A stretch of 64,000 nt of DNA from Robertmurraya dakarensis. Lineage in GTDB: Bacteria > Bacillota > Bacilli > Bacillales > Cytobacillaceae. The notes under the pieces are model-generated. The model did no database searches. It worked only from the letters and a program-made list of their open reading frames with translations, and was not told the DNA's origin. Both the position numbers and the translations under genes were made by a program. How positions within the stretch are numbered: position 1 is the stretch's first letter; each line of letters opens with the position of its first letter. Positions 1 through 64,000 of the stretch are shown here, piece after piece. The stretch lies in NCBI RefSeq assembly GCF_900156875.1, contig NZ_LT707409.1:1652046-1716045 (forward strand). Reading direction: 5' to 3'.

Positions 1-623
1 GAGCAATCAAAAAGTCCTAAAGGTTCTGTAATCATTCTAGCTGCCATAATTTCTTCTAAACTAGCAGGCTTTCTAAATTGAGCCTTATGATTATTTAAAG
101 CATATTCCCGATTTTTAAGAGCTACCATCGCCAAATGCTTTTTGGAAGCCCCTGTTTCATAAAAGTAGCGGTTTGCTAATGTTCCAAAAAAACCTGGGAA
201 GGTTAATCCAGCATTTTTCTCATTAGAGTCATTATCCATCGCAGCATTTATGGCTCTCGTTACATCTTCTGTCGATGCATGCTTCATTTTCTCGACACCA
301 GCAATTAAGACATGATCACAAACACCATTTTGGATATTTAAGTAAGCTTGGCGAAAAGCAATCCCCCCTGACGCACAAGCTCCCTCTACCTTTGTCGTCG
401 GAATATTCCCAAGCCCAAGATCATTTGCAACAATTGCCCCAAGAATTTCCTGGTTTCCTAAAGAACCACCCATAAAATTTCCAATATAGACTGCATCTAT
501 CTTAGGGAAATTCGCTTCCTTTAAAGCATCCACACAGGCATCCATCAAAAGTGTTTTTAAGGATGTATGTTCATGCTTTCCAAATGGTGTCATGCCGATT
601 CCTGAAACCGTCACTTTTCTCAT
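1..623 (-). CDS. Thiolase family protein (SCP-x-like), 3' end outside window
   Basis: I translated the minus strand from the ATG at 621-623; the frame stays open to the window edge (about 207 residues). It begins MRKVTVSGIGMTPFGKH and contains EGACASGG, the active-site cysteine region of thiolases, at about residue 85. The family condenses or cleaves 3-ketoacyl-CoA with CoA; the SCP-x/lipid-transfer branch often works on branched or sterol-like chains. The start overlaps the stop of the upstream acyl-CoA ligase by 4 nt (ATGA), so the two are translationally coupled and are probably the last and next-to-last steps of one degradation route. The second catalytic Cys and the His lie outside the window, so activity cannot be judged. 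Confidence 0.85.
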   Translation of the reverse strand, partial: MRKVTVSGIGMTPFGKHEHTSLKTLLMDACVDALKEANFPKIDAVYIGNFMGGSLGNQEILGAIVANDLGLGNIPTTKVEGACASGGIAFRQAYLNIQNGVCDHVLIAGVEKMKHASTEDVTRAINAAMDNDSNEKNAGLTFPGFFGTLANRYFYETGASKKHLAMVALKNREYALNNHKAQFRKPASLEEIMAARMITEPLGLFDC

Positions 624-2104
624 TTCGCTACACCGCCATCCATATTTTTTAACTCTCTTTTTAAGATTTTCCCGTAACTGCTCTTTGGCAGCTCTTTAAC
701 AATATGAATTTCTTTCGGTTTCTTAAAGCTTGCTAGATGATCCTGACATAACTGCAAAAGCTCTTCTTCGAGTACCTCGCAGCCTTCATTTAGGACACAA
801 TAAGCAACCACCGCTTCTCCCCATTTATCATGGTGCTTTCCGACAACAGAAGTTTCTTTTATACCATCATGCTTGTTCAATATCTCTTCTATTTCACGCG
901 GATATATATTCATACCGCCGCTTATAATCACATCTTTTTTGCGATCGACCAAGTGGAGATAACCTTTTTCATCTGCCCAGCCTAAATCACCTGTATAAAG
1001 CCATCCATCTCTCAAAGTATCTGCCGTTGCCTCAGCATTGCGCCAATACCCCTGCATAACGAGCGGACCCTTACAAATTACCTCGCCAACTTCCCCAGAA
1101 TTTACTTCATTTCCGTCATTATCGACAAGTTTCATTTCAACAAATGGACCTGCAGCCCCGCATGATTCTAATCTTGATGATAGTTCATGACGCGGCATTG
1201 TCGTGATTACCATAGGTGCTTCGACCTGTCCATATGTTTCTACAAAAATTGGTCCAGCTGTATCAATCGCTTGTTTTAGTTTACTGGCTGCTATCGGAGA
1301 ACCAGCCATATTGATAGACTTGATATGCCTTAATTTCTTAACATCAAAATTCGGGTCTTGAAACATCAAATTAACCATAGTTGGCACTAAAAAGATGACA
1401 GAAACTCTTTCTTTTTCAATATCATTTAAAAACTCGGATGGATCAAATTTGTTAAAAACAACCTGTGTTAGCCCATATATCCAAGAAACATGTGATAAAA
1501 AATTACTTCCATGTGTTAACGGTGCCACATGGCCAATCGTATCTTCGGGTGTTACTTCGCATACAATTGCTAATGAAAGAGCCCCTGATATAATATTGCG
1601 ATGAGATAACATCACACCTTTTGGTTTGCCAGTTGTCCCCGAGGTATACATAATGGCAAACAAATCATCTTCCTTTGAAACAATTTCAGGTTCTAAATCA
1701 TATTGCGCCAATAACCATTCTTCATATTGGTCCCCGATGAACACCACTTGACAATTTGGTTTTTCTAGAGGATCGATTAAATCTTCTTCGCCAATTAATA
1801 CTTTTGGTTCAGCATTTCCAATGATATAATCCACTTCTTTTGGATGAAGTCGATAATTTAATGGTACTTTTATAAACCCGCCTATCGCTGCTGCTAAATC
1901 TAATTCAATATGTTCAACTCTATTCGACATAAGAATCGCAATACGGTCTCCTTTTTTTAACCCTATTTGTTTTAAGGCCCAATAGAGACGGTAAGCGCGA
2001 ATTCTTAACTCTTCATATGTAAACTCATTTATTTCATCTTTTACAGCTACTCTTTGCGGATATCTCTTAAAGGCTTTTTTAGCCAAGTGTGCGATCGTTT
2101 GCAT
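620..2104 (-). CDS. AMP-forming acyl-CoA ligase
   Basis: A 494-residue ANL-superfamily enzyme that activates a carboxylic acid with ATP and CoA. The P-loop-like YTSGTTGKPKG lies at about 153-163. The adenylate-binding YTGDLGW, the hinge region DRKKDVIISGG and the C-terminal catalytic lysine motif SSYGKILK (about 475-482) are all present, so it looks complete and active. The length is typical for a medium- or long-chain or aromatic acid ligase; substrate cannot be told from sequence. Its ATG overlaps the TAA of the PPC-domain gene by one base and its TGA overlaps the thiolase ATG, so it sits inside a tightly coupled operon running from the TRAP transporter to the thiolase. Confidence 0.9.
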   Translation of the reverse strand: MQTIAHLAKKAFKRYPQRVAVKDEINEFTYEELRIRAYRLYWALKQIGLKKGDRIAILMSNRVEHIELDLAAAIGGFIKVPLNYRLHPKEVDYIIGNAEPKVLIGEEDLIDPLEKPNCQVVFIGDQYEEWLLAQYDLEPEIVSKEDDLFAIMYTSGTTGKPKGVMLSHRNIISGALSLAIVCEVTPEDTIGHVAPLTHGSNFLSHVSWIYGLTQVVFNKFDPSEFLNDIEKERVSVIFLVPTMVNLMFQDPNFDVKKLRHIKSINMAGSPIAASKLKQAIDTAGPIFVETYGQVEAPMVITTMPRHELSSRLESCGAAGPFVEMKLVDNDGNEVNSGEVGEVICKGPLVMQGYWRNAEATADTLRDGWLYTGDLGWADEKGYLHLVDRKKDVIISGGMNIYPREIEEILNKHDGIKETSVVGKHHDKWGEAVVAYCVLNEGCEVLEEELLQLCQDHLASFKKPKEIHIVKELPKSSYGKILKRELKNMDGGVAK

Positions 2105-2580
2105 TATCCATCCTCTCTTTCGTAAAAATTAAAAAAAGAGAAACCTAAGGAATGATTAAATTCTTTCTTCGTCTGAATAGCACTTGTGGCTAATACGGTG
2201 AATTCCACCGTAATGGCCACAATATTGCCTCCTTCCAGAAAATGCCCCCCAGATATACTCTTTTTATGATCCATAAACACACCGTGAAAGTGAATATCCA
2301 ATTCCCCATCTTCCCTGACACCTATTACTCCGTTGCCTGACAGCAGTTCAACAGGAGTATCCCATTCAATTGGTTTCGAGTAAGATAATGTTTTATTTTC
2401 ATATTCAAACTGGACAAAGGAAAGTTGGGATAACGACCCAATACAGGTAACCGAACCAGCAGTGATTCCATGTTTTTGCAACTCATTTTTAATACCTGTA
2501 AGAAGGTCCTCACCAGCACCTACACGTCCCATTAAAATTCCTTTTTCTTTATCAAAAACGGAATGTGTGCGATCATTCAC
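2104..2580 (-). CDS. PPC/DUF296-domain protein
   Basis: About 158 residues with the hallmarks of the PPC (DUF296) fold: an N-terminal GRVGAGEDLL, and a histidine cluster DIHFHG ... SGGHFLEGG that in this family can bind a metal. The fold occurs as stand-alone bacterial proteins of unclear function and in plant AT-hook proteins. I choose the GTG at 2578-2580 because the upstream ATG (2584-2586) abuts AGGAGGG with no spacer, while the GTG has 7 nt. It sits between TRAP genes and an acyl-CoA ligase, with a one-base overlap to the ligase, which suggests an auxiliary, possibly acyl-CoA-related role. The function is inferred only from this context. Confidence 0.75.
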   Translation of the reverse strand: MNDRTHSVFDKEKGILMGRVGAGEDLLTGIKNELQKHGITAGSVTCIGSLSQLSFVQFEYENKTLSYSKPIEWDTPVELLSGNGVIGVREDGELDIHFHGVFMDHKKSISGGHFLEGGNIVAITVEFTVLATSAIQTKKEFNHSLGFSFFNFYEREDG

Positions 2581-2630
2581 TGACATCCCTCCTAAAAAGA
2601 TCTTTTATGCATGCTAGCTCCTTAATATGA

Positions 2631-3980
2631 TCAATCTACCCCCAGTAAATCTGGTAAAAATGTCGTGATGCTCGGAATATAAGTAATGAGCAGCAATACC
2701 ACAATACTTGCCACAACAAATGGAATGATTGCTTTTGAAATTTTATTAATCGAAGTATTGGCTATTCCACAAGCCACATACAAGTTTACCCCTACAGGTG
2801 GAGTAAAAAGTCCGATTGCCAAGTTTACTGTCATAAACATTCCAAATACTGTTGGATCTACCTCTAATACGAGCATGATCGGCAATAATATAGGTACGAA
2901 AATGTAAAATGCTGAAATAGCATCCATAAACATCCCAGCAATTAATAAAATAAGATTGATTAATAATAGAATGATATATTTATTTGAACTTATTCCCAAA
3001 AGCGCATCAGAGATTTGCTGTGCAATTTGCTCTGTTGTAATTAAATAGGCAAACACAGATGCAGAGCTGACGATAAACATGACTACAGCTGTTTGTACGG
3101 AAGAATCAATCATGATTTTCTTTAAATCTTCAAACTTAAGTTCTTTATAGACAAAAATTCCAATTACTAAGCCATAAAATACCGCAACAACTGCTGCTTC
3201 TGTCGGAGTAAAAACCCCTCCGTAAATACCTCCTAAGATGATAAAAGGCATTAATAACCCCCAGATAGCATCGTAAAAGGCTTTTGCAATTTCCTTCCCT
3301 GATGCTTTTTCACGAGTTGCTGAAATTTCAATCGAAGAGTCTTTAACGGCAGACAAAATCCCCTTCAGATCCTTCCTTCTAACAATCATGGCAGCAATTA
3401 TGAATGATAAACCTAATAAAAGCCCTGGAATAATTCCAGCTATAAATAACCGGCCAATTGATACATTGATGCTGTCACCCGCAACAACACCAAAAACAAT
3501 TAGTGCAATACTGGGGGGAATAATGATTCCGATTGCCCCAGAACTTGATAATAAAGCCGCCGCAGATTCGGGTTTAAAGCCATTTTTCATAAGAGCAGGG
3601 ATGAGTATCCCACCTATAGCTGCAACTGTTGCTGGACCTGATCCGGAAATCGCTGCAAAGAATATCGCTGTTAATACTGTTACAAGGATAATTCCGCTTT
3701 TCCAATGACCAACACATACATCAGCAAAATGAATTAACCGTTTCGATATTCCTGCATATTCCATAATAACTCCAGCAATTATGAAAAACGGAATCGCTAA
3801 AAGTGTGAATTTCGCAACACTTGTATATAAAATATCTGCAACTAACTCCACTGATGAAAAATCATAAGTTATGATTAATGTCACAATGGAAGAGGCTGCC
3901 AATGAAATTGCAATAGGCACTCTTATAAGTAAGAGCAGAAAAAATAATCCGAATAGAATTATAGAGGCCATTTCCATCAT
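2631..3980 (-). CDS. dctM: TRAP transporter large permease (DctM family)
   Basis: A 449-residue, highly hydrophobic protein with about 12 membrane segments, matching the usual DctM length. Conserved features include GSGPATVAAIGGILIPAL and IIPPSIALIVFG in the first half, and TPPVGVNLYVA near the C-terminus. DctM forms the Na+-driven translocation channel of tripartite (TRAP) transporters for organic acids. Its ATG overlaps the stop of the small permease by 4 nt, and the binding protein is encoded just upstream, so all three TRAP parts are present in order P-Q-M. Located next to acyl-CoA ligase and thiolase genes, it probably imports the carboxylate that they degrade. Confidence 0.93.
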   Translation of the reverse strand: MMEMASIILFGLFFLLLLIRVPIAISLAASSIVTLIITYDFSSVELVADILYTSVAKFTLLAIPFFIIAGVIMEYAGISKRLIHFADVCVGHWKSGIILVTVLTAIFFAAISGSGPATVAAIGGILIPALMKNGFKPESAAALLSSSGAIGIIIPPSIALIVFGVVAGDSINVSIGRLFIAGIIPGLLLGLSFIIAAMIVRRKDLKGILSAVKDSSIEISATREKASGKEIAKAFYDAIWGLLMPFIILGGIYGGVFTPTEAAVVAVFYGLVIGIFVYKELKFEDLKKIMIDSSVQTAVVMFIVSSASVFAYLITTEQIAQQISDALLGISSNKYIILLLINLILLIAGMFMDAISAFYIFVPILLPIMLVLEVDPTVFGMFMTVNLAIGLFTPPVGVNLYVACGIANTSINKISKAIIPFVVASIVVLLLITYIPSITTFLPDLLGVD

Positions 3981-4453
3981 TCACTTTCTGCTTGTAGATT
4001 TTTGAATTCCTTTATAGTAGATTCGATCGACCTGATAAGACACAGGAAACTACCTATTGGAAAACCAAGTGAAAATATCCATTGCTGCCATCCCAGCGAT
4101 GGAGTAGTTGTATTTAGCAGCATTTGAAATTGGACCATTTTTACTCCGTAATAAGTAAATATAGCAAATACAACAATCACTATCGATCCCACCAATATGG
4201 CAAGTATCTTTTTCACTGGAAGACTGGCTTGATCAAAAAGAAGGCTGAAGCCAAGGTGAGATCCTGACTTCACCCCGACTGCAGTACCAACAAACGTCAA
4301 CATAACAAATAAATTGATTGTTATTTCTTCAGTAAACGACAGCGAATGATTCATAAAATATCTTGATATCACGTTTGCAAAAGCAATGATAGACATGATT
4401 GAAGCACTAAATATCAACAAGCTGTGTTCAACCATTGATAGGATTTTTGACAT
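3977..4453 (-). CDS. dctQ: TRAP transporter small permease (DctQ family)
   Basis: A 158-residue membrane protein with four predicted transmembrane segments (about 10-32, 45-65, 85-107 and 125-145), the standard DctQ topology. The family signature region reads FTEEITINLFVMLTFVG, followed by GSHLGFSLL. DctQ scaffolds DctM and the periplasmic-type binding protein. It sits between dctP (22 nt upstream) and dctM (4-nt overlap). An AAGGTG ribosome site precedes the ATG. Confidence 0.9.
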   Translation of the reverse strand: MSKILSMVEHSLLIFSASIMSIIAFANVISRYFMNHSLSFTEEITINLFVMLTFVGTAVGVKSGSHLGFSLLFDQASLPVKKILAILVGSIVIVVFAIFTYYGVKMVQFQMLLNTTTPSLGWQQWIFSLGFPIGSFLCLIRSIESTIKEFKNLQAESE

Positions 4454-4475
4454 CTTTCATCACACCTTCATTTTT

Positions 4476-5516
4476 TTAGTTTTGGAAGGCATTTAGCAAA
4501 TCTTCTCCCCAAATATCCTTGTATGTGTCATACACTGGCTGGGAAGCAGCCTTGAAAGTTTCAATTTCTTCTTCAGTTGGATAATAGAACTGCATACCAG
4601 CTGCTTTTAACTCTTCAATTTGCTCTTTCTCTTTTTGACGAGTCGTTTCAATTTGATATTTCCTTGCATTTGCAGCTGCTGTTTTAATAATTTCTTGATC
4701 CTCTGCACTTAAAGAATCAAACGTTTTCTTGTTTACGCCAAATACTAAAGGATCATAAGAATAGTTCCACATTGTGATATAATCTTGAACTTCATTTAAT
4801 TTTGATGAGTAAATAACATCAATTGGGTTTTCTTGTCCATCGATTGTTCCTTGCTGTAATGCTGTAAATACTTCAGAGAAAGCCATTGTTGTAGGATCTG
4901 CTCCTAGTTCCTTGTAAAGATCCGTGTACATTTTGATTCCTGGAATACGTACCTTTAAACCTGAAAGATCCTCTGGACTTTTTACTTCTACCTTACTATT
5001 TGTCAACTGGCGGAAGCCGTTTTCGCCGAATCCTAATGGTTCAACACCAATTTCTCTTAAAATATCATTAACCATTTCTGGCCCTTCTCCAGCCATTTTA
5101 GCGTCAACATCTTCTAAATCTTTAAATAAGAATGGTGCACTCAACACTCCAAATCTTTCATCCAAAATAGAATAAATGATCGTCGAGTGAATACTGAAAT
5201 CAGTTGTTCCCTTAACTAATAATTCAACACCTTTACCTTGATCCCCGTTTGATAATTGTTCATTTGGATATGGAGTAATAGTAATTCTGCCGTCCGTTTT
5301 TTCGTTAACTTCCTCAGCAAATTTTTCTGCTGCTAAAAACCAAGAAGAAGTGTTACTCGTTGTTACAGACATTTTAAAATTATGTTTTTCTCCTGCTTCT
5401 GATCCATCAGAGTCACCACTGCCCCCGCTAGCACTATCACTATTTCCACAGCCAGCAGCTACCAATGCTAGAATTGCTGTTAATACAAAAGTAATCCAAA
5501 TTTTCGATCTTTTCAC
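4476..5516 (-). CDS. dctP: TRAP solute-binding lipoprotein (DctP family)
   Basis: A 346-residue extracellular binding protein. The signal peptide MKRSKIWITFVLT... ends in the lipobox VAAGC (Cys 23), so it should be a lipoprotein anchored outside the membrane. The DctP core shows the conserved regions LKVRIPGIKMY (Arg that binds the substrate carboxylate), DPTTMAFSEVFTALQQGTID and QENP. The start is GTG, preceded by GAGAGGGG at good distance. It is the first gene of the transporter operon behind the promoter at 5686-5715. The carboxylate-binding Arg region fits an organic acid ligand; which acid cannot be read from sequence. Confidence 0.92.
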   Translation of the reverse strand: MKRSKIWITFVLTAILALVAAGCGNSDSASGGSGDSDGSEAGEKHNFKMSVTTSNTSSWFLAAEKFAEEVNEKTDGRITITPYPNEQLSNGDQGKGVELLVKGTTDFSIHSTIIYSILDERFGVLSAPFLFKDLEDVDAKMAGEGPEMVNDILREIGVEPLGFGENGFRQLTNSKVEVKSPEDLSGLKVRIPGIKMYTDLYKELGADPTTMAFSEVFTALQQGTIDGQENPIDVIYSSKLNEVQDYITMWNYSYDPLVFGVNKKTFDSLSAEDQEIIKTAAANARKYQIETTRQKEKEQIEELKAAGMQFYYPTEEEIETFKAASQPVYDTYKDIWGEDLLNAFQN

Positions 5517-5609
5517 GAAATAAACCCCTCTCTTTTCTCATTTTCCAATTATTTGACTGACCTTCCCGAATTACAAAAAAATTTTCCTTCGCCAATTTTA
5601 GCAGCATTT

Positions 5610-5625
5610 CTGCAAGCGCTATCTA
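5610..5625 (-). promoter_or_regulatory. Candidate cre (CcpA) site in the TRAP operon leader
   Basis: CTGCAAGCGCTATCTA matches the cre consensus WTGNNARCGNWWWCAW at 14 of 16 positions. It lies about 55 nt downstream of the predicted TSS and about 95 nt before the dctP start codon, a location where CcpA acts as a roadblock. Seen by eye only. Confidence 0.4.
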
Positions 5626-5685
5626 AAACAGCTGGTTTATCATTCCCTCCTTAAAAAATTCAATATTAAAATAATATTTCTATTT

Positions 5686-5715
5686 ATTATAGAATTATGT
5701 ATTTTAAATAGTCAA
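5686..5715 (-). promoter_or_regulatory. Sigma-A promoter of the TRAP/ligase/thiolase operon
   Basis: On the minus strand TTGACT (5715-5710), an 18-bp spacer and TATAAT (5691-5686). The -35 sits inside a direct repeat of TGACTATT followed by an A/T run (copies starting near 5732 and 5714), a possible operator. The remainder of the 5517-5988 gap is very AT-rich and holds the cre candidate at 5610; I see no ORF with a ribosome site in it and no convincing plus-strand promoter. Confidence 0.65.
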
Positions 5716-5988
5716 TCTATTTTTAATAGTCAAATAACACTTTTTTGTATGATAGAAAATTAATTTCATTCTTGAGATTTCATGTGATGTTAAAAAGTTC
5801 ATACAAAGAGCAGAGTTCCTATAGAATTAATTAACATACGATAACTTTATATTAATTTTTTGTAGTGATCTTCTTTAAATAAAACTTTTCTCCGAATATA
5901 TATAATTTTTAAAATACTATAGCATAATTTCCTTTCTTTTGGTAAACTAATTTCCAATTAAGTTTTTGTTGAAAGGGATTTTTTTAAA

Positions 5989-6957
5989 ATGCTTAAAATA
6001 AATGAATTTATCTCTAAGAACCTTCCCCTTCTTATACTATTAATGGCAATATTTACTTATCTATCTCCTTATTATTGGAAAGTATATCCTTGGGTGCCCA
6101 GTCTATTACTAGGAATTGTCATATTCTTTACTGGAATTTCGATGGATGTTTCATCCATAAAAGCTATTAAGACAAAGAAGAGAGAACTTTTTATCGCTAC
6201 CTTTTTAAAATGGACATTAACTGTGTTGATTTCTATTGCTCTAGCACATTTGTTTTTTTCAGAAAAGCCTGAAATTGCAGCAGGTTTTATCCTATCTGGT
6301 GTCGTTCCCAGTGCAACTGCCGCAACACTATACACATTTATAGCCGGCGGAAACACATCACTTGTAATCGGTGCATCACTGCTCGATATTTTTGTCAGCC
6401 CTGTTATAGCACCTCTTTCCATGTTAGGACTACCGGGTAACACGGTAACCATTTCAATTTTTAGCCTTTTAAAGTCCTTTGTGACCATTGTTTTAATCCC
6501 TTTGTTTGCTGGGCTTGTCATTCAGCGCTCCGTGCCAAGCTTAGTCGTTCACTCAAAGTCAATTACGAAGTTTGGTTCATCGGTTTCCTTGCTATTGATC
6601 ATTCATACATTGGTTGGCAGCGGTAAAGAGACGATATCGACAGAGCTGGCCGCTATCCCTATTTTACTCATCGTAACGTTTGTTCAAGTTGTTCTTCCTA
6701 TGTTTCTTGCTTACTTCATTGCTCGAAAACTATCGGTTAATGAAGCAGATTCTCGGGCTATTTTCTTCCAAGTGGGACTATGTAATACAGCACTTGCGGC
6801 AATTTTAGCTTACGAATTTATTGGTAATCTGGCTGCTGTTGCTCCAATTTTGAACATGATTATTAACCTGTCTATGGGAGCGTTCTTTGCAAATTACTTT
6901 TCAAGCAAACAAGAAATGCTGGAGCTTTCTAATAAAAACACCGAAGCAGTTAAATAA
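5989..6957 (+). CDS. SBF/BASS-type transporter (bile acid:Na+ symporter family)
   Basis: A 322-residue polytopic membrane protein with 9-10 predicted helices. The family patterns are FTGISMDV in the first half, GVVPSATAATLYTFIAGGN, and FFQVGLCNTALAAIL near the end, as in bile acid:sodium symporter (BASS) homologues such as B. subtilis YocS. Members move organic anions (sulfonates, keto acids, bile acids) with Na+. The ATG follows GAAAGGG with a rather long spacer. It is divergent from the TRAP operon and ends at a strong terminator facing the next, convergent operon. The substrate is unknown; a role in the import or export of an acid used by neighbouring genes is inferred. Confidence 0.8.
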   Translation: MLKINEFISKNLPLLILLMAIFTYLSPYYWKVYPWVPSLLLGIVIFFTGISMDVSSIKAIKTKKRELFIATFLKWTLTVLISIALAHLFFSEKPEIAAGFILSGVVPSATAATLYTFIAGGNTSLVIGASLLDIFVSPVIAPLSMLGLPGNTVTISIFSLLKSFVTIVLIPLFAGLVIQRSVPSLVVHSKSITKFGSSVSLLLIIHTLVGSGKETISTELAAIPILLIVTFVQVVLPMFLAYFIARKLSVNEADSRAIFFQVGLCNTALAAILAYEFIGNLAAVAPILNMIINLSMGAFFANYFSSKQEMLELSNKNTEAVK

Positions 6958-6989
6958 TGATGGCCTGTTTAGAGGGTTTACTTGAAATG

Positions 6990-7023
6990 AAAAAAGCTTG
7001 CCACCAAGGGCAAGCTTTTTTCT
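6990..7023. terminator. Bidirectional intrinsic terminator
   Basis: The hairpin AAAAAAGCTTGCC / GGCAAGCTTTTTT with a short CCAAGG-type loop is symmetric and has A and T tracts on both sides. It serves the plus-strand transporter and the converging minus-strand operon that ends at 7024. Confidence 0.9.
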
Positions 7024-8169
7024 TTATAAATTCAAATTGGCAATATGTTCAATAATATTCTCTTTCTTTTGGAGATTCATTCTGGCGATACGCAGTTCTT
7101 TATACCATCTTTCAATCGGCAGATCCCCTGCAAAGCCTGCTCCTCCATGTATCTGCAAACAATCGTCGATGATTTTTGATGCTGTATCTGTTGTGAAAAC
7201 TTTCGCCATCCCAGCAGCTGTTGCAGCATCTTTTGCACGTTCATCAATTTTTTTTGCAGCATCTTGAACCATTAGTCGTGCAGCTTGGAGATTGACATAA
7301 CCACTCGCTATCATAGTCCGAATGCTCGGAAAGTCGGACAATGGCTGACCCCTTGTAATTCGAATCTTGGCATAGCTTTTCGCATAATCTAATGCCTTTA
7401 CTGCGACTCCTAAACATCTTGAAGCAAGTAAAACTTGAGCCTCAGTAATCCATTCCTTCATTAATTCCGCTCCGTCACCAATATTGCCAATTCTTCTATC
7501 ATCACTAATTTTCATTCCATTAAAACTAAGACTATTAACTTTTTGGACGTCAATTAACACCGTTTCTTTGTTCTCAAAAGAGTCATTATGTTCTAGGATA
7601 AACAATGTCGGCTGTTTTTCCCCGCTTTCACCAAGACAGTTTACTAAAATGACCCCAAAACCAGCTTCTTGAAATTTATCAATATAGGCTTTATGGCCAT
7701 TAATGATCCAACTGTTACCGTCTTTAACTGCTTGACATGTCAGCTTCCCGATATCATTATCTTCATGTTCTTCCCACAGTGCCACAAAGCATCCTTTCCC
7801 TTGTTGGATTGCAGGCTTGACGTAGGTATTTATTTGCTCCTTTGTACAATTTTCAAGAAATCTAGGCAATTCTTCACCAAATGCATCACCTGCAGGGTGA
7901 AATAGTCCAAGCCGATGCTGTGCAGCTTCCTCATAAAGAACAGTTCTGCAAGAAAGAGATAGACCTGCTCCACCCCACTCTTTCTTAGCTCCCATCGCCT
8001 GCAACCCTGTTTTTTGTGCTGTCTCTTTTAGGGTGTCAGCCACATCCTTTGATAATTCCGTAATATGCTCCTTTTGCAATAGTTCAGCTCTTTCTACTTT
8101 ATCTCTTACAAAAGAACGCACTGTCTTCTTCAAGATCGTCAATTCTTTATCCACCAGCACTTCTTCCAT
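7024..8169 (-). CDS. Acyl-CoA dehydrogenase-like protein with altered active site
   Basis: A 381-residue ACAD-fold flavoprotein. Recognisable parts are GAKKEWGGAGLSL, the flavin-region IINGHKAYI, and the C-terminal IHGGAGFAGDLPIERWYKELRIARM. The usual EGTSEIQR segment, which carries the catalytic Glu in short/medium-chain enzymes, is replaced by NLQKKENII. A Glu in WITEAQVLL aligns roughly with the helix-G Glu used by long-chain and isovaleryl enzymes, so it may use that position or may catalyse something else. GGAGGG precedes the ATG. It is the last gene of the six-gene operon that starts at 13608. The substrate is not predictable. Confidence 0.8.
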   Translation of the reverse strand: MEEVLVDKELTILKKTVRSFVRDKVERAELLQKEHITELSKDVADTLKETAQKTGLQAMGAKKEWGGAGLSLSCRTVLYEEAAQHRLGLFHPAGDAFGEELPRFLENCTKEQINTYVKPAIQQGKGCFVALWEEHEDNDIGKLTCQAVKDGNSWIINGHKAYIDKFQEAGFGVILVNCLGESGEKQPTLFILEHNDSFENKETVLIDVQKVNSLSFNGMKISDDRRIGNIGDGAELMKEWITEAQVLLASRCLGVAVKALDYAKSYAKIRITRGQPLSDFPSIRTMIASGYVNLQAARLMVQDAAKKIDERAKDAATAAGMAKVFTTDTASKIIDDCLQIHGGAGFAGDLPIERWYKELRIARMNLQKKENIIEHIANLNL

Positions 8170-8208
8170 TGTTTTCCCTCCTGTTCATATTGAGATCACA
8201 TGCTCCGA

Positions 8209-9267
8209 TTATTTTAATAGCTCTTTTCTTTGCGCTTTCGCTGCCATTTTCAGTAAATTCTCAATACCAATAATTAATGATTGGAATCGTACATCTTTAG
8301 CTTCACCAATTTTCCAGCGGTAATATAACTGCTGCAGAACAACAGCAACTTTATAAAAAGCAAAAGTGAGGTAGTAATCAATGTTGCTGACATCCCTGCC
8401 GCTTTTCTTAGCGTATAGTTCAAGCATTTCCCTTCTCGAAGCAAAACCAGGCTTTGCCGTTACTGATGTTAAGCCTGTATAAGGTTCACCTTCTTCAGCC
8501 CAATAAGCTAGCGCCGCCGCTAAATCTGTTAGCGGATCTCCTATTGTACTAAGCTCCCAGTCGAACAAACCAATGACTTTACTTGGGTTATCAGCTGCGA
8601 ACATCATATTATTCAGCTTAAAATCATTGTGAACGATGGTTGGAGCTGGGGATGCTGGAATATGATCTACAAGCCACTTTTCAAGCGCTTCAACACCCGT
8701 AAACTCATCTGTTTTACAGTTACTATAACGCTTAATCCAGCCATGGACTTGGCGGCTTAAATAGCCATCTGGATAGCCAAAATTTTCGAGACCGGCGTCT
8801 TTATAATCCAAACTATGAAGCGCTGTCAGGGTTTCCATTACGGCATTAGAAATCAATTGTGGTGCTTGCGAAATGTCCTCAAATTGCTTTGGAATAGAGT
8901 CATCAATTACAACTCCATCCTTTTTTTCCATTACATAGAAATGCCGTTCCATAACCTTAGTATCTTCACAAAATAAATATGGCTTTGGTGCCAGCGGAAA
9001 TACGCTGTTTAATTTTTTCAGAACAACATATTCCCTTTTCATATCATGAGCTTTTGGCGGGAGCGGACCAAAAGGCGGTCTTCTTAAAACGGCTTGCCAC
9101 TCTCCTACTCTAATAAAATAGGTTAAATTGGAATACCCTGCCGAAAATTGATCCACCTCAAGAGGTTCATTTGATACCACAAGATTTTGACTGCGCAAGT
9201 AATCTGCAACGTTTTCCCAGTTCACATCATTCTGAAGAGCTTTATTTTGTGACGGCTGCTTGCTCAT
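8209..9267 (-). CDS. APH-fold phosphotransferase (ACAD10/11- and LvaA-like)
   Basis: A 352-residue kinase-like protein of the aminoglycoside/choline phosphotransferase superfamily. The Brenner motif HNDFKLNN is at about 213-220 and the metal-binding FDWELSTIGDP at about 235-245; both catalytic aspartates are present. Homologues fused or linked to acyl-CoA dehydrogenases (mammalian ACAD10/11, Pseudomonas LvaA) phosphorylate 4-hydroxyacyl-CoA. Here the gene overlaps the 3' end of an ACAD gene by 26 bp, is preceded by its own AGGAGGG, and is followed by another ACAD. A role in acyl-CoA hydroxyl phosphorylation is therefore more likely than drug resistance, but this rests on context. Confidence 0.8.
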   Translation of the reverse strand: MSKQPSQNKALQNDVNWENVADYLRSQNLVVSNEPLEVDQFSAGYSNLTYFIRVGEWQAVLRRPPFGPLPPKAHDMKREYVVLKKLNSVFPLAPKPYLFCEDTKVMERHFYVMEKKDGVVIDDSIPKQFEDISQAPQLISNAVMETLTALHSLDYKDAGLENFGYPDGYLSRQVHGWIKRYSNCKTDEFTGVEALEKWLVDHIPASPAPTIVHNDFKLNNMMFAADNPSKVIGLFDWELSTIGDPLTDLAAALAYWAEEGEPYTGLTSVTAKPGFASRREMLELYAKKSGRDVSNIDYYLTFAFYKVAVVLQQLYYRWKIGEAKDVRFQSLIIGIENLLKMAAKAQRKELLK

Positions 9268-10456
9268 TTAGGCCCTCCTTTGCTTTAAACTCCTTTAGGA
9301 GCTGCCTTGCCACTACCATACGATGCACCTCATCTGCGCCATCATAGATTCGGGCTGCTCTTGCTTCACGATATAGACCTTCAAGCGGGGTATTTGGCGT
9401 TAAGCCATATGTACCAAGTACTTGGATCGCTCTGTCCACAACGTTATTTAAGACCTGTGCTCCGTAAAGCTTAATAAGAGAAACCTCTTTCCGTGCTTGA
9501 TCTCCCTGATCCATTTTCCAAGCCGCCTGTAAGGTTAATAGTCTTGAAGCTTGAATTTCAGCTTCTGAATCTGCGATAAAGTTTTGCACTGTTTGTGAGT
9601 CCGCTAATGTTTTGTCGCCATCCTTCTGGTTTAGCGCATACTTCATCATCTCGTTCATGGAACGTCTCGCTACACCAAGCCAGCGCATTGCATGTGTAAT
9701 TCTTCCTGGTCCTAAGCGCAGTTGAGCAAGCTTAAATCCTTCTCCTCTGTTTCCAAGCATGGCTTCCGCTGGGACTCGGCAATTATTAAAGCGAACTTCA
9801 CAATGCCCGCCAACATAATGATCACCTAAAACCGGAACTTCACGAACAACTTCAAATCCAGGGTTGTTTGTGTCCACAATAAATAGACTTGTCCGGTTGT
9901 GTGGATTTGCATCAGGATCTGTGACAACCATCGCAATGCAAAAAGCAGATCCAACTGCTCCCGTTGTAAACCATTTATGAGCATTGATAACCCACTCATC
10001 GCCATCCTTTACAGCTGTTCCTTGAAGTGTTGTCGGATCTGACCCAGATACTTCTGGTTCAGTCATCCCAAAGCAAGAACGAACGTCGCCATTGGCCAAT
10101 GGTATCAAGTATTTTTCCTTTTGTTCCTCTGTTGCGGCATGCCAAAGGATCTCACCATTCCCGGCATCCGGAGCCATGGATCCAAATACGTATGGACCGA
10201 TTGGGCTTTGACCAATAACTTCTGACAGCAAACCAAGGGAAACGAAGCCTTGTCCCATGCCGCCAACTTCCTTAGGAAGATGACCAGCCCAAAGACCCTT
10301 TTCTTTTACGATTTGCTGTAATGGCTTTAGTATTTCAGAAGGAAGTCCACGATGTGGTACCATGTATTTTTCATTCGGAAAGACATGCTCTTCCATAATT
10401 TCTGTAGCCAACTCAATCATTCTCTTCTGCTCTGCACTTTCGGAAAAGTTCAACAT
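9242..10456 (-). CDS. Acyl-CoA dehydrogenase family protein, ACAD10/11 (LvaC)-like
   Basis: About 404 residues. FAD/acyl-CoA contacts are seen in CFGMTEPEVSGSDPTT and WVINAHKWFTTGA. The catalytic segment reads RIYDGADEVHR, so the residue where medium-chain enzymes have Glu is Asp (about residue 372). From memory, the YDG-DEVH form is typical of the ACAD10/11-LvaC group that pairs with an APH kinase; the overlapping downstream gene is exactly such a kinase. I moved the start from GTG 10465 to ATG 10456, which has AAGGAG at 8 nt. The reaction may be dehydrogenation or elimination/isomerisation of a phosphorylated acyl-CoA; sequence alone does not decide. Confidence 0.85.
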   Translation of the reverse strand: MLNFSESAEQKRMIELATEIMEEHVFPNEKYMVPHRGLPSEILKPLQQIVKEKGLWAGHLPKEVGGMGQGFVSLGLLSEVIGQSPIGPYVFGSMAPDAGNGEILWHAATEEQKEKYLIPLANGDVRSCFGMTEPEVSGSDPTTLQGTAVKDGDEWVINAHKWFTTGAVGSAFCIAMVVTDPDANPHNRTSLFIVDTNNPGFEVVREVPVLGDHYVGGHCEVRFNNCRVPAEAMLGNRGEGFKLAQLRLGPGRITHAMRWLGVARRSMNEMMKYALNQKDGDKTLADSQTVQNFIADSEAEIQASRLLTLQAAWKMDQGDQARKEVSLIKLYGAQVLNNVVDRAIQVLGTYGLTPNTPLEGLYREARAARIYDGADEVHRMVVARQLLKEFKAKEGLNEQAAVTK

Positions 10457-10535
10457 CCCAATCACTCCTTAATATTCCTAATGTAAGTCACATCCTTTTT
10501 TCTAATGGATAACTAACAGGATGTACTTGTGCTTC

Positions 10536-11294
10536 TTACTGAGCTAACCATCCTCCATCTACAAAAACCGTTTGTCCAGTCATGTAGCTGCTAGCCTCTG
10601 ATGCTAGAAAAACGACGGCTCCTGCAACTTCTTGCGGTTCTCCTAATCTGCGCATTGGTGTTTTGCCAACAATTTTGTCCCTGACCTTCTGATTGCTTAA
10701 CTCATTTCGGTTCAAGTCCGTTTCAATATAAGCAGGTCCAATTCCATTAACCTGAATCCCATACCTCGCCCATTCCAATGCTAACGACCTTGTTAGATTA
10801 ATAACAGCCGCTTTGCTTGCTGTATAAGCGGAGATCCCGAGGTCCCCTACAGCTCCTGCTACAGATGCTAAATTAATGATTTTTCCGTAACCTTGTTCTT
10901 TCATAATTCTTCCAGCAGCCTGACAGCAGAAAAACAGGGACTTTACATTTAAATCCATAACTTTATCCCATGATTCCTCATCAACATCTAACGCAGCGCC
11001 TGTATGAGATACGCCGGCATTATTTACTAAAATATCAAGTTGACCAAATTGGCTGACCACTTCGTCCATTAGAATTTTAATATCCGACGTATTTCGAAGA
11101 TCGGTAGAAAAGCTAGCTGCTCTTCTACCAAGCCCTTGTATTTCTGCTACTACCGCATTATTCTTTTCTATATCGCGGCCGACGATTACTACGTCTGCCC
11201 CTGCTTCTGCCAAGCCAAGCGCCATACTTCTTCCTAAACCTCTGTTTCCGCCAGTAACAACTGCAACTCTATTTTCAAGACTAAATAATTTCAT
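10536..11294 (-). CDS. Short-chain dehydrogenase/reductase (FabG-like)
   Basis: About 252 residues of classical SDR fold: the nucleotide-binding [10 protein letters not shown] near the N-terminus, NNAGVSH, the catalytic Ser-Tyr-Lys with YTASKAAV, and the C-terminal [14 protein letters not shown]. Such enzymes interconvert hydroxyl and keto groups with NAD(P)H. The ATG at 11294 has GGTGGAG 6 nt upstream, whereas the in-frame ATG at 11318 has no ribosome site, so the shorter form is chosen. Within this operon it could oxidise a 3-hydroxyacyl-CoA or reduce a 4-keto group. Confidence 0.88.
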
Positions 11295-11334
11295 ATTTTT
11301 CTCCACCTCGGCTATCATTCTATCAAGCTAATCT

Positions 11335-12321
11335 TTAAGAATTGATTTTAACGACTACTTTGCCCCATGTTTTTCTTGTTCCTAATAACGTAAGAGCTTC
11401 CGGTACCTGCTCAAAAGGGTATTCTTTGTAAATAAGCGGTTTAATTTTTCCTTCTTCATATAACTTCATGATTTCATTATGTTCTTTAATAACATTTTCC
11501 GGGAACAGTTTAGCATAGTAGCCGTAGTGAACACCTACAACAGAATAATTCTTGATAAGTATGTGGTTAATTGCGACGGATGGGATTGTTCCACCTGCAA
11601 AACCAATTACCAAAATTCTGCCGTCAAATGCAATACATTTACGAGATCGATCGAAGATATCCCCGCCGACTGGATCATAAATCACATCAGCACCTTTTCC
11701 GTCTGTCACTCTCTTAACCACTTCAACAAAGTCCTCTGTTAAATAGTCAACAACCACGTCTGCTCCTAAATCTTTACAAACCTGTACCTTTTCAGCTCCC
11801 CCTGCTGTTGCAATTACTTTAGCTCCAATCGCCTTACCTAATTGAATGGCAGATGATCCCACTCCGCCTGCTCCAGCATGAACAAGCAGAACTTCTCCCG
11901 CTTGTAATTGAGCTCTTTTATATAAAGCATAGTATGACGTACGATATGTAATAGTCATTCCTGCTGCTTCACTCCATGGCATTGAATCTGGGATCGGATA
12001 GACTGCAGTTTGATGTACCGATACGTACTGAGCAAGCCCGCCTTTTGGAGTTTTTGGCGAAGCCATTACACGCTGCCCTTCCTTAAAGCCGCTGGCAGCA
12101 CTTGCTTCAACAACTACTCCTGAGATTTCTGAACCAAATGTAAAAGGAAGCGGCGGTTTTTCTTGATATTTCCCTTGACAAATTAATATATCAAAAAAGT
12201 TGAGGGCAGTAGCCTCTACTCTAATTAAAACTTCATCTTCTTGACGAACCGGATTCTCTACTTCATCGATTTTTAATACGTCAACTGGTTCTCCTATTTC
12301 TTTTACTAACCATGCCTTCAT
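11335..12321 (-). CDS. Quinone oxidoreductase-like MDR (zinc-free)
   Basis: A 328-residue medium-chain dehydrogenase/reductase. The Rossmann motif AGAGGVGSSAIQLGKAIGAK is at about 150-169. The GHE catalytic-zinc pattern of alcohol dehydrogenases is absent (GSEISGVV instead), placing it with NADPH:quinone oxidoreductases and enoyl reductases. The C-terminal TWGKVVVKI is typical. It follows the racemase-like gene in the same direction, separated by a hairpin at 12415-12440, and may reduce an enoyl or quinone-type intermediate. The exact substrate is unknown. Confidence 0.85.
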   Translation of the reverse strand: MKAWLVKEIGEPVDVLKIDEVENPVRQEDEVLIRVEATALNFFDILICQGKYQEKPPLPFTFGSEISGVVVEASAASGFKEGQRVMASPKTPKGGLAQYVSVHQTAVYPIPDSMPWSEAAGMTITYRTSYYALYKRAQLQAGEVLLVHAGAGGVGSSAIQLGKAIGAKVIATAGGAEKVQVCKDLGADVVVDYLTEDFVEVVKRVTDGKGADVIYDPVGGDIFDRSRKCIAFDGRILVIGFAGGTIPSVAINHILIKNYSVVGVHYGYYAKLFPENVIKEHNEIMKLYEEGKIKPLIYKEYPFEQVPEALTLLGTRKTWGKVVVKINS

Positions 12322-12414
12322 TAATATTCATCCTCCCTATCAATAATTGGTACAATTCTAAATTTCACTTTGTCATCACGATATTTAATTCATTTCTTTG
12401 TAATCTAGAAATAG

Positions 12415-12440
12415 AAGGATGCAAACTGAACTGCATCCTT
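12415..12440 (-). terminator. Hairpin between racemase-like and MDR genes
   Basis: A 9-bp stem AAGGATGCA/TGCATCCTT with an 8-nt loop lies just past the stop of the gene at 12451. On the minus strand it is followed by CTATTTC, a poor U-tract, so it is a partial terminator or a processing/stability hairpin inside the operon. Confidence 0.5.
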
Positions 12441-12450
12441 TTATTGGTTA

Positions 12451-13608
12451 TTAACGTTCGGATGGTTTTAGCACATGCCCTAATTCCTGTAGAATTTCTT
12501 CATTATGCTCACCATGACCTGGAGCTTTTCGAACTGTTTTCGCTTGAGTTCTTGATAGCTTAATAGGATTAGCAATCTGTTTAACCACACCAACGCCAGG
12601 CTGAGTAACTTCCTCAATCATTTGACGATGCTTGATTTGCGGGTCATTCACCATTTCTTCAACGGTTAAGATTGGCGCTACGCAAGTATCCACTTCATCA
12701 AATAACTTGATCCATTCATCTCTAGTTTTCGTTGAAATGATTGCTTGGATCTCTTCTTTCATCTTCAGCTGCTCTTCGTCTGGAGCACCCAGCTTTTCAA
12801 TTAAGTCTGTACGGCCAATCACTTTACAGAAATCTTTCCAGAATTTAAACTCTAATGCTCCGACAGAGATATATCGATTATCCTTTGTTTCATAATTTTC
12901 ATAGCATGCTAGTTTTCCATTTAGAACCATTCCACCCCTTTTCGGCAGCTCGTTTGTAGCTAAGTACGCTGGCAGAATTGTTTGCAACCAAGAAACAGCT
13001 CCATCTAGCATTGAAATGTCAACAAATTGACCTTTACCTGAGTTTTTGGCTTCAATGATGGCTACTAGGACGCCAATTGTACCCATTAATGCTCCGCCGC
13101 CAAGATCAGCGATTTGTACAGAAGAGTTGATGGGCTTGCCATTTTGCTCACCTTGTAATCCTAATAAACCAGCATAGCTAAGGTAGTTTGTATCATGTCC
13201 AGGCTTATCTACATAAGGGCCCGTTTGCCCATAACCTGTAATTGCGCAATAAATTAATTTTGGATTATGCTTTTTTAATTCCTCATAACCTACACCTAGA
13301 CGATCCATGACTCCTGGTCTGAAAGATTCAATTAGTACATCTGCTGTTTTGACTAAATCAATAAACACTTCCTTTTGTTCCTCTGATTTAAGGTCTAGAC
13401 TAACACTGCGTTTGTTTCGGTTTAGAGAATGGAACATAGCACTCATTCCAGCTACACTCGGCTCACCCAAGCGTGTATAATCACCTTGGTTGGTATCTTC
13501 TACTTTAATTACATCTGCTCCAAAATCAGCGAGCATCATTGTGCAGTAGGGTCCTGGTAAAAGTCTTGTTAAATCTAAAACACGAATTCCTTCTAATGGC
13601 ATTGACAT
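12451..13608 (-). CDS. CoA-transferase III family, alpha-methylacyl-CoA racemase-like
   Basis: About 385 residues of the CaiB/BaiF fold (class III CoA transferases and racemases). Two segments match alpha-methylacyl-CoA racemase: KPGHDTNYLSYAGLLG with His 138, and QIADLGGGALMG with Asp 168. The 30-residue spacing equals that of the His126/Asp156 dyad of the mycobacterial racemase. That points to epimerisation of 2-methylacyl-CoA, a step needed before branched chains enter beta-oxidation, rather than CoA transfer. ATG 13608 is chosen over 13617 because AAGGAG abuts the latter directly and sits 9 nt from the former. It is first in the operon, behind the promoter and cre candidate at 13641-13686. 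Confidence 0.85.
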   Translation of the reverse strand: MSMPLEGIRVLDLTRLLPGPYCTMMLADFGADVIKVEDTNQGDYTRLGEPSVAGMSAMFHSLNRNKRSVSLDLKSEEQKEVFIDLVKTADVLIESFRPGVMDRLGVGYEELKKHNPKLIYCAITGYGQTGPYVDKPGHDTNYLSYAGLLGLQGEQNGKPINSSVQIADLGGGALMGTIGVLVAIIEAKNSGKGQFVDISMLDGAVSWLQTILPAYLATNELPKRGGMVLNGKLACYENYETKDNRYISVGALEFKFWKDFCKVIGRTDLIEKLGAPDEEQLKMKEEIQAIISTKTRDEWIKLFDEVDTCVAPILTVEEMVNDPQIKHRQMIEEVTQPGVGVVKQIANPIKLSRTQAKTVRKAPGHGEHNEEILQELGHVLKPSER

Positions 13609-13640
13609 ATCCTTCATCTCCTTGAATAATAATAAATAGA

Positions 13641-13656
13641 ATGTAATCGTTTTCTT
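13641..13656 (-). promoter_or_regulatory. Candidate cre (CcpA) site overlapping the TSS
   Basis: On the minus strand AAGAAAACGATTACAT fits WTGNNARCGNWWWCAW at 15 of 16 positions (T to A at position 2). It overlaps the predicted transcription start of the racemase-kinase-ACAD operon, a repressing position for CcpA. Confidence 0.55.
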
Positions 13657-13657
13657 A

Positions 13658-13686
13658 ATAATATCAATTATCTGACTATTTTACAA
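13658..13686 (-). promoter_or_regulatory. Sigma-A promoter of the racemase/kinase/ACAD operon
   Basis: TTGTAA (13686-13681), a 17-bp spacer and TATTAT (13663-13658) on the minus strand. The spacer contains a TGACTATTT-type element (plus strand 13672-13680) that is also found at the TRAP promoter. The rest of the gap 13609-13987 is AT-rich; near the TetR gene there is a TTTTGCA/TGCAAAA inverted repeat (13894-13900 and 13914-13920). Confidence 0.55.
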
Positions 13687-13987
13687 AGGATTTATTTTTC
13701 AAACGCAAATTCAATTAAACATTCCTATTTAATAGATTAGTAAAACCCCCATAGATAACCTTTATTCTCATCTTTTTTTGGAAAATAGCCAAACTCTTAT
13801 ATTTATATGCACAAATATTGAAGAAGTATGCCATAATAGTTTTAAATAAAATAACAACATTCAATTTTAGTCTATTTACTTTTTAATTAGGACTTTTGCA
13901 GCTTCTTTTAACTTGCAAAATGTTATTATAAAATAAAATTAGCCGAGAACTCTGATCGAAAGAGTACTCTTATTAGGAGGAAGGATA

Positions 13988-14587
13988 TTGTCATCTCTTC
14001 GTGAACAAAAAATTGCAAAGAAAAAGGCGGAAATATTACGTTCAGCAGCTACCGTTTTCGCTGAAAAAGGATATCATGGAACAACCATGGAGGAGGTAGC
14101 CGCAAAACTTTTAATGACAAAAGGATCAATGTATTACTATTTTAAGAATAAAGATGATCTGCTTTTCCATTGTAATAAAATGGTAATGGATATCAGCATT
14201 CAAACCATTCAAGATATTATTGATAGTGATCAGAGTCCAACCGAAAAGCTTGAAAAAGCGATCAAAGCACATATTAAATTTGCAACAAGCGAAAAATCGA
14301 TGTTTATGGTAATGGACAAACCTAACCAAAATTTTTTAGATGATTATTTACCTGAAATACTTGAGTTAAGATCTCAATATGATAAGTGTTTCGATCAGAT
14401 TCTGGTTGAAGGAATCGAGAAAGATGAATTCGATAAAGTTGATACCAAAATGATCCGCATGATTATTCTTGGAGCATTAAACTGGATACAGCAATGGTAT
14501 AAGCCTGAAGGCCAACTGTCAGGTGAAGAAATATCTGAAGCATTTGCAGCTTATTTATTAAAAATGGTGGATAAACCACAAAACTAG
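13988..14587 (+). CDS. TetR/AcrR family regulator
   Basis: A 199-residue one-component repressor. The N-terminal helix-turn-helix runs from about residue 10 to 58 (TTMEEVAAKLLMTKGSMYYYF); the C-terminal ligand domain ends with NWIQQWYKPEG, resembling KstR/FadR-type regulators that sense acyl-CoA esters. It is paralogous to the TetR protein at 22686-23285, which has NYMQRWYTPNEG at the same place. The start is TTG with AGGAGG 7 nt before it. It is transcribed divergently from the racemase-kinase-ACAD operon, the classical arrangement for a local repressor of that operon and of itself. Confidence 0.88.
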   Translation: MSSLREQKIAKKKAEILRSAATVFAEKGYHGTTMEEVAAKLLMTKGSMYYYFKNKDDLLFHCNKMVMDISIQTIQDIIDSDQSPTEKLEKAIKAHIKFATSEKSMFMVMDKPNQNFLDDYLPEILELRSQYDKCFDQILVEGIEKDEFDKVDTKMIRMIILGALNWIQQWYKPEGQLSGEEISEAFAAYLLKMVDKPQN

Positions 14588-14599
14588 CAAAGTGAGTAA

Positions 14600-14634
14600 A
14601 GGCACCTCAGCATTAGGCTGGGGTGCCTGTTTTT
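14600..14634 (+). terminator. Intrinsic terminator of the TetR gene
   Basis: The hairpin AGGCACCTCAGC / GCTGGGGTGCCT is followed by GTTTTT, just after the TetR stop codon. Confidence 0.85.
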
Positions 14635-14641
14635 AGCAAAT

Positions 14642-15091
14642 TTACGTTCCACTCTTGCTAAGAGGGGCAGGATTAAAATCAAGCATTGTAAGTATCTGAT
14701 CAACCGATTTAGTAAAACTGAAAAAATAAGGTCTGTTTTCATCGTTCACGACCATCATATGTGGGTTTTCATATTCCGGGAAAATCAGAATAACTTCATT
14801 AACGAGATCATCAAAGTAATCATTTTTAAGTGGTATTGCCTTATCTAAAGGAATTTTAACCATATATCCTTTATGTGGAATAGGTTCAAATGCCCGATAA
14901 ATATCAGTAATGGAATTCAATAAAAGTTCAACTTGTTTTTCAATCTCCAAATTTGAAGGGACAGATTGGATTACTTTCCCTTTCTGAATGTCAAAAATCT
15001 CAATCTCGTTTTCAGATTGCGCATGAATAGTGTGAGGAATACTAATAATGGAAAGGACCATAACTAAGCTAATTATCGAACGCAATTTCAT
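14642..15091 (-). CDS. Secreted hypothetical protein
   Basis: About 149 residues from the ATG at 15091. This start gives a clean Sec signal peptide (MKLRSIISLVMVLSIISIPH, then TIHAQ with a likely cut after AQ) and has AAGG/GAGG upstream; the longer frame to 15169 adds 26 unlikely residues. The mature part is mixed alpha/beta with charged stretches (DDLVNEVILIFPEYENPH) and no cysteine. I do not recognise the family with certainty. It is monocistronic, between terminators at 14600 and 15162, and convergent with the TetR gene. Confidence 0.6.
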   Translation of the reverse strand: MKLRSIISLVMVLSIISIPHTIHAQSENEIEIFDIQKGKVIQSVPSNLEIEKQVELLLNSITDIYRAFEPIPHKGYMVKIPLDKAIPLKNDYFDDLVNEVILIFPEYENPHMMVVNDENRPYFFSFTKSVDQILTMLDFNPAPLSKSGT

Positions 15092-15161
15092 CACCTCAAC
15101 CTTACTATGCCCAAATAGGAAGAATGCAATGAATTTAACAACCACGGGGTGCCTTCCATTA

Positions 15162-15207
15162 GTAAACAAATAAGACAGCCTGTATCCAAACCGGATCAGA
15201 CTGCCTT
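15162..15207 (-). terminator. Intrinsic terminator of the IDEAL-domain gene
   Basis: On the minus strand AAGGCAGTCTG pairs with CAGGCTGTCTT using two G-U wobbles, followed by ATTTGTTT. On the plus strand the same positions are mismatched, so it works in the minus direction, downstream of the gene at 15245-15445. Confidence 0.6.
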
Positions 15208-15244
15208 ACCATTACATAATTTGAACTTTTTAATAAATTAAACG

Positions 15245-15445
15245 TTAGAAACAAGAAATGCGTTTTAACTCCCCAGTTAGACGAAGGAACTCTTCCTTAT
15301 TCCTCTCTTGTAAGGATTTGTCGATTTCCTTTCGCAACTTTTCTTTTTGATATTCAAGCAGGGACTTGTTTAATACCTTCTCAGCCATTAATGCCAACTC
15401 TTCTTCGCTCAATTTCTTCGCTGATTTGATCAAATCCTTTTCCAT
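15245..15445 (-). CDS. Small IDEAL-domain protein (YozD-like)
   Basis: A 66-residue, highly charged helical protein. Its C-terminal half, LLEYQKEKLRKEIDKSL followed by NKEEFLRLTGELKRI, fits the IDEAL domain (YxxxxLxxxIDxAL...FxxLxxxL) found in Bacillus YpiB, YozD and relatives. Some IDEAL proteins act as adaptors or partners in proteolysis, but small stand-alone ones have no assigned role. It is a single gene with its own terminator and is not obviously linked to the acyl-CoA genes around it. Confidence 0.7.
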   Translation of the reverse strand: MEKDLIKSAKKLSEEELALMAEKVLNKSLLEYQKEKLRKEIDKSLQERNKEEFLRLTGELKRISCF

Positions 15446-15566
15446 TGGAAATCAACTCCTTAACCTTTTTTTGATTATAACACGAATTTTTTGACAATTC
15501 AAATGTTTTATTATATTGGCAAAACGAATTTTCTACAAAAAATTCACTTTATTTAGACACATTTGG

Positions 15567-15592
15567 TAAAAAAACCCAGAGATATCCCTGGG
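15567..15592 (-). terminator. Intrinsic terminator of the ligase operon
   Basis: On the minus strand CCCAGGG/TCTCTGGG forms a 7-bp stem (one G-U pair) with an ATAT loop followed by seven T, directly after the stop of the gene at 15595. Confidence 0.85.
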
Positions 15593-15594
15593 AA

Positions 15595-17124
15595 TTAGTT
15601 AACTGTCTTTTCACGAAAGCGCTCTCTGAGCTGATACTTTAATATTTTTCCTGAAGTATTTCTCGGCAGTTCGTCGATCTCATAAAAGACTCTTGGTACT
15701 TTATATCCAGCAAGCTCTTCACGGCAGAATTGCTGAAGCTCATCATGATTTAATTTCTTCCCTACCTTAGGGACAACAACTGCAGCTACAGTCTCACCCC
15801 ATACTTCATGAGGAACACCAATTACAGCCGCTTCTAAAATATCAGAGTGTTTATATAAAACATGTTCAACTTCTGTGGAATAGACATTTTCTCCACCAGA
15901 AATAATCATATCTTTTTTCCGGTCAACTAGAGTAATAAAACCTTCTTCATCAATCGTCGCTAGGTCTCCTGTATGAAGCCAGCCATTTTTTAGCGTCTTT
16001 TTCGTTTCTTCAGGGTTTTTGTAGTAACCCTTCATTACGGACTCAGCCCGAATAATAAACTCTCCGACTTCACCCGGCTTCACGTCTTCTCCATTTTCAT
16101 CTACAATTCTTGCATCTGTTCCATGGCTTGCCCGCCCTGATGCTCCGAGTTTGTGTTTATGCTCTTCTGGGGTAAGGAATACTCCTCCAGGTCCACCTTC
16201 TGTTTGACCGCACATGTTAAAGAATTGGTCTGTGCTGAACATTTCCATTGCCTGCTTTAATAAAGCAACAGGCATCGGGGCAGCACCGTATCCACAGCGT
16301 GTCACACTAGTTAAATCATACTGTTCGCGATTCGGAACCTGCAGCAGGAAGTTATACATTGTCGGAACACCAAAGAATAAACTTATTTTATGTTGGTCAA
16401 TATCCTTTAACGTTTGAACAGGATTAAATTCCTGTCGTATGATATTTTTACACCCGAGCATTGTGCCCGTAACTAGGAAAAGATTCAATTGGGCACAATG
16501 GAATAATGGAGCTAAATGCAGAAGATTATCTTCTGGCCCCATTTTGAACATAATGATTGTGCCTAGAGCTACATGAAGAACGCGGTGGTGGTCCAGAACG
16601 ACACCTTTTGGTAACCCTGTTGTTCCAGAAGTATAGAGGATCTCTGCATCATCTTCTTCTAATACTTCTACGTCTGGGTTCTCTACATTTGAACTTCGAA
16701 ATTCAGATATGAGCATCTGATTTTCCATCTTCTTTGAACCTATTACTACTTGAAGCTGTACTTTTTCATTCCCATCTGCCGCTTTTTGCACAGTAGCCGC
16801 TAGGTCCTCATCCGCAAACACAATCATCGAATCAGAATTATTAAGAATGAAACTTGCTTCCTTAGGAGTTAAGCGAAAATTGACTGGCACGGCCACTCCA
16901 CCTGCTTTTAAAATGGCATAATAAACAAAAGCAAATTGGTCAGAGTTTTTCATCATTAACGCAATTTTGTCACCCTTTTTGACGCCATATGCAACTAGAG
17001 CATTAGCAATACGATTTACTTCTTCATTATATTCTTTAAATGAATGCACTTTATCTTCAAATATAATCGCTGTCTTTTTTGAATTATTGCGGGCATTTCT
17101 TTCTAACGATTCTATTAAATTCAT
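15595..17124 (-). CDS. Long-chain-type acyl-CoA ligase (copy 1)
   Basis: About 509 residues from ATG 17124, which has GGAGGA 8 nt upstream (the ORF extends to 17139 but without a ribosome site). ANL motifs are complete: LYTSGTTGLPKGVVLDHHR, HTGDLATID, DRKKDMIISGGENVY and the catalytic lysine in NTSGKILKYQL. It is closely similar over its whole length to the ligase at 26963-28492; both follow a paralogous acyl-CoA dehydrogenase gene, so a two-gene cassette has been duplicated. Separated from the upstream dehydrogenase by a 17-bp hairpin. The chain-length specificity is unknown. Confidence 0.9.
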   Translation of the reverse strand: MNLIESLERNARNNSKKTAIIFEDKVHSFKEYNEEVNRIANALVAYGVKKGDKIALMMKNSDQFAFVYYAILKAGGVAVPVNFRLTPKEASFILNNSDSMIVFADEDLAATVQKAADGNEKVQLQVVIGSKKMENQMLISEFRSSNVENPDVEVLEEDDAEILYTSGTTGLPKGVVLDHHRVLHVALGTIIMFKMGPEDNLLHLAPLFHCAQLNLFLVTGTMLGCKNIIRQEFNPVQTLKDIDQHKISLFFGVPTMYNFLLQVPNREQYDLTSVTRCGYGAAPMPVALLKQAMEMFSTDQFFNMCGQTEGGPGGVFLTPEEHKHKLGASGRASHGTDARIVDENGEDVKPGEVGEFIIRAESVMKGYYKNPEETKKTLKNGWLHTGDLATIDEEGFITLVDRKKDMIISGGENVYSTEVEHVLYKHSDILEAAVIGVPHEVWGETVAAVVVPKVGKKLNHDELQQFCREELAGYKVPRVFYEIDELPRNTSGKILKYQLRERFREKTVN

Positions 17125-17164
17125 ATAAACTTCCTCCATTCACTCTCACACATTACAGTGGTAA

Positions 17165-17207
17165 TTAGGAGCTAGTTCGAGAAAACCTAACTCAAACTAA
17201 CTCCTAA
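17165..17207 (-). other. Long intercistronic hairpin without U-tract
   Basis: Minus-strand RNA pairs 17 consecutive positions (TTAGGAGTTAGTTTGAG with CTCGAACTAGCTCCTAA, two G-U wobbles) around a 9-nt loop, 4 nt after the dehydrogenase stop. No run of U follows, so this looks like an mRNA processing or 3'-protection element inside the operon rather than a terminator. Confidence 0.6.
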
Positions 17208-17211
17208 ATTT

Positions 17212-18357
17212 TTATAAACCCATATTTTTTGCGATAATCGTTTTCATGATTTCATTTGTACCAGCATAAATTGAACCTACTGCCACATCACGGTATCTTC
17301 TTGCAATCTCATATTCTTCCATATAGCCGAAGCCGCCATGAAGCTGCATACAGTCATTAGCAACACTTTTTGCTAAATCTGTAAGCCACCACTTTGCCAT
17401 GGACACTTCATTTACAACATTTTCCTTCGCCATATGTCCAGTAATCAACCGATCAACAAACGTTTCCCCAATTTTAATTTTTGTAGCCATTTCAGCAATT
17501 TTAAATTGTGTATTTTGGAATTTACTGATTGGCTGCCCAAAAGCTGTACGCTGTTTGACGTAATCAATGGTGATATCAAGCATATGCTTACATGCTGTAA
17601 TACTGCCGATTGCAAGCATCAAACGTTCTTGCTGAAGCTTCTGCATCAAATAATAGAAGCCTTTTCCTTCTTCTCCAATTAAATTTTCTTTCGGCACGAT
17701 CGCATCTTCAAAAATCAATTCAGCTGTATCGTTAGAATGCTGCCCCATTTTACGAAGTTTTTTTCCTTTCCTAAACCCAGGGGTACCTTCTTCAACCACA
17801 ATTAAACTGATTCCCTTATGTTTCGGGACTGCATTTGGGTCCGTTACACAAACCACAATGACAAAGTTAGCTGAGTAACCATTCGTAATGAACGTCTTCT
17901 CTCCATTAATTACATAGCTATCTCCGTCTTTACGTGCAGTTGTTTTTACTCCTGCCAAGTCAGAACCAGTTCCAGGTTCTGTCATCGCAATCGCAGAAAT
18001 CATCTCGCCGCTGACTGCTTTTGGGAGCCATCTTTGTTTTTGCTCTTCTGAAGCGAACTCATCGATATATGGAATAACAATGTCATTGTGTAGTCCCATA
18101 CCTCCAGCACCTGCACCCACTTTATCAAGTTCTTCTGTAATAACAACAGAATAGCCGAAGTCGGCATTTGAGCCGCCATACTTTTCATCAACCCACGGAC
18201 ATAAGAATCCTTGTTCCCCCGCTTTTTTCCAGAATGATTTCGGTACTTGTTTTGCTTCTTCCCATTCCTCAAAATATGGATAAGCTTCAATCTCTAGGAA
18301 TTTACGAAAAGCTTTTCTGAAAATTTCATGTTCCTCAGTAAGATATGGTTTTGACAT
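17212..18357 (-). CDS. Acyl-CoA dehydrogenase, long-chain type (copy 1)
   Basis: About 381 residues from ATG 18357 (AAGGAG 8 nt upstream; earlier in-frame codons lack a site). It has AMTEPGTGSDLAGVKTTA, FITNGYSANFVIVV, YVKQRTAFGQPISKFQNTQ and the terminal SIYAGTNEIMK. Ala replaces the medium-chain Glu, while Glu in the helix-G segment QQERLMLAIG matches the base of long-chain and isovaleryl enzymes, so it should be active by that route. It makes a 2-enoyl-CoA with electrons going to ETF. Paralogue of 28589-29734. Confidence 0.9.
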   Translation of the reverse strand: MSKPYLTEEHEIFRKAFRKFLEIEAYPYFEEWEEAKQVPKSFWKKAGEQGFLCPWVDEKYGGSNADFGYSVVITEELDKVGAGAGGMGLHNDIVIPYIDEFASEEQKQRWLPKAVSGEMISAIAMTEPGTGSDLAGVKTTARKDGDSYVINGEKTFITNGYSANFVIVVCVTDPNAVPKHKGISLIVVEEGTPGFRKGKKLRKMGQHSNDTAELIFEDAIVPKENLIGEEGKGFYYLMQKLQQERLMLAIGSITACKHMLDITIDYVKQRTAFGQPISKFQNTQFKIAEMATKIKIGETFVDRLITGHMAKENVVNEVSMAKWWLTDLAKSVANDCMQLHGGFGYMEEYEIARRYRDVAVGSIYAGTNEIMKTIIAKNMGL

Positions 18358-18402
18358 AAGTTTATCTCCTTCATTTGTAATTTTATTAATATTCAAAAAA
18401 TT

Positions 18403-19893
18403 TTACTTATTTTTAAGCGGTGCTTTTAAAATCTTTCCAGTTGCATTTTTTGGCAGTTCATCTAAGAAATAAATCTTTCTTGGAACTTTATAGTGTGCTA
18501 AATTTTCTTTGCAATAAGCAATGATTTCTTCTGCAGTCGTTACTTGCTTTACCACTACATATGCAGCGATTTCCTCTCCGAATGTCTGATCCGCTTCACC
18601 GAGGACAGCACATTCCACAATGTCTGGGTGGCCATATAACACCTCTTCTACTTCACGAGGATACACATTATAGCCTCCACGGATGATCATATCTTTTTTA
18701 CGGTCAACAATATAGAGAAGTCCTCTTTCATCCTGTCTTCCGAGGTCACCCGTGTACACCCAGCCATCCTTAATTGTACTTTTCGTTTCTTCTTCCTTTT
18801 TATAGTAGCCTTTCATTGCGTTTGGCCCTTTGAAGATAATTTCGCCTACCTCGCCCACAGGAACTTCTCTATCATTTGGGTCAACAATTTTTAAATCTAA
18901 TCCTGGAAGCGGGAGTCCTACCGATCCGTGTACTTTTTCTACACCCGGAGGGAAACAGCTGATCATGACAGTGCTTTCTGTTTGTCCATATCCTTCCCCG
19001 ATATCCACACCCATGGTTTTATTGACTTTTTCGAGAATTTCAACCGGCAAGGAAGCTCCTCCGCAGCCAGCAACTCTTAATTGAGTAAAATCCAATTCAT
19101 TAATTTGAGGAAGATTTACAAACATCGTATACATCGTTGGAACTCCAAGGAAAATGGTTATTTTCTCATTAGCAATTTTTTCTAATATAACGTTTGGAAT
19201 AAAGCGTTCCTCTAAATAGATAGTAGAACCTGTGTAAACACTGTTTAACAAGCCTTGAATTTTTGCATAGGCATGGAATAGCGGCAGAACAACAAGAACA
19301 CGATCTTCACTTGTCATTTCTAGGAGGCCAGCGGCAGTTTTTGTCATCCATTCCATATTTCCATGCGTGATGAGAGCACCCTTTGGCTTACCCGTTGTAC
19401 CCGAGGTATAGATAATTTGTGCATGATCTTCTTCCTTTTTAGGAACAATGAAGTAATCCGCTGCTTCTCCATCGACTTCTCCCCAAGTAACGCAAGAATC
19501 CGCAGGCTTTAGCGAGAAGATGGTTTTAACGCTTGATAAATTACTCTGAGCCTTTTGAATTTCAATTAATCCAACTTCGTCAACGATTACCGCTTCTGCT
19601 TCTGAATCATTGAGGATATAAGTGATTTCCTTCTCCTTATAAGTTGGATTGATTGGAATGACAGTTGCACCTACTGACAATAAAGCAAAGTAAGAAATAA
19701 TATACTCTGGTTTATTCGCGACCATCAAACCAACATGAGAATTGTTTTGAATTCCATATTGTCTAAACCCCACAGCTTTTTGTTTCACTTTTTGAGACAG
19801 TTCTTGATAGGTGATCATTTCATCCTTAAAGACAATTACTGGATGTTTTGGACGATCTTGAGCAGAATTAAGTAACAGTTGAGCAATATTCAC
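18403..19893 (-). CDS. Acyl-CoA ligase (LcfA/FadD-like)
   Basis: A 496-residue AMP-forming ligase with YTSGTTGKPKGALITHG, YTGDLGRQDERG, DRKKDMIIRGGYNVYPREVEE and the catalytic lysine in NATGKILKAPL; all core motifs are intact. The start is GTG with AAAGGAGGG 6 nt before it. It lies 45 nt upstream of the dehydrogenase gene in the same direction, and a good cre candidate (19947-19962) lies about 55 nt before the start. It is more distant from the two paralogous ligases than they are from each other. Confidence 0.9.
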   Translation of the reverse strand: MNIAQLLLNSAQDRPKHPVIVFKDEMITYQELSQKVKQKAVGFRQYGIQNNSHVGLMVANKPEYIISYFALLSVGATVIPINPTYKEKEITYILNDSEAEAVIVDEVGLIEIQKAQSNLSSVKTIFSLKPADSCVTWGEVDGEAADYFIVPKKEEDHAQIIYTSGTTGKPKGALITHGNMEWMTKTAAGLLEMTSEDRVLVVLPLFHAYAKIQGLLNSVYTGSTIYLEERFIPNVILEKIANEKITIFLGVPTMYTMFVNLPQINELDFTQLRVAGCGGASLPVEILEKVNKTMGVDIGEGYGQTESTVMISCFPPGVEKVHGSVGLPLPGLDLKIVDPNDREVPVGEVGEIIFKGPNAMKGYYKKEEETKSTIKDGWVYTGDLGRQDERGLLYIVDRKKDMIIRGGYNVYPREVEEVLYGHPDIVECAVLGEADQTFGEEIAAYVVVKQVTTAEEIIAYCKENLAHYKVPRKIYFLDELPKNATGKILKAPLKNK

Positions 19894-19946
19894 TTTTATC
19901 CCTCCTTTAGTTAAGCTGGTTCAGTTTTAAACTATTAATCTATGAA

Positions 19947-19962
19947 TTTAAAGCGCTTACAT
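19947..19962 (-). promoter_or_regulatory. Candidate cre (CcpA) site
   Basis: TTTAAAGCGCTTACAT matches WTGNNARCGNWWWCAW at 15 of 16 positions (G to T at position 3), upstream of the ligase gene whose start codon is at 19893. In B. subtilis, fatty-acid degradation genes are known to be under CcpA as well as FadR. Confidence 0.55.
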
Positions 19963-20015
19963 TAACAGATTAAGTCTACTCTCATGATTAACATGAGGAT
20001 AACTTTGAAGGAGAA

Positions 20016-20058
20016 GATTCCAAAAACAACCGTATAGTAGTTCATTGCTTTTGGAATC
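20016..20058 (-). terminator. Weak hairpin after the crotonase gene
   Basis: GATTCCAAAA and TTTTGGAATC are perfect 10-bp arms with a 23-nt loop, 32 nt past the crotonase stop. On the minus strand the following bases are TTCTCC, so termination would be inefficient; on the plus strand AATTTTT follows. Confidence 0.4.
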
Positions 20059-20089
20059 AATTTTTCACATTAGCTGGATGATACTTGAT

Positions 20090-20878
20090 TTACTTCCCAG
20101 TCCAATTTGGCTTGCGTTTTTGAGCAAATGCCGTAGGACCTTCTTTCGCATCATCACTGCTAAATACTTCAGCAGTAAGCTGGTCGTTGAAGTTCCAAGC
20201 TTCTGGTGGAAAGCTGATCGTTGAATCAAGTCCGCGATAAACGATTTCCTTGCTGGCTTTTACAGCTAGCGGTGCATTTTCACAGATTTCTTCTGCTAGT
20301 TTAATAGCTGCTTCAAGTACTTCTTCATGTGGAACAACTTCATTAACAAGACCCCATTGTTTAGCTTCTGCAGCAGTAATAGGATTACCCGTAAGAATAG
20401 CTCGCATTGCAACTTTCTGAGGAATTTGTCTTGGAAGACGCAATAACCCTCCAGCAGCAGCAATCAGGCCGCGTTTTACTTCAGGCAGACCAAATGAAGC
20501 TCTTTCTGAGGCAACGATTAAGTCACATGCTAATGCAATTTCTGATCCTCCACCAAGTGCAAATCCATTAACAGCTGCGATAACTGGTTTTGCGACATTA
20601 TTTCGAACAATCCCTGCAAAGCCCCATTCTTTCATCTCATCTGTTGTTTTGATTCCGCCAGCAGCGATTTCTTTTAAATCTGCACCTGCAGAAAACGCTT
20701 TTTCTCCTGCACCAGTTAGTACAGCTACCCAAAGATCTGGATCCTGGTCGAACTCTTTCAAAGCTGTTCCTGTTTCAAGCCATAGCTGGCTATTTACTGA
20801 GTTCATAGCTTCTGGTCTATTAAATGTAATAATGGCGATATTGCCTCTTTTTTCAAATTTAATTGCTTCGAAATTCAT
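20090..20878 (-). CDS. Enoyl-CoA hydratase/isomerase (crotonase)
   Basis: About 262 residues from ATG 20878, which has GGAGGAG 7 nt upstream. Oxyanion-hole segments SAGADLKEI and FALGGGSEIALACD are present, and both catalytic glutamates appear to be conserved (GGGSE and FGLPEVK). It hydrates trans-2-enoyl-CoA in beta-oxidation. It carries the following ligase-dehydrogenase pair in the same direction, about 200 nt apart. The 390-nt gap upstream (20906-21298) is AT-rich and holds only its leader, with TTGATT/AATCAA inverted repeats and no ORF with a ribosome site. Confidence 0.9.
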   Translation of the reverse strand: MNFEAIKFEKRGNIAIITFNRPEAMNSVNSQLWLETGTALKEFDQDPDLWVAVLTGAGEKAFSAGADLKEIAAGGIKTTDEMKEWGFAGIVRNNVAKPVIAAVNGFALGGGSEIALACDLIVASERASFGLPEVKRGLIAAAGGLLRLPRQIPQKVAMRAILTGNPITAAEAKQWGLVNEVVPHEEVLEAAIKLAEEICENAPLAVKASKEIVYRGLDSTISFPPEAWNFNDQLTAEVFSSDDAKEGPTAFAQKRKPNWTGK

Positions 20879-21298
20879 ATCAATTCTCCTCCATTTCATG
20901 ATCAAAAAAAGTAATTAGTGAAGTTGAATACTCCTCCGATTGAAAGTAATGATTCTAGTCAGTATCACATTTTTGCAAATATGTATAACAAAGAGGATTT
21001 CTGTTAGTATACTATTACTATCTCGTAGACTCATTGATTCTTAAAATCAATTAGAGATTCAATAGTACTAAGGTAACACCACATGATTAACAGAAAACTG
21101 AAGAACCATATTTATTTTAATTATTTCAATTTTACAGAATATTCACTATATAACAATTATAAATTGCATGTTAACAACATACAACTAACAATATTTTATA
21201 GAATGTTCGTTACTATACATTTATATAGTGTTTTGTAAAAAAACATGCGTAATTAATTCAATTTTTTAACACCAATTTAAAAATATCAAGAATAGTAT

Positions 21299-22480
21299 TT
21301 AAAGAAAGCCCCGATCCCCTGAACGTTCACTTAGGATCAGCGCCATTTGCTTGGCCATATACTCGGAGTTATGGACCATGCCACTTCTTACCCAATATGA
21401 AATCATCCCGATCATCTCAAACGTTATATATTCAACATAGACATCCCGATTTACTGTATAAGATTCAAACTCTGGAACCAATAACTCCACCTTTTTATAA
21501 AAATAAACTCTCAGCTGGCCTCTTAGCTGTGCTAAAAAGCCTGGTACTGTTCTACCTGAAAACATCACTTTAAAGAAGAACGCTTGATCTTCTACATAAT
21601 TAAATATTGGCTGAATTGAGTCTTGTATTTTCTTTCCTTCCAATGGTATTTTCATTTCCATGGATTGAATTAAATGCAATATCTTTTCATCTATCATTTC
21701 GGCAGCTAAATCTTGCTTGCTTTTATAATGTGCATAGAATGTTGCACGATTATAATTTCCTGTTCTACATATATCAGTGATTGTTATTGATTCAAAGCCT
21801 TTCTGTTGTATTAACGAAAGTAGAGCATCTTTTAAATTTTGTTTCGTTCGCTGCACCCTGCGGTCTTCTTTACTACATACACTTAACTTCTCTTCGGTCC
21901 CTTTTAGGGTAAATAAACGTTGAGGATTTTCATTCAACACGATCTTAACTTGGTTTGCTATATAATCAGGCGAGTCTATCATTCCACTTTTGATCCAGTA
22001 AGAAATCATCCCTAAGGTTGCTGAAGTAATATACTTTCGATATAGTGTTAAATCAACGTCAGCACCGCAAGAAAGAATGATATGTTGATAGATCTCTTCT
22101 ATTGTATTAATGAAAAGAGGAATAAATCCTGGCACTCTTCTTTCACTTAACATCGTTTCAAAGAATAACGAATGTTCTTGAATATAAGTTAACATTACCA
22201 TCATAACAGGAGGCTGTTCGGAATGATCTTTCGCAGAATCTGAAAATGCCCTTTTCAGAACACTTTCACGAAATCCCTCTAATGTATCATTGATAACGTC
22301 ATCCAATAATTCATATTTATCATGATAATGTCCATAAAAAGTGACGCGGTTGACTTCTGCATACTTTGATATTTCCGTTAAAGTGATATCTTCAAATCTG
22401 TAATCGCGAAGCAGATATAAAAGGGCTTTCCTGAAACGAGCTCTTGTTTTGACTTTTCGTTGATCCATTTTCGTAACCAT
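21299..22480 (-). CDS. Tandem fusion of two TetR-family regulators
   Basis: At 393 residues it is twice a normal TetR. Two complete modules follow each other. Module 1 (about 8-195) has the helix-turn-helix FEDITLTEISKYAEVNRVTF and module 2 (about 208-390) has FESITITDICRTGNYNRATF. Each is followed by matching ligand-domain landmarks: SERRVPGF versus SGRTVPGF, and GMISYWIKSGMI versus GMISYWVRSGMV. The C-terminal part fits the Firmicutes-type TetR_C. The ATG has AGAGGTGATAAA before it. One chain could act as a built-in pseudo-dimer. A perfect 9-3-9 palindrome lies 90 bp upstream (22570-22590), a likely own operator. Confidence 0.88.
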   Translation of the reverse strand: MVTKMDQRKVKTRARFRKALLYLLRDYRFEDITLTEISKYAEVNRVTFYGHYHDKYELLDDVINDTLEGFRESVLKRAFSDSAKDHSEQPPVMMVMLTYIQEHSLFFETMLSERRVPGFIPLFINTIEEIYQHIILSCGADVDLTLYRKYITSATLGMISYWIKSGMIDSPDYIANQVKIVLNENPQRLFTLKGTEEKLSVCSKEDRRVQRTKQNLKDALLSLIQQKGFESITITDICRTGNYNRATFYAHYKSKQDLAAEMIDEKILHLIQSMEMKIPLEGKKIQDSIQPIFNYVEDQAFFFKVMFSGRTVPGFLAQLRGQLRVYFYKKVELLVPEFESYTVNRDVYVEYITFEMIGMISYWVRSGMVHNSEYMAKQMALILSERSGDRGFL

Positions 22481-22569
22481 TTTATCACCTCTTTTTCAAT
22501 TAAAAATCTTGCTTTCACAGTAATTTGAACTTAAATTTAATATTTGACAAAAATAAATAATCTCCTGCC

Positions 22570-22590
22570 TTCTCACTAGATTAGTGAGAA
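22570..22590. promoter_or_regulatory. Perfect 9-3-9 palindrome, candidate TetR operator
   Basis: TTCTCACTA, GAT, TAGTGAGAA: a perfect inverted repeat of 9-bp arms in the upstream region of the tandem TetR gene (start codon 22480). It is separate from the terminator hairpin that follows at 22600. The length and symmetry fit a TetR-family operator. Confidence 0.6.
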
Positions 22591-22599
22591 TTTAGGCAT

Positions 22600-22646
22600 A
22601 AAAAATGATTAAGCAGCACTTTGTCAATCCCTGCTTAACCATTTTT
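22600..22646 (-). terminator. Intrinsic terminator of the TetR gene at 22686
   Basis: On the minus strand AATGGTTAAGCAG pairs with CTGCTTAATCATT (one G-U), followed by TTTTT. It separates the two TetR genes. Confidence 0.75.
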
Positions 22647-22685
22647 CGAACATCGCTAAATACTTCGTTATTTTTCATTTGAAGA

Positions 22686-23285
22686 TCATAGTAATACTCC
22701 CTGCATGACAAAAGCATTAAAATGTTTTGAAATCTCATCAAAATTATAACCTTCATTTGGGGTATACCATCTTTGCATATAATTGTAAACTCCAAATATG
22801 GCAAATGTCATCAGTTTTGGATCTAAATCCTTACGGAACTCGTTCTTTTCGATTCCTTCAATGATAATGTTACGGAAAAGCTGATCTATCTCATCACCGA
22901 GTGCTGCTATTTCATCGCCAAATTCAGATTTGAACCATTCAATTGAGATCCACACAAATAACTCACTTTGATAGCGTTTAAAACCATTCATATGGTTTAA
23001 TAACGCCTTTTCAAGTTTGCGTGAAGGGGAATCTTTAGACTTGACAATGTTCTTTAAGTTCAGTGTCATCTCTGTTAGTGGTCTCTCCACTACAGCAAAT
23101 AATAGATCTTCTTTTTTATCGATATAATAATAGAGACTTCCCTTAAGGATTCCTACCTCAGAAGCAATATCTTCCAATGTCGCCTCCTTGTAGCCTTTTT
23201 CACGAAAAATTTTTGCAGCAGCATCAATAATTTTCATATATCTTTCACTTGATCTCTTCGATGCTTTCCTAGCATTTTTTCCCAA
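22686..23285 (-). CDS. TetR/AcrR family regulator
   Basis: A 199-residue TetR protein, paralogous to the one at 13988. The helix-turn-helix covers about 17-65 (ATLEDIASEVGILKGSLYYY); the C-terminal half has VYNYMQRWYTPNEG, as in KstR-like acyl-CoA sensors. The start is TTG with AAGGAG 8 nt upstream. Its promoter (23404-23432) is a good sigma-A site overlapped by a cre-like sequence and preceded by an exact CodY box, so this local regulator may pass carbon and amino-acid status to the acyl-CoA genes around it. Its targets are inferred, not seen. Confidence 0.85.
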   Translation of the reverse strand: MGKNARKASKRSSERYMKIIDAAAKIFREKGYKEATLEDIASEVGILKGSLYYYIDKKEDLLFAVVERPLTEMTLNLKNIVKSKDSPSRKLEKALLNHMNGFKRYQSELFVWISIEWFKSEFGDEIAALGDEIDQLFRNIIIEGIEKNEFRKDLDPKLMTFAIFGVYNYMQRWYTPNEGYNFDEISKHFNAFVMQGVLL

Positions 23286-23403
23286 AATAAGTTCTCCTTC
23301 CCATCACCATTGTCAGTGGGAGTACCATTTTGATTAGTCAAAGCTGTATGATTCTATAACGAAATAATTTGATTTATTCTGTTCTAACGTTTGTTTGATA
23401 TCT

Positions 23404-23432
23404 ATTATATCAACTTAGTAAAGCGTTTTCAA
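23404..23432 (-). promoter_or_regulatory. Sigma-A promoter of the TetR gene with overlapping cre-like site
   Basis: TTGAAA (23432-23427), a 17-bp spacer and TATAAT (23409-23404). The bases 23432-23417 read TTGAAAACGCTTTACT, 14 of 16 matches to the cre consensus, covering the -35 box. About 110 nt of leader precede the TTG start. Confidence 0.75.
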
Positions 23433-23444
23433 TCATGTTTTTTA

Positions 23445-23459
23445 AATTTTCTGAAAATT
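23445..23459. promoter_or_regulatory. Exact CodY box
   Basis: AATTTTCTGAAAATT is a 15/15 match to the CodY consensus AATTTTCWGAAAATT. It is centred about 55 bp upstream of the predicted TSS of the TetR gene. CodY senses branched-chain amino acids and GTP, which fits the branched-acyl and leucine metabolism in this window. Confidence 0.75.
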
Positions 23460-23588
23460 ATATAAGTTTTTCATCCTTCTATCTCTTAAATGACGATCTT
23501 GATGCCCGTCAGAGTTAGTCTTATTAAAATATTTAAAGATAGAAGAGTGTATTCTTCTCCAAAATATCTAGGTTTGATCTAAGTTCAT

Positions 23589-23614
23589 GGCTTTGAAAGT
23601 CATCCTTTCAAAGC
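23589..23614. terminator. Hairpin after the AbrB-like membrane gene
   Basis: GGCTTTGAAAG and CTTTCAAAGCC flank a short loop 17 nt past the stop of the gene at 23631. There is no T-run on the minus side, so termination is uncertain. The rest of the gap 23286-23630 holds the promoter, cre and CodY elements. Confidence 0.4.
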
Positions 23615-23630
23615 CTCTTATCTATTCACT

Positions 23631-24746
23631 CTAGCTAGAACTTCTTTTGGATTCTACAGTTTGTCTGTTTACTAAATAGCCAATAAATACTCTTAAAAAG
23701 GGAGGAACTACAAAAAAGATAAAGAACAATCTAAACAGCTGAAAACCAGCCACTATTGAAAGATCTGCATGTATCTCGGCAGCAATAATCCCCATTTGGT
23801 CCATCCCGCCTGGTGCTAGGCTTAAAAGACTGGTCGCAGCAGATAACTCCTTTCCATGTGCGAGAATCCAGCTTAGCGCAAAGGAACCAAGCAGTAGAAA
23901 CAAACCGCTCATAAAGGCCAATCCAGTCATTTCGAGTTTTTTATCAATTTTATCAGGTTTAATTAATAATCCAATATATGTACCAAGCATAAATTGTGAG
24001 GTATCTAATATCAACGAAGGAAGCGGAGGTCCTTGATAACCGACTAAACCCAAGAAAGCAGCAGCAAAAATAGGGCCCACTAGGAACGGAGTTGGTAGCT
24101 TCCATTTTTTGAAAAGATGGATAGCAGCTGCAATAACAGGAATAAAAAATAGTAAATCCGGAAACAGGTCAACAACTTTAACTGTCGGAGAGTGGATTGG
24201 CGAATCACCGCCCTGCTCTACCCCTATAATTGGTGAAAAAACAAGCATTGGGACAAACAGGATGATCATCATTAACCTCGATACTTGAAGAAAGGTTACA
24301 ACAGACACATTGATTCCTTTTATCTCCTCCGCTAACAGTACCATTTGCGAGAGACCGCCGGGAATACTGCCTATCAGTATAGTAGGATAGTCAATGCCCG
24401 ATATTTTTGAAACAACCCAAGCTAGTGCAAAACAAAAAGCAATAATCAAAATCGTCATCAAAAAGATTAATGGCAGCTGCTGCAGAATTAAAATAAGCGC
24501 ATCTTTCGTGAAAGACAAACCTATCGAGTATCCTACAACAATAATCGCAATATCACGTAATATCCTCGGCCAATATAAATCATGAACAAATCTACCCCCA
24601 ACTAAAACTGCTAACAGCGGTCCCAGAAGCCACGGAATAGGCAGATGAGTGAGCAAAGCCAAACTTACCCCTAAAAGGGCAATAGCTGCTGTCTTTAAAA
24701 TTGGGATAATTTTAGCTGTTGGAATACTTGTTAATTTCTTCCTCAT
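23631..24746 (-). CDS. AbrB-duplication family membrane protein
   Basis: About 371 residues with roughly ten membrane helices in two homologous halves: IPWLLGPLLAVLVGG in the first and TPFLVGPIFAAAFLG in the second, and SIPGGLSQMVLLAEE versus LAPGGMDQMGIIAAE. This is the AbrB duplication family (often mislabelled ammonia monooxygenase or AbrB regulator); it is a membrane protein, not the transition-state regulator. The function is unknown, possibly transport. ATG 24746 is chosen over TTG 24755, since AAAAGG touches the latter. It is a single gene, not clearly co-transcribed with its neighbours. Confidence 0.78.
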   Translation of the reverse strand: MRKKLTSIPTAKIIPILKTAAIALLGVSLALLTHLPIPWLLGPLLAVLVGGRFVHDLYWPRILRDIAIIVVGYSIGLSFTKDALILILQQLPLIFLMTILIIAFCFALAWVVSKISGIDYPTILIGSIPGGLSQMVLLAEEIKGINVSVVTFLQVSRLMMIILFVPMLVFSPIIGVEQGGDSPIHSPTVKVVDLFPDLLFFIPVIAAAIHLFKKWKLPTPFLVGPIFAAAFLGLVGYQGPPLPSLILDTSQFMLGTYIGLLIKPDKIDKKLEMTGLAFMSGLFLLLGSFALSWILAHGKELSAATSLLSLAPGGMDQMGIIAAEIHADLSIVAGFQLFRLFFIFFVVPPFLRVFIGYLVNRQTVESKRSSS

Positions 24747-24876
24747 ACCTAACAACCTTTTCTAATTGTGCCAACATAAGCTGCCCCCTAAGCTAATCTT
24801 TAAGGTACATTATACACTTTGTGGCAGAGAATGGTAAATTCTATGCTAATGAGGGGGATCTTAAAAGAAACGCAGT

Positions 24877-24917
24877 TAAAAAAAGAGACAAAATCATCAT
24901 GACTTTATCTCTTTTAT
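24877..24917 (-). terminator. Intrinsic terminator of the acetoacetate-CoA ligase operon
   Basis: On the minus strand AAAAGAGATAAAGTCAT pairs completely with ATGATTTTGTCTCTTTT (G-U pairs included), followed by further T, just after the stop at 24923. Confidence 0.85.
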
Positions 24918-24922
24918 AACGT

Positions 24923-26923
24923 TTAAAATAGTTTTTCCCTGTTCTTTTCATTCATTTTGTTTGCGAGTTCCACAAAGAATGGAAGTGATTCAGGATTACT
25001 CATTGAATCAGGATTAATGACTTTTTCCATCTCAAATCCAAGCAGTAATTTACGAATCGGAACCTCCATTTTCTTTCCGTTGAGCGTCTTAGGTATATCA
25101 TTTACTTGATAGATTTTATCAGGCATGAAACGAGGTGAAATTTCTGCTCTGATTTTCTCTCTTATCGATTTTTCCAACTCGTCATTTAATGTAATTCCAT
25201 CCTTTAGAACGACGAATAAGATGAGAGATGTTTCACGGCCAAGCACTTCAAGGTCAATGACCAGACCTTCCATAACATCTTCGATTCCTTCAACAATGCG
25301 ATAAATGTCGCTCGTACCCATTCGCACACCAGATCTGTTGATAGTAGAGTCAGATCTTCCGTAAATGACACAGCTGCCGTTTTCACTGATTCTAATCCAA
25401 TCTCCATGCTTCCAAACATTTGGGTACGTGTCGTAATAACTATTAAAATATCGTTTATTTTCATGGTCATTCCAAAAGTATAACGGCATGGACGGCATCG
25501 GTTTGGTAATAACGAGCTCTCCTACTTCATTAACTAGAGAATTGCCTTGTTCATCAAAAGCCTCAGCATGAACACCAAGCATCCTTCCTTGAATTTCACC
25601 TATTCTTACTGGAAAAAACGGAACTCCTCCCACAAACCCAGTACATACATCAGTACCACCGCTGGAAGAGCTGAGCCAAAGATCCTCTTTTATATTTTCA
25701 TAGACCCAGCGGAATCCGTCCTCTGTTAACGGAGCACCAGTTGAACCAATTCCTCTTAACGTCGATAAATCATATTTTTCCTTTGGCTTTACTCCAGCTT
25801 TTAAAGAATTGATCAGGAAAGGGGCGCTTGTCCCGAAATCCGTAATTCCTACGTCCTCTACTAAATCCCAAAGCACTTCCATGTCGGGGTAACCGGGACT
25901 GCCATCATATAAAACGATTGAAGAACCTGTAATCAAGCTTCCTACTAATAAATTCCACATTACCCAGCCAGTCGTAGTAAACTGAAAGGTGATTTGATCT
26001 GGTGTTGAGTTTTTATGGAGTTTCATCGTTTTTAAATGTTCGACTAACATCCCGCCATGTCCATGAACAATTGGTTTCGGCATGCCGGTTGTGCCCGATG
26101 AATAGACAATCCATAACGGATGATCGAACGGAAGGCTCTCAAAAGACAACTCTGCCTCTTGAGCCACTAATTCATCCCATGAATGAACATGGTCAAGCTT
26201 CACATCAAGTTCATCTTTTTCAACATAGTTTACGAGGATGGTATGTTTCAGCGTACCTCGCAGGTCTTTTTGCAGCTGTGCAACAACTTCACTTTTATCA
26301 AATGTCTTGCCATTATAGTGATAGCCATCAACAGCGAATAATACGACAGGGTCAATCTGCTTAAAGCGGTCTACTACACTTCTTGCACCGAAGTCAGGTG
26401 AACAGCTGGACCAAATGGCACCGATGCTCGCGGATGCCAAAAAAGCAATAACCGTTTCCGGAATATTCGGCATATAAGAAGCAACACGATCTCCCGGCTT
26501 GACACCCAGCTCTTTTAAAGAACGTGCTAGTGCAGCTACCTTCTTTTCTAACTCATTCCAGCTGATCTCTTTCCGTCTGATTTTTTCAGAACGAAAATAG
26601 ATCGCGGTTTTGTCACCTTGGTTATTCTTAAGAATATTCTCTGCATAATTAAGCCTAGATCCTGTAAACCATTTAGCACCAGGCATTTGTCTGCTTTCTA
26701 ACACCTGATCATACTTTCGAAAAGCCTTTACCTCACAAAAATCCCACACAGTTGCCCAAAACTCTTCTAATTCATTAACTGACCATTTCCACAACTCATT
26801 GTAATCTGTAAATGTTAAACCTTTTGTTTCTTTAAGCCAATTCATATAGCGATAGAGAATCGTATTCTCGATGTCAGACTGAGATGGAGCCCAAATCACT
26901 TCACCTTCTGTTTTTGAATTCAT
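24923..26923 (-). CDS. Acetoacetate-CoA ligase (copy 1)
   Basis: About 666 residues, the length of acetoacetyl-CoA synthetases. It has the N-terminal ACS-type region, VYSSGTTGMPKPIVHGHGG, FGTSAPFLINSLKAG, GRSDSTINRSGVRMGTSDIY and the C-terminal catalytic lysine in TLNGKKMEVPIRK. The reaction is ATP + acetoacetate + CoA to acetoacetyl-CoA. Two adjacent ATGs (26926, 26923) follow GGGGAG; I use the second for spacing. It is 40 nt downstream of a ligase gene in an ALDH-ACAD-ligase-AACS run, so acetoacetate made by the pathway is probably recovered here. A second copy lies at 42825-44810. Confidence 0.92.
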   Translation of the reverse strand: MNSKTEGEVIWAPSQSDIENTILYRYMNWLKETKGLTFTDYNELWKWSVNELEEFWATVWDFCEVKAFRKYDQVLESRQMPGAKWFTGSRLNYAENILKNNQGDKTAIYFRSEKIRRKEISWNELEKKVAALARSLKELGVKPGDRVASYMPNIPETVIAFLASASIGAIWSSCSPDFGARSVVDRFKQIDPVVLFAVDGYHYNGKTFDKSEVVAQLQKDLRGTLKHTILVNYVEKDELDVKLDHVHSWDELVAQEAELSFESLPFDHPLWIVYSSGTTGMPKPIVHGHGGMLVEHLKTMKLHKNSTPDQITFQFTTTGWVMWNLLVGSLITGSSIVLYDGSPGYPDMEVLWDLVEDVGITDFGTSAPFLINSLKAGVKPKEKYDLSTLRGIGSTGAPLTEDGFRWVYENIKEDLWLSSSSGGTDVCTGFVGGVPFFPVRIGEIQGRMLGVHAEAFDEQGNSLVNEVGELVITKPMPSMPLYFWNDHENKRYFNSYYDTYPNVWKHGDWIRISENGSCVIYGRSDSTINRSGVRMGTSDIYRIVEGIEDVMEGLVIDLEVLGRETSLILFVVLKDGITLNDELEKSIREKIRAEISPRFMPDKIYQVNDIPKTLNGKKMEVPIRKLLLGFEMEKVINPDSMSNPESLPFFVELANKMNEKNREKLF

Positions 26924-26962
26924 CATTAACTCCCCTTCCCTTCTATATCTCATTTTTTTCTA

Positions 26963-28492
26963 TTAATTAACAGCCATTTCTTGATATTGCTGTCTTAGTT
27001 GATATTTCAAAACCTTACCTGATGCATTACGAGGTAATTCGTCGATTTCATAGATCACGCGAGGAATTTTATAGCCTGCAAGTTGTTGCCGGCAAAAATG
27101 CTGAAGTTCTTCATGATCAATTTTCTTACCATCTTTTGGAACGATAATAGCAGCGACTGTCTCCCCCCATACTTCGTGCGGTACACCAATTACAGCGGCT
27201 TCAAGGATGTCCGGATGCTTATAAAGCGTATGTTCAACTTCATTTGAATAGACATTTTCCCCGCCCGAAATAATCATATCCTTCTTCCTGTCAACAAGTG
27301 TCATGAAACCCTCTTCATCGATTTGTGCTAAATCACCCGTATGAAGCCAGCCATCGCGGAGTGCTTTTTTCGTTTCTTCTGGTTTTTTGTAGTACTCCTT
27401 CATCATACTTTCACCCTTGATGATCAACTCTCCAACTTCTCCGGGTTTAACATCCTCACCATTTTCATCTACCACTCTCGCATCAAAGAAATTATTTGGC
27501 CTTCCTGATGCACCAAGCTTTGTCTTATGGTCTTCAGGTGAAAGAGATATGCCCCCTGGACCACCTTCTGTTAATCCGCACATATTCCAAAACTGGTCCG
27601 TTTTGAACATTTTCATTACTTGCTGCAGTAACGCTACCGGCATCGGTGCTGCACCGTACCCGCATAACCTTATACTCGATAAATCATATTTTTCCCAATC
27701 TTGAACTTGCAGCAAATAGTTATACATGGTTGGAACCCCAAAGAACAAGGTAATTTTATACTTTTCAATTTCTCTTAGAGTCTGCTCAGCATTAAATTCT
27801 TGGTGAATGATTTGCGTGCATCCTAAGAAAGTTGCCGTATTCAAGTAGATATTTAATTGCGCTGAGTGAAATAAAGGGGCGATATGAAATAAATTGTCAT
27901 GTTGATCCATTTTATAGCGAACCATTGCACTAAAGCCTACATGCAAGATACGGTGGTGATCGAGAACAACGCCTTTTGGCAAACCAGTTGTCCCGGAAGT
28001 ATATAGAATTTCTGCATCATCTGTTTCCACGACACCTGCATTTGGGTTGTCAATAGAGGAACTTTTAAATTCTGATAGTAAGACTTGATTGTCTTTCTTT
28101 ATACAACCGACAATGACCTGAAGCTGTATTTTCTCGTTACCACCTGCTGCTCCCGAAACGATGTCAGCTAAATCTTCATCAGCGAAGATCAAGACCGAAT
28201 CGGAATCATCAATGATATATCTTGCTTCATGTGAGGTCAGCCGGAAATTAATCGGAACCGCTACGCCTCCAGCCTTTAAAATAGCAAAATATACAAATGC
28301 AAACTGATCAGAGTTCTTCATCATGAGAGAGACCTTGTCCCCTTTCTTGATCCCAAACTTGATCAATGCATGTGCAATAGAGTTGACTTGTTGATTATAT
28401 TCACCGTAGGTATATTCTTTATCTTTAAAAATAATAGCCGTTTTCCCGGGGTTGTTCCGGGCATTTCTTTCTAGTCCATCAAATAAATTCAT
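26963..28492 (-). CDS. Long-chain-type acyl-CoA ligase (copy 2)
   Basis: About 509 residues from ATG 28492 (AAGGAG 9 nt upstream; the ORF opens at a TTG 9 nt earlier). Motifs: LYTSGTTGLPKGVVLDHHR, HTGDLAQIDEEG, DRKKDMIISGGENVY and NASGKVLKYQL with the catalytic lysine. Near-identical segments are shared with copy 1 (for example MMKNSDQFAFVY). The gene order ACAD then ligase is the same in both cassettes. Differences are concentrated in the N-terminal substrate-binding two thirds, so the copies may differ in acyl preference. Confidence 0.9.
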   Translation of the reverse strand: MNLFDGLERNARNNPGKTAIIFKDKEYTYGEYNQQVNSIAHALIKFGIKKGDKVSLMMKNSDQFAFVYFAILKAGGVAVPINFRLTSHEARYIIDDSDSVLIFADEDLADIVSGAAGGNEKIQLQVIVGCIKKDNQVLLSEFKSSSIDNPNAGVVETDDAEILYTSGTTGLPKGVVLDHHRILHVGFSAMVRYKMDQHDNLFHIAPLFHSAQLNIYLNTATFLGCTQIIHQEFNAEQTLREIEKYKITLFFGVPTMYNYLLQVQDWEKYDLSSIRLCGYGAAPMPVALLQQVMKMFKTDQFWNMCGLTEGGPGGISLSPEDHKTKLGASGRPNNFFDARVVDENGEDVKPGEVGELIIKGESMMKEYYKKPEETKKALRDGWLHTGDLAQIDEEGFMTLVDRKKDMIISGGENVYSNEVEHTLYKHPDILEAAVIGVPHEVWGETVAAIIVPKDGKKIDHEELQHFCRQQLAGYKIPRVIYEIDELPRNASGKVLKYQLRQQYQEMAVN

Positions 28493-28588
28493 TTCTTGCA
28501 ACTCCTTATCATGTAAGTATCACCATGCAGCCAAGGGTACATTAAGAACAGTGCATCCTGTTCCTAAATCCCCACTTATGAAAAAAGT

Positions 28589-29734
28589 TTATAGAGATAA
28601 ATTTTTAGCGATAATTTGCTTCATAATCTCATTTGTACCTGCATAGATCGAGAAGACAGCAACATCACGATATCTTCTAGCAATCTCATATTCTTCCATA
28701 TATCCGTATCCACCATGAAGCTGCATACATTCTGTAGCGACAGTTTGAAGCATATCGGTTGTCCACCACTTCGCCATTGACACTTCATTGACGACATTCT
28801 TTTTCGCCATATGATCGGTAATTAATTGATCAACAAAGGTTTCACCAATTTTAATTTGCGTAGCCATCTCAGCTATTTTAAATTGAGTATTCTGAAATTT
28901 GCTGATCGGTTTGCCAAAAGCAGTTCTTTGCTTAATATAATCGAGCGTAAGCTCAAGCATTTTTTTCGCACTCGCAATCGCATTGATCGCCACAACCAGA
29001 CGCTCTTGCTGCAGCTTTTGCATTAAATAATAAAAGCCTTTTCCTTCTTGACCAATTAAATTCTCCTGTGGAACAACGGCATCTTCAAAAATCAACTCGG
29101 CCGTGTCATTAGCATGCTGTCCTACTTTACGCAGCTTTTTCCCCTTCCTAAATCCTGGCGTTCCTTCCTCTACCACAATAAGGCTGATTCCCTTATGACG
29201 AGGCTTAGCGTTTGGATCTGTGACGCAGACAACCACAACAAAGTTAGCTGAATATCCGTTTGTAATAAATGTTTTTTCACCGTTTATAACATAGTGGTCA
29301 CCCTTTTTTTGTGCGGTTGTTTTCACCGCCGCTAAATCTGAACCAGTCCCAGGCTCTGTCATCGCAATGGCAGAGATCATCTCTCCACTGATGGCTTTCG
29401 GCAGCCACTTTGCCTTTTGTTCTTCTGACCCAAATTCATCAATATATGGAATAACAATGTCATTATGTAAACCGATTCCCCCGAGGCCGCTTCCAATTTT
29501 TTCGATTTCTTCCGACATCACTACAGAATATCCAAAGTCTGCATTAAAACCACCATATTTCTCATCTACCCATGGGCATAAAAAACCTTGTTCCCCAGCT
29601 TTCTTCCAAAATGATTTCGGAACTTGTTTTGCCTTTTCCCACTCCTCATAATAAGGAACAGCATTTTGTTCAAGGAATTTCTGAAATGATTTTCGGAAAA
29701 TTTCATGTTCTTCACTTAGATAGGCTTTTGTCAT
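28589..29734 (-). CDS. Acyl-CoA dehydrogenase, long-chain type (copy 2)
   Basis: About 381 residues from ATG 29734 (AAGGAG 8 nt upstream). Segments: AMTEPGTGSDLAAVKTTA, FITNGYSANFVVVV, YIKQRTAFGKPISKFQNTQ and SIYAGTNEIMK. As in copy 1, the catalytic base is predicted to be Glu in QQERLVVAIN and not the YEGT position, which is Ala. Full-length similarity to copy 1 is very high by eye. It follows the aldehyde dehydrogenase gene, with a perfect 11-bp hairpin in between. Confidence 0.9.
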   Translation of the reverse strand: MTKAYLSEEHEIFRKSFQKFLEQNAVPYYEEWEKAKQVPKSFWKKAGEQGFLCPWVDEKYGGFNADFGYSVVMSEEIEKIGSGLGGIGLHNDIVIPYIDEFGSEEQKAKWLPKAISGEMISAIAMTEPGTGSDLAAVKTTAQKKGDHYVINGEKTFITNGYSANFVVVVCVTDPNAKPRHKGISLIVVEEGTPGFRKGKKLRKVGQHANDTAELIFEDAVVPQENLIGQEGKGFYYLMQKLQQERLVVAINAIASAKKMLELTLDYIKQRTAFGKPISKFQNTQFKIAEMATQIKIGETFVDQLITDHMAKKNVVNEVSMAKWWTTDMLQTVATECMQLHGGYGYMEEYEIARRYRDVAVFSIYAGTNEIMKQIIAKNLSL

Positions 29735-29773
29735 ATCTCCCACTCCTTCAAAATTGGTTTACTTCAAATGAAT

Positions 29774-29800
29774 CTAGGAGGATGGGGTTCATCCTCCTAG
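29774..29800 (-). other. Perfect 11-bp intercistronic hairpin
   Basis: CTAGGAGGATG and CATCCTCCTAG around a 5-nt loop, between the aldehyde dehydrogenase stop and the ACAD ribosome site. On the minus strand no U-run follows (ATTCATTTG), so it resembles the 17165 hairpin: a processing or stability element. Confidence 0.6.
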
Positions 29801-29828
29801 AAAAAAACAGGATTAATGGACGTTAAAC

Positions 29829-31250
29829 TTATTTTTTCTTAACCATAATGGTCTTCGTATTTGTATACTCCGCAATTCCATCAAGTGAATGTTCCACCCC
29901 AATACCAGACTGTTTATGTCCGCCAAACGGGAAGTGCGGCGAAAGCACTTGTGCTTCATTAATCCAGACTGTTCCTGTATCAAGCCTCTCTGCAATAGAG
30001 CGAGCACGGTCTAAATCATTTCCCCATACGGAGCCGCCAAGTCCATATTCTGTATTATTGGCTCTCGCAATCACTTCTTCATAATCACTGTATTTTAATA
30101 CTGGCAATACTGGTCCGAACGCTTCTTCTACCACAACCCTAGAATCTTCAGGCGGATTGTCTACAATTGTAACCGGTATAAAGTAGCCGTTACCTTCTTC
30201 AATCTCACCGCCGCATACGATATTGAATCCAGACTTTTTGGTATCCTCAATCAAATCTTTTACTTTTTCAAATTGCATTTTATTTTGAAGCGGTCCAATC
30301 TGTGATGCTGGATCTAATCCATTGCCGACCTTCACCGTTTTCGCAAACTGTACCAATTCTTTTAAAAATTCATCATAGATTTTTTCATGAACGAATAGTC
30401 GTTTTGTTGCAATACAAACTTGAGCGGTATTACGGAAAGCCGCCCAAAAGATCGGTTCCACAATTTCCTTCGGATTTGCATCCTCCAGTACGATTGCAGC
30501 ATCGTTTCCACCAAGCTCTAATGTGACGCGCTTTAAAGTACCTGAAGCACTCTTCATTACTTTTTTACCTGTAGCCGTTGAACCTGTGAAGCTAATCTTA
30601 TTTATATCTGGATGTTCGGTCATCCACTGTCCCAGTTCATTACCTCCAGAAACGACATTCAGCACACCTGGCGGGAAAATATCTCTTGCAATTTCACCAA
30701 GCAATAACGCAGTAATTGGTGTGGTTGGAGCCGGCTTAATTACTACTGGATTCCCTGTAAGTAAAGCAGGAGTAATTTTCCATATAGCAAGCGTTACCGG
30801 GAAATTCCACGGTACGATTAATCCCGCAACACCAAGTGGTGTGTGTACTTTTTCGACAAAGTGATGCTCCTTATCCTCAAGGATTTCACGCGGCAGACGT
30901 TTCTGTGCTAACGCTTTACAAGTCTTGGCAGCTCCAATAACCTCACCAATAGCACCTTGTAAAGGTCTTCCCATTTCTAATGTAAAGAGATTTCCTATTT
31001 CTTCACTTCTCTTGCTGAATGCATCAGCAAACTCTTCTAATTTTGCTGCTCGTTCATCTACAGAAAGTGCTGCCCATTTTGGGAAAGCTTCACGAGCAGC
31101 TCTTACAGCATTATTTAAGTCTTCTTGGGTGGCGTCTGGAACTTGTGCAACTACTTCTTCTGTTGCCGGATTTAGTACCTTTATCGTCTTTTCTGATGTA
31201 ACGCCTTTTCCATTAATCGTCATTGAAAATTCTCTTGTAACCGTATTCAT
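29829..31250 (-). CDS. Aldehyde dehydrogenase (NAD(P)+-dependent)
   Basis: A 473-residue ALDH-superfamily enzyme. It shows VPWNFPVTLAIWKI, the nucleotide-loop FTGSTATGKKVM, the general base in LELGGNDAAIVL, the nucleophile Cys in NTAQVCIATKRL and the EEAFGPVLPV motif. It oxidises an aldehyde to the acid, which the downstream ligase could then activate; an alcohol- or aldehyde-derived substrate for this cassette is therefore plausible. GGGGGAG precedes the ATG. An upstream TATAAT-like box near 31286 may give it its own promoter. Confidence 0.92.
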   Translation of the reverse strand: MNTVTREFSMTINGKGVTSEKTIKVLNPATEEVVAQVPDATQEDLNNAVRAAREAFPKWAALSVDERAAKLEEFADAFSKRSEEIGNLFTLEMGRPLQGAIGEVIGAAKTCKALAQKRLPREILEDKEHHFVEKVHTPLGVAGLIVPWNFPVTLAIWKITPALLTGNPVVIKPAPTTPITALLLGEIARDIFPPGVLNVVSGGNELGQWMTEHPDINKISFTGSTATGKKVMKSASGTLKRVTLELGGNDAAIVLEDANPKEIVEPIFWAAFRNTAQVCIATKRLFVHEKIYDEFLKELVQFAKTVKVGNGLDPASQIGPLQNKMQFEKVKDLIEDTKKSGFNIVCGGEIEEGNGYFIPVTIVDNPPEDSRVVVEEAFGPVLPVLKYSDYEEVIARANNTEYGLGGSVWGNDLDRARSIAERLDTGTVWINEAQVLSPHFPFGGHKQSGIGVEHSLDGIAEYTNTKTIMVKKK

Positions 31251-31340
31251 TTTTCTCCCCCACTCATCTTTTTTAATTTTTAGAAAACACTATATTATAC
31301 TTATCAACTAAGCAGCTAAAAAATGACAAAACTATTTTTG

Positions 31341-31439
31341 TTATTTTCTCCATTCAAAGTCCATCGTCAGCAGAACGATTACTGATGCAGCGATCACGAT
31401 ATGCCACCCATAATATGTACGTCTGCTGTTCGTTTTCAT
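31341..31439 (-). CDS. Small ORF resembling the N-terminus of an MFS transporter
   Basis: A 32-residue ORF with an excellent ribosome site (AGGGAGGTG, then ATG 31439). It encodes MKTNSRRTYYGWHIVIAAS followed by a hydrophobic stretch and a charged tail. The Tyr-Tyr-Gly-Trp-x-Ile-Val pattern is how many major-facilitator proteins begin, but the frame stops after one hydrophobic segment and no MFS sequence continues in any frame I read. It is either a remnant of a lost transporter or a genuine single-helix small protein. It lies 90 nt upstream of the ALDH gene in the same direction. Confidence 0.5.
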   Translation of the reverse strand: MKTNSRRTYYGWHIVIAASVIVLLTMDFEWRK

Positions 31440-31490
31440 CGCACCTCCCTTCTTTTTAAAAGAATATCGTAATAATTTTCATAATAATTA

Positions 31491-31507
31491 GAATATACAT
31501 TATATTC
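31491..31507. promoter_or_regulatory. Perfect 7-3-7 palindrome
   Basis: GAATATA, CAT, TATATTC lies about 50 bp upstream of the small ORF at 31439, in an AT-rich promoter-like stretch. It is a candidate operator, but an AT-only arm raises the chance of coincidence. Confidence 0.35.
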
Positions 31508-31617
31508 CACCGCTTTGTAAATAAAGAAAGACTCATATTGTGATAGGAATTGCATATCTTTACATCGATATTAGAATCTGTTAATCTATATTTAAGAATT
31601 TTTAAAAAAATAGGTTA

Positions 31618-31646
31618 TTGCTTTTCTGAAATGAATGTAGTATATT
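31618..31646 (+). promoter_or_regulatory. Sigma-A promoter of leuA
   Basis: TTGCTT, a 17-bp spacer and TATATT, immediately upstream of the T-box leader. A weak CodY-like sequence (12 of 15) overlaps 31597-31611. Confidence 0.65.
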
Positions 31647-31654
31647 AAAAAAAA

Positions 31655-31925
31655 TTTAAAAAATATTAATTGTCTGTGAAAAGGAGCAAGAAAGAACCTT
31701 CTTCTAAAGAGAGCCTGTGGTTGGTGCAAACAGGTGTTGAAATCTTTCCGACTCGCCTTGGAGACATTCTTCTGAACTATTAGTAGGAAGAACGGAACAC
31801 ATTTCGTTATTTTGTGAAGTTAGACCTTAACTTACCGAGGCTGTTTTCGTGAGGGAGCAGCGAATGAGGGTGGTACCGCGAGATATTCTCGCCCCTCAGG
31901 CTAAGTTAAGGTTTTTATTTTTTAT
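31655..31925 (+). ncRNA. T-box riboswitch leader (probably tRNA-Leu)
   Basis: The T-box core GAGGGTGGTACCGCG is at 31866-31880. The antiterminator forms with the following GCGAG/CTCGC and GAGG/CCTC helices (to 31897). The competing terminator pairs CCTTAACTTA (31825-31834) with TAAGTTAAGG (31902-31911), followed by TTTTTATTTTTT. The Stem I distal arm GGTTGGTGCAAAC is near 31730, and a CTC triplet at 31752-31754 is a plausible leucine specifier. Uncharged tRNA would favour antitermination and leuA expression. The specifier assignment is inferred. Confidence 0.93.
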
Positions 31926-31962
31926 AATAACTAACATTTAATTATAAAGGGAGGAATTTATC

Positions 31963-33507
31963 ATGGCAGAAAGAGTGTACTTTTTTGATACAACATTAAG
32001 AGATGGGGAACAAACACCTGGAGTTAGTTTAAACCAAGAGGAAAAGGTAGAAATTGCACTACGTTTAGAACAATTAGGAATTGATGTTATTGAAGCTGGG
32101 TTTGCGGCCGCTTCTCCTGGCGATGCAGAAGCTGTAAGAGCTGTAGCAAAAGCTGTCACAAAGCCAATGGTTGTAAGTCTTGCGAGAGCAAATAAAGCAG
32201 ATATTGATGCGGTTGTTGCTGCACTAAGTGATGTTGATAATACCGGTATTCATGTCTTTATTGCTACATCCCCAATACACCGTGAGAAGAAACTATTAAT
32301 GACAAAAGAACAGGTAGTCGAGCAAGCTGTTGAATGTGTATCTTATGCTGCTAAACACTTCAGCCATGTTGAATTTTCTTGTGAAGATGCGACTCGTACA
32401 GAGTTAGAGTTCCTGGCAGAAGTGACTGAAAAGGTAATCGAAGCAGGTGCTACTGTCATTAATTTACCAGACACAGTTGGGTATACAACGCCTGAAGAAT
32501 ACATCAAGATGTTTACTTATGTACGTGAGCATGCAAAAGGTGCAGAAAATGTCCGCTTTAGCTGTCATTGTCATGATGACCTTGGAATGGCAGTCAGCAA
32601 CAGTATTGCAGCCGTGCAAGCTGGGGTTACACAAGTTGAAGGCTGTGTGAACGGAATTGGAGAACGTGCAGGAAACGTTGCACTTGAAGAAGTAGCAGCA
32701 TTGCTAGAAACACGCAAAGACTATTATCAAAAAGAAACTGGCATCAACTTAAAAGAAATTGCGAAAACTAGTAAACTTATCAGCAGAATTACAGGAATCA
32801 GCATTCCTCCAAACAAAGCGGTAGTAGGTCATAATGCATTTGCTCACTCTTCTGGAATTCACCAAGATGGGGTGATCAAGGATAAATCTACTTACGAGAT
32901 CATGACACCTGAAAGTGTTGGTTTCTTAGAAACGAAGCTTGTTCTAGGAAAGCTTTCTGGAAGAAATGCGCTTAAGCAAAGATATGAGGAGCTTGGCTAC
33001 TCTATTGGTGCAGAGGAATTAAAAGAAGTATTCAAGAAGTATAAAGAGCTTGCTGACCGCAAAAAGGAAATCTTTGATGAAGACATTATCGCACTTTTAG
33101 AAACACAGCCATCTAAAAGCAATGTAAATGTGTATACATTTAAAGATGTCAGCTTACAAGTCCTGCCAAACAACAAGGATTACCGTGCATTCGTGAATAT
33201 TGAAAATAATCAAGATGGTACAGTGATTGAAGGAGTTGGCGAAGGTAACGGTCCAGTTGATGCAATCTACAAAGGGATTGACCAAGGATTGAACATCGAT
33301 GTTGAGCTAATCGACTATACGATTAAATCCATCTCAAAAGGGAAAGACTCCATTGGAGAAGTACATGTTAAAATAAAACACGGAGAGTCTTTATACCAAG
33401 GTAGAGCCATTAACGTAGATATTATCTTTGCTAGTGCAAGTGCCTATATTGATGCTATTAATAGGTTTGTGAGCACACAGCAAAATGTGGAAATTGTTAA
33501 CAAATAA
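31963..33507 (+). CDS. leuA: 2-isopropylmalate synthase
   Basis: A 514-residue enzyme that condenses acetyl-CoA with 2-oxoisovalerate, the first step of leucine synthesis. It has FFDTTLRDGEQTPG at the N-terminus, the metal-binding HCHDDLGMA, and NGIGERAGNVALEE. The C-terminal LeuA regulatory domain (about 390-510, EGVGEGNGPVDA) for leucine feedback is present, so it is full length. AGGGAGGA precedes the ATG. It is controlled by the T-box leader and ends at a strong terminator, so it is a lone leuA and not part of an ilv-leu operon in this window. It lies beside leucine-degradation genes on the other strand. Confidence 0.94.
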   Translation: MAERVYFFDTTLRDGEQTPGVSLNQEEKVEIALRLEQLGIDVIEAGFAAASPGDAEAVRAVAKAVTKPMVVSLARANKADIDAVVAALSDVDNTGIHVFIATSPIHREKKLLMTKEQVVEQAVECVSYAAKHFSHVEFSCEDATRTELEFLAEVTEKVIEAGATVINLPDTVGYTTPEEYIKMFTYVREHAKGAENVRFSCHCHDDLGMAVSNSIAAVQAGVTQVEGCVNGIGERAGNVALEEVAALLETRKDYYQKETGINLKEIAKTSKLISRITGISIPPNKAVVGHNAFAHSSGIHQDGVIKDKSTYEIMTPESVGFLETKLVLGKLSGRNALKQRYEELGYSIGAEELKEVFKKYKELADRKKEIFDEDIIALLETQPSKSNVNVYTFKDVSLQVLPNNKDYRAFVNIENNQDGTVIEGVGEGNGPVDAIYKGIDQGLNIDVELIDYTIKSISKGKDSIGEVHVKIKHGESLYQGRAINVDIIFASASAYIDAINRFVSTQQNVEIVNK

Positions 33508-33520
33508 TAGAAAATGAAAT

Positions 33521-33604
33521 ATCCATCAGCAGCATGTTACTGGTCGAAGGGCAAAGCCCCTGACCAAACAAGCCCAGGCTGCTGATGGATTTTATTTTTA
33601 TTTT
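33521..33604. terminator. Large compound terminator hairpin
   Basis: The outer arms ATCCATCAGCAGC (33521-33533) and GCTGCTGATGGAT are perfect 13-bp partners. Inside is a second stem, TGGTC/GACCA with GGGC/GCCC. A T-rich tract follows on the plus strand, so it terminates leuA; it also lies at the end of the converging carboxylase operon. Confidence 0.8.
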
Positions 33605-33608
33605 ACCC

Positions 33609-35135
33609 TTATACAGGATATACCCCATGCTTACGATCGGAAAACATCATATACTTTGTCATATAAGCGTCAATACGTGCAGATAATTCTTCTCTTAAAG
33701 AATTCGGTTCAACAATATCGTCAATGATTAATTCCGATGCCAATCGGTAAATATCAATATCTTCTCGGTACTCCTCCCGTTTCTCAGCAATAAATTCAGC
33801 TCGCTCTTCTTCCTTAAGTGTTGCAATTTTATTTGCATATACCGCATTAACAGCGGCCTCAGGACCCATTACCGCAATCGAGGCTGTCGGCAGTGCCAAA
33901 CAACAATCCGGTTCAAAAGCAGGACCAGCCATCGCATACAAGCCTGCACCATAAGCCTTGCGGATAATAACTGTCAATTTAGGAACAGTCGCTTCACTCA
34001 TGGCAGAAATCATTTTCGCCCCATGACGGATAATTCCTGCTTTTTCAACATTTGTTCCAATCATAAAGCCCGGCACATCAGCAAGAAATAACAACGGAAT
34101 ATGAAAAGCATCGCATAAGTTAATAAACTTAGCTGCTTTGTCGGCACTATCATGAAAAAGGACACCGCCCTTCACTTTCGGCTGATTGGCAATGATGCCA
34201 ATACTGTGACCATCAATTCTTGCCAGACATGTGATGAGCTCTGGAGCAAATAATTTCTTTACCTCACACATGGAATCCTCATCTATCAGTCTATCTATCA
34301 ATCCATACATGTCAAAAGGGGCATTTTGATTTTTTGGTACAATCTCCTGTATCGATTTCTCAAATTTTGCAGGGACCTTCCCCTCTACTTTAGCTGGCTT
34401 CTCACTAAAATTATTAGGAAAATAACTTAAATATTGGCGAGCATACGTAATGGCCTCTTCCTCTGTTTTAACCAGAACATCACCGCATCCAGAAACGGAG
34501 CAGTGCATTTTTGCTCCTCCCATTTGCTCTAAGGATACTTTTTCCCCAATCACCATTTCTGCCATTCGCGGTGAACCTAAGTACATGGAAGCATTTCCCT
34601 CAACCATTACAACTATATCGCAGAAAGCTGGAATATAAGCACCACCTGCTGCAGACGGTCCAAATAGCAGACAGATCTGCGGGATTTTACCTGACAATTT
34701 AACTTGATTATAAAAAATCCTGCCTGCCCCTCGTCTGCCCGGAAACATTTCTAGTTGATCTGTAATCCGAGCTCCAGCAGAATCAACGAGATAAAGAAGA
34801 GGACAGCGCAGCTTTTCTGCCGTTTCTTGAATACGGATGATTTTTTCAACTGTTCTTTTTCCCCATGACCCTGCTTTTATCGTTGAATCATTCGCCATGA
34901 CACAAACAGTCCTGCCATGTATTTTTCCAATTCCCGTCACGACACCATCTGCAGGAAGATCACCCGCGAGTATATTAGCAAACATGCCATCTTCTACCTG
35001 CAAACCGTCATCAAAAAGCAGACTTAACCGTTCACGTACAAATAATTTGCCTTGTTCTCTGTTTTTTTGATGATACTTTTCTGTTCCTCCCTCAAGGATC
35101 GAAGTTTTTTTCTTCTGATAGTCTGACCCAGTCAT
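33609..35135 (-). CDS. Acyl-CoA carboxylase carboxyltransferase subunit (YngE-like)
   Basis: A 508-residue carboxyltransferase with both crotonase-like domains of the propionyl/methylcrotonyl type. N-terminal half: GGTEKYHQKNREQGKLFVRERL and SAAGGAYIPAFCDIVVMVEG. C-terminal half: PGFMIGTNVEKAGIIRHGAKM and KAYGAGLYAMAGPAFEPD. With the biotin carboxylase two genes upstream it would carboxylate an acyl-CoA, by analogy to the B. subtilis yng operon 3-methylcrotonyl-CoA of leucine breakdown. AAGGGGG precedes the ATG. It is the last gene of the operon; no biotin carrier protein is encoded here. Confidence 0.9.
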   Translation of the reverse strand: MTGSDYQKKKTSILEGGTEKYHQKNREQGKLFVRERLSLLFDDGLQVEDGMFANILAGDLPADGVVTGIGKIHGRTVCVMANDSTIKAGSWGKRTVEKIIRIQETAEKLRCPLLYLVDSAGARITDQLEMFPGRRGAGRIFYNQVKLSGKIPQICLLFGPSAAGGAYIPAFCDIVVMVEGNASMYLGSPRMAEMVIGEKVSLEQMGGAKMHCSVSGCGDVLVKTEEEAITYARQYLSYFPNNFSEKPAKVEGKVPAKFEKSIQEIVPKNQNAPFDMYGLIDRLIDEDSMCEVKKLFAPELITCLARIDGHSIGIIANQPKVKGGVLFHDSADKAAKFINLCDAFHIPLLFLADVPGFMIGTNVEKAGIIRHGAKMISAMSEATVPKLTVIIRKAYGAGLYAMAGPAFEPDCCLALPTASIAVMGPEAAVNAVYANKIATLKEEERAEFIAEKREEYREDIDIYRLASELIIDDIVEPNSLREELSARIDAYMTKYMMFSDRKHGVYPV

Positions 35136-35147
35136 GTAAAAGCCCCC

Positions 35148-35942
35148 TTACTTGCCTTGATAGTGAGGTAATCGTTTCTCCGTAAATGCCTTCAAGCCCT
35201 CCATACGATCTTCACTCGGTATTAATGTACTGTAAGCCAGCTCTTCTATTTTCAGACCTGTGGCAAGATCTACATCAAGCCCTTTATTAATCGCCAGCTT
35301 TGCTTGAATAAGTGCAAGTGGACCATTCTTCACCATCTCTTCTGCCAGTTCTATTGCCTTTTCCATTAGCAGTTCACTAGGATAGATATATTCGAGAATG
35401 CCTATTTCTTTTGCTTCCTCTGCTGTCAGACGTTTCGCACAATAAATGAGCTCCTTTGCTTTCCCAGGACCAATTAATCTAGGAAGCCGTTGTGTTCCGC
35501 CAGCACCAGGGATGATTGCAAGAGACGTTTCTGTTAGGCCTAGTTTTGCTGCAGCAGTTCCAATCCGGATATCGCAAGCGAGAGCTATTTCAAGCCCCCC
35601 ACCGAAAGCAACACCATTGATCGCTGCAATGACAGGCTGCGGAAGTGTCTCGACATCTGTAATCGTGGAACCTATTAAGCGTACAGCATCCTTTACCTCT
35701 GTATCATTCATCCCTTTCCTTTCTTTCAAATCAGCCCCTGCACAAAAAGCCTTCGTTCCTGTGCCAGTTAAGATGACAACCCGTATATCTTGACTATTCC
35801 TCACTTCATTTATGATACTTTGCAGTTCATGGAGCATATTTTTTGAAAAAGCATTTGCGGAAGACGGCCGATTTAAGGTAATAATTGCAATTCCATCCTG
35901 ACGTTTTTCAAAAAGAACATCTTTCTCGCATGTATCCTTCAA
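35148..35942 (-). CDS. Enoyl-CoA hydratase, methylglutaconyl-CoA hydratase-like (YngF-like)
   Basis: About 264 residues of crotonase fold with CAGADLKERKGM, FGGGLEIALACD and GLTETSLAIIPGAGGTQRLPR; both catalytic glutamates (GGGLE, GLTE) are present. The position between carboxylase subunits, and the GLTET...PGAGGTQRL pattern, match AUH/YngF-type 3-methylglutaconyl-CoA hydratases of leucine degradation. The frame opens at a GTG (35951) that overlaps the upstream stop, but AAGGAG is only correctly spaced for the TTG at 35942, which I use; GTG remains possible. Confidence 0.87.
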   Translation of the reverse strand: MKDTCEKDVLFEKRQDGIAIITLNRPSSANAFSKNMLHELQSIINEVRNSQDIRVVILTGTGTKAFCAGADLKERKGMNDTEVKDAVRLIGSTITDVETLPQPVIAAINGVAFGGGLEIALACDIRIGTAAAKLGLTETSLAIIPGAGGTQRLPRLIGPGKAKELIYCAKRLTAEEAKEIGILEYIYPSELLMEKAIELAEEMVKNGPLALIQAKLAINKGLDVDLATGLKIEELAYSTLIPSEDRMEGLKAFTEKRLPHYQGK

Positions 35943-35947
35943 CCCAC

Positions 35948-37309
35948 TCACTCCTTCCTTTGTTTTAGCTTTGGCAAATAATGCTTATTAACAAAATCAG
36001 TTGTCGTCATTCCTGCTATAAACTGATCATGACTTATAATATCTTTCAGCATGGAGAGGTTGGTTTTGATTCCTTCAATTTTATACTTGTTAAGGGCAAC
36101 ATTCATCTTATTACAAGCTTCTTTCCGCGTCTCCCCCCAGACGATGAGCTTCCCGATCATGGGATCATAAAATGGAGTTACCTCTGATCCAGCTTCAACA
36201 GCAATGTCATGACGAATTCCTTCTCCTTGCGGAAGTTCAATATCTTTAATCGTGCCTGGTGACGGAAAAAAGCGTACAGGGTCTTCTGCATAAATCCTCA
36301 CTTCAATCGCGTGTCCATTTCTCTCGACATCTTGGCGGCTAAAAGAGAGGCGCTTCCCACTAGCAATCTTTAATTGTTCTTCTACGAGATCCAGACCAGT
36401 TATTTCTTCTGTTACTCCATGTTCCACTTGTAATCTCGTATTCATCTCAAGAAAATAGAAGTTCTGCTTCTTATCTACTAAAAACTCAATGGTGCCCGCA
36501 TTGCTGTAACCGATATGCTTAGCAGCTTTTACCGCAGCTTCGAGCATCTTCTCCCTTGTTTCTTCATTTATAAACGGAGAAGGAGCTTCTTCTACCACTT
36601 TTTGGTGGCGGCGCTGTACCGAACACTCTCTTTCCCACAAAGGGATCACATGACCGTACTGATCCGCGATAATTTGCACTTCGATATGATGCGGTTCCTC
36701 AATATATTTTTCAATGAACATAGCCCCATCGCCGAAGAATGATTGAGCCCGTTTTTTGTTTCCAGAAAAAGCTTTACGGAGTTCCTCTTCACTATGAACG
36801 AGCTGCATCCCGATCCCGCCTCCGCCGGCAGACGCTTTCAGCATGAGTGGATAGCCAATCTTAGCGGCTGCAGTTACGGCTTCCTCCTCATTTTCGAGTG
36901 GTAGATCAACGCCCTCTATAACCGGCACCCCGGCTGCTTGCATCATTTTCCGGGCTTCAATTTTACTCCCCATGGAAGCGATGATTTCCGGATTTGGTCC
37001 GATAAAAACAAGGCCAGCATCCTTACATTTTTTTGCGAACGAAGCATTTTCCGACAACAGTCCATAGCCTGGATGAACTGCCTCAGCTTTTGTTGAAATC
37101 GCTATGGCAATAATTTCATCAGCATTAAGATAACTTTGATGAACCGGAGGCTTCCCCACGCAATACGATTCATCAGCATGCCGGACAAATACGGCTCCAG
37201 CGTCTGCTTCTGAATAGATGGCCACTGTCTTAATTCCAAGTTTCTTACAGGTCTTCATAATTCTTAAAGCAATTTCTCCGCGATTGGCAATTAGTACTTT
37301 CGAAAACAT
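35948..37309 (-). CDS. Biotin carboxylase subunit (YngH/AccC-like)
   Basis: A 453-residue ATP-grasp biotin carboxylase: MFSKVLIANRGEIALRI at the N-terminus, the ATP-binding KASAGGGGIGMQ, the catalytic region FLEMNTRLQVEHGVTEEITG, and the C-terminal domain to FVNKHYLPK. It stops there: the protein lacks the C-terminal biotinyl (AMKM) domain that fused alpha subunits carry. It follows the ACAD gene by 40 nt and its stop overlaps the crotonase frame. It needs a biotin carrier protein that must be encoded elsewhere. Confidence 0.92.
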   Translation of the reverse strand: MFSKVLIANRGEIALRIMKTCKKLGIKTVAIYSEADAGAVFVRHADESYCVGKPPVHQSYLNADEIIAIAISTKAEAVHPGYGLLSENASFAKKCKDAGLVFIGPNPEIIASMGSKIEARKMMQAAGVPVIEGVDLPLENEEEAVTAAAKIGYPLMLKASAGGGGIGMQLVHSEEELRKAFSGNKKRAQSFFGDGAMFIEKYIEEPHHIEVQIIADQYGHVIPLWERECSVQRRHQKVVEEAPSPFINEETREKMLEAAVKAAKHIGYSNAGTIEFLVDKKQNFYFLEMNTRLQVEHGVTEEITGLDLVEEQLKIASGKRLSFSRQDVERNGHAIEVRIYAEDPVRFFPSPGTIKDIELPQGEGIRHDIAVEAGSEVTPFYDPMIGKLIVWGETRKEACNKMNVALNKYKIEGIKTNLSMLKDIISHDQFIAGMTTTDFVNKHYLPKLKQRKE

Positions 37310-37349
37310 AAATGATTCACTCCCCTTATTACTAAAAACATTGCTTCAT

Positions 37350-38492
37350 TTAACAGCCAAGATGCCTTGCTATAACGAGCCGCTGGATTTCAGAAGTACC
37401 TTCGCCAATTTCCATTAACTTAATATCACGCAAATGCCTTTCTACATCATATTCCTTCATATATCCCGATCCTCCGTGTATTTGAATCGCTTGATTGCAC
37501 ACACGGAAGCCCATTTCTGATGCAAAAAGCTTAGCAAAGGCTGCTTCTTTTCCAAATGGTTTTCCTTGATCTTTTAGCCATGCTGCTTTGAAAACTTGAT
37601 TTCTCGCCAATTCAATTTCCATGGCCATATCAGCCAGCTTGAACTGAATGGCTTGAAATTTTGAAATGGATTGACCAAACTGCACCCTTTCTTTTGAAAA
37701 TTGAAGCGCTTTCTCAAAAGCGGCTTGGGCAATTCCAACAGAGAGAGCTGCGATCGAAATTCGTCCTCCATCCAACGTGTATAAAAATTGACTAAATCCC
37801 TTTTTCTCGTCCCCGAGAAGATTTTCTTTCGGAACACGAACATGATCAAGAACGATTTGACAAGTGTTAGACCCGCGGACACCCATCTTGTCATAATTAC
37901 ATGCTATCGTCATTCCAGGCGTATCAGTCGGCACAATGATCGCTGATACAATATTTCGTCCATTCGATTTTTTCCCTGTTACCGCTGTAATAATGACTTG
38001 ACGAGAGTAACCAGCATTGGTGATCCAGCATTTCTCACCATTGATCACCCATTCATCTCCATCCAAAACCGCTTTTGTTCTTGTTCCGCCGGCATCTGAT
38101 CCTGCGTTCGGTTCTGTTAATCCAAAAGCACCCAGCGTTTCACCTTTCGCCATTGGAACAAGCCACTTTTGCTTTTGCTCTTCTGTTCCAAAATAGTAGA
38201 TAGGACTAGCTCCTAAACTCGTATTTGCTGCATAGCTTAAACCGGTCCCTCCACACGCCTTCCCAATTTCCTCCACAGCGAGACAATAGGAAAACGTATC
38301 TCCTCCTGCGCCCCCGTATTTTTCCGGAAATGGAATTCCAAGTAATCCAAGTTTCCCTAGCTTCTCAAAAATTTCGTAACGCATTTTCGATTGTTCATCA
38401 ATTTCCCGGCTATATGGCTTTATTTCTTTTTCAGCAAAATCTCTCACCATTTCTTGAAGCATTTGCTGTTCTTTCGTTAATTCGAAATTCAT
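37350..38492 (-). CDS. Acyl-CoA dehydrogenase (YngJ-like, putative isovaleryl/short-chain)
   Basis: A 380-residue ACAD: FGLTEPNAGSDAGGTRTKA, CWITNAGYSRQVIITAV, GGRISIAALSVGIAQAAFEKA, FGQSISKFQAIQFKLADMA and GEGTSEIQRLVIARHLG. The EGTSEIQR motif keeps the Glu base of short/medium-chain enzymes. The first gene of an operon whose other members match leucine degradation, so isovaleryl-CoA or another short branched acyl-CoA is the likely substrate. AGGAGGG lies 6 nt before the ATG. In B. subtilis the corresponding yng operon is mother-cell specific; I could not identify a clear sigma-E promoter here. Confidence 0.9.
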   Translation of the reverse strand: MNFELTKEQQMLQEMVRDFAEKEIKPYSREIDEQSKMRYEIFEKLGKLGLLGIPFPEKYGGAGGDTFSYCLAVEEIGKACGGTGLSYAANTSLGASPIYYFGTEEQKQKWLVPMAKGETLGAFGLTEPNAGSDAGGTRTKAVLDGDEWVINGEKCWITNAGYSRQVIITAVTGKKSNGRNIVSAIIVPTDTPGMTIACNYDKMGVRGSNTCQIVLDHVRVPKENLLGDEKKGFSQFLYTLDGGRISIAALSVGIAQAAFEKALQFSKERVQFGQSISKFQAIQFKLADMAMEIELARNQVFKAAWLKDQGKPFGKEAAFAKLFASEMGFRVCNQAIQIHGGSGYMKEYDVERHLRDIKLMEIGEGTSEIQRLVIARHLGC

Positions 38493-38646
38493 GATGTTCC
38501 CTCCTAGAGGTTTTGCATGGCAAACACTTTAATTTCCTGAGAGTTTAAAACCTTCAGAATTACAGGAATATGCACTGCTATTATTCTGAATTTATTGTTT
38601 TATCTTGGAAATTATTCAAAGTTTATTTTCCTAGTTTCTTATTTCA

Positions 38647-38676
38647 GTCATATGATTTGGGAAATATCACATAATA
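38647..38676 (+). promoter_or_regulatory. Candidate sigma-G promoter of the ger operon
   Basis: GTCATA (38647-38652), a 17-bp spacer and CATAATA (38670-38676) resemble the forespore sigma-G pattern, about 72 nt before the ger start codon. Germinant receptor operons are known to be sigma-G controlled; the -35 match is imperfect. Confidence 0.4.
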
Positions 38677-38748
38677 AAGGAAGATTTTATCTTCAATTAC
38701 TAAAAAGTTTGAAGCACAAATGACTTATTAAGGGAAAGAGGTGGTTAG

Positions 38749-40284
38749 ATGTGGACTCCACTTCAACGAAAAAAATTAAAACAAAAACTACAATTACCTG
38801 AGAGATCAGCTTCAAAGGATATCGAGTTGAAGGAACAAAGCATCTCTCCTCTTTTAAACGATTGTCTATCACTTTTTAAAAACATTTACAGTGTACCGGA
38901 TAATAAAGATGTTCAAATTCGGGAATTAACCATCAATAAATTAGAAATGCAAGCAGCGGCGGTTTTTATCAATACAATTGCTGATACCAAGGAAGTAGAA
39001 GATCGAGTCATTCAACCTTTACTATTAAACAGAGATGAAAATAAACAAATAACAGATATCGTTACTGCTCAAACTGTCAAAACCGTCACTATTGTTAAGG
39101 ATGCAATGGCGGAAATTAATAATGGGAATACTGTCGTTTTTGTTGAGGGCATGACAAAATGCTTTGTGCTTAATACTTCTAATTTTCAAAGCAGGGCAAT
39201 TTCCAATGCAGAAGATGAAGTTATTTTAAAAGGACCGAAAGAAGCTTTTAATGAGAAAGCCGTGACGAATATCTCATTAGTACGTAAAAAGATAAGAAAT
39301 GAAAACCTTATCGTCGAGTCTGTGGAGATTTCAAAACGGTCTAAAAATGAAGTTTTCGTTTTGTATATAAAAGACCTAGTCAATGATGAACTGCTCGGTA
39401 ATATAAAAAAACGATTGAGCTCGTTAAACGCAGATGCTATCCAAAATTTGAGCCTTTTGGAACAGTATATAGAAGAAAGACAGTTGTCACTTTTTCCTTC
39501 TATACTTTACACAGAACGTCCGGATCGGGCTGCTTCATTCTTGGAGGACGGACATATTGTGCTGTTAATGGACAATTCGCCAGCATCTCTTATACTTCCT
39601 GCAACTTTTTGGTCTTTTTTTCATACACCGGAAGAACATTACTTGCGATTTCCATTCGGTAATATTACAAGAGCATTAAGGATGGCTGCATTATTTATTG
39701 CTTTATTCACGTCTGCCATTTACGTTTCGATTACCAATTATCATTCAGAGATGATCCCGCCGGATTTATTGTTAGCGATCGCGTCAACGAGAGAAAAAGT
39801 TCCTTTCCCTGCTGTAGTTGAAATTTTAATTATGGAAGTTGCTTTTGAACTTATTAGAGAAGCAGGTCTGCGCGTACCGAATCCAATTGGCCCTACGATT
39901 GGAATTGTCGGGGCATTGATTTTAGGAGAAGCTGCTGTTTCGGCGAACATCATCAGTCCAATTGTGATTATTGTAGTGGCATTAGGTGGATTATGCTCCT
40001 TTTCAGTTAGTGACATTAACCTGAACTATGCAGTCCGCTTTATCAAGTTTATCTTTATTTCCGCTGCTGGTATTTTTGGGATTTACGGAATGACTGCGCT
40101 TTTTATCATGGGAATCTTTTATTTAGTTTCCCTAAAATCATTCGGGGTTCCTTATTTGGCACCTCTTTCACCGAAATATGTTTCTTCTGGCGACACGATG
40201 TTCCGAACATTATTAAAGAATGAAGTTTTTCGTCCAGGATATCTGAAGCCAAAAGATATCGTAAAAAAAGGCGGAGAAAATTAG
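38749..40284 (+). CDS. GerA-type germinant receptor subunit A
   Basis: A 511-residue GerA family protein (KA/YfkQ type) of the spore inner membrane. A hydrophilic N-terminal domain (about 1-290) with VVFVEGMTK and FPSILYTERPDRAASFLEDG is followed by membrane helices containing RVPNPIGPTIGIVGALILGEAAV, a GerA hallmark. The C-terminus has SVSDINLNYAVRFIKF. With subunits B and C it forms a ligand-gated channel that starts germination. GAGGTGG precedes the ATG; subunit B starts immediately after its stop. The germinant is not predictable. Confidence 0.93.
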   Translation: MWTPLQRKKLKQKLQLPERSASKDIELKEQSISPLLNDCLSLFKNIYSVPDNKDVQIRELTINKLEMQAAAVFINTIADTKEVEDRVIQPLLLNRDENKQITDIVTAQTVKTVTIVKDAMAEINNGNTVVFVEGMTKCFVLNTSNFQSRAISNAEDEVILKGPKEAFNEKAVTNISLVRKKIRNENLIVESVEISKRSKNEVFVLYIKDLVNDELLGNIKKRLSSLNADAIQNLSLLEQYIEERQLSLFPSILYTERPDRAASFLEDGHIVLLMDNSPASLILPATFWSFFHTPEEHYLRFPFGNITRALRMAALFIALFTSAIYVSITNYHSEMIPPDLLLAIASTREKVPFPAVVEILIMEVAFELIREAGLRVPNPIGPTIGIVGALILGEAAVSANIISPIVIIVVALGGLCSFSVSDINLNYAVRFIKFIFISAAGIFGIYGMTALFIMGIFYLVSLKSFGVPYLAPLSPKYVSSGDTMFRTLLKNEVFRPGYLKPKDIVKKGGEN

Positions 40285-41394
40285 ATGGAGAAAAAACAAG
40301 GAACTCTCGGGTTAAGAGAATTTTTTGCCATGACCATCCTGATGATTGGCGCCAAATTATCTGATGATACACCTAGCATCCTTTACGACAGCCTGCTAAA
40401 CGCAGCATGGATGGTGCCAATCATCAGTGGTATTCTTTCGGCCATCCCGCTGTATTTATTGTTTAAAGTCATGTCTAAACATGAAAATAAAAATCTACAT
40501 GATATCAATTTGGCTCTTTTGGGACGTTTTCTCGGATATAGCGTTTCTTTTATACTTTGGCTCATTGGATCATTTGCGATTATTACAGACACGAGAGGCT
40601 ATGTGGATATAATTTCTACCATGTATTTTATAAATACTCCGCCAATTGCTATTTACGCGGTTCTTATGGTCGTTTGTGCTTATGGAGCAAAAAAAGGGAT
40701 TCAGCATATCGGATCTGTTGCTTATGTACTCATTTTTTATGTAAAAGCCGTGCTCTTAATAGCATTTATTTTTGCAATATTGGATAGCAGTTTCAATCAT
40801 ATTTTTCCAATTTGGGGTCCGGGACAATGGGAGATTGTAAAGGAAAGCACCCAAAAGGTCTCGATATTTGCTGATTTGTTATTTCTCGCGCTGATCGCAC
40901 CCTACTTAACTTCCGTAAAGGAATTTAAAAAAGGAACATGGGCAGCGCTTATCTTTTTAATTTTTGAACTGGCATTTTCTTTCCTGATATACGTTTTAAT
41001 CTTTGATTATATGCCGGTTCAGAGTCTAAACTATCCTTACCACGAAATGATCCGTTACATTGAAGTTGGCAATTTCCTTACAAAAGTAGAGACATTCTTC
41101 CTTCCACTTTGGCTGATTGCAGCATTTGTGAGATTTTCGGCATACCTTTATCTTAATGCCGTGTTATTTGGAGGGTTATTTAAGATTAAGCAATTTGAGC
41201 TTGCGATCCCCGCACTGGCAACGACCTTTTTATTCTTTGGATTATTGCCAGAAACACCTGCGATTACTACTTTCGTTTTGAGAGAAACACTTTTGAATTT
41301 AACAAGTCCATTATTTATTTTGATGCCCATACTCTTATGGGTTGCAGCACTAGTTAGGGGAGAGTTCAAAAATGGAAAAAAGGAAAATTTGTAA
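40285..41394 (+). CDS. GerB-type germinant receptor subunit B
   Basis: A 369-residue, ten-helix membrane protein of the spore germination branch of the amino acid/polyamine/organocation transporters. Landmarks: REFFAMTILMIGAKLSDDTP at the N-terminus and FPIWGPGQW in the middle. This subunit carries the germinant-binding pocket in characterised receptors. Its ATG abuts the stop of subunit A and its 3' end overlaps subunit C by 23 bp, so the genes are translationally coupled. Confidence 0.92.
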   Translation: MEKKQGTLGLREFFAMTILMIGAKLSDDTPSILYDSLLNAAWMVPIISGILSAIPLYLLFKVMSKHENKNLHDINLALLGRFLGYSVSFILWLIGSFAIITDTRGYVDIISTMYFINTPPIAIYAVLMVVCAYGAKKGIQHIGSVAYVLIFYVKAVLLIAFIFAILDSSFNHIFPIWGPGQWEIVKESTQKVSIFADLLFLALIAPYLTSVKEFKKGTWAALIFLIFELAFSFLIYVLIFDYMPVQSLNYPYHEMIRYIEVGNFLTKVETFFLPLWLIAAFVRFSAYLYLNAVLFGGLFKIKQFELAIPALATTFLFFGLLPETPAITTFVLRETLLNLTSPLFILMPILLWVAALVRGEFKNGKKENL

Positions 41395-42622
41395 CGCACT
41401 CATTCTCCTTCTCATTGCCCTGGCTCTTACTGGCTGCTGGGATAAAAAAGAGGTTGAACAAAAAGCTTATGTCATTGGACTCGGCCTGGATAAATCAGAA
41501 GATAAAGGACCTATAAATGTCACACTTTTAATTGCAAATCCTGAGGTTGGTTCCCAACAAACCGGAGGAGCACAGAACGAACCTGTTCAGGAAATCATAA
41601 CATTGCCTGCAAATGATTTTATATCGGTCAAAAACACCGCAAACGTTGTCGTTGCAAGGGAACTTTCCTACGATTTAATGGAAATTATCATCGTTTCTGA
41701 GGAATTCGCAAAAGAAAAAGAGTTTATTAGATGGATGTATGACGCAGCAAAGGAGCGGGAAATCCGACGAGATATTTTTTTGGCAGTTTCAAAAGAAAAA
41801 GCAAGTGAATTTATTAAGAAAAATAAGCCCAAAGTTGAAACGAGGCCCCATAAATACTTTCAATTCATGATACGTCAAGGAATTCAAACAGGTCTGATTC
41901 CGAAATCTGACCTTCATCGTTTTTTTAAGGTAACAGAACAGGACGCTGATTTATTTTTGGCTATGTATATCAGCTCGAAAAAGGATGAATCTACAACATT
42001 TGGCAATGTTGATCAATATCTTCCAGGTGAACTGGACATTTCAGGGAGTTCTAATCAAACACAGTTTATTGGTTCTGCCGTATTTAAAGAAGGAATAATG
42101 ATTGGAAAATTAAATGGCCAGGAAACCCGGATTGCTCAGACATTTGATAACACTTCAAATATTTCTAATGTGATGGTCACATATCCTGATCCTTTTGATG
42201 AAGATTACAAAATTGCAATTCGACTAATTAAGAAGCATCCGGTTGATGTAAAGATGAGTCTACAAAATGGCAGATTAAACATTAACATGGAGGTTCCATT
42301 TACGGTCGAAGTATTAACAGATCCGAGCATGGCAAATTATGCCACAGATAGTGAAAAGGTAAAGATTTTAAAGGAACATTTACAATCAACACTTGAAAAA
42401 TCCGCTTTGAATTTTATCAAAAAAACGCAGGAAGAATTAAAAGGAAATCCATTTTCCTTATCACTTCATGGAAGAAGATTGTTTTCAACGATACCAGAAT
42501 ACGAGGACTTTGATTGGATGAAATCTTATCCCGAGGCAGACATCAATGTGAAAGTGAAGATGGAACTCGGAGAATTCGGAAAACAAACAAAGGTGATTGA
42601 TTTGGAAAAGGTGAGAGATTAA
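41372..42622 (+). CDS. Ger(x)C family germination lipoprotein, subunit C
   Basis: A 416-residue protein with a lipoprotein signal, ending in the lipobox ALTGC (about residue 22) followed by WDKKEVEQKAYVIGLGLDK, the characteristic start of mature GerC proteins. It is anchored to the outer face of the spore inner membrane and is needed for receptor function. Subdomains end with a C-terminal region including INVKVKMELGEFG. GGGGAG is located within the end of subunit B. A small membrane protein gene follows directly. Confidence 0.93.
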   Translation: MEKRKICNALILLLIALALTGCWDKKEVEQKAYVIGLGLDKSEDKGPINVTLLIANPEVGSQQTGGAQNEPVQEIITLPANDFISVKNTANVVVARELSYDLMEIIIVSEEFAKEKEFIRWMYDAAKEREIRRDIFLAVSKEKASEFIKKNKPKVETRPHKYFQFMIRQGIQTGLIPKSDLHRFFKVTEQDADLFLAMYISSKKDESTTFGNVDQYLPGELDISGSSNQTQFIGSAVFKEGIMIGKLNGQETRIAQTFDNTSNISNVMVTYPDPFDEDYKIAIRLIKKHPVDVKMSLQNGRLNINMEVPFTVEVLTDPSMANYATDSEKVKILKEHLQSTLEKSALNFIKKTQEELKGNPFSLSLHGRRLFSTIPEYEDFDWMKSYPEADINVKVKMELGEFGKQTKVIDLEKVRD

Positions 42623-42623
42623 G

Positions 42624-42782
42624 ATGAATTTCTTAGTGATAGGAGCTCTTTTAGTAATCATCCTTTATAGCTTTGGTTTTGCAGTCACACTATGGAGAGA
42701 AAAAAATAAAATCGGTTCCATCGCTGTAAACTTTCTTTGTTTGCTGATGGCTGTTCTTCCATTTTTCAGTTACTTTAAATAA
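42624..42782 (+). CDS. Small two-helix membrane protein at the end of the ger operon (D-type)
   Basis: A 52-residue ORF starting one base after the GerC stop: MNFLVIGALLVIILYSFGF, a short charged loop (REKNKIG), then a second hydrophobic segment ending in SYFK. This size, topology and position match the small D proteins described for several ger operons, which modulate receptor function. It sits before the operon terminator (42783), so it is transcribed with the receptor. No separate ribosome site other than GGTGAGAG is evident, which is consistent with coupling to GerC. Confidence 0.75.
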   Translation: MNFLVIGALLVIILYSFGFAVTLWREKNKIGSIAVNFLCLLMAVLPFFSYFK

Positions 42783-42819
42783 AGGATGACCCGCTGATGA
42801 TGTGGTCATCCTCTATTTA
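42783..42819. terminator. Terminator between ger operon and acetoacetate-CoA ligase
   Basis: AGGATGAC/GTCATCCT stem with a 14-nt loop, followed by CTATTTAT on the plus strand and TTATTTAAA on the minus strand, between convergent genes. Confidence 0.75.
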
Positions 42820-42824
42820 TCATA

Positions 42825-44810
42825 TTAAAGCGGTAAATGTTTTGAGAATTCCACAAAAAAATCAAGAGAATTTGGATTGCTGATAGATCCTTTATTGATG
42901 GCATTTTCTAATGGATGCCCCATAAGAATTTTCTTGATAGGGACTTCTAGCTTCTTCCCATTCAAAGTTCGGGGCACCTCCCTGATATGAAGGATATCAT
43001 CTGGAACATGTCTCGGCGAACAACTGGTACGTATATTATCTTTTATCTTACTCCTCAGACTATCATTCAGTGTTTTGCTTTCGTCCAACACTACAAATAG
43101 GGGCATATATGCTTTCCCTTTCTCATTGCTCAGGTCAATCACAAGGCTGTCTGCTACCCCTACAACCCTTTCTACAGCACGATAAATCTCGCTTGTTCCT
43201 ATCCGAATACCACCGCGGTTGATAGTAGAATCGGAACGTCCATAAATTTGACAGCTTCCTGTTTCCGTAATTTTAATCCAATCCCCATGTCTCCATACGC
43301 CAGGATAAACATCAAAATAACTGTTATAGTAACGTTCACCTTTTTCATCATTCCAGAAAAACACAGGCATCGAAGGCATAGGTTCTGTCACCACGAGTTC
43401 CCCGACTTCATTGATGAGTGCTTTCCCAGCTTCATCAAAAGATTCTACTTTTGCCCCTAGTGATCGGCACTGAATCTCTCCGGCATGTACGGGAAGGAGG
43501 GGAGATCCTCCAACAAATGCCGAACAGAGATCAGTTCCTCCGCTTACAGAAGCAAGCCATAGATCTTCTTTTACATTTTCGTATACCCATAAAAATCCTT
43601 CAGGTGGAAGCGGTGACCCTGTCGAACCAACGCTCTTTAATTTTTCGAGGTTTGCTTCTTTTTTCGGGATGATTTTATTATTCATACAGGAAAGCAGGAA
43701 ACTTGCAGATGTGCCAAAAACGGTCATCCCTGTTTCTTCGGCAAATTTCCAAAGTGAACTAAGGTTAGGATAGCCAGGATTCCCATCATATAATAGAATG
43801 GCAGAGCCGGTTAACAATCCTCCAACAAGCAAATTCCACATCATCCAGCCTGTTGTCGTAAACCAAAAAAAGCGGTCATCGTCTTTTAAGTTTATATGGA
43901 GGGAACATTGTTTTAGATGTTCTAAGAGGATTCCACCCTGCCCTTGGACAATTGGCTTTGGAAGACCCGTTGTACCTGATGAATAAAGAACCCATAGCGG
44001 GTGATCAAACGAAACTTGTTCAAACTGCAACGCAGCTCCTTGATGATCCTTAATAAAATCGTCCCAAAGAACATAATCCTTTATTTTGTTTACATCTGGA
44101 GTTAGTTGCAAATATGGCAGCATAATGGATCTTTCTAGTGATGGGATGGCCGCTACGATATCTGATACTGTTGCCAAACGATCAAAATCCTTGCCTCCAT
44201 AGCGATAACCATCAACGGCAATTAACACTTTTGGCTGAATTTGTTTAAAGCGGTCAATAACAGTCGCACTTCCAAAATCGGGAGAACAGCTCGACCAAAT
44301 TGCTCCGATGCTGGCAGACGCTAAGAAGGCAATCACAGCTTCTGGAATATTTGGAAGATACGCTACAACCCGGTCTCCTTTTGTTACACCAGCAGCTCTT
44401 AATGCTGAAGCAAAAGCTGCCACTTGCTCTTCTAACGATTTCCAAGTTATTGTCTGCAGAGAACGAGTTTCTGATTTTGACAGAATTGCAGGTACATCTC
44501 CTCTTTTTTTCCGGAAAAGATACTCCGTATAATTGATTGTGGATCCCTCAAACCATTTAGCACCAGGCATTTTCCGTTGTGAAAGAACTTGTAAATAGGG
44601 AGCATTAGACTTTACATCGAAAAATCCCCACAACGATTCCCAAAATCCCTCTATATCACTTACAGACCAATCCCATAGCTTTTCATAGTCTTCAAATTTC
44701 AAATTACGATTTCTTTCTAACCATTTCATATACTTTACTAAATTAGAAGTATTCTTGTATTCTTCAGACGGCTCCCAAAGCAGGGTGCCTTCCGTTACCT
44801 TTTGTGCCAA
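42825..44810 (-). CDS. Acetoacetate-CoA ligase (copy 2)
   Basis: A 661-residue acetoacetyl-CoA synthetase with LYSSGTTGLPKPIVQGQGG, FGTSASFLLSCMNNK, GRSDSTINRGGIRIGTSEIY and the catalytic lysine in TLNGKKLEVPIKK. It is full length and paralogous to the one at 24923-26923. It stands alone with its own promoter region, which has a perfect ACTATTC-G-GAATAGT palindrome (44858-44872), so it may be controlled separately. Substrate: acetoacetate, for example from leucine or ketone-body breakdown. Confidence 0.92.
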   Translation of the reverse strand: MAQKVTEGTLLWEPSEEYKNTSNLVKYMKWLERNRNLKFEDYEKLWDWSVSDIEGFWESLWGFFDVKSNAPYLQVLSQRKMPGAKWFEGSTINYTEYLFRKKRGDVPAILSKSETRSLQTITWKSLEEQVAAFASALRAAGVTKGDRVVAYLPNIPEAVIAFLASASIGAIWSSCSPDFGSATVIDRFKQIQPKVLIAVDGYRYGGKDFDRLATVSDIVAAIPSLERSIMLPYLQLTPDVNKIKDYVLWDDFIKDHQGAALQFEQVSFDHPLWVLYSSGTTGLPKPIVQGQGGILLEHLKQCSLHINLKDDDRFFWFTTTGWMMWNLLVGGLLTGSAILLYDGNPGYPNLSSLWKFAEETGMTVFGTSASFLLSCMNNKIIPKKEANLEKLKSVGSTGSPLPPEGFLWVYENVKEDLWLASVSGGTDLCSAFVGGSPLLPVHAGEIQCRSLGAKVESFDEAGKALINEVGELVVTEPMPSMPVFFWNDEKGERYYNSYFDVYPGVWRHGDWIKITETGSCQIYGRSDSTINRGGIRIGTSEIYRAVERVVGVADSLVIDLSNEKGKAYMPLFVVLDESKTLNDSLRSKIKDNIRTSCSPRHVPDDILHIREVPRTLNGKKLEVPIKKILMGHPLENAINKGSISNPNSLDFFVEFSKHLPL

Positions 44811-44857
44811 ATGCCTCTCTCCCTTCTTAATGGCCTTAGTTTTAAATCTATTATATA

Positions 44858-44872
44858 ACTATTCGGAATAGT
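44858..44872. promoter_or_regulatory. Perfect 7-1-7 palindrome before acetoacetate-CoA ligase
   Basis: ACTATTC, G, GAATAGT, about 50 bp upstream of the ATG at 44810. The location and symmetry fit an operator for a dimeric repressor such as one of the TetR proteins. Confidence 0.45.
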
Positions 44873-44943
44873 AAGAAATATTTTCTTTGTTGAGAGGCAT
44901 TCGACAAGCCATCATTATTTCAACAGTAATAATTAAGATGCTG

Positions 44944-45117
44944 TTAAATTAACGGATAGTACGGTTGATAACGCGGATGTACATAAAAAGGCGGTCTAGG
45001 ACCAATTTTTGGAAGTTTAAAAATATAGTTACTGGCAGTGTAAAGAACTGCTTCTTTTTCATCAGAATGGTTCATTACGAGCAACCGTACAATCGGGCTG
45101 TATTGATAATCTTGCAT
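44944..45117 (-). CDS. Small Tyr/Pro-rich protein
   Basis: A 57-residue ORF with an outstanding ribosome site (GAGGAGGT, 8 nt before ATG 45117). The N-terminal part MQDYQYSPIVRLLVMNHSD is followed by a basic, tyrosine- and proline-rich tail (RPPFYVHPRYQPYYP). There is no signal or membrane segment and no family I recognise. Composition is reminiscent of small spore coat or cortex-associated proteins, but that is only a resemblance. It is divergent from the SDR gene at 45271 and 133 nt upstream of the acetoacetate-CoA ligase gene. Confidence 0.65.
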   Translation of the reverse strand: MQDYQYSPIVRLLVMNHSDEKEAVLYTASNYIFKLPKIGPRPPFYVHPRYQPYYPLI

Positions 45118-45270
45118 GATTATTTACCTCCTCTGCTTACGTCTCCTGATTTTACTGTATTCATGATTTCTTATAAAAGAGCCCGTACTAAGACAAATTT
45201 AGATAGGCACTCTATGTGTTTACCCATCATATAGTAACGCAATAATGTTTTTTCCTGAGGAGGTTGCCCA

Positions 45271-46200
45271 TTGTCTAAAAACAAAAGGAATAAAGATACT
45301 GGCCAAGAATATCCGATGCACCCCAATTACGGTAAAATTACGCAATTTGAAGAGGTTGCCCTTACGGTTCCTGAGCAGCGGCAACTACGACAGCCCGGTG
45401 TTGAAAAATATATGGTGCCCAGACCCATCATTGAAAATCCAAATTACCAAGGAAGCGAAAAACTTAAAGGAAAAGTTGCCATCATAACAGGAGGAGACAG
45501 CGGGATTGGTGCTGCAGCAGCAATTGCATTTGCCAAAGAAGGAGCGAATGTTGCAATTGCTTACTTAGATGAACATGAAGATGCCAATCGTACGAAAACG
45601 AGGATTGAAGAAATCGGTCAGGCTTGCCTGCTGCTGCCAGGTGATTTAAGGGAAAAGCAGCAATGTATTGATATCGTTGAAAAAACCATTAAGACTTTTG
45701 GTCGTTTAGATGTCCTATGTAACCACGTCGGAATACAGTTTCAACAATCGAGTTTACTTGATATTAGTGATGAACAATTTGACGATACCTTTAAAGTAAA
45801 TATTTACTCGCATTTTTATACTACTAGAGCTGCACTTCCCCATTTAAAAGCAGGAAGCTCCATCATTAATACTGCTTCCGTTGTGGCTTATTATGGACAC
45901 GATCAATTGATCGATTATAGTGCAACTAAAGCAGCCAATGTTGGTTTCACCCGTGCACTCGCAAATAACTTAGTGTCAAAAGGCATACGAGTAAACGCGA
46001 TTGCACCTGGTAGAATCTGGACACCACTTATTCCGGCAAGCTTCTCAAGCGACCAAGTTCCACTTGCAGGAAATCCAATGGACCGCCAAGGACAGCCGTT
46101 CGAGCTGGCCCCTGCTTTCGTTTACTTAGCATCAGATGATTCCCGATTTGTAACCGGTCAAACCATCCATGTCAATGGAGGACAGGTGATGTCTTCTTAA
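45271..46200 (+). CDS. SDR oxidoreductase, general-stress type (YdaD/YhdF-like)
   Basis: A 309-residue SDR with the N-terminal extension typical of Bacillus general stress protein 39 (PMHPNYGKI then [11 protein letters not shown] and KYMVPRP). The core is [19 protein letters not shown], the NNAG-equivalent reads CNHVGIQ, and the active site is YSATKAA; the end is [12 protein letters not shown]. The cofactor is NAD(P)H; the substrate is unknown. Its start is TTG after GAGGAGG. No convincing sigma-B promoter could be read. It is a single gene, followed by the 52-bp repeat array. Confidence 0.88.
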
Positions 46201-46239
46201 GGAACTGTTACTTGGCTCATGGAAATAGGTACTAATCTT

Positions 46240-46625
46240 CATTATGGCTATGAGAACCGGTTCTTGTGTAGCGCGAGAAAGAGATGGTCTTCACCTTGGC
46301 TATGATGACCGTTTTTGGTTCATAGAACATAGAAACTGGTCTTCATCTGGGCTATGATGACCGTTACTCGTACTGCGAGAGGAAGAACCGGTTTTCATAA
46401 GAAGAATGATGACCGTTCTTGGTTCATAGAACACAGAAACTGGTCTTCATCTGGGCTATGATGACCGTTACTTGTACTGCGAGAGGAAGAAGCGGTCTTC
46501 ATAAGAAGAATGATGACCATTTTTGGTTCATAGAACATAGAAACTGGTCTTCATCTGGGCTATGATGACCGTTACTGGTGCGCTGAGAGGAAGAACTGGT
46601 CTTCATTAAACGAGATGAAGACCAA
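46240..46625. repeat. 52-bp tandem repeat array with internal dyads
   Basis: The element ATGATGACC(G/A) recurs at 46302, 46354, 46406, 46458, 46510 and 46562, exactly every 52 bp, with diverged copies at 46250 and near 46614. Adjacent units alternate in type, so near-identity is highest at 104 bp (GGTTCATAGAAC at 46317, 46421, 46525). Each unit has an imperfect inverted repeat, GGT-TTCAT ... ATGATGACC. Open frames through it (for instance on the minus strand near 46499-46693) have no ribosome site and are a by-product of the repeats. It fills most of the 500-bp gap downstream of the SDR gene. Confidence 0.85.
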
Positions 46626-46669
46626 ATCATCCCGGTTGTCTGGAAGAATAGGTACTCAAAATCAACAAC

Positions 46670-46712
46670 AAAAGCTGGTTTCGTCATAGACATGGTTGAA
46701 ACCAGCTTTTAC
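46670..46712. terminator. Bidirectional terminator after the repeat array
   Basis: AAAAGCTGGTTTC and GAAACCAGCTTTT are perfect 13-bp arms; A- and T-tracts lie on both sides. It serves the minus-strand gene ending at 46714. Confidence 0.8.
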
Positions 46713-46713
46713 T

Positions 46714-46983
46714 TTATTCATCACGATAAAATGACCTTACTTTTTCTAAATCCTCCAACAATTGATACACTTCATCCTGTGTTAGGCGCAGCGGCAGTTG
46801 ATCGTATAATGTAAGTACTTGTCCATCCTCGTCATGTTTATGTTTTAATAAATATTCGTAAAGATTAGTTACCTGGTTCTGTTTCATTGTTGATTGTGTT
46901 TCAAGATGTTTGAAAGTTTCCATTGAAAACTCATTTAATGCCGCATCAAATTCCCCGCCAATGATATTTCCGTTTAATCTCAC
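46714..46983 (-). CDS. Small hypothetical protein
   Basis: An 89-residue acidic, mostly helical protein (NLYEYLLKHKHDEDGQVLT, then LTQDEVYQLLEDLEKV). It has no signal peptide, membrane helix or cysteine and I do not recognise the family. An AAGGGGGC ribosome site lies before ATG 46983, and there is a strong terminator at its end, which together support a real gene. It is divergent from the small ORF at 47124. Confidence 0.6.
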   Translation of the reverse strand: MRLNGNIIGGEFDAALNEFSMETFKHLETQSTMKQNQVTNLYEYLLKHKHDEDGQVLTLYDQLPLRLTQDEVYQLLEDLEKVRSFYRDE

Positions 46984-47074
46984 ACCATATGCCCCCTTAT
47001 TCTTATAAACCTAGTATGTCTAATTAACAGAAAAAAGATTATTCTGGATGCCACGACAGCCAATATTTTTCAAT

Positions 47075-47104
47075 TGTATACATTCCCTTATTTTTCGAAT
47101 GCTA
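47075..47104 (+). promoter_or_regulatory. Candidate forespore (sigma-F/G) promoter
   Basis: TGTATA, a 17-bp spacer and AATGCTA (5 of 7 to CATACTA), 20 bp before the TTG of the 52-residue ORF. The very short leader is typical of forespore genes. Confidence 0.4.
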
Positions 47105-47123
47105 CATAGCAGGAGGTGGTATT

Positions 47124-47282
47124 TTGGAAGAGCAGAAGCAAAATAAATCGAAAAAGATTGGCCAAAAATACGATTCCATGAATGCAATGGATCAAGGCAC
47201 CAATTTAATCTCACAGGTGATTAACAATGCTACTGGTCTTGATGAGGGGAATGATGGTGAAAACCCAACTAATAAACGATAA
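47124..47282 (+). CDS. Small hydrophilic protein, possibly spore-specific
   Basis: A 52-residue ORF starting TTG after AGGAGGTGG. The sequence is hydrophilic and Asn/Gln/Lys-rich (EEQKQNKSKKIGQKYDSMN, then GTNLISQVINNATGL and NPTNKR). No known family is recognised; size, composition and the sigma-G-like promoter suggest a minor spore protein, an inference only. It ends 30 nt before the terminator at 47313. Confidence 0.6.
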   Translation: MEEQKQNKSKKIGQKYDSMNAMDQGTNLISQVINNATGLDEGNDGENPTNKR

Positions 47283-47312
47283 AAATCCCTTATAACCTGA
47301 TTCAAACAAGAG

Positions 47313-47342
47313 AAACTCCTCATCATTGACGAGGAGTTTTTC
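47313..47342. terminator. Bidirectional terminator
   Basis: AACTCCTC/GAGGAGTT stem with flanking A and T tracts, between the plus-strand small ORF and the converging floT gene. Confidence 0.8.
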
Positions 47343-47344
47343 CA

Positions 47345-48820
47345 TTAGTTTGCTTCATCAGTATTATGGTCTTCTAATTTTTCAACTGCCACCGGGGCTT
47401 GCTGGTTATTTGGTGTACCTCCGTTTCCTCTTGTAACATACGATTTCAGCAGCTCGCTTACATCAAGACCGATCATTTCCTTTAATGGTTCTTGCATATC
47501 GACCATTGTTCTGGTGATACTTTTCCCAAATGAAGGCACTCCCTGACCATTCCCTGAATCAATAATTTTAACGGATTCAATATTATTAAGCGGCTGTGCT
47601 ATTTTTTCAGCAAAAATCGGCAGCATCTCGATTAGCTTTTCAGTGATAATCACATCACCGTGCTTTTCCATAGCCTCGGCGAGCAATTTCCGGGCTTCTG
47701 CCTCGGCTTTCCCGCGTTCACGGATAACATCAGCTTCAGCAGAACCTTCCTCACGGCGTATCCTTGCTTTAGCTTCCCCGTCAATTTCCGCCTTTCTTGC
47801 TTCCGCTTCCGCTTTTCTAGTAGTTTCATAGTATTCTGCGTCTGCTTTTGTCATTCTGACCTTACTTTCCTCTTCCTCTAATTTAACAGCACGTTCGCGT
47901 TCTAAGAATTTCAGTGTTAATTCTTCTTCCTTCACTTCTTTTGCCAGCTTTGCTTTCTCCAACTCATAAGACTGTTCGGATTTGGCACGAGCACGTTCTG
48001 TTTCCTCTTTAAAAGAAGCATCCTGCAAATCTTTTTCCTTTTTTGCTTCAGCGATGGCAATTTGACGTCGGTATTCTTCTTCTTTTGCTTCCTGATCCGT
48101 TTTAGCTCTGTGTATGCGAGTCTCTCTTTCACTGTTAGCTTCAGCTATCTCAGCTAGCTTGCGAACCTCTGCGATACGCGGCCTTCCTAAATTTTCTAAG
48201 TATCCATTTTCTTCATCAGCATCACGAATATCTGTGAGGCCTAATGAGGTGATTTTAAAGCCCATTAAATCGAGCTGTTTTTGAGCTATTTCGGAAACAT
48301 CATGATTGAACTTTTCCCGGTCACTATTGATGTCCTCAACCGTCATCTTCGATAGAATTGCGCGAAGATTACTCCCCAGAACCTCAATAATTTCTGATTC
48401 AATTTCATCTTGATCTTTTCCTAAAAATTGCTCTGCATAATTGGCAATCCCATTTAAGGAATCAGCTACCTTGACCATTGCAACTGCATCAGCCACGATC
48501 GGCACACCGCCATTTGTATACACTCTAGGTGTTGACAGCATTAATTGGAACGATGTTAGATTAACTGGGGTTGCAGTTTGAAAACGCTTAAGGCGGTAAC
48601 CGCCTCCTCTGATAATTTTCATCGAACGCCCTTCGTCATCTGTGAAAATATTTGACTCTTTTTCAGGGTCTCCAAGCTTTGGACCGGTAATGATTAAAGC
48701 TTGGTTGGACCTTGCTGTTCGATATCTAAATTTCATCCAAAAATAATATCCCACACCAACAATAGCTGCTACAATTAATATTGGAATCAACAGCGCGAGA
48801 AATCCAAAAATAGTTGACAA
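47345..48820 (-). CDS. floT: Flotillin-like protein FloT (YuaG)
   Basis: A 491-residue SPFH/flotillin protein. An N-terminal membrane hairpin (about 5-27) is followed by the SPFH domain (about 35-210, GGGYRLKRFQTATPVNLTSFQL) and a long Glu/Ala/Lys coiled coil (about 215-400) with repeated KAEAEARKAEI, then the assembly tail. Flotillins form membrane microdomain scaffolds. The start is TTG, with GGAAAGGGGAAG upstream. A near-consensus sigma-W promoter lies at 48975-49000, giving a 150-nt leader; B. subtilis floT is also in the sigma-W regulon. The usual partner YuaF (NfeD-like) is not adjacent. Confidence 0.93.
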   Translation of the reverse strand: MSTIFGFLALLIPILIVAAIVGVGYYFWMKFRYRTARSNQALIITGPKLGDPEKESNIFTDDEGRSMKIIRGGGYRLKRFQTATPVNLTSFQLMLSTPRVYTNGGVPIVADAVAMVKVADSLNGIANYAEQFLGKDQDEIESEIIEVLGSNLRAILSKMTVEDINSDREKFNHDVSEIAQKQLDLMGFKITSLGLTDIRDADEENGYLENLGRPRIAEVRKLAEIAEANSERETRIHRAKTDQEAKEEEYRRQIAIAEAKKEKDLQDASFKEETERARAKSEQSYELEKAKLAKEVKEEELTLKFLERERAVKLEEEESKVRMTKADAEYYETTRKAEAEARKAEIDGEAKARIRREEGSAEADVIRERGKAEAEARKLLAEAMEKHGDVIITEKLIEMLPIFAEKIAQPLNNIESVKIIDSGNGQGVPSFGKSITRTMVDMQEPLKEMIGLDVSELLKSYVTRGNGGTPNNQQAPVAVEKLEDHNTDEAN

Positions 48821-48974
48821 AAAAATCTTCCCCTTTCCAAGTTGTTTATTTTTGAAGGGAGAATCATGGATATATATTACTTCTTAGGAACTCCGAAAAT
48901 TTTTAACTGATTATTCCGAATCTTAACACCATATGATTTTCAAGATCTCCCCTTCTTCCTGCTACAATAACTAA

Positions 48975-49000
48975 TACGAACATAACGATGAAAAGTTTCA
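48975..49000 (-). promoter_or_regulatory. Sigma-W promoter of floT
   Basis: On the minus strand TGAAAC (49000-48995), a 16-bp spacer starting TTTT, and CGTA (48978-48975) followed by TT; this matches the sigma-W consensus TGAAAC-N16-CGTA. It begins within the T-tract of the terminator of the RNA locus upstream. Confidence 0.8.
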
Positions 49001-49040
49001 AAAAACACAAAAAAACCAGCTTCCGATTAGGAAACTGGTT
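49001..49040 (-). terminator. Intrinsic terminator of the candidate RNA
   Basis: AACCAGTTTCC pairs with GGAAGCTGGTT (11 bp, one wobble, 5-nt loop) on the minus strand, followed by TTTTT, GTG and TTTTTT. Confidence 0.88.
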
Positions 49041-49249
49041 TGGGTTTCAATAGGTTAAAGCCGCTATTGCCGTAATAAATTTATAAGAAAGTTTTAGACC
49101 ACACTCCTCAAAGTGGGTGTTCGCAGAAACATTCCTGCCTGTCCTCCTTGTCTTATAGACGGAGGCATGTCATTCTCGTTTCAATGTAAAACTCCCTATT
49201 ACAGCTTAAAGGTTAAAACTTAATTATGATTACGTACAATGCAGCCTGT
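49005..49249 (-). ncRNA. Candidate structured non-coding RNA (or leader) upstream of floT
   Basis: An ORF-free region with a complete transcription unit: promoter at 49256-49284, predicted start near 49249, terminator at 49040-49001. A closing helix pairs GGGAGTTTTA (49196-49187) with TAAAACTTTC (49096-49087), 10 of 10 with two G-U pairs; on the other strand these would be A-C mismatches, so the fold favours minus-strand RNA. Within it, GAAAC/GTTTC encloses a CCTCCGTCT ... AGACAAGGAGG hairpin (about 49138-49165), and there is a conserved-looking GGAATGTTTCTGCGAACACC stretch. It matches no riboswitch, 6S, SRP or T-box core that I know. It could be a stand-alone RNA or an attenuating leader of floT. 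Confidence 0.6.
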
Positions 49250-49255
49250 GTTTTT

Positions 49256-49284
49256 ATAATAATGTATTTTTATTTATTTTTCAA
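49256..49284 (-). promoter_or_regulatory. Sigma-A promoter of the candidate RNA
   Basis: TTGAAA (49284-49279), a 17-bp spacer and TATTAT (49261-49256) on the minus strand, 60 bp past the amidase stop codon. Confidence 0.65.
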
Positions 49285-49344
49285 TGGAATTATCTTGAAA
49301 ATATAAATTTCCATAAACGCGGTTGTCTTGAAATAGAACCTTCG

Positions 49345-50775
49345 TTAAGCTAAGGACGGTTCAATATAAGTCTGAAAAGCCGTCTCATAAGCATGGCAAG
49401 CTTGTAAAACAAGTTTGTCAGCAAATCTGCTTCCGGCTACTTGTAGTCCAACCGGAAGACCTGCCTCCGTTAATCCAATAGGCAGTGATGCAGCAGGATG
49501 GCCTGTTAAATTAAACGGCTGTGTTAGCGTCCAATCTGTAGCAGGATTAACCGTTTTACCATTAATTTGATCTGGTCCCTGTAAATTGTGATCAAATGCT
49601 GTTGTTGCCGTTACAGGTGATATGAGAAGATCATATTGATTAAAAATCCTCTGGAATTCTTTCCAAACTCTCGTTCTCACTAATTCTATCTGCTTGTAAT
49701 CTACAGCGCTTATTTTTCTGCCAATTTCAATGATCCTTGCTATTCCTTTTGAGAAGCTTTCTGGGTTTTGGTCATACAGCATGCCGTAATTAGCAGCCAT
49801 TTTAACGCACCACAGGCCAGAAAACGCCCTTGACAGATCGCGGATACTCTCACCTAAGGAAAGGTCAACTTCTTCAACATGGCATCCGAGCGCACGGAAA
49901 TTTGCTGCTGCTCGATGTATCACTTTACTGACATCATGAGAGATTTCATAAAGTCCAAAGTTCGGGGAAAACGCTATTCTTAAACCTTTCATATTATGTG
50001 ATAAATCTTGGTAATTTTCATCAAGTCCAGGGACCGAACTTGGGTCGTTTGCGGAATAACCTTGCATGACAGAAAACAACAAGGCAGCATCCTCTACAGT
50101 CCTTGTCATGGGACCATTATGAACAAATGGATGCTGTGTCCCAAAGGAATTCTTTTGATCACCATCATGAGGAACTAACCCAAAGGTAGCCTTTAAACCA
50201 AAAATTCCAGTCAATGCTGCTGGTATTCGGATAGAACCCCCGCCATCACTGCCTTCCGCAATAGGAGCTAACTTCGCTGCTACGGCAACAGCTGAACCAC
50301 CGCTGGAGCCTCCAGGAGTCAGCGAATCATTCCAAGGATTTTTTGTTACCCCAAATAATGGATTATCAGTCGTACCTTTATGACCAAATTCAGGAGTATT
50401 TGTTTTACCGAGAATAATTCCTCCCTCTGTTCTAATTCTTTTTAGGAAAGTAGGCTCACAGTCCGGGATATAGTCCTTAAAGATTGGGGATCCATATGTA
50501 GTAACCATCCCTTTTGTCGGCGTTAAATCTTTTATGGCAACAGGTATTCCGTGGAGTTTTCCAAATCCCTCATCTTTCATGATTAACTCTTCTGCTTTTT
50601 TAGCTTCTTCTATGGCCCTTTCATTAATTGTTACAAACGCATTCCATTTAGAATTATGTTTCTCAATTCGATCCAAATAAGCATTTACAACTTCAAGCGG
50701 GGATAATTCCTTTTCCTTCATAAGTTTTACTAGTTTAGTAGCTGAATAATCTGTAATAGACAAGCTCTTCACCAT
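49345..50775 (-). CDS. Amidase signature family enzyme
   Basis: A 476-residue amidase with the Ser-cisSer-Lys triad visible: Lys in PVAIKDLTPTKG (about 84), GGSSGGSAVAVAA (about 155-167) and the nucleophile Ser in EGSDGGGSIRIPA (about 180). It hydrolyses an amide or a carboxyl ester; substrate specificity cannot be read. It is 30 nt downstream of an acyl-CoA ligase gene, so amide hydrolysis followed by activation of the free acid is a reasonable two-step scheme. The ribosome site (GAGAAAG) is weak. Confidence 0.9.
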   Translation of the reverse strand: MVKSLSITDYSATKLVKLMKEKELSPLEVVNAYLDRIEKHNSKWNAFVTINERAIEEAKKAEELIMKDEGFGKLHGIPVAIKDLTPTKGMVTTYGSPIFKDYIPDCEPTFLKRIRTEGGIILGKTNTPEFGHKGTTDNPLFGVTKNPWNDSLTPGGSSGGSAVAVAAKLAPIAEGSDGGGSIRIPAALTGIFGLKATFGLVPHDGDQKNSFGTQHPFVHNGPMTRTVEDAALLFSVMQGYSANDPSSVPGLDENYQDLSHNMKGLRIAFSPNFGLYEISHDVSKVIHRAAANFRALGCHVEEVDLSLGESIRDLSRAFSGLWCVKMAANYGMLYDQNPESFSKGIARIIEIGRKISAVDYKQIELVRTRVWKEFQRIFNQYDLLISPVTATTAFDHNLQGPDQINGKTVNPATDWTLTQPFNLTGHPAASLPIGLTEAGLPVGLQVAGSRFADKLVLQACHAYETAFQTYIEPSLA

Positions 50776-50805
50776 ACTTTCTCAATATATTCTTATCACT
50801 TTCTA

Positions 50806-52377
50806 TTAATTTATCCCTCTATCTTTTGCAGCCCAATACTGACTTTTCAAAGCTTTCTTATCTATCTTTCCATATGGTGTTAATGGAATATTTTCAACAA
50901 ACTTTATTTCCTTCGGACGCTTATAAGAGGATAGCTGCTGACACAATTCATGAATGCTTTCTACTGTTGGCGGATTTTCCTTCGATGGAATTATCACAGC
51001 CATCACAGCCTCTCCCCAATCATCATGAGGAACTCCTATTACGGCAGCTAATTGTACACCTGGATGCTTTCCAATCAAGTTCTCTACCTCTGTTGTATAC
51101 ACATTCATTCCACCGCTTATGATCATATCTTTCTTTCGGTCCAATAAATATAAATACCCATCTTCATCCAGCATTCCAACATCCCCTGTATGGACCCAGC
51201 CCTGAACAATGGTCTCCTCAGTTGCATCAGGTTTATGGTGATAAAACTTCATATTATATGGGGTACTTGCAAGAATCTCACCTTCTGTCCCATGAGGTAC
51301 TTCATTTCCGTTATCATCAACAATTTTTACTAAGCTGCTCATTACTGGCTGACCACAGCTTCTCAATCGTCTTTGATAAAGGTTGTCATCCATACGATGG
51401 TCATCTTTGCGAAGGGTGGTAATTAAATTTGGGGCTTCTGTCTGGCCATAAATCTGGATGAAAACCCTTCCAAAGATATTTAATCCTTGCTTTAGTCTCT
51501 CCGCAGTGATCGGTGCAGCTCCATACATGATCGTACGCAGAGATGAGAAGTTGTATTCTTGGTCCTTAATTTCATCCATCACTCGATAGATCATCGTTGG
51601 GACCATAAAGGTAAAAGTAATTCTATTTTCATGTATTCGATTTAAGACTATCTGAGGATGAAATCCTTTCTCCACCCAATGCTCAGCACCTTTAAGAAGT
51701 CCTGCCAAGACGACCATTCCCGCAGAATGCGGCAATGGGGAAGTAATTAAGATTTTTTCATCATGGTGGATTTCTAATTCCATAATATGTGCGAAAGTAT
51801 TTTGAATGACGTTTCTTTGATCATGAACAACCCCTTTAGGAACTCCAGTTGTTCCACCCGTATAAAAAATCCCAGCAATATCTGTTGGAGAAGAATGCAC
51901 TGCAACATCGGTCTCTAATTCGTTTCCTTGAAATTCATCCCAACTCATCCAATTATTAGGAAGTAATTCTGATGTAGAGAGTCCAACAACTAATTTTACG
52001 TTTCGTACATTACTCTCAATGTTCTGAAATTTACCAAAAAAACTTTCTCCCATAATGACAATCTCTGCACCTGAATCATTTAGAATATACTCGATTTCTT
52101 TTTCGCCAAGCATACTATTTAATGGTACCTTGGCTCCACCGGCTTGAACAAGCCCCATATCACTAATGACAAATTCAAGACAGTTTTCCATCATGAGCGC
52201 GACTCTTGTATTTGCTTGCACACCATGACGAAGTAATGCATGGGCGACTCGATTAGATGCCTTTTTCAAATTTTGATACGATAATTTCTTTCCTTCAAAA
52301 ATCAATGCTGTTCTATTACCGTATTTTGTTAATGCATGATTGTATAATTTGTTTAAGGTATTCAGCTTTCCTTCCAA
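50806..52377 (-). CDS. Acyl-CoA ligase (fifth in window)
   Basis: A 523-residue AMP-forming ligase. The phosphate-binding motif is a variant, FYTGGTTGVPKG (Gly for Ser), a form seen in some active members. HTGDVGMLDEDG, DRKKDMIISGGMNVYTTEVE and the catalytic lysine in TPYGKIDKKAL are present. Most similar among the window's ligases to the one at 620-2104 by the SGGMNVY and AP-rich middle segment. The start is TTG after AAGGAGGAG. It is probably the first gene of a ligase-amidase operon. Confidence 0.9.
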   Translation of the reverse strand: MEGKLNTLNKLYNHALTKYGNRTALIFEGKKLSYQNLKKASNRVAHALLRHGVQANTRVALMMENCLEFVISDMGLVQAGGAKVPLNSMLGEKEIEYILNDSGAEIVIMGESFFGKFQNIESNVRNVKLVVGLSTSELLPNNWMSWDEFQGNELETDVAVHSSPTDIAGIFYTGGTTGVPKGVVHDQRNVIQNTFAHIMELEIHHDEKILITSPLPHSAGMVVLAGLLKGAEHWVEKGFHPQIVLNRIHENRITFTFMVPTMIYRVMDEIKDQEYNFSSLRTIMYGAAPITAERLKQGLNIFGRVFIQIYGQTEAPNLITTLRKDDHRMDDNLYQRRLRSCGQPVMSSLVKIVDDNGNEVPHGTEGEILASTPYNMKFYHHKPDATEETIVQGWVHTGDVGMLDEDGYLYLLDRKKDMIISGGMNVYTTEVENLIGKHPGVQLAAVIGVPHDDWGEAVMAVIIPSKENPPTVESIHELCQQLSSYKRPKEIKFVENIPLTPYGKIDKKALKSQYWAAKDRGIN

Positions 52378-52544
52378 AGATTCTCCTCCTTTTCAGGTAT
52401 TCGATATAGAAGATCGTACCGCTTTTATTTATTCTAAAAGGATAATTGTTTTATCGTCAACACAATTTTGATTATTCAAAAAATTATTAATCCTACTCCT
52501 TATATCATCTCCAGGGGATTTACTCAAAAAAAATATAATAGAAT

Positions 52545-52580
52545 ACTAAAAAGACCTAACCACCTCATAAGGTTAGGTCC
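52545..52580 (-). terminator. Intrinsic terminator of the DUF2085 gene
   Basis: GACCTAACC/GGTTAGGTC, 9 bp with a 9-nt loop; on the minus strand TTTTT follows. The rest of the 52378-52588 gap is AT-rich leader for the ligase. Confidence 0.8.
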
Positions 52581-52588
52581 TAAGATTG

Positions 52589-53233
52589 CTAACTTGGCAA
52601 TATCCAGTCATGAAGATGGGATAGAATCACCAAAGTTAGGATACAACTCATAAGAGATAAACATGCCGATACATAATGATTTTTGATTTTCTTAAAAAAT
52701 AAAAAAAACAAACTTGTAACCCAAATAATAATCGTCCCTATTACTAAGAAATTTAATAATAGGAAAGGTAGCATCGAAAGATATGTTAGGATAGAAATTA
52801 CACCTGAAGCCAGTAAAGGGATAAAAAATTCCCTCATATTCGTTAAAACGGGTGTTTGAAATTTCTCTTTGAACGAATGTGATAATAAAGGAACAACAAA
52901 AAAGGGCAGTACTGTACCAAATACAAATCCTGTAATAACACGGATGAGATTATTTGTTGTATAAATCCCTAAATAAGATCCAAAGCCATCTATCATTAAT
53001 GGAAACAATAAAAGTAGAAGAAAGAGACTGATTTTAGTAGAAGGAATAGTGGAAGATACGTATCTTTTTTTCAAAAATAAATATAACAAGGAACTAAAAA
53101 TTCCAATGTAAATACCTGCACACCGACTGCAGATTGGTAAGTAATGACCGTCGATCATAAATGTACGTTCTGGCAACTGATGACAAATCGCTTTTCCGAG
53201 GAAAAAGGTGATATGTTCCAGGGTTTCAAGCAT
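52589..53233 (-). CDS. DUF2085 membrane protein
   Basis: About 214 residues with five to six hydrophobic segments. The N-terminal signature CHQLPERTFMIDG ... LPICSRCAGIY matches DUF2085, whose paired cysteines (C-H and CxxC) suggest a metal or redox role that is not known. ATG 53233 is preferred over TTG 53236 (AAGGTGG upstream). It probably forms an operon with the small membrane protein gene 28 nt upstream. Confidence 0.78.
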   Translation of the reverse strand: MLETLEHITFFLGKAICHQLPERTFMIDGHYLPICSRCAGIYIGIFSSLLYLFLKKRYVSSTIPSTKISLFLLLLLFPLMIDGFGSYLGIYTTNNLIRVITGFVFGTVLPFFVVPLLSHSFKEKFQTPVLTNMREFFIPLLASGVISILTYLSMLPFLLLNFLVIGTIIIWVTSLFFLFFKKIKNHYVSACLSLMSCILTLVILSHLHDWILPS

Positions 53234-53260
53234 CAAAAAACCACCTTTAAATGCAAAAAC

Positions 53261-53479
53261 CTAATAGCCATAGAATGCTGGCATAACTGAAAAAGCGGAA
53301 GCAGCAAACCAACAAACACAGCTTAAAACAATCGCTACAATCCCAACAATTAAGCATGTTTTACCTATTTGTTTCTTTTCCATGTCTGCATCATTCATCC
53401 AAACAATCCCCAATATGATTCCAGCCACTGGAACAAAGAACGAAAGGAGATACAGTAGAACTTTCACTCCTCCAGACAT
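53261..53479 (-). CDS. Small two-helix membrane protein
   Basis: About 72 residues from ATG 53479, which has GGAGGTG 9 nt upstream; the frame extends to 53536 but without a ribosome site. Two hydrophobic segments (VLLYLLSFFVPVAGIILG and CLIVGIVAIVLSCVCWF) flank a charged loop NDADMEKKQIGK. The layout resembles DUF4190-like or other small membrane proteins of Bacillus with unknown function. Same direction as the DUF2085 gene. Confidence 0.65.
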   Translation of the reverse strand: MSGGVKVLLYLLSFFVPVAGIILGIVWMNDADMEKKQIGKTCLIVGIVAIVLSCVCWFAASAFSVMPAFYGY

Positions 53480-53676
53480 TTTCGTGACACCTCCACTAAG
53501 TAAACTATCCTCCCTGAAAAACACACCTACTTTCATTTGTATGTATTAATCAACAAAACTTTACTTGATATTTCAGCGGCTGTATATTTGTAACATTTGT
53601 TATATTTTTGCAATATTTATGATATAATCCGACTGGATACAAATAATTTCCAAACCATCATCTTGGAGGATTACTT

Positions 53677-53856
53677 ATGGAAGCAGCATTTGCGATTATA
53701 CCTTTTTTATTTATGCTTGTTATCTATTTCGCCGGCCTTGGGTTTGTGATATGGTTCGCAATCACTCTCATTAAATCACAAAAAGAACGAAATGCCATCC
53801 TAAAGGACATTTCGAACAAGCTGGATAAAATTGAGTTCAAAAATAAGGAAGAGTGA
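53677..53856 (+). CDS. Small single-helix membrane protein
   Basis: A 59-residue ORF with GGAGG 8 nt before ATG 53677. One long hydrophobic segment (about 5-33) is followed by a charged cytoplasmic tail likely to form a helix (KSQKERNAILKDISNKLDKIE). It ends within a terminator hairpin. No known family is recognised; tails of this type occur in small membrane-anchored regulators and in phage-like proteins, but there is no supporting context. Confidence 0.65.
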   Translation: MEAAFAIIPFLFMLVIYFAGLGFVIWFAITLIKSQKERNAILKDISNKLDKIEFKNKEE

Positions 53857-53870
53857 CCTCTTCCTTTCTT
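53845..53870. terminator. Bidirectional terminator
   Basis: AAGGAAGAG/CTCTTCCTT with a 4-nt loop overlaps the stop codon of the small ORF and precedes the converging helicase stop; T-rich on both sides. Confidence 0.75.
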
Positions 53871-53873
53871 GAA

Positions 53874-56800
53874 CTATATATTGAATATTTCCCGTATATC
53901 CTCTTCTGTCAGAGTATATTGTTCTTTACTTTTCACATCAATGGTTTCATGAATTAACAATCTTTTCTTTTCTTGTAACTCATTCATTTTTTCTTCTATT
54001 GTTCCCCGAGCAACAAGCTTAATCACTTCAACCGCTTTTTTCTGCCCGATACGGTGAGCGCGGTCCTCTGCTTGTTCTTCCACTGCAGGGTTCCACCAGT
54101 TATCATATAGAATTACCGTATCCGCTCCGGTCAAGTTGAGTCCAGTTCCGCCTGCTTTTAAAGAAATGAGGAAAATGGAGCGTTCTCCCGAATTGTAGCG
54201 TTGGCATGTTTCCAGCCTTTCCTCAACAGAAGTCTGCCCATCAAGATAGAAGAACGGCACACCCTTATAAGCAAGTTCTCTTCCTATCAGCTGAAGCATC
54301 TTCGTGAATTGTGAAAAAATCAATACTTTCCTTCCGGCTTGTTGAGACTCCTTTATAATTTGCTGAAGCTGCTCAAACTTCGCTGAGCTCCCTTGGTAAT
54401 CATGCACAAACAATGCTGGATGACAGCAAATTTGCCGCAATCTCGTTAAACCCGCAAGAATCTTGATTCGATTTTTTCGTAACGTATCCTTGTCAAGGTG
54501 CTTAAGAGTATCATGCCTAAGTTTTGCTAAGTAAGCTGCATACAGCTTTTTCTGTTCAGGAAGAAGATCGATGACTTCTATGGATGTTTGTTTTTCAGGA
54601 AGTTCTGACAGCACATCCTCTTTTAATCTACGAAGCAAAAAGGGCCGGATTCGCTTTGAAATCATCATACGTGAAAGCTCACTATATTCTTTTAAACCTA
54701 GAAAGAGTTCAGGAAAAACAACATGAAAAATTGCCCAAAGCTCTTCTAAAGAATTCTCAACGGGAGTACCTGTTAACGCAAAACGATGATCAGCGTTTAA
54801 GAGCTTTACTGATTTAGCAGTTTGTGTGTACGGGTTCTTAAAAGCTTGAGCTTCATCAAAAAATATTGTATGGAAATTTTGCTTTTCAAACCACTTAATA
54901 TCTCTCCGCAAGATCGGATAGGAAGTAATATAAATATCCGTTTCTTCATCCTTAAGCCTCTTTTGTATTTCAAATCTTTTGGCTTTATTTCCATCTATAA
55001 CCTGCGCTTTTACCTCAGGAGCAAACTTCAACAGTTCACCCAGCCATTGATAGGTTAAAGAAGAAGGGCTGACAACAAGAATCGGCTTTTTGCTGCCACG
55101 AATATTCAGAAGTTCTGAAATGATATAAGCAATTGCTTGAATTGTTTTCCCGAGCCCCATATCATCAGCAAGAATGCCGCCAAATCCATAATGAGCAAGA
55201 GTCTTCATCCATTTGTATCCAACCTTTTGATAGTCATGCAAGACCTCATTGATACTATCTGGAATGGCCACATCGTTTTTCCCGGGATGTTGGAGGTTCA
55301 TTAAAAATTCACTAAACGACTCTTCATGTTTGAAAATATCTTGATGCACATATGGAAGACCACGTATCGTCGGCATCGTTATGAGTGTATCGAATTCTTC
55401 CTCCTGCTTAGGGACAGCCTTTAAAAACCGTTGGATCTCTTCATACTCCCTTGTCTCCAGAGATAGGAGGGTTCCATTTCGAAGGCGATAATACTTTCTT
55501 TTTTCCTCTAATGCTTGAAGAACTTCACGAATCTCTTTGTCTGGTATTCCATCCATCTCAAACTTAAATTCAAGCCAATTACTCCGCTCTTTCTTGATCC
55601 TTACTCTAATTTTAGGAAAATTTTTTCCTTTATAAATCCTGTTTCTTACCGCTGTCGTTGCATATATTTGAACCAGCTTTTCAAGTTTTGGGATCGTGTG
55701 AACTAAAAAATCATATTCTAATTTTTCATTCTGCAAAAAATACCCTTGACCACTGCTTGAAAACTTGGCATCTTCCATTAGTTTAAGAATGGCATCCTCT
55801 TTTACTCTATCTCTTGTAAAAAGAAGAGCAGGACTGTCTTCTCTTTTTTCCAATGGATTAATCATGATATTTTCATAGTGAAATTCTAATCCTGCCAGTA
55901 GCCGATTGCCGACACGATCCAAAAACAGCTTTGCAGCTAATGGAATGTTCGTCATTGCAGCAGATATACTAGGTGAAATTTCAACTTCCCCTAAATTTCT
56001 TAAGTTAGGTACAATTTTATCTAAAAAGAAGCTTAATTGCTCTTTGGAAATCGGGAGCTGCTTACTTCCTGAACGTTCGATCATTTGTGTTAATTTCAAC
56101 AGCATACCAAAACCTTCCATGTTCATTACGGTAAGAGTACCATCTACAAGTACGGAGCGATATGGCTTTAACACGCTCATTTTGTCCAAGCCATTCAAAG
56201 CCAATTGATAACGTCCTTCTCCTAATTCAGCCAATATGAATTTTAAAGATAGGGGTGCATGAGCAACTTTAAAATCTTCATTTGTATGTTCCCATGTTAC
56301 TGGTGCTTCATCAAGCATAGGGAGCAGCTTTTCCCAAGAAGAAGGTGGTATGATTATAAAACTTTTAAATTCTTTACGATCCCACTCCTTAGACAAGTTA
56401 TTGCTGTATATCCGTTCATCTTGGGCAATTTGGATAAACTGCTGCAGCACCGCATCATCTTCTGTTCTGAAACATTGCTCACTTGGATTGAAAAGCGGTG
56501 TCTTCCCCCCTGTTTTTAAGTCTTCTAAGAAGCCTCGAATATCCTCCACTTCTCGTGCTTCAAGCTTAATCCCTGCCCCTATGAGCTGCGTACCGTCACT
56601 TAATTGAATAAGCTTCAATAAATACTCAGGCTGAAGAATTTTCCTTTGATCAAAATGCATCTGACGTGTTCGCGTTTTAAGAGCTTGTTCCTCAAAAAAA
56701 GAAAACAAATGGGGTGCTTGTTCCTGCCTGTCTGACTCTTCCTTTTTATTTGGATAGATTTGTTCCTGTTGATGATAAATAGCATGCAAAACAGCCGCTA

Positions 56801-57065
56801 TATGCTGGCAATCCTTCTGAAAAGAGGCAAGCTTTGGACAGCTGCAATCTGCATAAAAACCGCCTCGGCCATCACTTTTAATGATTACATTGAAATTTTC
56901 CAAAGCATATACCTTTGCTTCACAGTACCCTTTTTCGTAACTTTCAATTGCTACTCTATTGCCGCGGAAAAACGTCTCACCTTTTTTAAAGGAAATGGTT
57001 CCACATCTATCTTTAATTATTTTTTGTGTTAATTTTATATCCAATTTTCTGCTCCTAACTCGCAT
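53874..57065 (-). CDS. SWIM-domain SNF2-family helicase (YwqA-like)
   Basis: A 1063-residue ATP-dependent DNA translocase. An N-terminal SWIM zinc finger (CSC at about 74-76, CQH at about 86-88) is followed by a long middle region and the SNF2 motor in the C-terminal 500 residues: ADDMGLGKTIQAIAY (motif I), FFDEAQAFKN (motif II), FALTGTPVENSLEEL (III), LKAGGTGLNLTGAD (V) and QAEDRAHRIGQ (VI). This layout is that of the bacterial HepA/YwqA group, with unknown in vivo role in Bacillus. The weak AAAAGG lies 7 nt before the ATG. It is a single gene, and I see no restriction or defence partner nearby. Confidence 0.9.
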   Translation of the reverse strand: MRVRSRKLDIKLTQKIIKDRCGTISFKKGETFFRGNRVAIESYEKGYCEAKVYALENFNVIIKSDGRGGFYADCSCPKLASFQKDCQHIAAVLHAIYHQQEQIYPNKKEESDRQEQAPHLFSFFEEQALKTRTRQMHFDQRKILQPEYLLKLIQLSDGTQLIGAGIKLEAREVEDIRGFLEDLKTGGKTPLFNPSEQCFRTEDDAVLQQFIQIAQDERIYSNNLSKEWDRKEFKSFIIIPPSSWEKLLPMLDEAPVTWEHTNEDFKVAHAPLSLKFILAELGEGRYQLALNGLDKMSVLKPYRSVLVDGTLTVMNMEGFGMLLKLTQMIERSGSKQLPISKEQLSFFLDKIVPNLRNLGEVEISPSISAAMTNIPLAAKLFLDRVGNRLLAGLEFHYENIMINPLEKREDSPALLFTRDRVKEDAILKLMEDAKFSSSGQGYFLQNEKLEYDFLVHTIPKLEKLVQIYATTAVRNRIYKGKNFPKIRVRIKKERSNWLEFKFEMDGIPDKEIREVLQALEEKRKYYRLRNGTLLSLETREYEEIQRFLKAVPKQEEEFDTLITMPTIRGLPYVHQDIFKHEESFSEFLMNLQHPGKNDVAIPDSINEVLHDYQKVGYKWMKTLAHYGFGGILADDMGLGKTIQAIAYIISELLNIRGSKKPILVVSPSSLTYQWLGELLKFAPEVKAQVIDGNKAKRFEIQKRLKDEETDIYITSYPILRRDIKWFEKQNFHTIFFDEAQAFKNPYTQTAKSVKLLNADHRFALTGTPVENSLEELWAIFHVVFPELFLGLKEYSELSRMMISKRIRPFLLRRLKEDVLSELPEKQTSIEVIDLLPEQKKLYAAYLAKLRHDTLKHLDKDTLRKNRIKILAGLTRLRQICCHPALFVHDYQGSSAKFEQLQQIIKESQQAGRKVLIFSQFTKMLQLIGRELAYKGVPFFYLDGQTSVEERLETCQRYNSGERSIFLISLKAGGTGLNLTGADTVILYDNWWNPAVEEQAEDRAHRIGQKKAVEVIKLVARGTIEEKMNELQEKKRLLIHETIDVKSKEQYTLTEEDIREIFNI

Positions 57066-57231
57066 TGCATTACCTTTTATTATAACAATAATAAGAACAT
57101 TAATTAATCTCTTTTGTTTATCATGATTGCTTGGAATTTTTACCTATAGAGCAGCACAACTTAAATACGAATAATTACACTTTAGTTGAACATTCTAAGG
57201 ATGTTAACAAAACCGTTAAAGGAGAAGAGAT

Positions 57232-57513
57232 ATGCAAAATATGCAGCAAAATATGCAACCGCAGATACCAACACCCCCGCGAGCAATTACGTCAAAAGAT
57301 ATTCTTTATTTAAAAGATGCTTTATCTTGGGAGCTGTTAGCATTTAAGAAATTTCATTTCTTAGCCCAGCAGTCCACAGATCCAGAAATAAAACAAGCAC
57401 TCGACAAAGCTGGTGCAATGCATCAAAACCATTATCAACGATTGCTTACCCATTTACAGGTGGATAACAATACAGCTATGGCCAATATCCCAAGTCCTAA
57501 TCAACAGCATTAA
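57232..57513 (+). CDS. Spore coat F-like protein, short
   Basis: A 93-residue protein with a Gln/Met/Pro-rich N-terminus (MQNMQQNMQPQIPTPP) and a helical core, ITSKDILYLKDALSWELLAF ... QALDKAGAMHQNHYQRLL, which resembles the CotF/ferritin-like coat family. Made in the mother cell and placed in the spore coat by analogy. AGGAGAAGAG precedes the ATG. It is 17 nt upstream of a second CotF-like gene, so the pair forms an operon ending at the 57886 terminator. Confidence 0.75.
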   Translation: MQNMQQNMQPQIPTPPRAITSKDILYLKDALSWELLAFKKFHFLAQQSTDPEIKQALDKAGAMHQNHYQRLLTHLQVDNNTAMANIPSPNQQH

Positions 57514-57530
57514 TAAAAGAGGTGAAACAC

Positions 57531-57878
57531 ATGCAAAATCAACAATCGCAAAATAATAACCAAATCGCAAATCAACAAACTGGACAATTGCCAAAAGTGA
57601 AAGGCCCGGAGATGAATGATCGTGATTTTGTGAACGACGGGCTGAGCTCATGCAAGTATTTAACAGACAGTCTTAATATTGCGATTCGTGAAGCAAGTCA
57701 TGAGCAGTTATATTCTGACTATCTGCAAATTCTTCAAGAAACACACCAAAGTTGTCGAGAGCTTTATAATTTAATGTTTCGAAAAGGCTGGTACAAGCTT
57801 GAAGCAGAAGAACAACAAAAAATTGATCAAGCCTACACCCAATTCAGCAACTATTCATCGCAATTCCCATATCATTAA
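57531..57878 (+). CDS. Spore coat protein, CotF family
   Basis: About 115 residues from ATG 57531 (AGAGG 8 nt upstream; the ORF opens at a GTG 9 nt earlier). The Gln/Asn-rich leader is followed by a CotF domain: MNDRDFVNDGLSSCKYLTDS, then SYDYL-like LYSDYLQILQETHQSCRELY and NLMFRKGWYKLEA. It is a typical member of the coat F family, a structural spore-coat component. Second gene of the coat operon. Confidence 0.85.
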   Translation: MQNQQSQNNNQIANQQTGQLPKVKGPEMNDRDFVNDGLSSCKYLTDSLNIAIREASHEQLYSDYLQILQETHQSCRELYNLMFRKGWYKLEAEEQQKIDQAYTQFSNYSSQFPYH

Positions 57879-57885
57879 ACATAGA

Positions 57886-57921
57886 AAACAGGCACCTTCA
57901 AATGGAAGATGCCTGTTTTTT
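57886..57921. terminator. Bidirectional terminator
   Basis: AAACAGGCA...TGCCTGTTT with inner CTTC/GGAA pairs, followed by eight T; ends the coat operon and meets the converging GGDEF-EAL gene. Confidence 0.88.
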
Positions 57922-60114
57922 TTACATTACATTTGCTGGAACCAAAAATTGAATGATCTCACTTTCATTGACAGGCGGGCTAAATAGATACCCTTGTAGT
58001 TCATGACAGCCAATTTTAGTTAGTACATCCCTTTCACTCACTGTCTCTACCCCCTCTGCCACGACATTAAGGCTCAGCCTATTTGCATACTGTAAGATGG
58101 CTTCAACTAGTAACTCCTTTTTCTCATCCTTATCGATTCCGTTGATAAATTGTCTATCTATCTTAATTTCATCAACCGGAAGCTTTAATAAATGGTAAAG
58201 AGATGAATAGCCCTTGCCAAAATCATCAATCGAGATCATAACCCCTAAATTTTTGAGTTGCCAAAGCATCTCGGCAACTTCATGAGGATTTTCAATAAAT
58301 ACACTTTCTGTCACTTCAATTTTTAAATATTCGGGCTCCAATCCCACTCTTTCCAGAACCTCAGCCACCATAGAAACTATATAATTTTGTTGAAAATGTT
58401 TTGCAGAAAGATTAACAGAAATAGGGATTTGCAAGCAGCCTTGGTCCTGCCATTTTTTGTTCTGTAGACATGCATTTGTTAGAGACCACTTATCAATATC
58501 GTAGATAAGATCACTATCCTCCGCTATCGGAATAAATGCAGCAGGAGAAACAACCCCCAGCTTTGAGTCTTTCCAGCGTATCAAAGCTTCTAAGCTTGTC
58601 ACTGCACCAAAATGAATTTTAGGCTGGTAATAAAGCTCAAATCCTCCTTGCTCCACCACATTGCGAAGTGCATTTTCAATGATAAAGCGTTCTTGAAATT
58701 TGTTTTTCATAGATTCATCAAAAAATTTGGAAATATTTCCTCCCGACTCCTTTGATGCATACATGGCAATGTCAGCATACTTTAGTAATGTATCCAAATC
58801 CCTCCCGTGATCAGGATATACACTAACCCCTAGACTGGCAGTAATGAATTGAGACTGACCTTGGAGGGAAAACGCTTCAGAAAACTTCTCTAATACTAGT
58901 GCTATCGTTAATTCGATTTCTTCACGGTTCTCAAAACGATGGACAATAACAAACTCATCTCCGCCCATTCGAAAAATGTCCCGCCCATTTTTTTGTAATC
59001 CTGCTAATCTATTAGCTGTAATTTGAAGCAATTCATCCCCAGCATCGTGACCTAATGTATCGTTTATCTGTTTGAATTGATTTAAATCAATAAATATAAT
59101 CGCAATCTTCTCTTTTTTGTCATCTATTAGAATTAAATCCTTAACATAATTTTGAAAATGAAGACGATTAGGCAGCTTTGTTAGATTGTCATAAAACGCT
59201 AATTTGTGTAATTGATCCTCAGATTCTTTTAGTTTTTTCGTTTGCTCTGTCAATATTCGGTTCATTTCAAGACTTTCTTGAAATAGGTTTTTAAGTGTGT
59301 TGGCCATATTCATAAGATTGTGTGTTAACAAACGGAGCTCAGAAACATAAACGACAGGCCACTCTACTGTTTCTAATGATATAAGTTTTTGTGGCAGGCC
59401 AGTTGTAACGGTGGTCAATTGCTGTAAATTTTTCATAAAGATTCTACTTACCACTAGTACGAGAATAATTATAAATATAGCTAACAAAAGAAATAAAAGC
59501 AGTACCTCTTTCATATTACTTATATCCATTGTCATTACTAAAAGAAATGGAACTAGAATGGAAGTAAAAGTAATATGAGAAAGGAACTGATGAATTGATA
59601 CACTATTTTTATTCAGATGGTTAAGCACTTTATAAAAAGGGAAATAGGCTAACAACATATCCGCAATCAAAACGTTTAATAACCCATTGACTATGACTCT
59701 GCTCAATTCAAAATATAAAGACTGACCAGTTAGGTATGGTGCATTCAGAAAGTATAAAGCTGCTAGACCAATCGTCAGCCAAAACAAACCATCAACAAAA
59801 AACATTTTTGCTCTGCGGCCTTTATAAAAAAAAGCACCGACAAAAGCAATCTCGATTATTCCGATCGCTGCGTAAGCAATACTGTACAGCCCATCTCGGG
59901 CAAATAATAATCCGATCACCCCAGCAACTAGCCCCGCAACCAGTCCATAAAGACGAAGAATTAAAAATAAAAAGACGCTCGTTAGAGTCAAAGTAACACC
60001 GAATGTAATATGAAAGCTTACTGATGAGCAGCCAATTACAAATCCTGCAAGAATAAGGAAGAGAAAAAATCCTTTATCGAACCATAAAGCTTTGAAGGCT
60101 TTGAAATCTTTCAT
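57922..60114 (-). CDS. Membrane GGDEF-EAL cyclic di-GMP enzyme
   Basis: About 730 residues. An N-terminal block of eight hydrophobic segments (to about 225) is followed by a linker helix, a GGDEF domain with an intact MGGDEF (about 384-388), and an EAL domain with SLEALIRW (about 509) and DDFGKGYSSL. Both active sites look intact, so it may make or break c-di-GMP; there is no RxxD inhibitory site before GGDEF. The frame opens at TTG 60138; ATG 60114 with AGGAATAGG upstream is the more likely start, though TTG 60123 is possible. A single gene; the membrane part presumably senses a signal. Confidence 0.88.
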   Translation of the reverse strand: MKDFKAFKALWFDKGFFLFLILAGFVIGCSSVSFHITFGVTLTLTSVFLFLILRLYGLVAGLVAGVIGLLFARDGLYSIAYAAIGIIEIAFVGAFFYKGRRAKMFFVDGLFWLTIGLAALYFLNAPYLTGQSLYFELSRVIVNGLLNVLIADMLLAYFPFYKVLNHLNKNSVSIHQFLSHITFTSILVPFLLVMTMDISNMKEVLLLFLLLAIFIIILVLVVSRIFMKNLQQLTTVTTGLPQKLISLETVEWPVVYVSELRLLTHNLMNMANTLKNLFQESLEMNRILTEQTKKLKESEDQLHKLAFYDNLTKLPNRLHFQNYVKDLILIDDKKEKIAIIFIDLNQFKQINDTLGHDAGDELLQITANRLAGLQKNGRDIFRMGGDEFVIVHRFENREEIELTIALVLEKFSEAFSLQGQSQFITASLGVSVYPDHGRDLDTLLKYADIAMYASKESGGNISKFFDESMKNKFQERFIIENALRNVVEQGGFELYYQPKIHFGAVTSLEALIRWKDSKLGVVSPAAFIPIAEDSDLIYDIDKWSLTNACLQNKKWQDQGCLQIPISVNLSAKHFQQNYIVSMVAEVLERVGLEPEYLKIEVTESVFIENPHEVAEMLWQLKNLGVMISIDDFGKGYSSLYHLLKLPVDEIKIDRQFINGIDKDEKKELLVEAILQYANRLSLNVVAEGVETVSERDVLTKIGCHELQGYLFSPPVNESEIIQFLVPANVM

Positions 60115-60290
60115 ATCTAGCAACCTATTCCTTTTCAAAAATTCAATAGATTTACAATAAAAAAACGCTTCCTATTAACACCGTCATATCAGTGGTAATA
60201 TCTTCATAATCATATCACACAGAGAATTACTTGGACATTTTTACCTTTTATTTTTCATTCGAAAATTTGCACTCCCTATCAACGCTACAT

Positions 60291-60323
60291 ATAAAAACAC
60301 ACCATCTTTGGGAAAGATGGTGT
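60291..60323 (-). terminator. Intrinsic terminator of pdxR
   Basis: ACACCATCTTT/AAAGATGGTGT, a perfect 11-bp stem with a 3-nt loop, followed by GTTTTT on the minus strand. Confidence 0.85.
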
Positions 60324-60358
60324 ACATTTTAGAATGATAGTTCAGTACTAATTCTCTC

Positions 60359-61756
60359 TTAAAATCCCCAGCTTTTAAGCAAAGAGACCACCGCATTTTC
60401 TAATTCTTCCTCTGGAATCCCAGCAAAGCCTAAAATAATTTTTGGCGGATTTTGATATTTTTTTTCTAAAGAATAAGATGACATAGGGTAGATCTTTATA
60501 TTGGCCTCAAAGGCTTTTTGGACAAGTTCTTGTTCATTTAGGCCATTATTAACAACAAGAACCGTATGCAATCCAGATTGCTCCCCAATAACTGTTACCT
60601 TATCTTGATAAGGTTTTAATATTTCTATCACTTTTTCCAGCTTTCGTCGATACACTTTTCGCATCCTGTTTAAATGTCTTTCAAAATCTCCCTCTCTCAT
60701 AAACTGTGTTAAGATATGCTGATCTATTCTTGAGACTGTAGAATGATAGAATGATAACTTTTCTTTGTAGCGCTTCATGAGAGGCTTTGGCAGGACCATG
60801 TAACTAATCCTGATGGATGGCATTAATGATTTTGAAAAAGCTCCTAGGTAGATCACTTTTCCCCCAAGATCCATGCTTTGCAAAGAAGGGATTGACTTGC
60901 CGCTGTATCGAAACTCACTATCGTAATCATCTTCAATAATATATCGATGATCCTCAGCTTGCGCCCACTTTAATAACTTTGTCCTCCGATTTACAGATAA
61001 CACCGTACCATATGGGAAATGGTGTGAGGGTGTAACATAAACAACATTTATTTTCGACGTATCGATGCGATTGACCTTCACACCTTCTTCGTCCACTTCA
61101 AGCGGATATACTTCATTCGGATAACTTTTCAGAATCCTTAAAATTAAATGATATCCTGGATCCTCGACACCATATACTGTTTTTTCATCAAATAACAGAA
61201 GAAGCTGCTGCAGCAGGATCTCGATCCCTGCCCCAACAATAATTTCCTCTGGTGCACATTGCACTCCTCGTGCATGATACAAGTAATGGGCGATCTCTTG
61301 ACGAAGTTCATACTCTCCTTGAGAATCTCCAAGAAGAAGAAGGGAATGATTATTTTTATCAATCGTATTTTTTGCGTATTTACGCCATCTCGTAAAAGGA
61401 AAATTCTCCGTATCAATTGCACTCGGGTGAAAATTAAACTTCACTTTTTCTTCTTTTACTTTCGTTTCGGCCGACAAATGATCAGAAGTCTGCACGTACT
61501 CTAAATCCTCATAGGCCATCACAAAATACCCTTTTCGCGCCAATACCTCTACATAACCTTCAGCCGTTAACTGTTCATAAGCAGTTTCAACTGTATTCTG
61601 GCTTATTTTTAGGAAATCTGCTAATTTTCGCTTTGATGGCAGTTTTGTTCCATAAGCTAATCGGCCTTCTGTAATTTCTTTTTTAATATATAAGTACAAT
61701 TGTTCATATAATGGAATATCAATTGAACGATTTAAATGACAAGATAACATGTCCAT
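60359..61756 (-). CDS. pdxR: MocR-type regulator PdxR
   Basis: About 465 residues: a GntR-type winged helix (about 12-80, LPSKRKLADFLKISQNTVET) fused to an aminotransferase class I domain with the PLP lysine in YLGAFSKSLMPSIRISYM. MocR proteins of this kind sense PLP. It is divergent from pdxS-pdxT, where PdxR activates PLP synthesis and represses its own gene in other Firmicutes. ATG 61756 (GGGG 9 nt upstream) is preferred over 61765. Regulation of the neighbouring operon is inferred from this arrangement. Confidence 0.88.
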   Translation of the reverse strand: MDMLSCHLNRSIDIPLYEQLYLYIKKEITEGRLAYGTKLPSKRKLADFLKISQNTVETAYEQLTAEGYVEVLARKGYFVMAYEDLEYVQTSDHLSAETKVKEEKVKFNFHPSAIDTENFPFTRWRKYAKNTIDKNNHSLLLLGDSQGEYELRQEIAHYLYHARGVQCAPEEIIVGAGIEILLQQLLLLFDEKTVYGVEDPGYHLILRILKSYPNEVYPLEVDEEGVKVNRIDTSKINVVYVTPSHHFPYGTVLSVNRRTKLLKWAQAEDHRYIIEDDYDSEFRYSGKSIPSLQSMDLGGKVIYLGAFSKSLMPSIRISYMVLPKPLMKRYKEKLSFYHSTVSRIDQHILTQFMREGDFERHLNRMRKVYRRKLEKVIEILKPYQDKVTVIGEQSGLHTVLVVNNGLNEQELVQKAFEANIKIYPMSSYSLEKKYQNPPKIILGFAGIPEEELENAVVSLLKSWGF

Positions 61757-61884
61757 TTCTAGCATCCCCTTTATCTGACCCTGCTATTTTTTAAAAAACT
61801 GAATCTTCCAATGTAGTCACTTACTTTTTATACTAATGAATGTATTCAAAAAAAACAATAGATTTACGAAATGGAGTGAATAAA

Positions 61885-62772
61885 ATGGAAAAAAAATTAG
61901 GAACTGATAATGTTAAAAGAGGAATGGCTCAAATGCAAAAAGGCGGCGTGATTATGGATGTTGTTAATGCCGAGCAGGCAAAAATAGCGGAAGCAGCTGG
62001 AGCTGTTGCTGTAATGGCATTAGAAAGGGTCCCATCAGATATTCGTGCTGCTGGCGGGGTTGCTAGAATGGCCGACCCTCGTATTGTGGAAGAGGTGATG
62101 AATGCAGTCTCCATTCCTGTCATGGCAAAAGCTCGTATTGGTCACATCGTTGAAGCGAGAGTCTTAGAAGCAATGGGAGTAGATTATATTGATGAAAGCG
62201 AAGTGTTAACTCCTGCCGATGAAGAGTATCATCTATTAAAAAGTGATTTCACTGTCCCCTTTGTCTGTGGGTGCCGAGACCTGGGAGAAGCTGCACGTCG
62301 AATTGGTGAAGGAGCAGCTATGCTTCGTACAAAAGGGGAACCTGGTACTGGAAACATTGTTGAAGCAGTTCGCCATATGCGTATGGTACAAGCTCAAGTC
62401 CGTAAAGTATCTGTCATGAGTGATGACGAATTAATGACTGAAGCAAAAAATTTAGGGGCACCATTTGAAATCTTAAAGCAGATTAAAGAATCTGGTAAGC
62501 TTCCCGTTGTAAACTTTGCTGCTGGTGGTATTGCAACACCTGCTGATGCCGCCTTGATGATGGAGCTTGGAGCAGACGGAGTATTTGTGGGTTCAGGTAT
62601 TTTTAAATCGGAGAATCCTGAAAAATTTGCAAGTGCGATTGTACAAGCTACAACCTATTACACCGATTATGAGTTAATTGGGAAGCTTTCTAAAGAGCTT
62701 GGTAGAGCCATGAGAGGAATTGAAATCTCAAAATTATCTCAAGAAGAAAGAATGCAGGAGCGTGGCTGGTAG
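61885..62772 (+). CDS. pdxS: Pyridoxal 5'-phosphate synthase, PdxS subunit
   Basis: A 295-residue beta-barrel synthase, standard length from ATG 61885 (GGAGTG 6 nt upstream; the frame runs further 5' without a site). Catalytic lysines lie in VMAKARIGH and [11 protein letters not shown]. It makes PLP from ribose 5-phosphate, glyceraldehyde 3-phosphate and ammonia supplied by PdxT. The PdxT start codon directly follows its stop. Confidence 0.97.
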
Positions 62773-63393
62773 ATGACAGTTATTGGGATCCTAGGACTGC
62801 AAGGTGCTGTTGAAGAACACGCTAAGCAACTGCAAACTCTTGGTTTAGAAGCGGAAGTCATTAAAAAAACAGAGCAGTTAGAGGAGATTGACGGGTTAAT
62901 TTTGCCAGGCGGTGAAAGCACAACCATGAGAAAATTGACCGAGCAATACGGCTTTCTTGAACCAATTAGAGAATTTTCCGCGAAGAAAAAGCCTATTTTC
63001 GGAACTTGTGCAGGAATGATTCTGATGGCAAAAGAGCTTTCTGGTGTTGAGGAAGCTCATCTACAGATTATGGATGTTCGCGTGAAGCGGAATGCTTTCG
63101 GACGACAGCGCGATAGTTTTGAAGCTGAGCTCGACATCGTCGGTATCGATACCCCCTATTCTGCTGTGTTTATTCGTGCTCCCTTTATCGAAAGTGCCGG
63201 TGAGCATGTTGAAGTACTTGCAAAGTATGATGGTAAAATTGTTGCAGCAAGAGAAGGTCATATTCTTACCTGTGCTTTCCATCCCGAGTTAACAGACGAC
63301 ACTAGCTTTCTTCAAATATTCGTTAAAATGGTCGAGAAGCACAAACAAAGATTAAAATACAGCTTAGTTGAAGAGGGAAGGCAATCACCATAG
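62773..63393 (+). CDS. pdxT: Pyridoxal 5'-phosphate synthase, glutaminase subunit PdxT
   Basis: A 206-residue class I glutamine amidotransferase: the oxyanion region LPGGESTTMRKL, the nucleophile Cys in FGTCAGMI, and His-Glu in FHPELTDD. It hydrolyses glutamine and channels ammonia to PdxS. Translation is coupled to pdxS with no gap. The stem of the operon terminator overlaps its last codons. Confidence 0.96.
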   Translation: MTVIGILGLQGAVEEHAKQLQTLGLEAEVIKKTEQLEEIDGLILPGGESTTMRKLTEQYGFLEPIREFSAKKKPIFGTCAGMILMAKELSGVEEAHLQIMDVRVKRNAFGRQRDSFEAELDIVGIDTPYSAVFIRAPFIESAGEHVEVLAKYDGKIVAAREGHILTCAFHPELTDDTSFLQIFVKMVEKHKQRLKYSLVEEGRQSP

Positions 63394-63410
63394 TGTGATG
63401 CCTTTTTTCT
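63378..63410 (+). terminator. Intrinsic terminator of pdxST
   Basis: AAGGCAATCAC / GTGATGCCTT (one bulge) with TTTTTT following; the pdxT TAG lies in the hairpin loop. Confidence 0.8.
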
Positions 63411-63489
63411 TGTGAGGCTATTATTGTTAATTTCACTCCACCTTGCAAACAATAATGAAAAGAGGATTAAACTATGGAGTGTTTAACAT

Positions 63490-64000
63490 GAAGAAATGGT
63501 TAATACTTATTATTTACGCAGCAGCTATCTTATACGGATTAAAATATAAGGATTTCATTTTAGATTGGATACAATCCAGCGAAACCGGCAATCTCCATAT
63601 TCACTTTGTCCTTTCAATTTTAACAGCATCCATTCCCGTCATACCATTTACTCTGTTTGCAGGTTTAATGGGAGCAAAATATGGCGTATTAATGGGAACA
63701 TTCATTAACTGGATTGGCGGGGTCTTTGCAGCGGTACTTTATTTTGTACTTGCACGTACTTTTCTAAAAAACTATTTTGAAGTTGTCATTAATCGAATGA
63801 AAGGCATTCAACGTTTTCAATTTATGCTTGAAAAAAATGCTTTTATTGCTTTATTAATGGTGAGAATGCTGCCAATTGTTCCTCCGCCTGTTGTAAATTT
63901 GTACTCAGGAATGGGCAACATTCCGCTCAGCACTTTTTTTACAGCAACTGCTATTGGACAAATCCCTCCTATGTTTTTAATTGCATACAGTGGTCATCAA
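63490..64000 (+). CDS. VTT-domain (TVP38/TMEM64/DedA-like) membrane protein, 3' end outside window
   Basis: I translated this frame from ATG 63490 (GGAG 8 nt upstream); 170 residues are visible. After an N-terminal helix (MKKWLILIIYAAAILYGLK) come ILTASIPVIPFTLFAGLMG, GTFINWIGGVFAAVLYFVLAR, and ALLMVRMLPIVPPPVVNLYSG, which is the Arg-x-x-Pro-x-x-Pro core of the VTT (SNARE-associated Golgi) family. Bacterial members are lipid scramblase-like or flippase membrane proteins. A 9-bp inverted repeat ATTATTGTT/AACAATAAT (63420-63456) lies in its upstream region. Confidence 0.82.

Follow-up and report, generated by a model that had tools for sequence, protein, structure and literature searches.

The window (the whole stretch of Robertmurraya dakarensis DNA that was analyzed, 64,000 nt) carries a structured RNA on its minus strand, between an amidase gene and a flotillin-family gene, in a gap without any open reading frame of 50 or more amino acids (Table 1). 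The first-pass annotation had described an ORF-less transcript unit of 245 nt that no known housekeeping RNA fitted, and had suggested a comparison with Rfam. The structured minus-strand RNA was confirmed, but the RNA itself spans about 197 nt (49250-49054) and belongs to a known family. The entire window was scanned against 4227 Rfam families, and two matches lay above the cut-off, a T-box and a 6S RNA. The 6S RNA (RF00013) match scored 72.1 bits against a gathering cut-off of 46.4 and covered the full model (1-187 of 187), so the RNA is not undescribed. The T-box leader lies elsewhere in the window, at 31667-31899 (+), with 118.6 bits. When 48830-49345 was rescanned laxly, up to E 1, the sole extra match was RefA9 on the opposite strand, with 23.6 bits against a cut-off of 49. 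A riboswitch or other cis-regulator was dropped as a candidate, as this sub-cut-off match was all that the stretch held besides 6S RNA. A guanidine-I riboswitch was seen in the same genome outside the window (L263, 2761-2877), upstream of what by eye is an ABC transporter operon.

Table 1. Positions of the 6S RNA gene and its parts in the window
Feature	Position	Strand	Evidence
6S RNA, very probably of the 6S-2/BsrB type (class B)	49054..49250	-	Rfam RF00013, 72.1 bits; class B clade
Sigma-A type promoter TTGAAA-17-TATTAT, supported by conservation	49256..49284	-	Boxes in 141 class B relatives
Closing stem, 5' strand	49232..49247	-	Rfam alignment, pair counts, RNAalifold
Predicted pRNA template AGUUUUAACCUUUA, 5' strand of central bubble	49207..49220	-	Conservation of AGTTTTAACC; start site inferred from 6S-1 pRNA (PMC12005410)
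GGGAGUUU, helix closing the bubble on the apical side, 5' strand	49189..49196	-	Pairs with 49115-49122
GAAAC, inner helix, 5' strand	49178..49182	-	Pairs with 49126-49130; each pair doubly changed in 4-27 sequences
Apical hairpin CCUCCGUC...GACAAGGAGG	49143..49165	-	Covariation (double changes) in 7 of 8 pairs; pairing in 80.1% of cells
GUUUC, inner helix, 3' strand	49126..49130	-	Covariation as for GAAAC
GAACACCC, helix closing the bubble on the apical side, 3' strand	49115..49122	-	99.5% of cells paired; no double changes
Short hairpin, 3' bubble strand	49103..49114	-	Paired by RNAalifold (columns 157-160 with 166-169) without double changes
Closing stem, 3' strand	49058..49073	-	GC 62, AU 18, GU 10 at columns 18/213
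Intrinsic terminator, supported by conservation	49013..49041	-	T-run in 120 of 141 relatives

Both the promoter and the terminator-like hairpin with its following T residues were present as first annotated. The number of such matches in 48000-50500 did not exceed chance (six promoter-like matches against 6.4 expected, and one terminator-like match against 2.2), and support for the two elements comes from conservation in relatives, not from match frequency alone. The consensus upstream of the RNA in 141 class B sequences (the class of the window copy, see below) contained two boxes, TTGA and TGTA.TATA. The best -10 element ended exactly 10 nt upstream of a conserved GCT(A/G) in 66 of these sequences, as it does in the window copy. 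A promoter score of at least 10 out of 12 was reached by 15% of the 141 sequences and by 2.8% of single-base shuffles. A T-run within 60 nt downstream was found in 120 of the 141, and the 36 nt preceding it folded at -5 kcal/mol or lower in 107 of the 133 sequences having a T4 run, which is a raw count with no shuffle baseline. The minus strand itself folded at -73.3 kcal/mol in comparison with a mean of -53.65 (z -4.0), lower than all 200 of 200 dinucleotide shuffles.

Judged from its sequence, the RNA is a known bacterial RNA, 6S RNA, present here as an additional 6S-2 copy, which is an ordinary finding. The locus almost certainly encodes a 6S RNA of 6S-2 (BsrB) type, transcribed from a dedicated sigma-A promoter and ended by a dedicated terminator.

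Secondary structure and pRNA template

Besides the covariance-model score over the full model, two further features place the window copy in RF00013: a closing stem, large central bubble and apical arm supported in 91 relatives by RNAalifold and pair counts, and a pRNA template, located in the 5' bubble strand, that is conserved. No difference from the family was seen in the sequence.

The 142 class B sequences were reduced to 92 at less than 90% identity, of which 91 were aligned with MAFFT. RNAalifold recovered the 6S layout from these divergent relatives, with the closing stem, the open central bubble, the helix GGGAGUUU/GAACACCC, the inner helix, the apical helix and a small hairpin in the 3' bubble strand, and it showed double changes in 12 of 34 pairs. 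In the same 91 sequences the Rfam-like pairing set had 94.1% of cells paired, in comparison with 41-54% when the set was slid, which must be read with the set's derivation from the window and Rfam, as this favors it over slid versions. Its double-change cells numbered 178 against 54.9 in shuffles that ignore relatedness. Nearly all of the covariation lay in the closing, inner and apical stems, and the inner GAAAC/GTTTC helix and the CCTCC/GGAGG hairpin of the first pass are therefore supported, although MAFFT partly misaligned the apical hairpin. The helix that closes the bubble showed no covariation.

The first pass had also proposed a 10-bp closing helix between GGGAGTTTTA (49187-49196) and TAAAACTTTC (49087-49096). 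The two strands are indeed complementary, but a closing helix of this kind excludes the pairing given by Rfam and RNAalifold, both of which choose GGGAGUUU/GAACACCC. The 10-bp helix was pairable in 96.1% of cells with three double-change cells in total, and its competitor was paired almost throughout with none (Table 1). Because both are too conserved, covariation is neutral between them. The 10-bp helix was rejected as the conserved fold; it is the minimum-energy pairing of the single sequence.

The pRNA template core AGTTTTAACC was found in 140 of the 142 class B sequences, and AGTTTTAACCTTTA in 115 of them. The 6S-1 pRNA is given as GUUCGGUCAAAACUA in PMC12005410, and by alignment with it the window RNA should template the predicted pRNA (U)AAAGGUUAAAACU. 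This string did not occur in the literature text searched. In 98.2% of cells of the 91 sequences the 3' bubble strand could serve as an alternative partner of the template strand, and such an exchange would suit the refolding that PMC8876501 describes for 6S-1. In the 3' bubble strand the window copy carries GTGTGGTCT, in parts shared with a few other rows, against the class consensus GTGGTGGTTT; reduced function is therefore possible.

6S RNAs resemble an open promoter, and the synthesis of pRNA releases them (PMC8876501, PMC12005410). The 6S-2 RNA of B. subtilis is reported to be enriched with sigma-A polymerase during exponential growth as well as in stationary phase, and to template pRNA (PMC11077062). 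By analogy with B. subtilis, we infer polymerase binding, pRNA synthesis and a physiological role for the window copy. The rod of about 197 nt with its open central bubble would mimic a melted promoter and hold the sigma-A RNA polymerase holoenzyme, so that ordinary promoters would be transcribed less. The polymerase would then copy a short product RNA from the template AGUUUUAACCUUUA, and this product may unwind the adjoining helix and free the enzyme. A trans-acting RNA, one of the two roles first suggested, matches the general mode of action of 6S RNAs.

6S classes in the family and the place of the window copy

We compared 110 6S matches, found in 60 of 61 genomes, by their neighbors and by a tree (support is given as bootstrap/SH-aLRT). 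Class A, with 58 copies, had mostly aspS-, hisS- and yrvM-like neighbors (named by eye), formed a clade at 100/100 and corresponds to 6S-1; the B. subtilis bsrA gene is flanked by aspS and yrvM according to PMC11077062. Class B comprised 28 copies including that of the window (98/64). The 11 copies of class C had neighbors that by eye resemble efp and spoIIIA genes, and grouped at 94/87 with one extra row. The remaining 13 matches fell outside the rules for the three classes. When named and plasmid copies were added, the resulting tree of 121 rows supported class A at 100/99, class B at 100/98 (34 rows plus L121, 35 in all) and class C at 86/89, and it showed a fourth group, D, of eight rows (86/86). 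Class B was separate from the aspS-yrvM class in both trees.

The larger tree has the copies L179 and L216, which the tree with 28 class B rows lacks, and its class B clade includes the B. halotolerans copy L179, L216 and the B. pumilus copy L174. At L179 the order was a DksA/TraR-like gene, an azoreductase-like gene (flavodoxin fold), 6S, a RecQ-type helicase and a LysM protein, the last three protein names being given by eye; the B. pumilus copy also adjoins a RecQ-like gene. We take the order at the B. subtilis bsrB locus to be yocK-yocJ-bsrB-yocI-yocH. The window copy groups with the yocJ-yocI-place copies L179 and L216 in one clade (100/98), and class B would accordingly be named the 6S-2 (bsrB) type, a label that runs through this gene order and the B. 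halotolerans copy, with its yocK/yocJ-like and yocI-like flanks, and not through the bsrB sequence. The window copy itself is not at the yocI-yocJ place, as it sits between the amidase and flotillin genes, but this place is not strictly defining. In comparison with 6S-1 (bsrA), the window copy shares family and fold, and the genome's own class A copy (L033) has aspS- and yrvM-like neighbors; however, the window template AGUUUUAACCUUUA differs from AGUUUUGACCGAAC of 6S-1, and the clades are separate.

The R. dakarensis genome has three 6S genes above the cut-off, at C11:2338472-2338658 (102.5 bits), at C11:884849-885031 (81.9 bits) and in the window (72.1 bits), and in the tree they are of three different types. 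A class B pattern matched at least 118 stretches in genome contigs. Among the 80 titled matches listed, all but one presumably belong to Bacillales, the exception being titled Pseudomonas sp. ISL-84. The pattern matched exactly in 132 of 193 family genomes, and the reversed control gave none among the matches listed. In the own genus it was found in one of seven genomes, that of R. dakarensis.

The number of 6S copies per genome was zero in one genome, one in 24, two in 25, three in nine, four in one and five in one (n = 61). Thus at least three copies were found in 11 of the 61 genomes, with a maximum of five; these counts are lower bounds, as the filters were strict and lost copies such as the one on the plasmid of a Niallia genome (G010). 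Bacteria are quoted in PMC7726162 as having mostly one copy, with two in Bacillus and four in Magnetococcus. Tandem pairs of class B genes, about 250-340 nt from start to start, were seen at L160, L172 and L203 (Bacillus sp. M6-12, Bacillus salacetis and Mesobacillus maritimus) and at L219, L221 and L229. Genome G014 (L060, contig C26) has five 6S genes in all, among them two of class B separated by about 5.5 kb, and in many genomes of genus g17 two copies are separated by about 20-40 kb.

That the window copy belongs to a 6S lineage not orthologous to B. subtilis bsrB is unlikely. The three types in one genome, a neighborhood other than yocI-yocJ and a clade read without bsrB itself would fit such a lineage; however, the clade (100/98) is shared with the B. 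halotolerans copy at a yocJ-yocI-like place and the RecQ-adjacent copy of B. pumilus. A decaying, non-functional copy appears just as improbable, since neither the promoter and terminator nor the template and stems are disrupted. The window copy has the lowest score of the genome's three and departs from the class consensus in its 3' bubble strand, as decay would have it, but class B copies in the 61-genome survey score about 57 to 88 bits.

The remaining alternative, also raised by the first pass, is an attenuator of read-through into the flotillin gene, which lies on the same strand about 230 nt downstream of the 6S RNA with the terminator between them. The downstream protein, called FloT in the first pass, has Band_7 and Flot domains and is of the flotillin family, but its score of 425.5 is below the FloT equivalog cut-off of 700. 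A flotillin match at E 1e-120 was found in nine of 193 family genomes, R. dakarensis included. The other eight loci, in other genera and with 65-91% identity, had no amidase (E 1e-5) and no 6S (blastn, E 1e-3) within about 1.5 kb on each side. Conversely, no flotillin homologue (E 1e-10) was found among up to six ORFs beside each other class B copy compared. The attenuator was rejected on gene context, the Rfam match to 6S also speaks against it, and we give it almost no credence. Among the six genus mates no clean empty site for the window 6S was found, because they have only distant flotillins (43-45% identity). The flotillin neighbor of the 6S-2 gene looks incidental.

6S genes on plasmids, in stable-RNA clusters and near phage genes

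A phage-encoded 6S was considered because two viral contigs matched the class B pattern, and it was rejected: in both, the RNA adjoins a gene that by eye is PhnA-like. The same gene flanks 6S in three Lysinibacillus genome loci, and the 6S of the viral contigs is therefore probably host flank. The window RNA had no match in 50,697 phage records. In these two contigs (L125 and L126, prophage-like, from IMG/VR) the run of phage genes stops next to the class B 6S and the PhnA-like gene, and this place may be a preferred site of phage integration.

By blastn the window RNA matched two of 72,556 plasmid records. One was from Cytobacillus spongiae (689,878 bp, 6S of 76.8 bits). The other, from Niallia sp. 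XMNu-256 (NZ_CP137638.1, 22,218 bp), carries two rRNA operons, tRNA arrays (29 tRNA genes in 20,000 bases scanned) and a class B 6S at 4429-4621, whose 59.9 bits the fast Rfam mode missed. This plasmid is contig C3 of genome G010, whose chromosome gave 6S matches of classes A and C only. A Priestia megaterium plasmid of 9,782 bp has an rRNA operon, two integrase genes, 6S and SRP RNA, and part of a 212-kb plasmid of P. aryabhattai has 6S, SRP, 5S and seven tRNAs. The adjacent 6S and SRP genes of the Priestia plasmids, at L277 8668-9135 (NZ_CP071482.1) and L278 5997-6463 (NZ_CP072474.1), lie beside rRNA genes and integrases and are absent from the gene tables, which are incomplete and RNA-free. 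This pair was covered to at least 80% in three of the 72,556 plasmid records, the query included, and partially in 16 others.

The third 6S gene of R. dakarensis lies outside the window in a cluster, at about 884190-885443 of G000:C11 (locus L034, 2142-3395), of tRNA-Ser, tmRNA, tRNA-Thr, tRNA-Leu, 6S, large SRP RNA and tRNA-Ser. Its tmRNA, with the tag GKQQNSFALAA, is one of two above the cut-off in the genome, and its SRP RNA is one of three. Five other genomes of the 193 in the family gave a long match to this 6S and four more a short one only. In all five (G011, G023, G134, G136 and G138) the matching 6S lay beside tRNA genes, and within the stretches fetched tmRNA or SRP was close by in each except G134. 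In the 121-row tree, group D (86/86) consists of the third 6S, these five relatives and the two Priestia plasmid copies.

Plasmids with rRNA genes are already known (PMC10645730), and the main text of that article has neither "6S RNA" nor "tmRNA". A limited literature search found no report of 6S borne by plasmids, phages or mobile elements. At the window copy no stable-RNA element was seen, with no tRNA within 2.8 kb, and its sole link to the plasmid elements is that the Niallia plasmid 6S is also of class B. We regard it as possible, if rather doubtful, that Bacillaceae 6S genes travel on stable-RNA-rich plasmids or cassettes (rRNA operons, tRNA arrays, SRP, sometimes tmRNA), with group D largely tied to them and the patchy 6S-2 genes, the window copy included, partly spread by them; the 121-row tree made this reading slightly more probable.

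The annotation of the locus is settled as an additional 6S RNA gene, whose predicted pRNA sequence is testable. The 6S repertoire found here is larger than the one or two copies quoted for most bacteria and for Bacillus (PMC7726162). If 6S genes are mobile, transcription brakes would move along with translation capacity, and 6S beside rRNA operons on plasmids would couple a global regulator of transcription to rRNA genes that are mobile.
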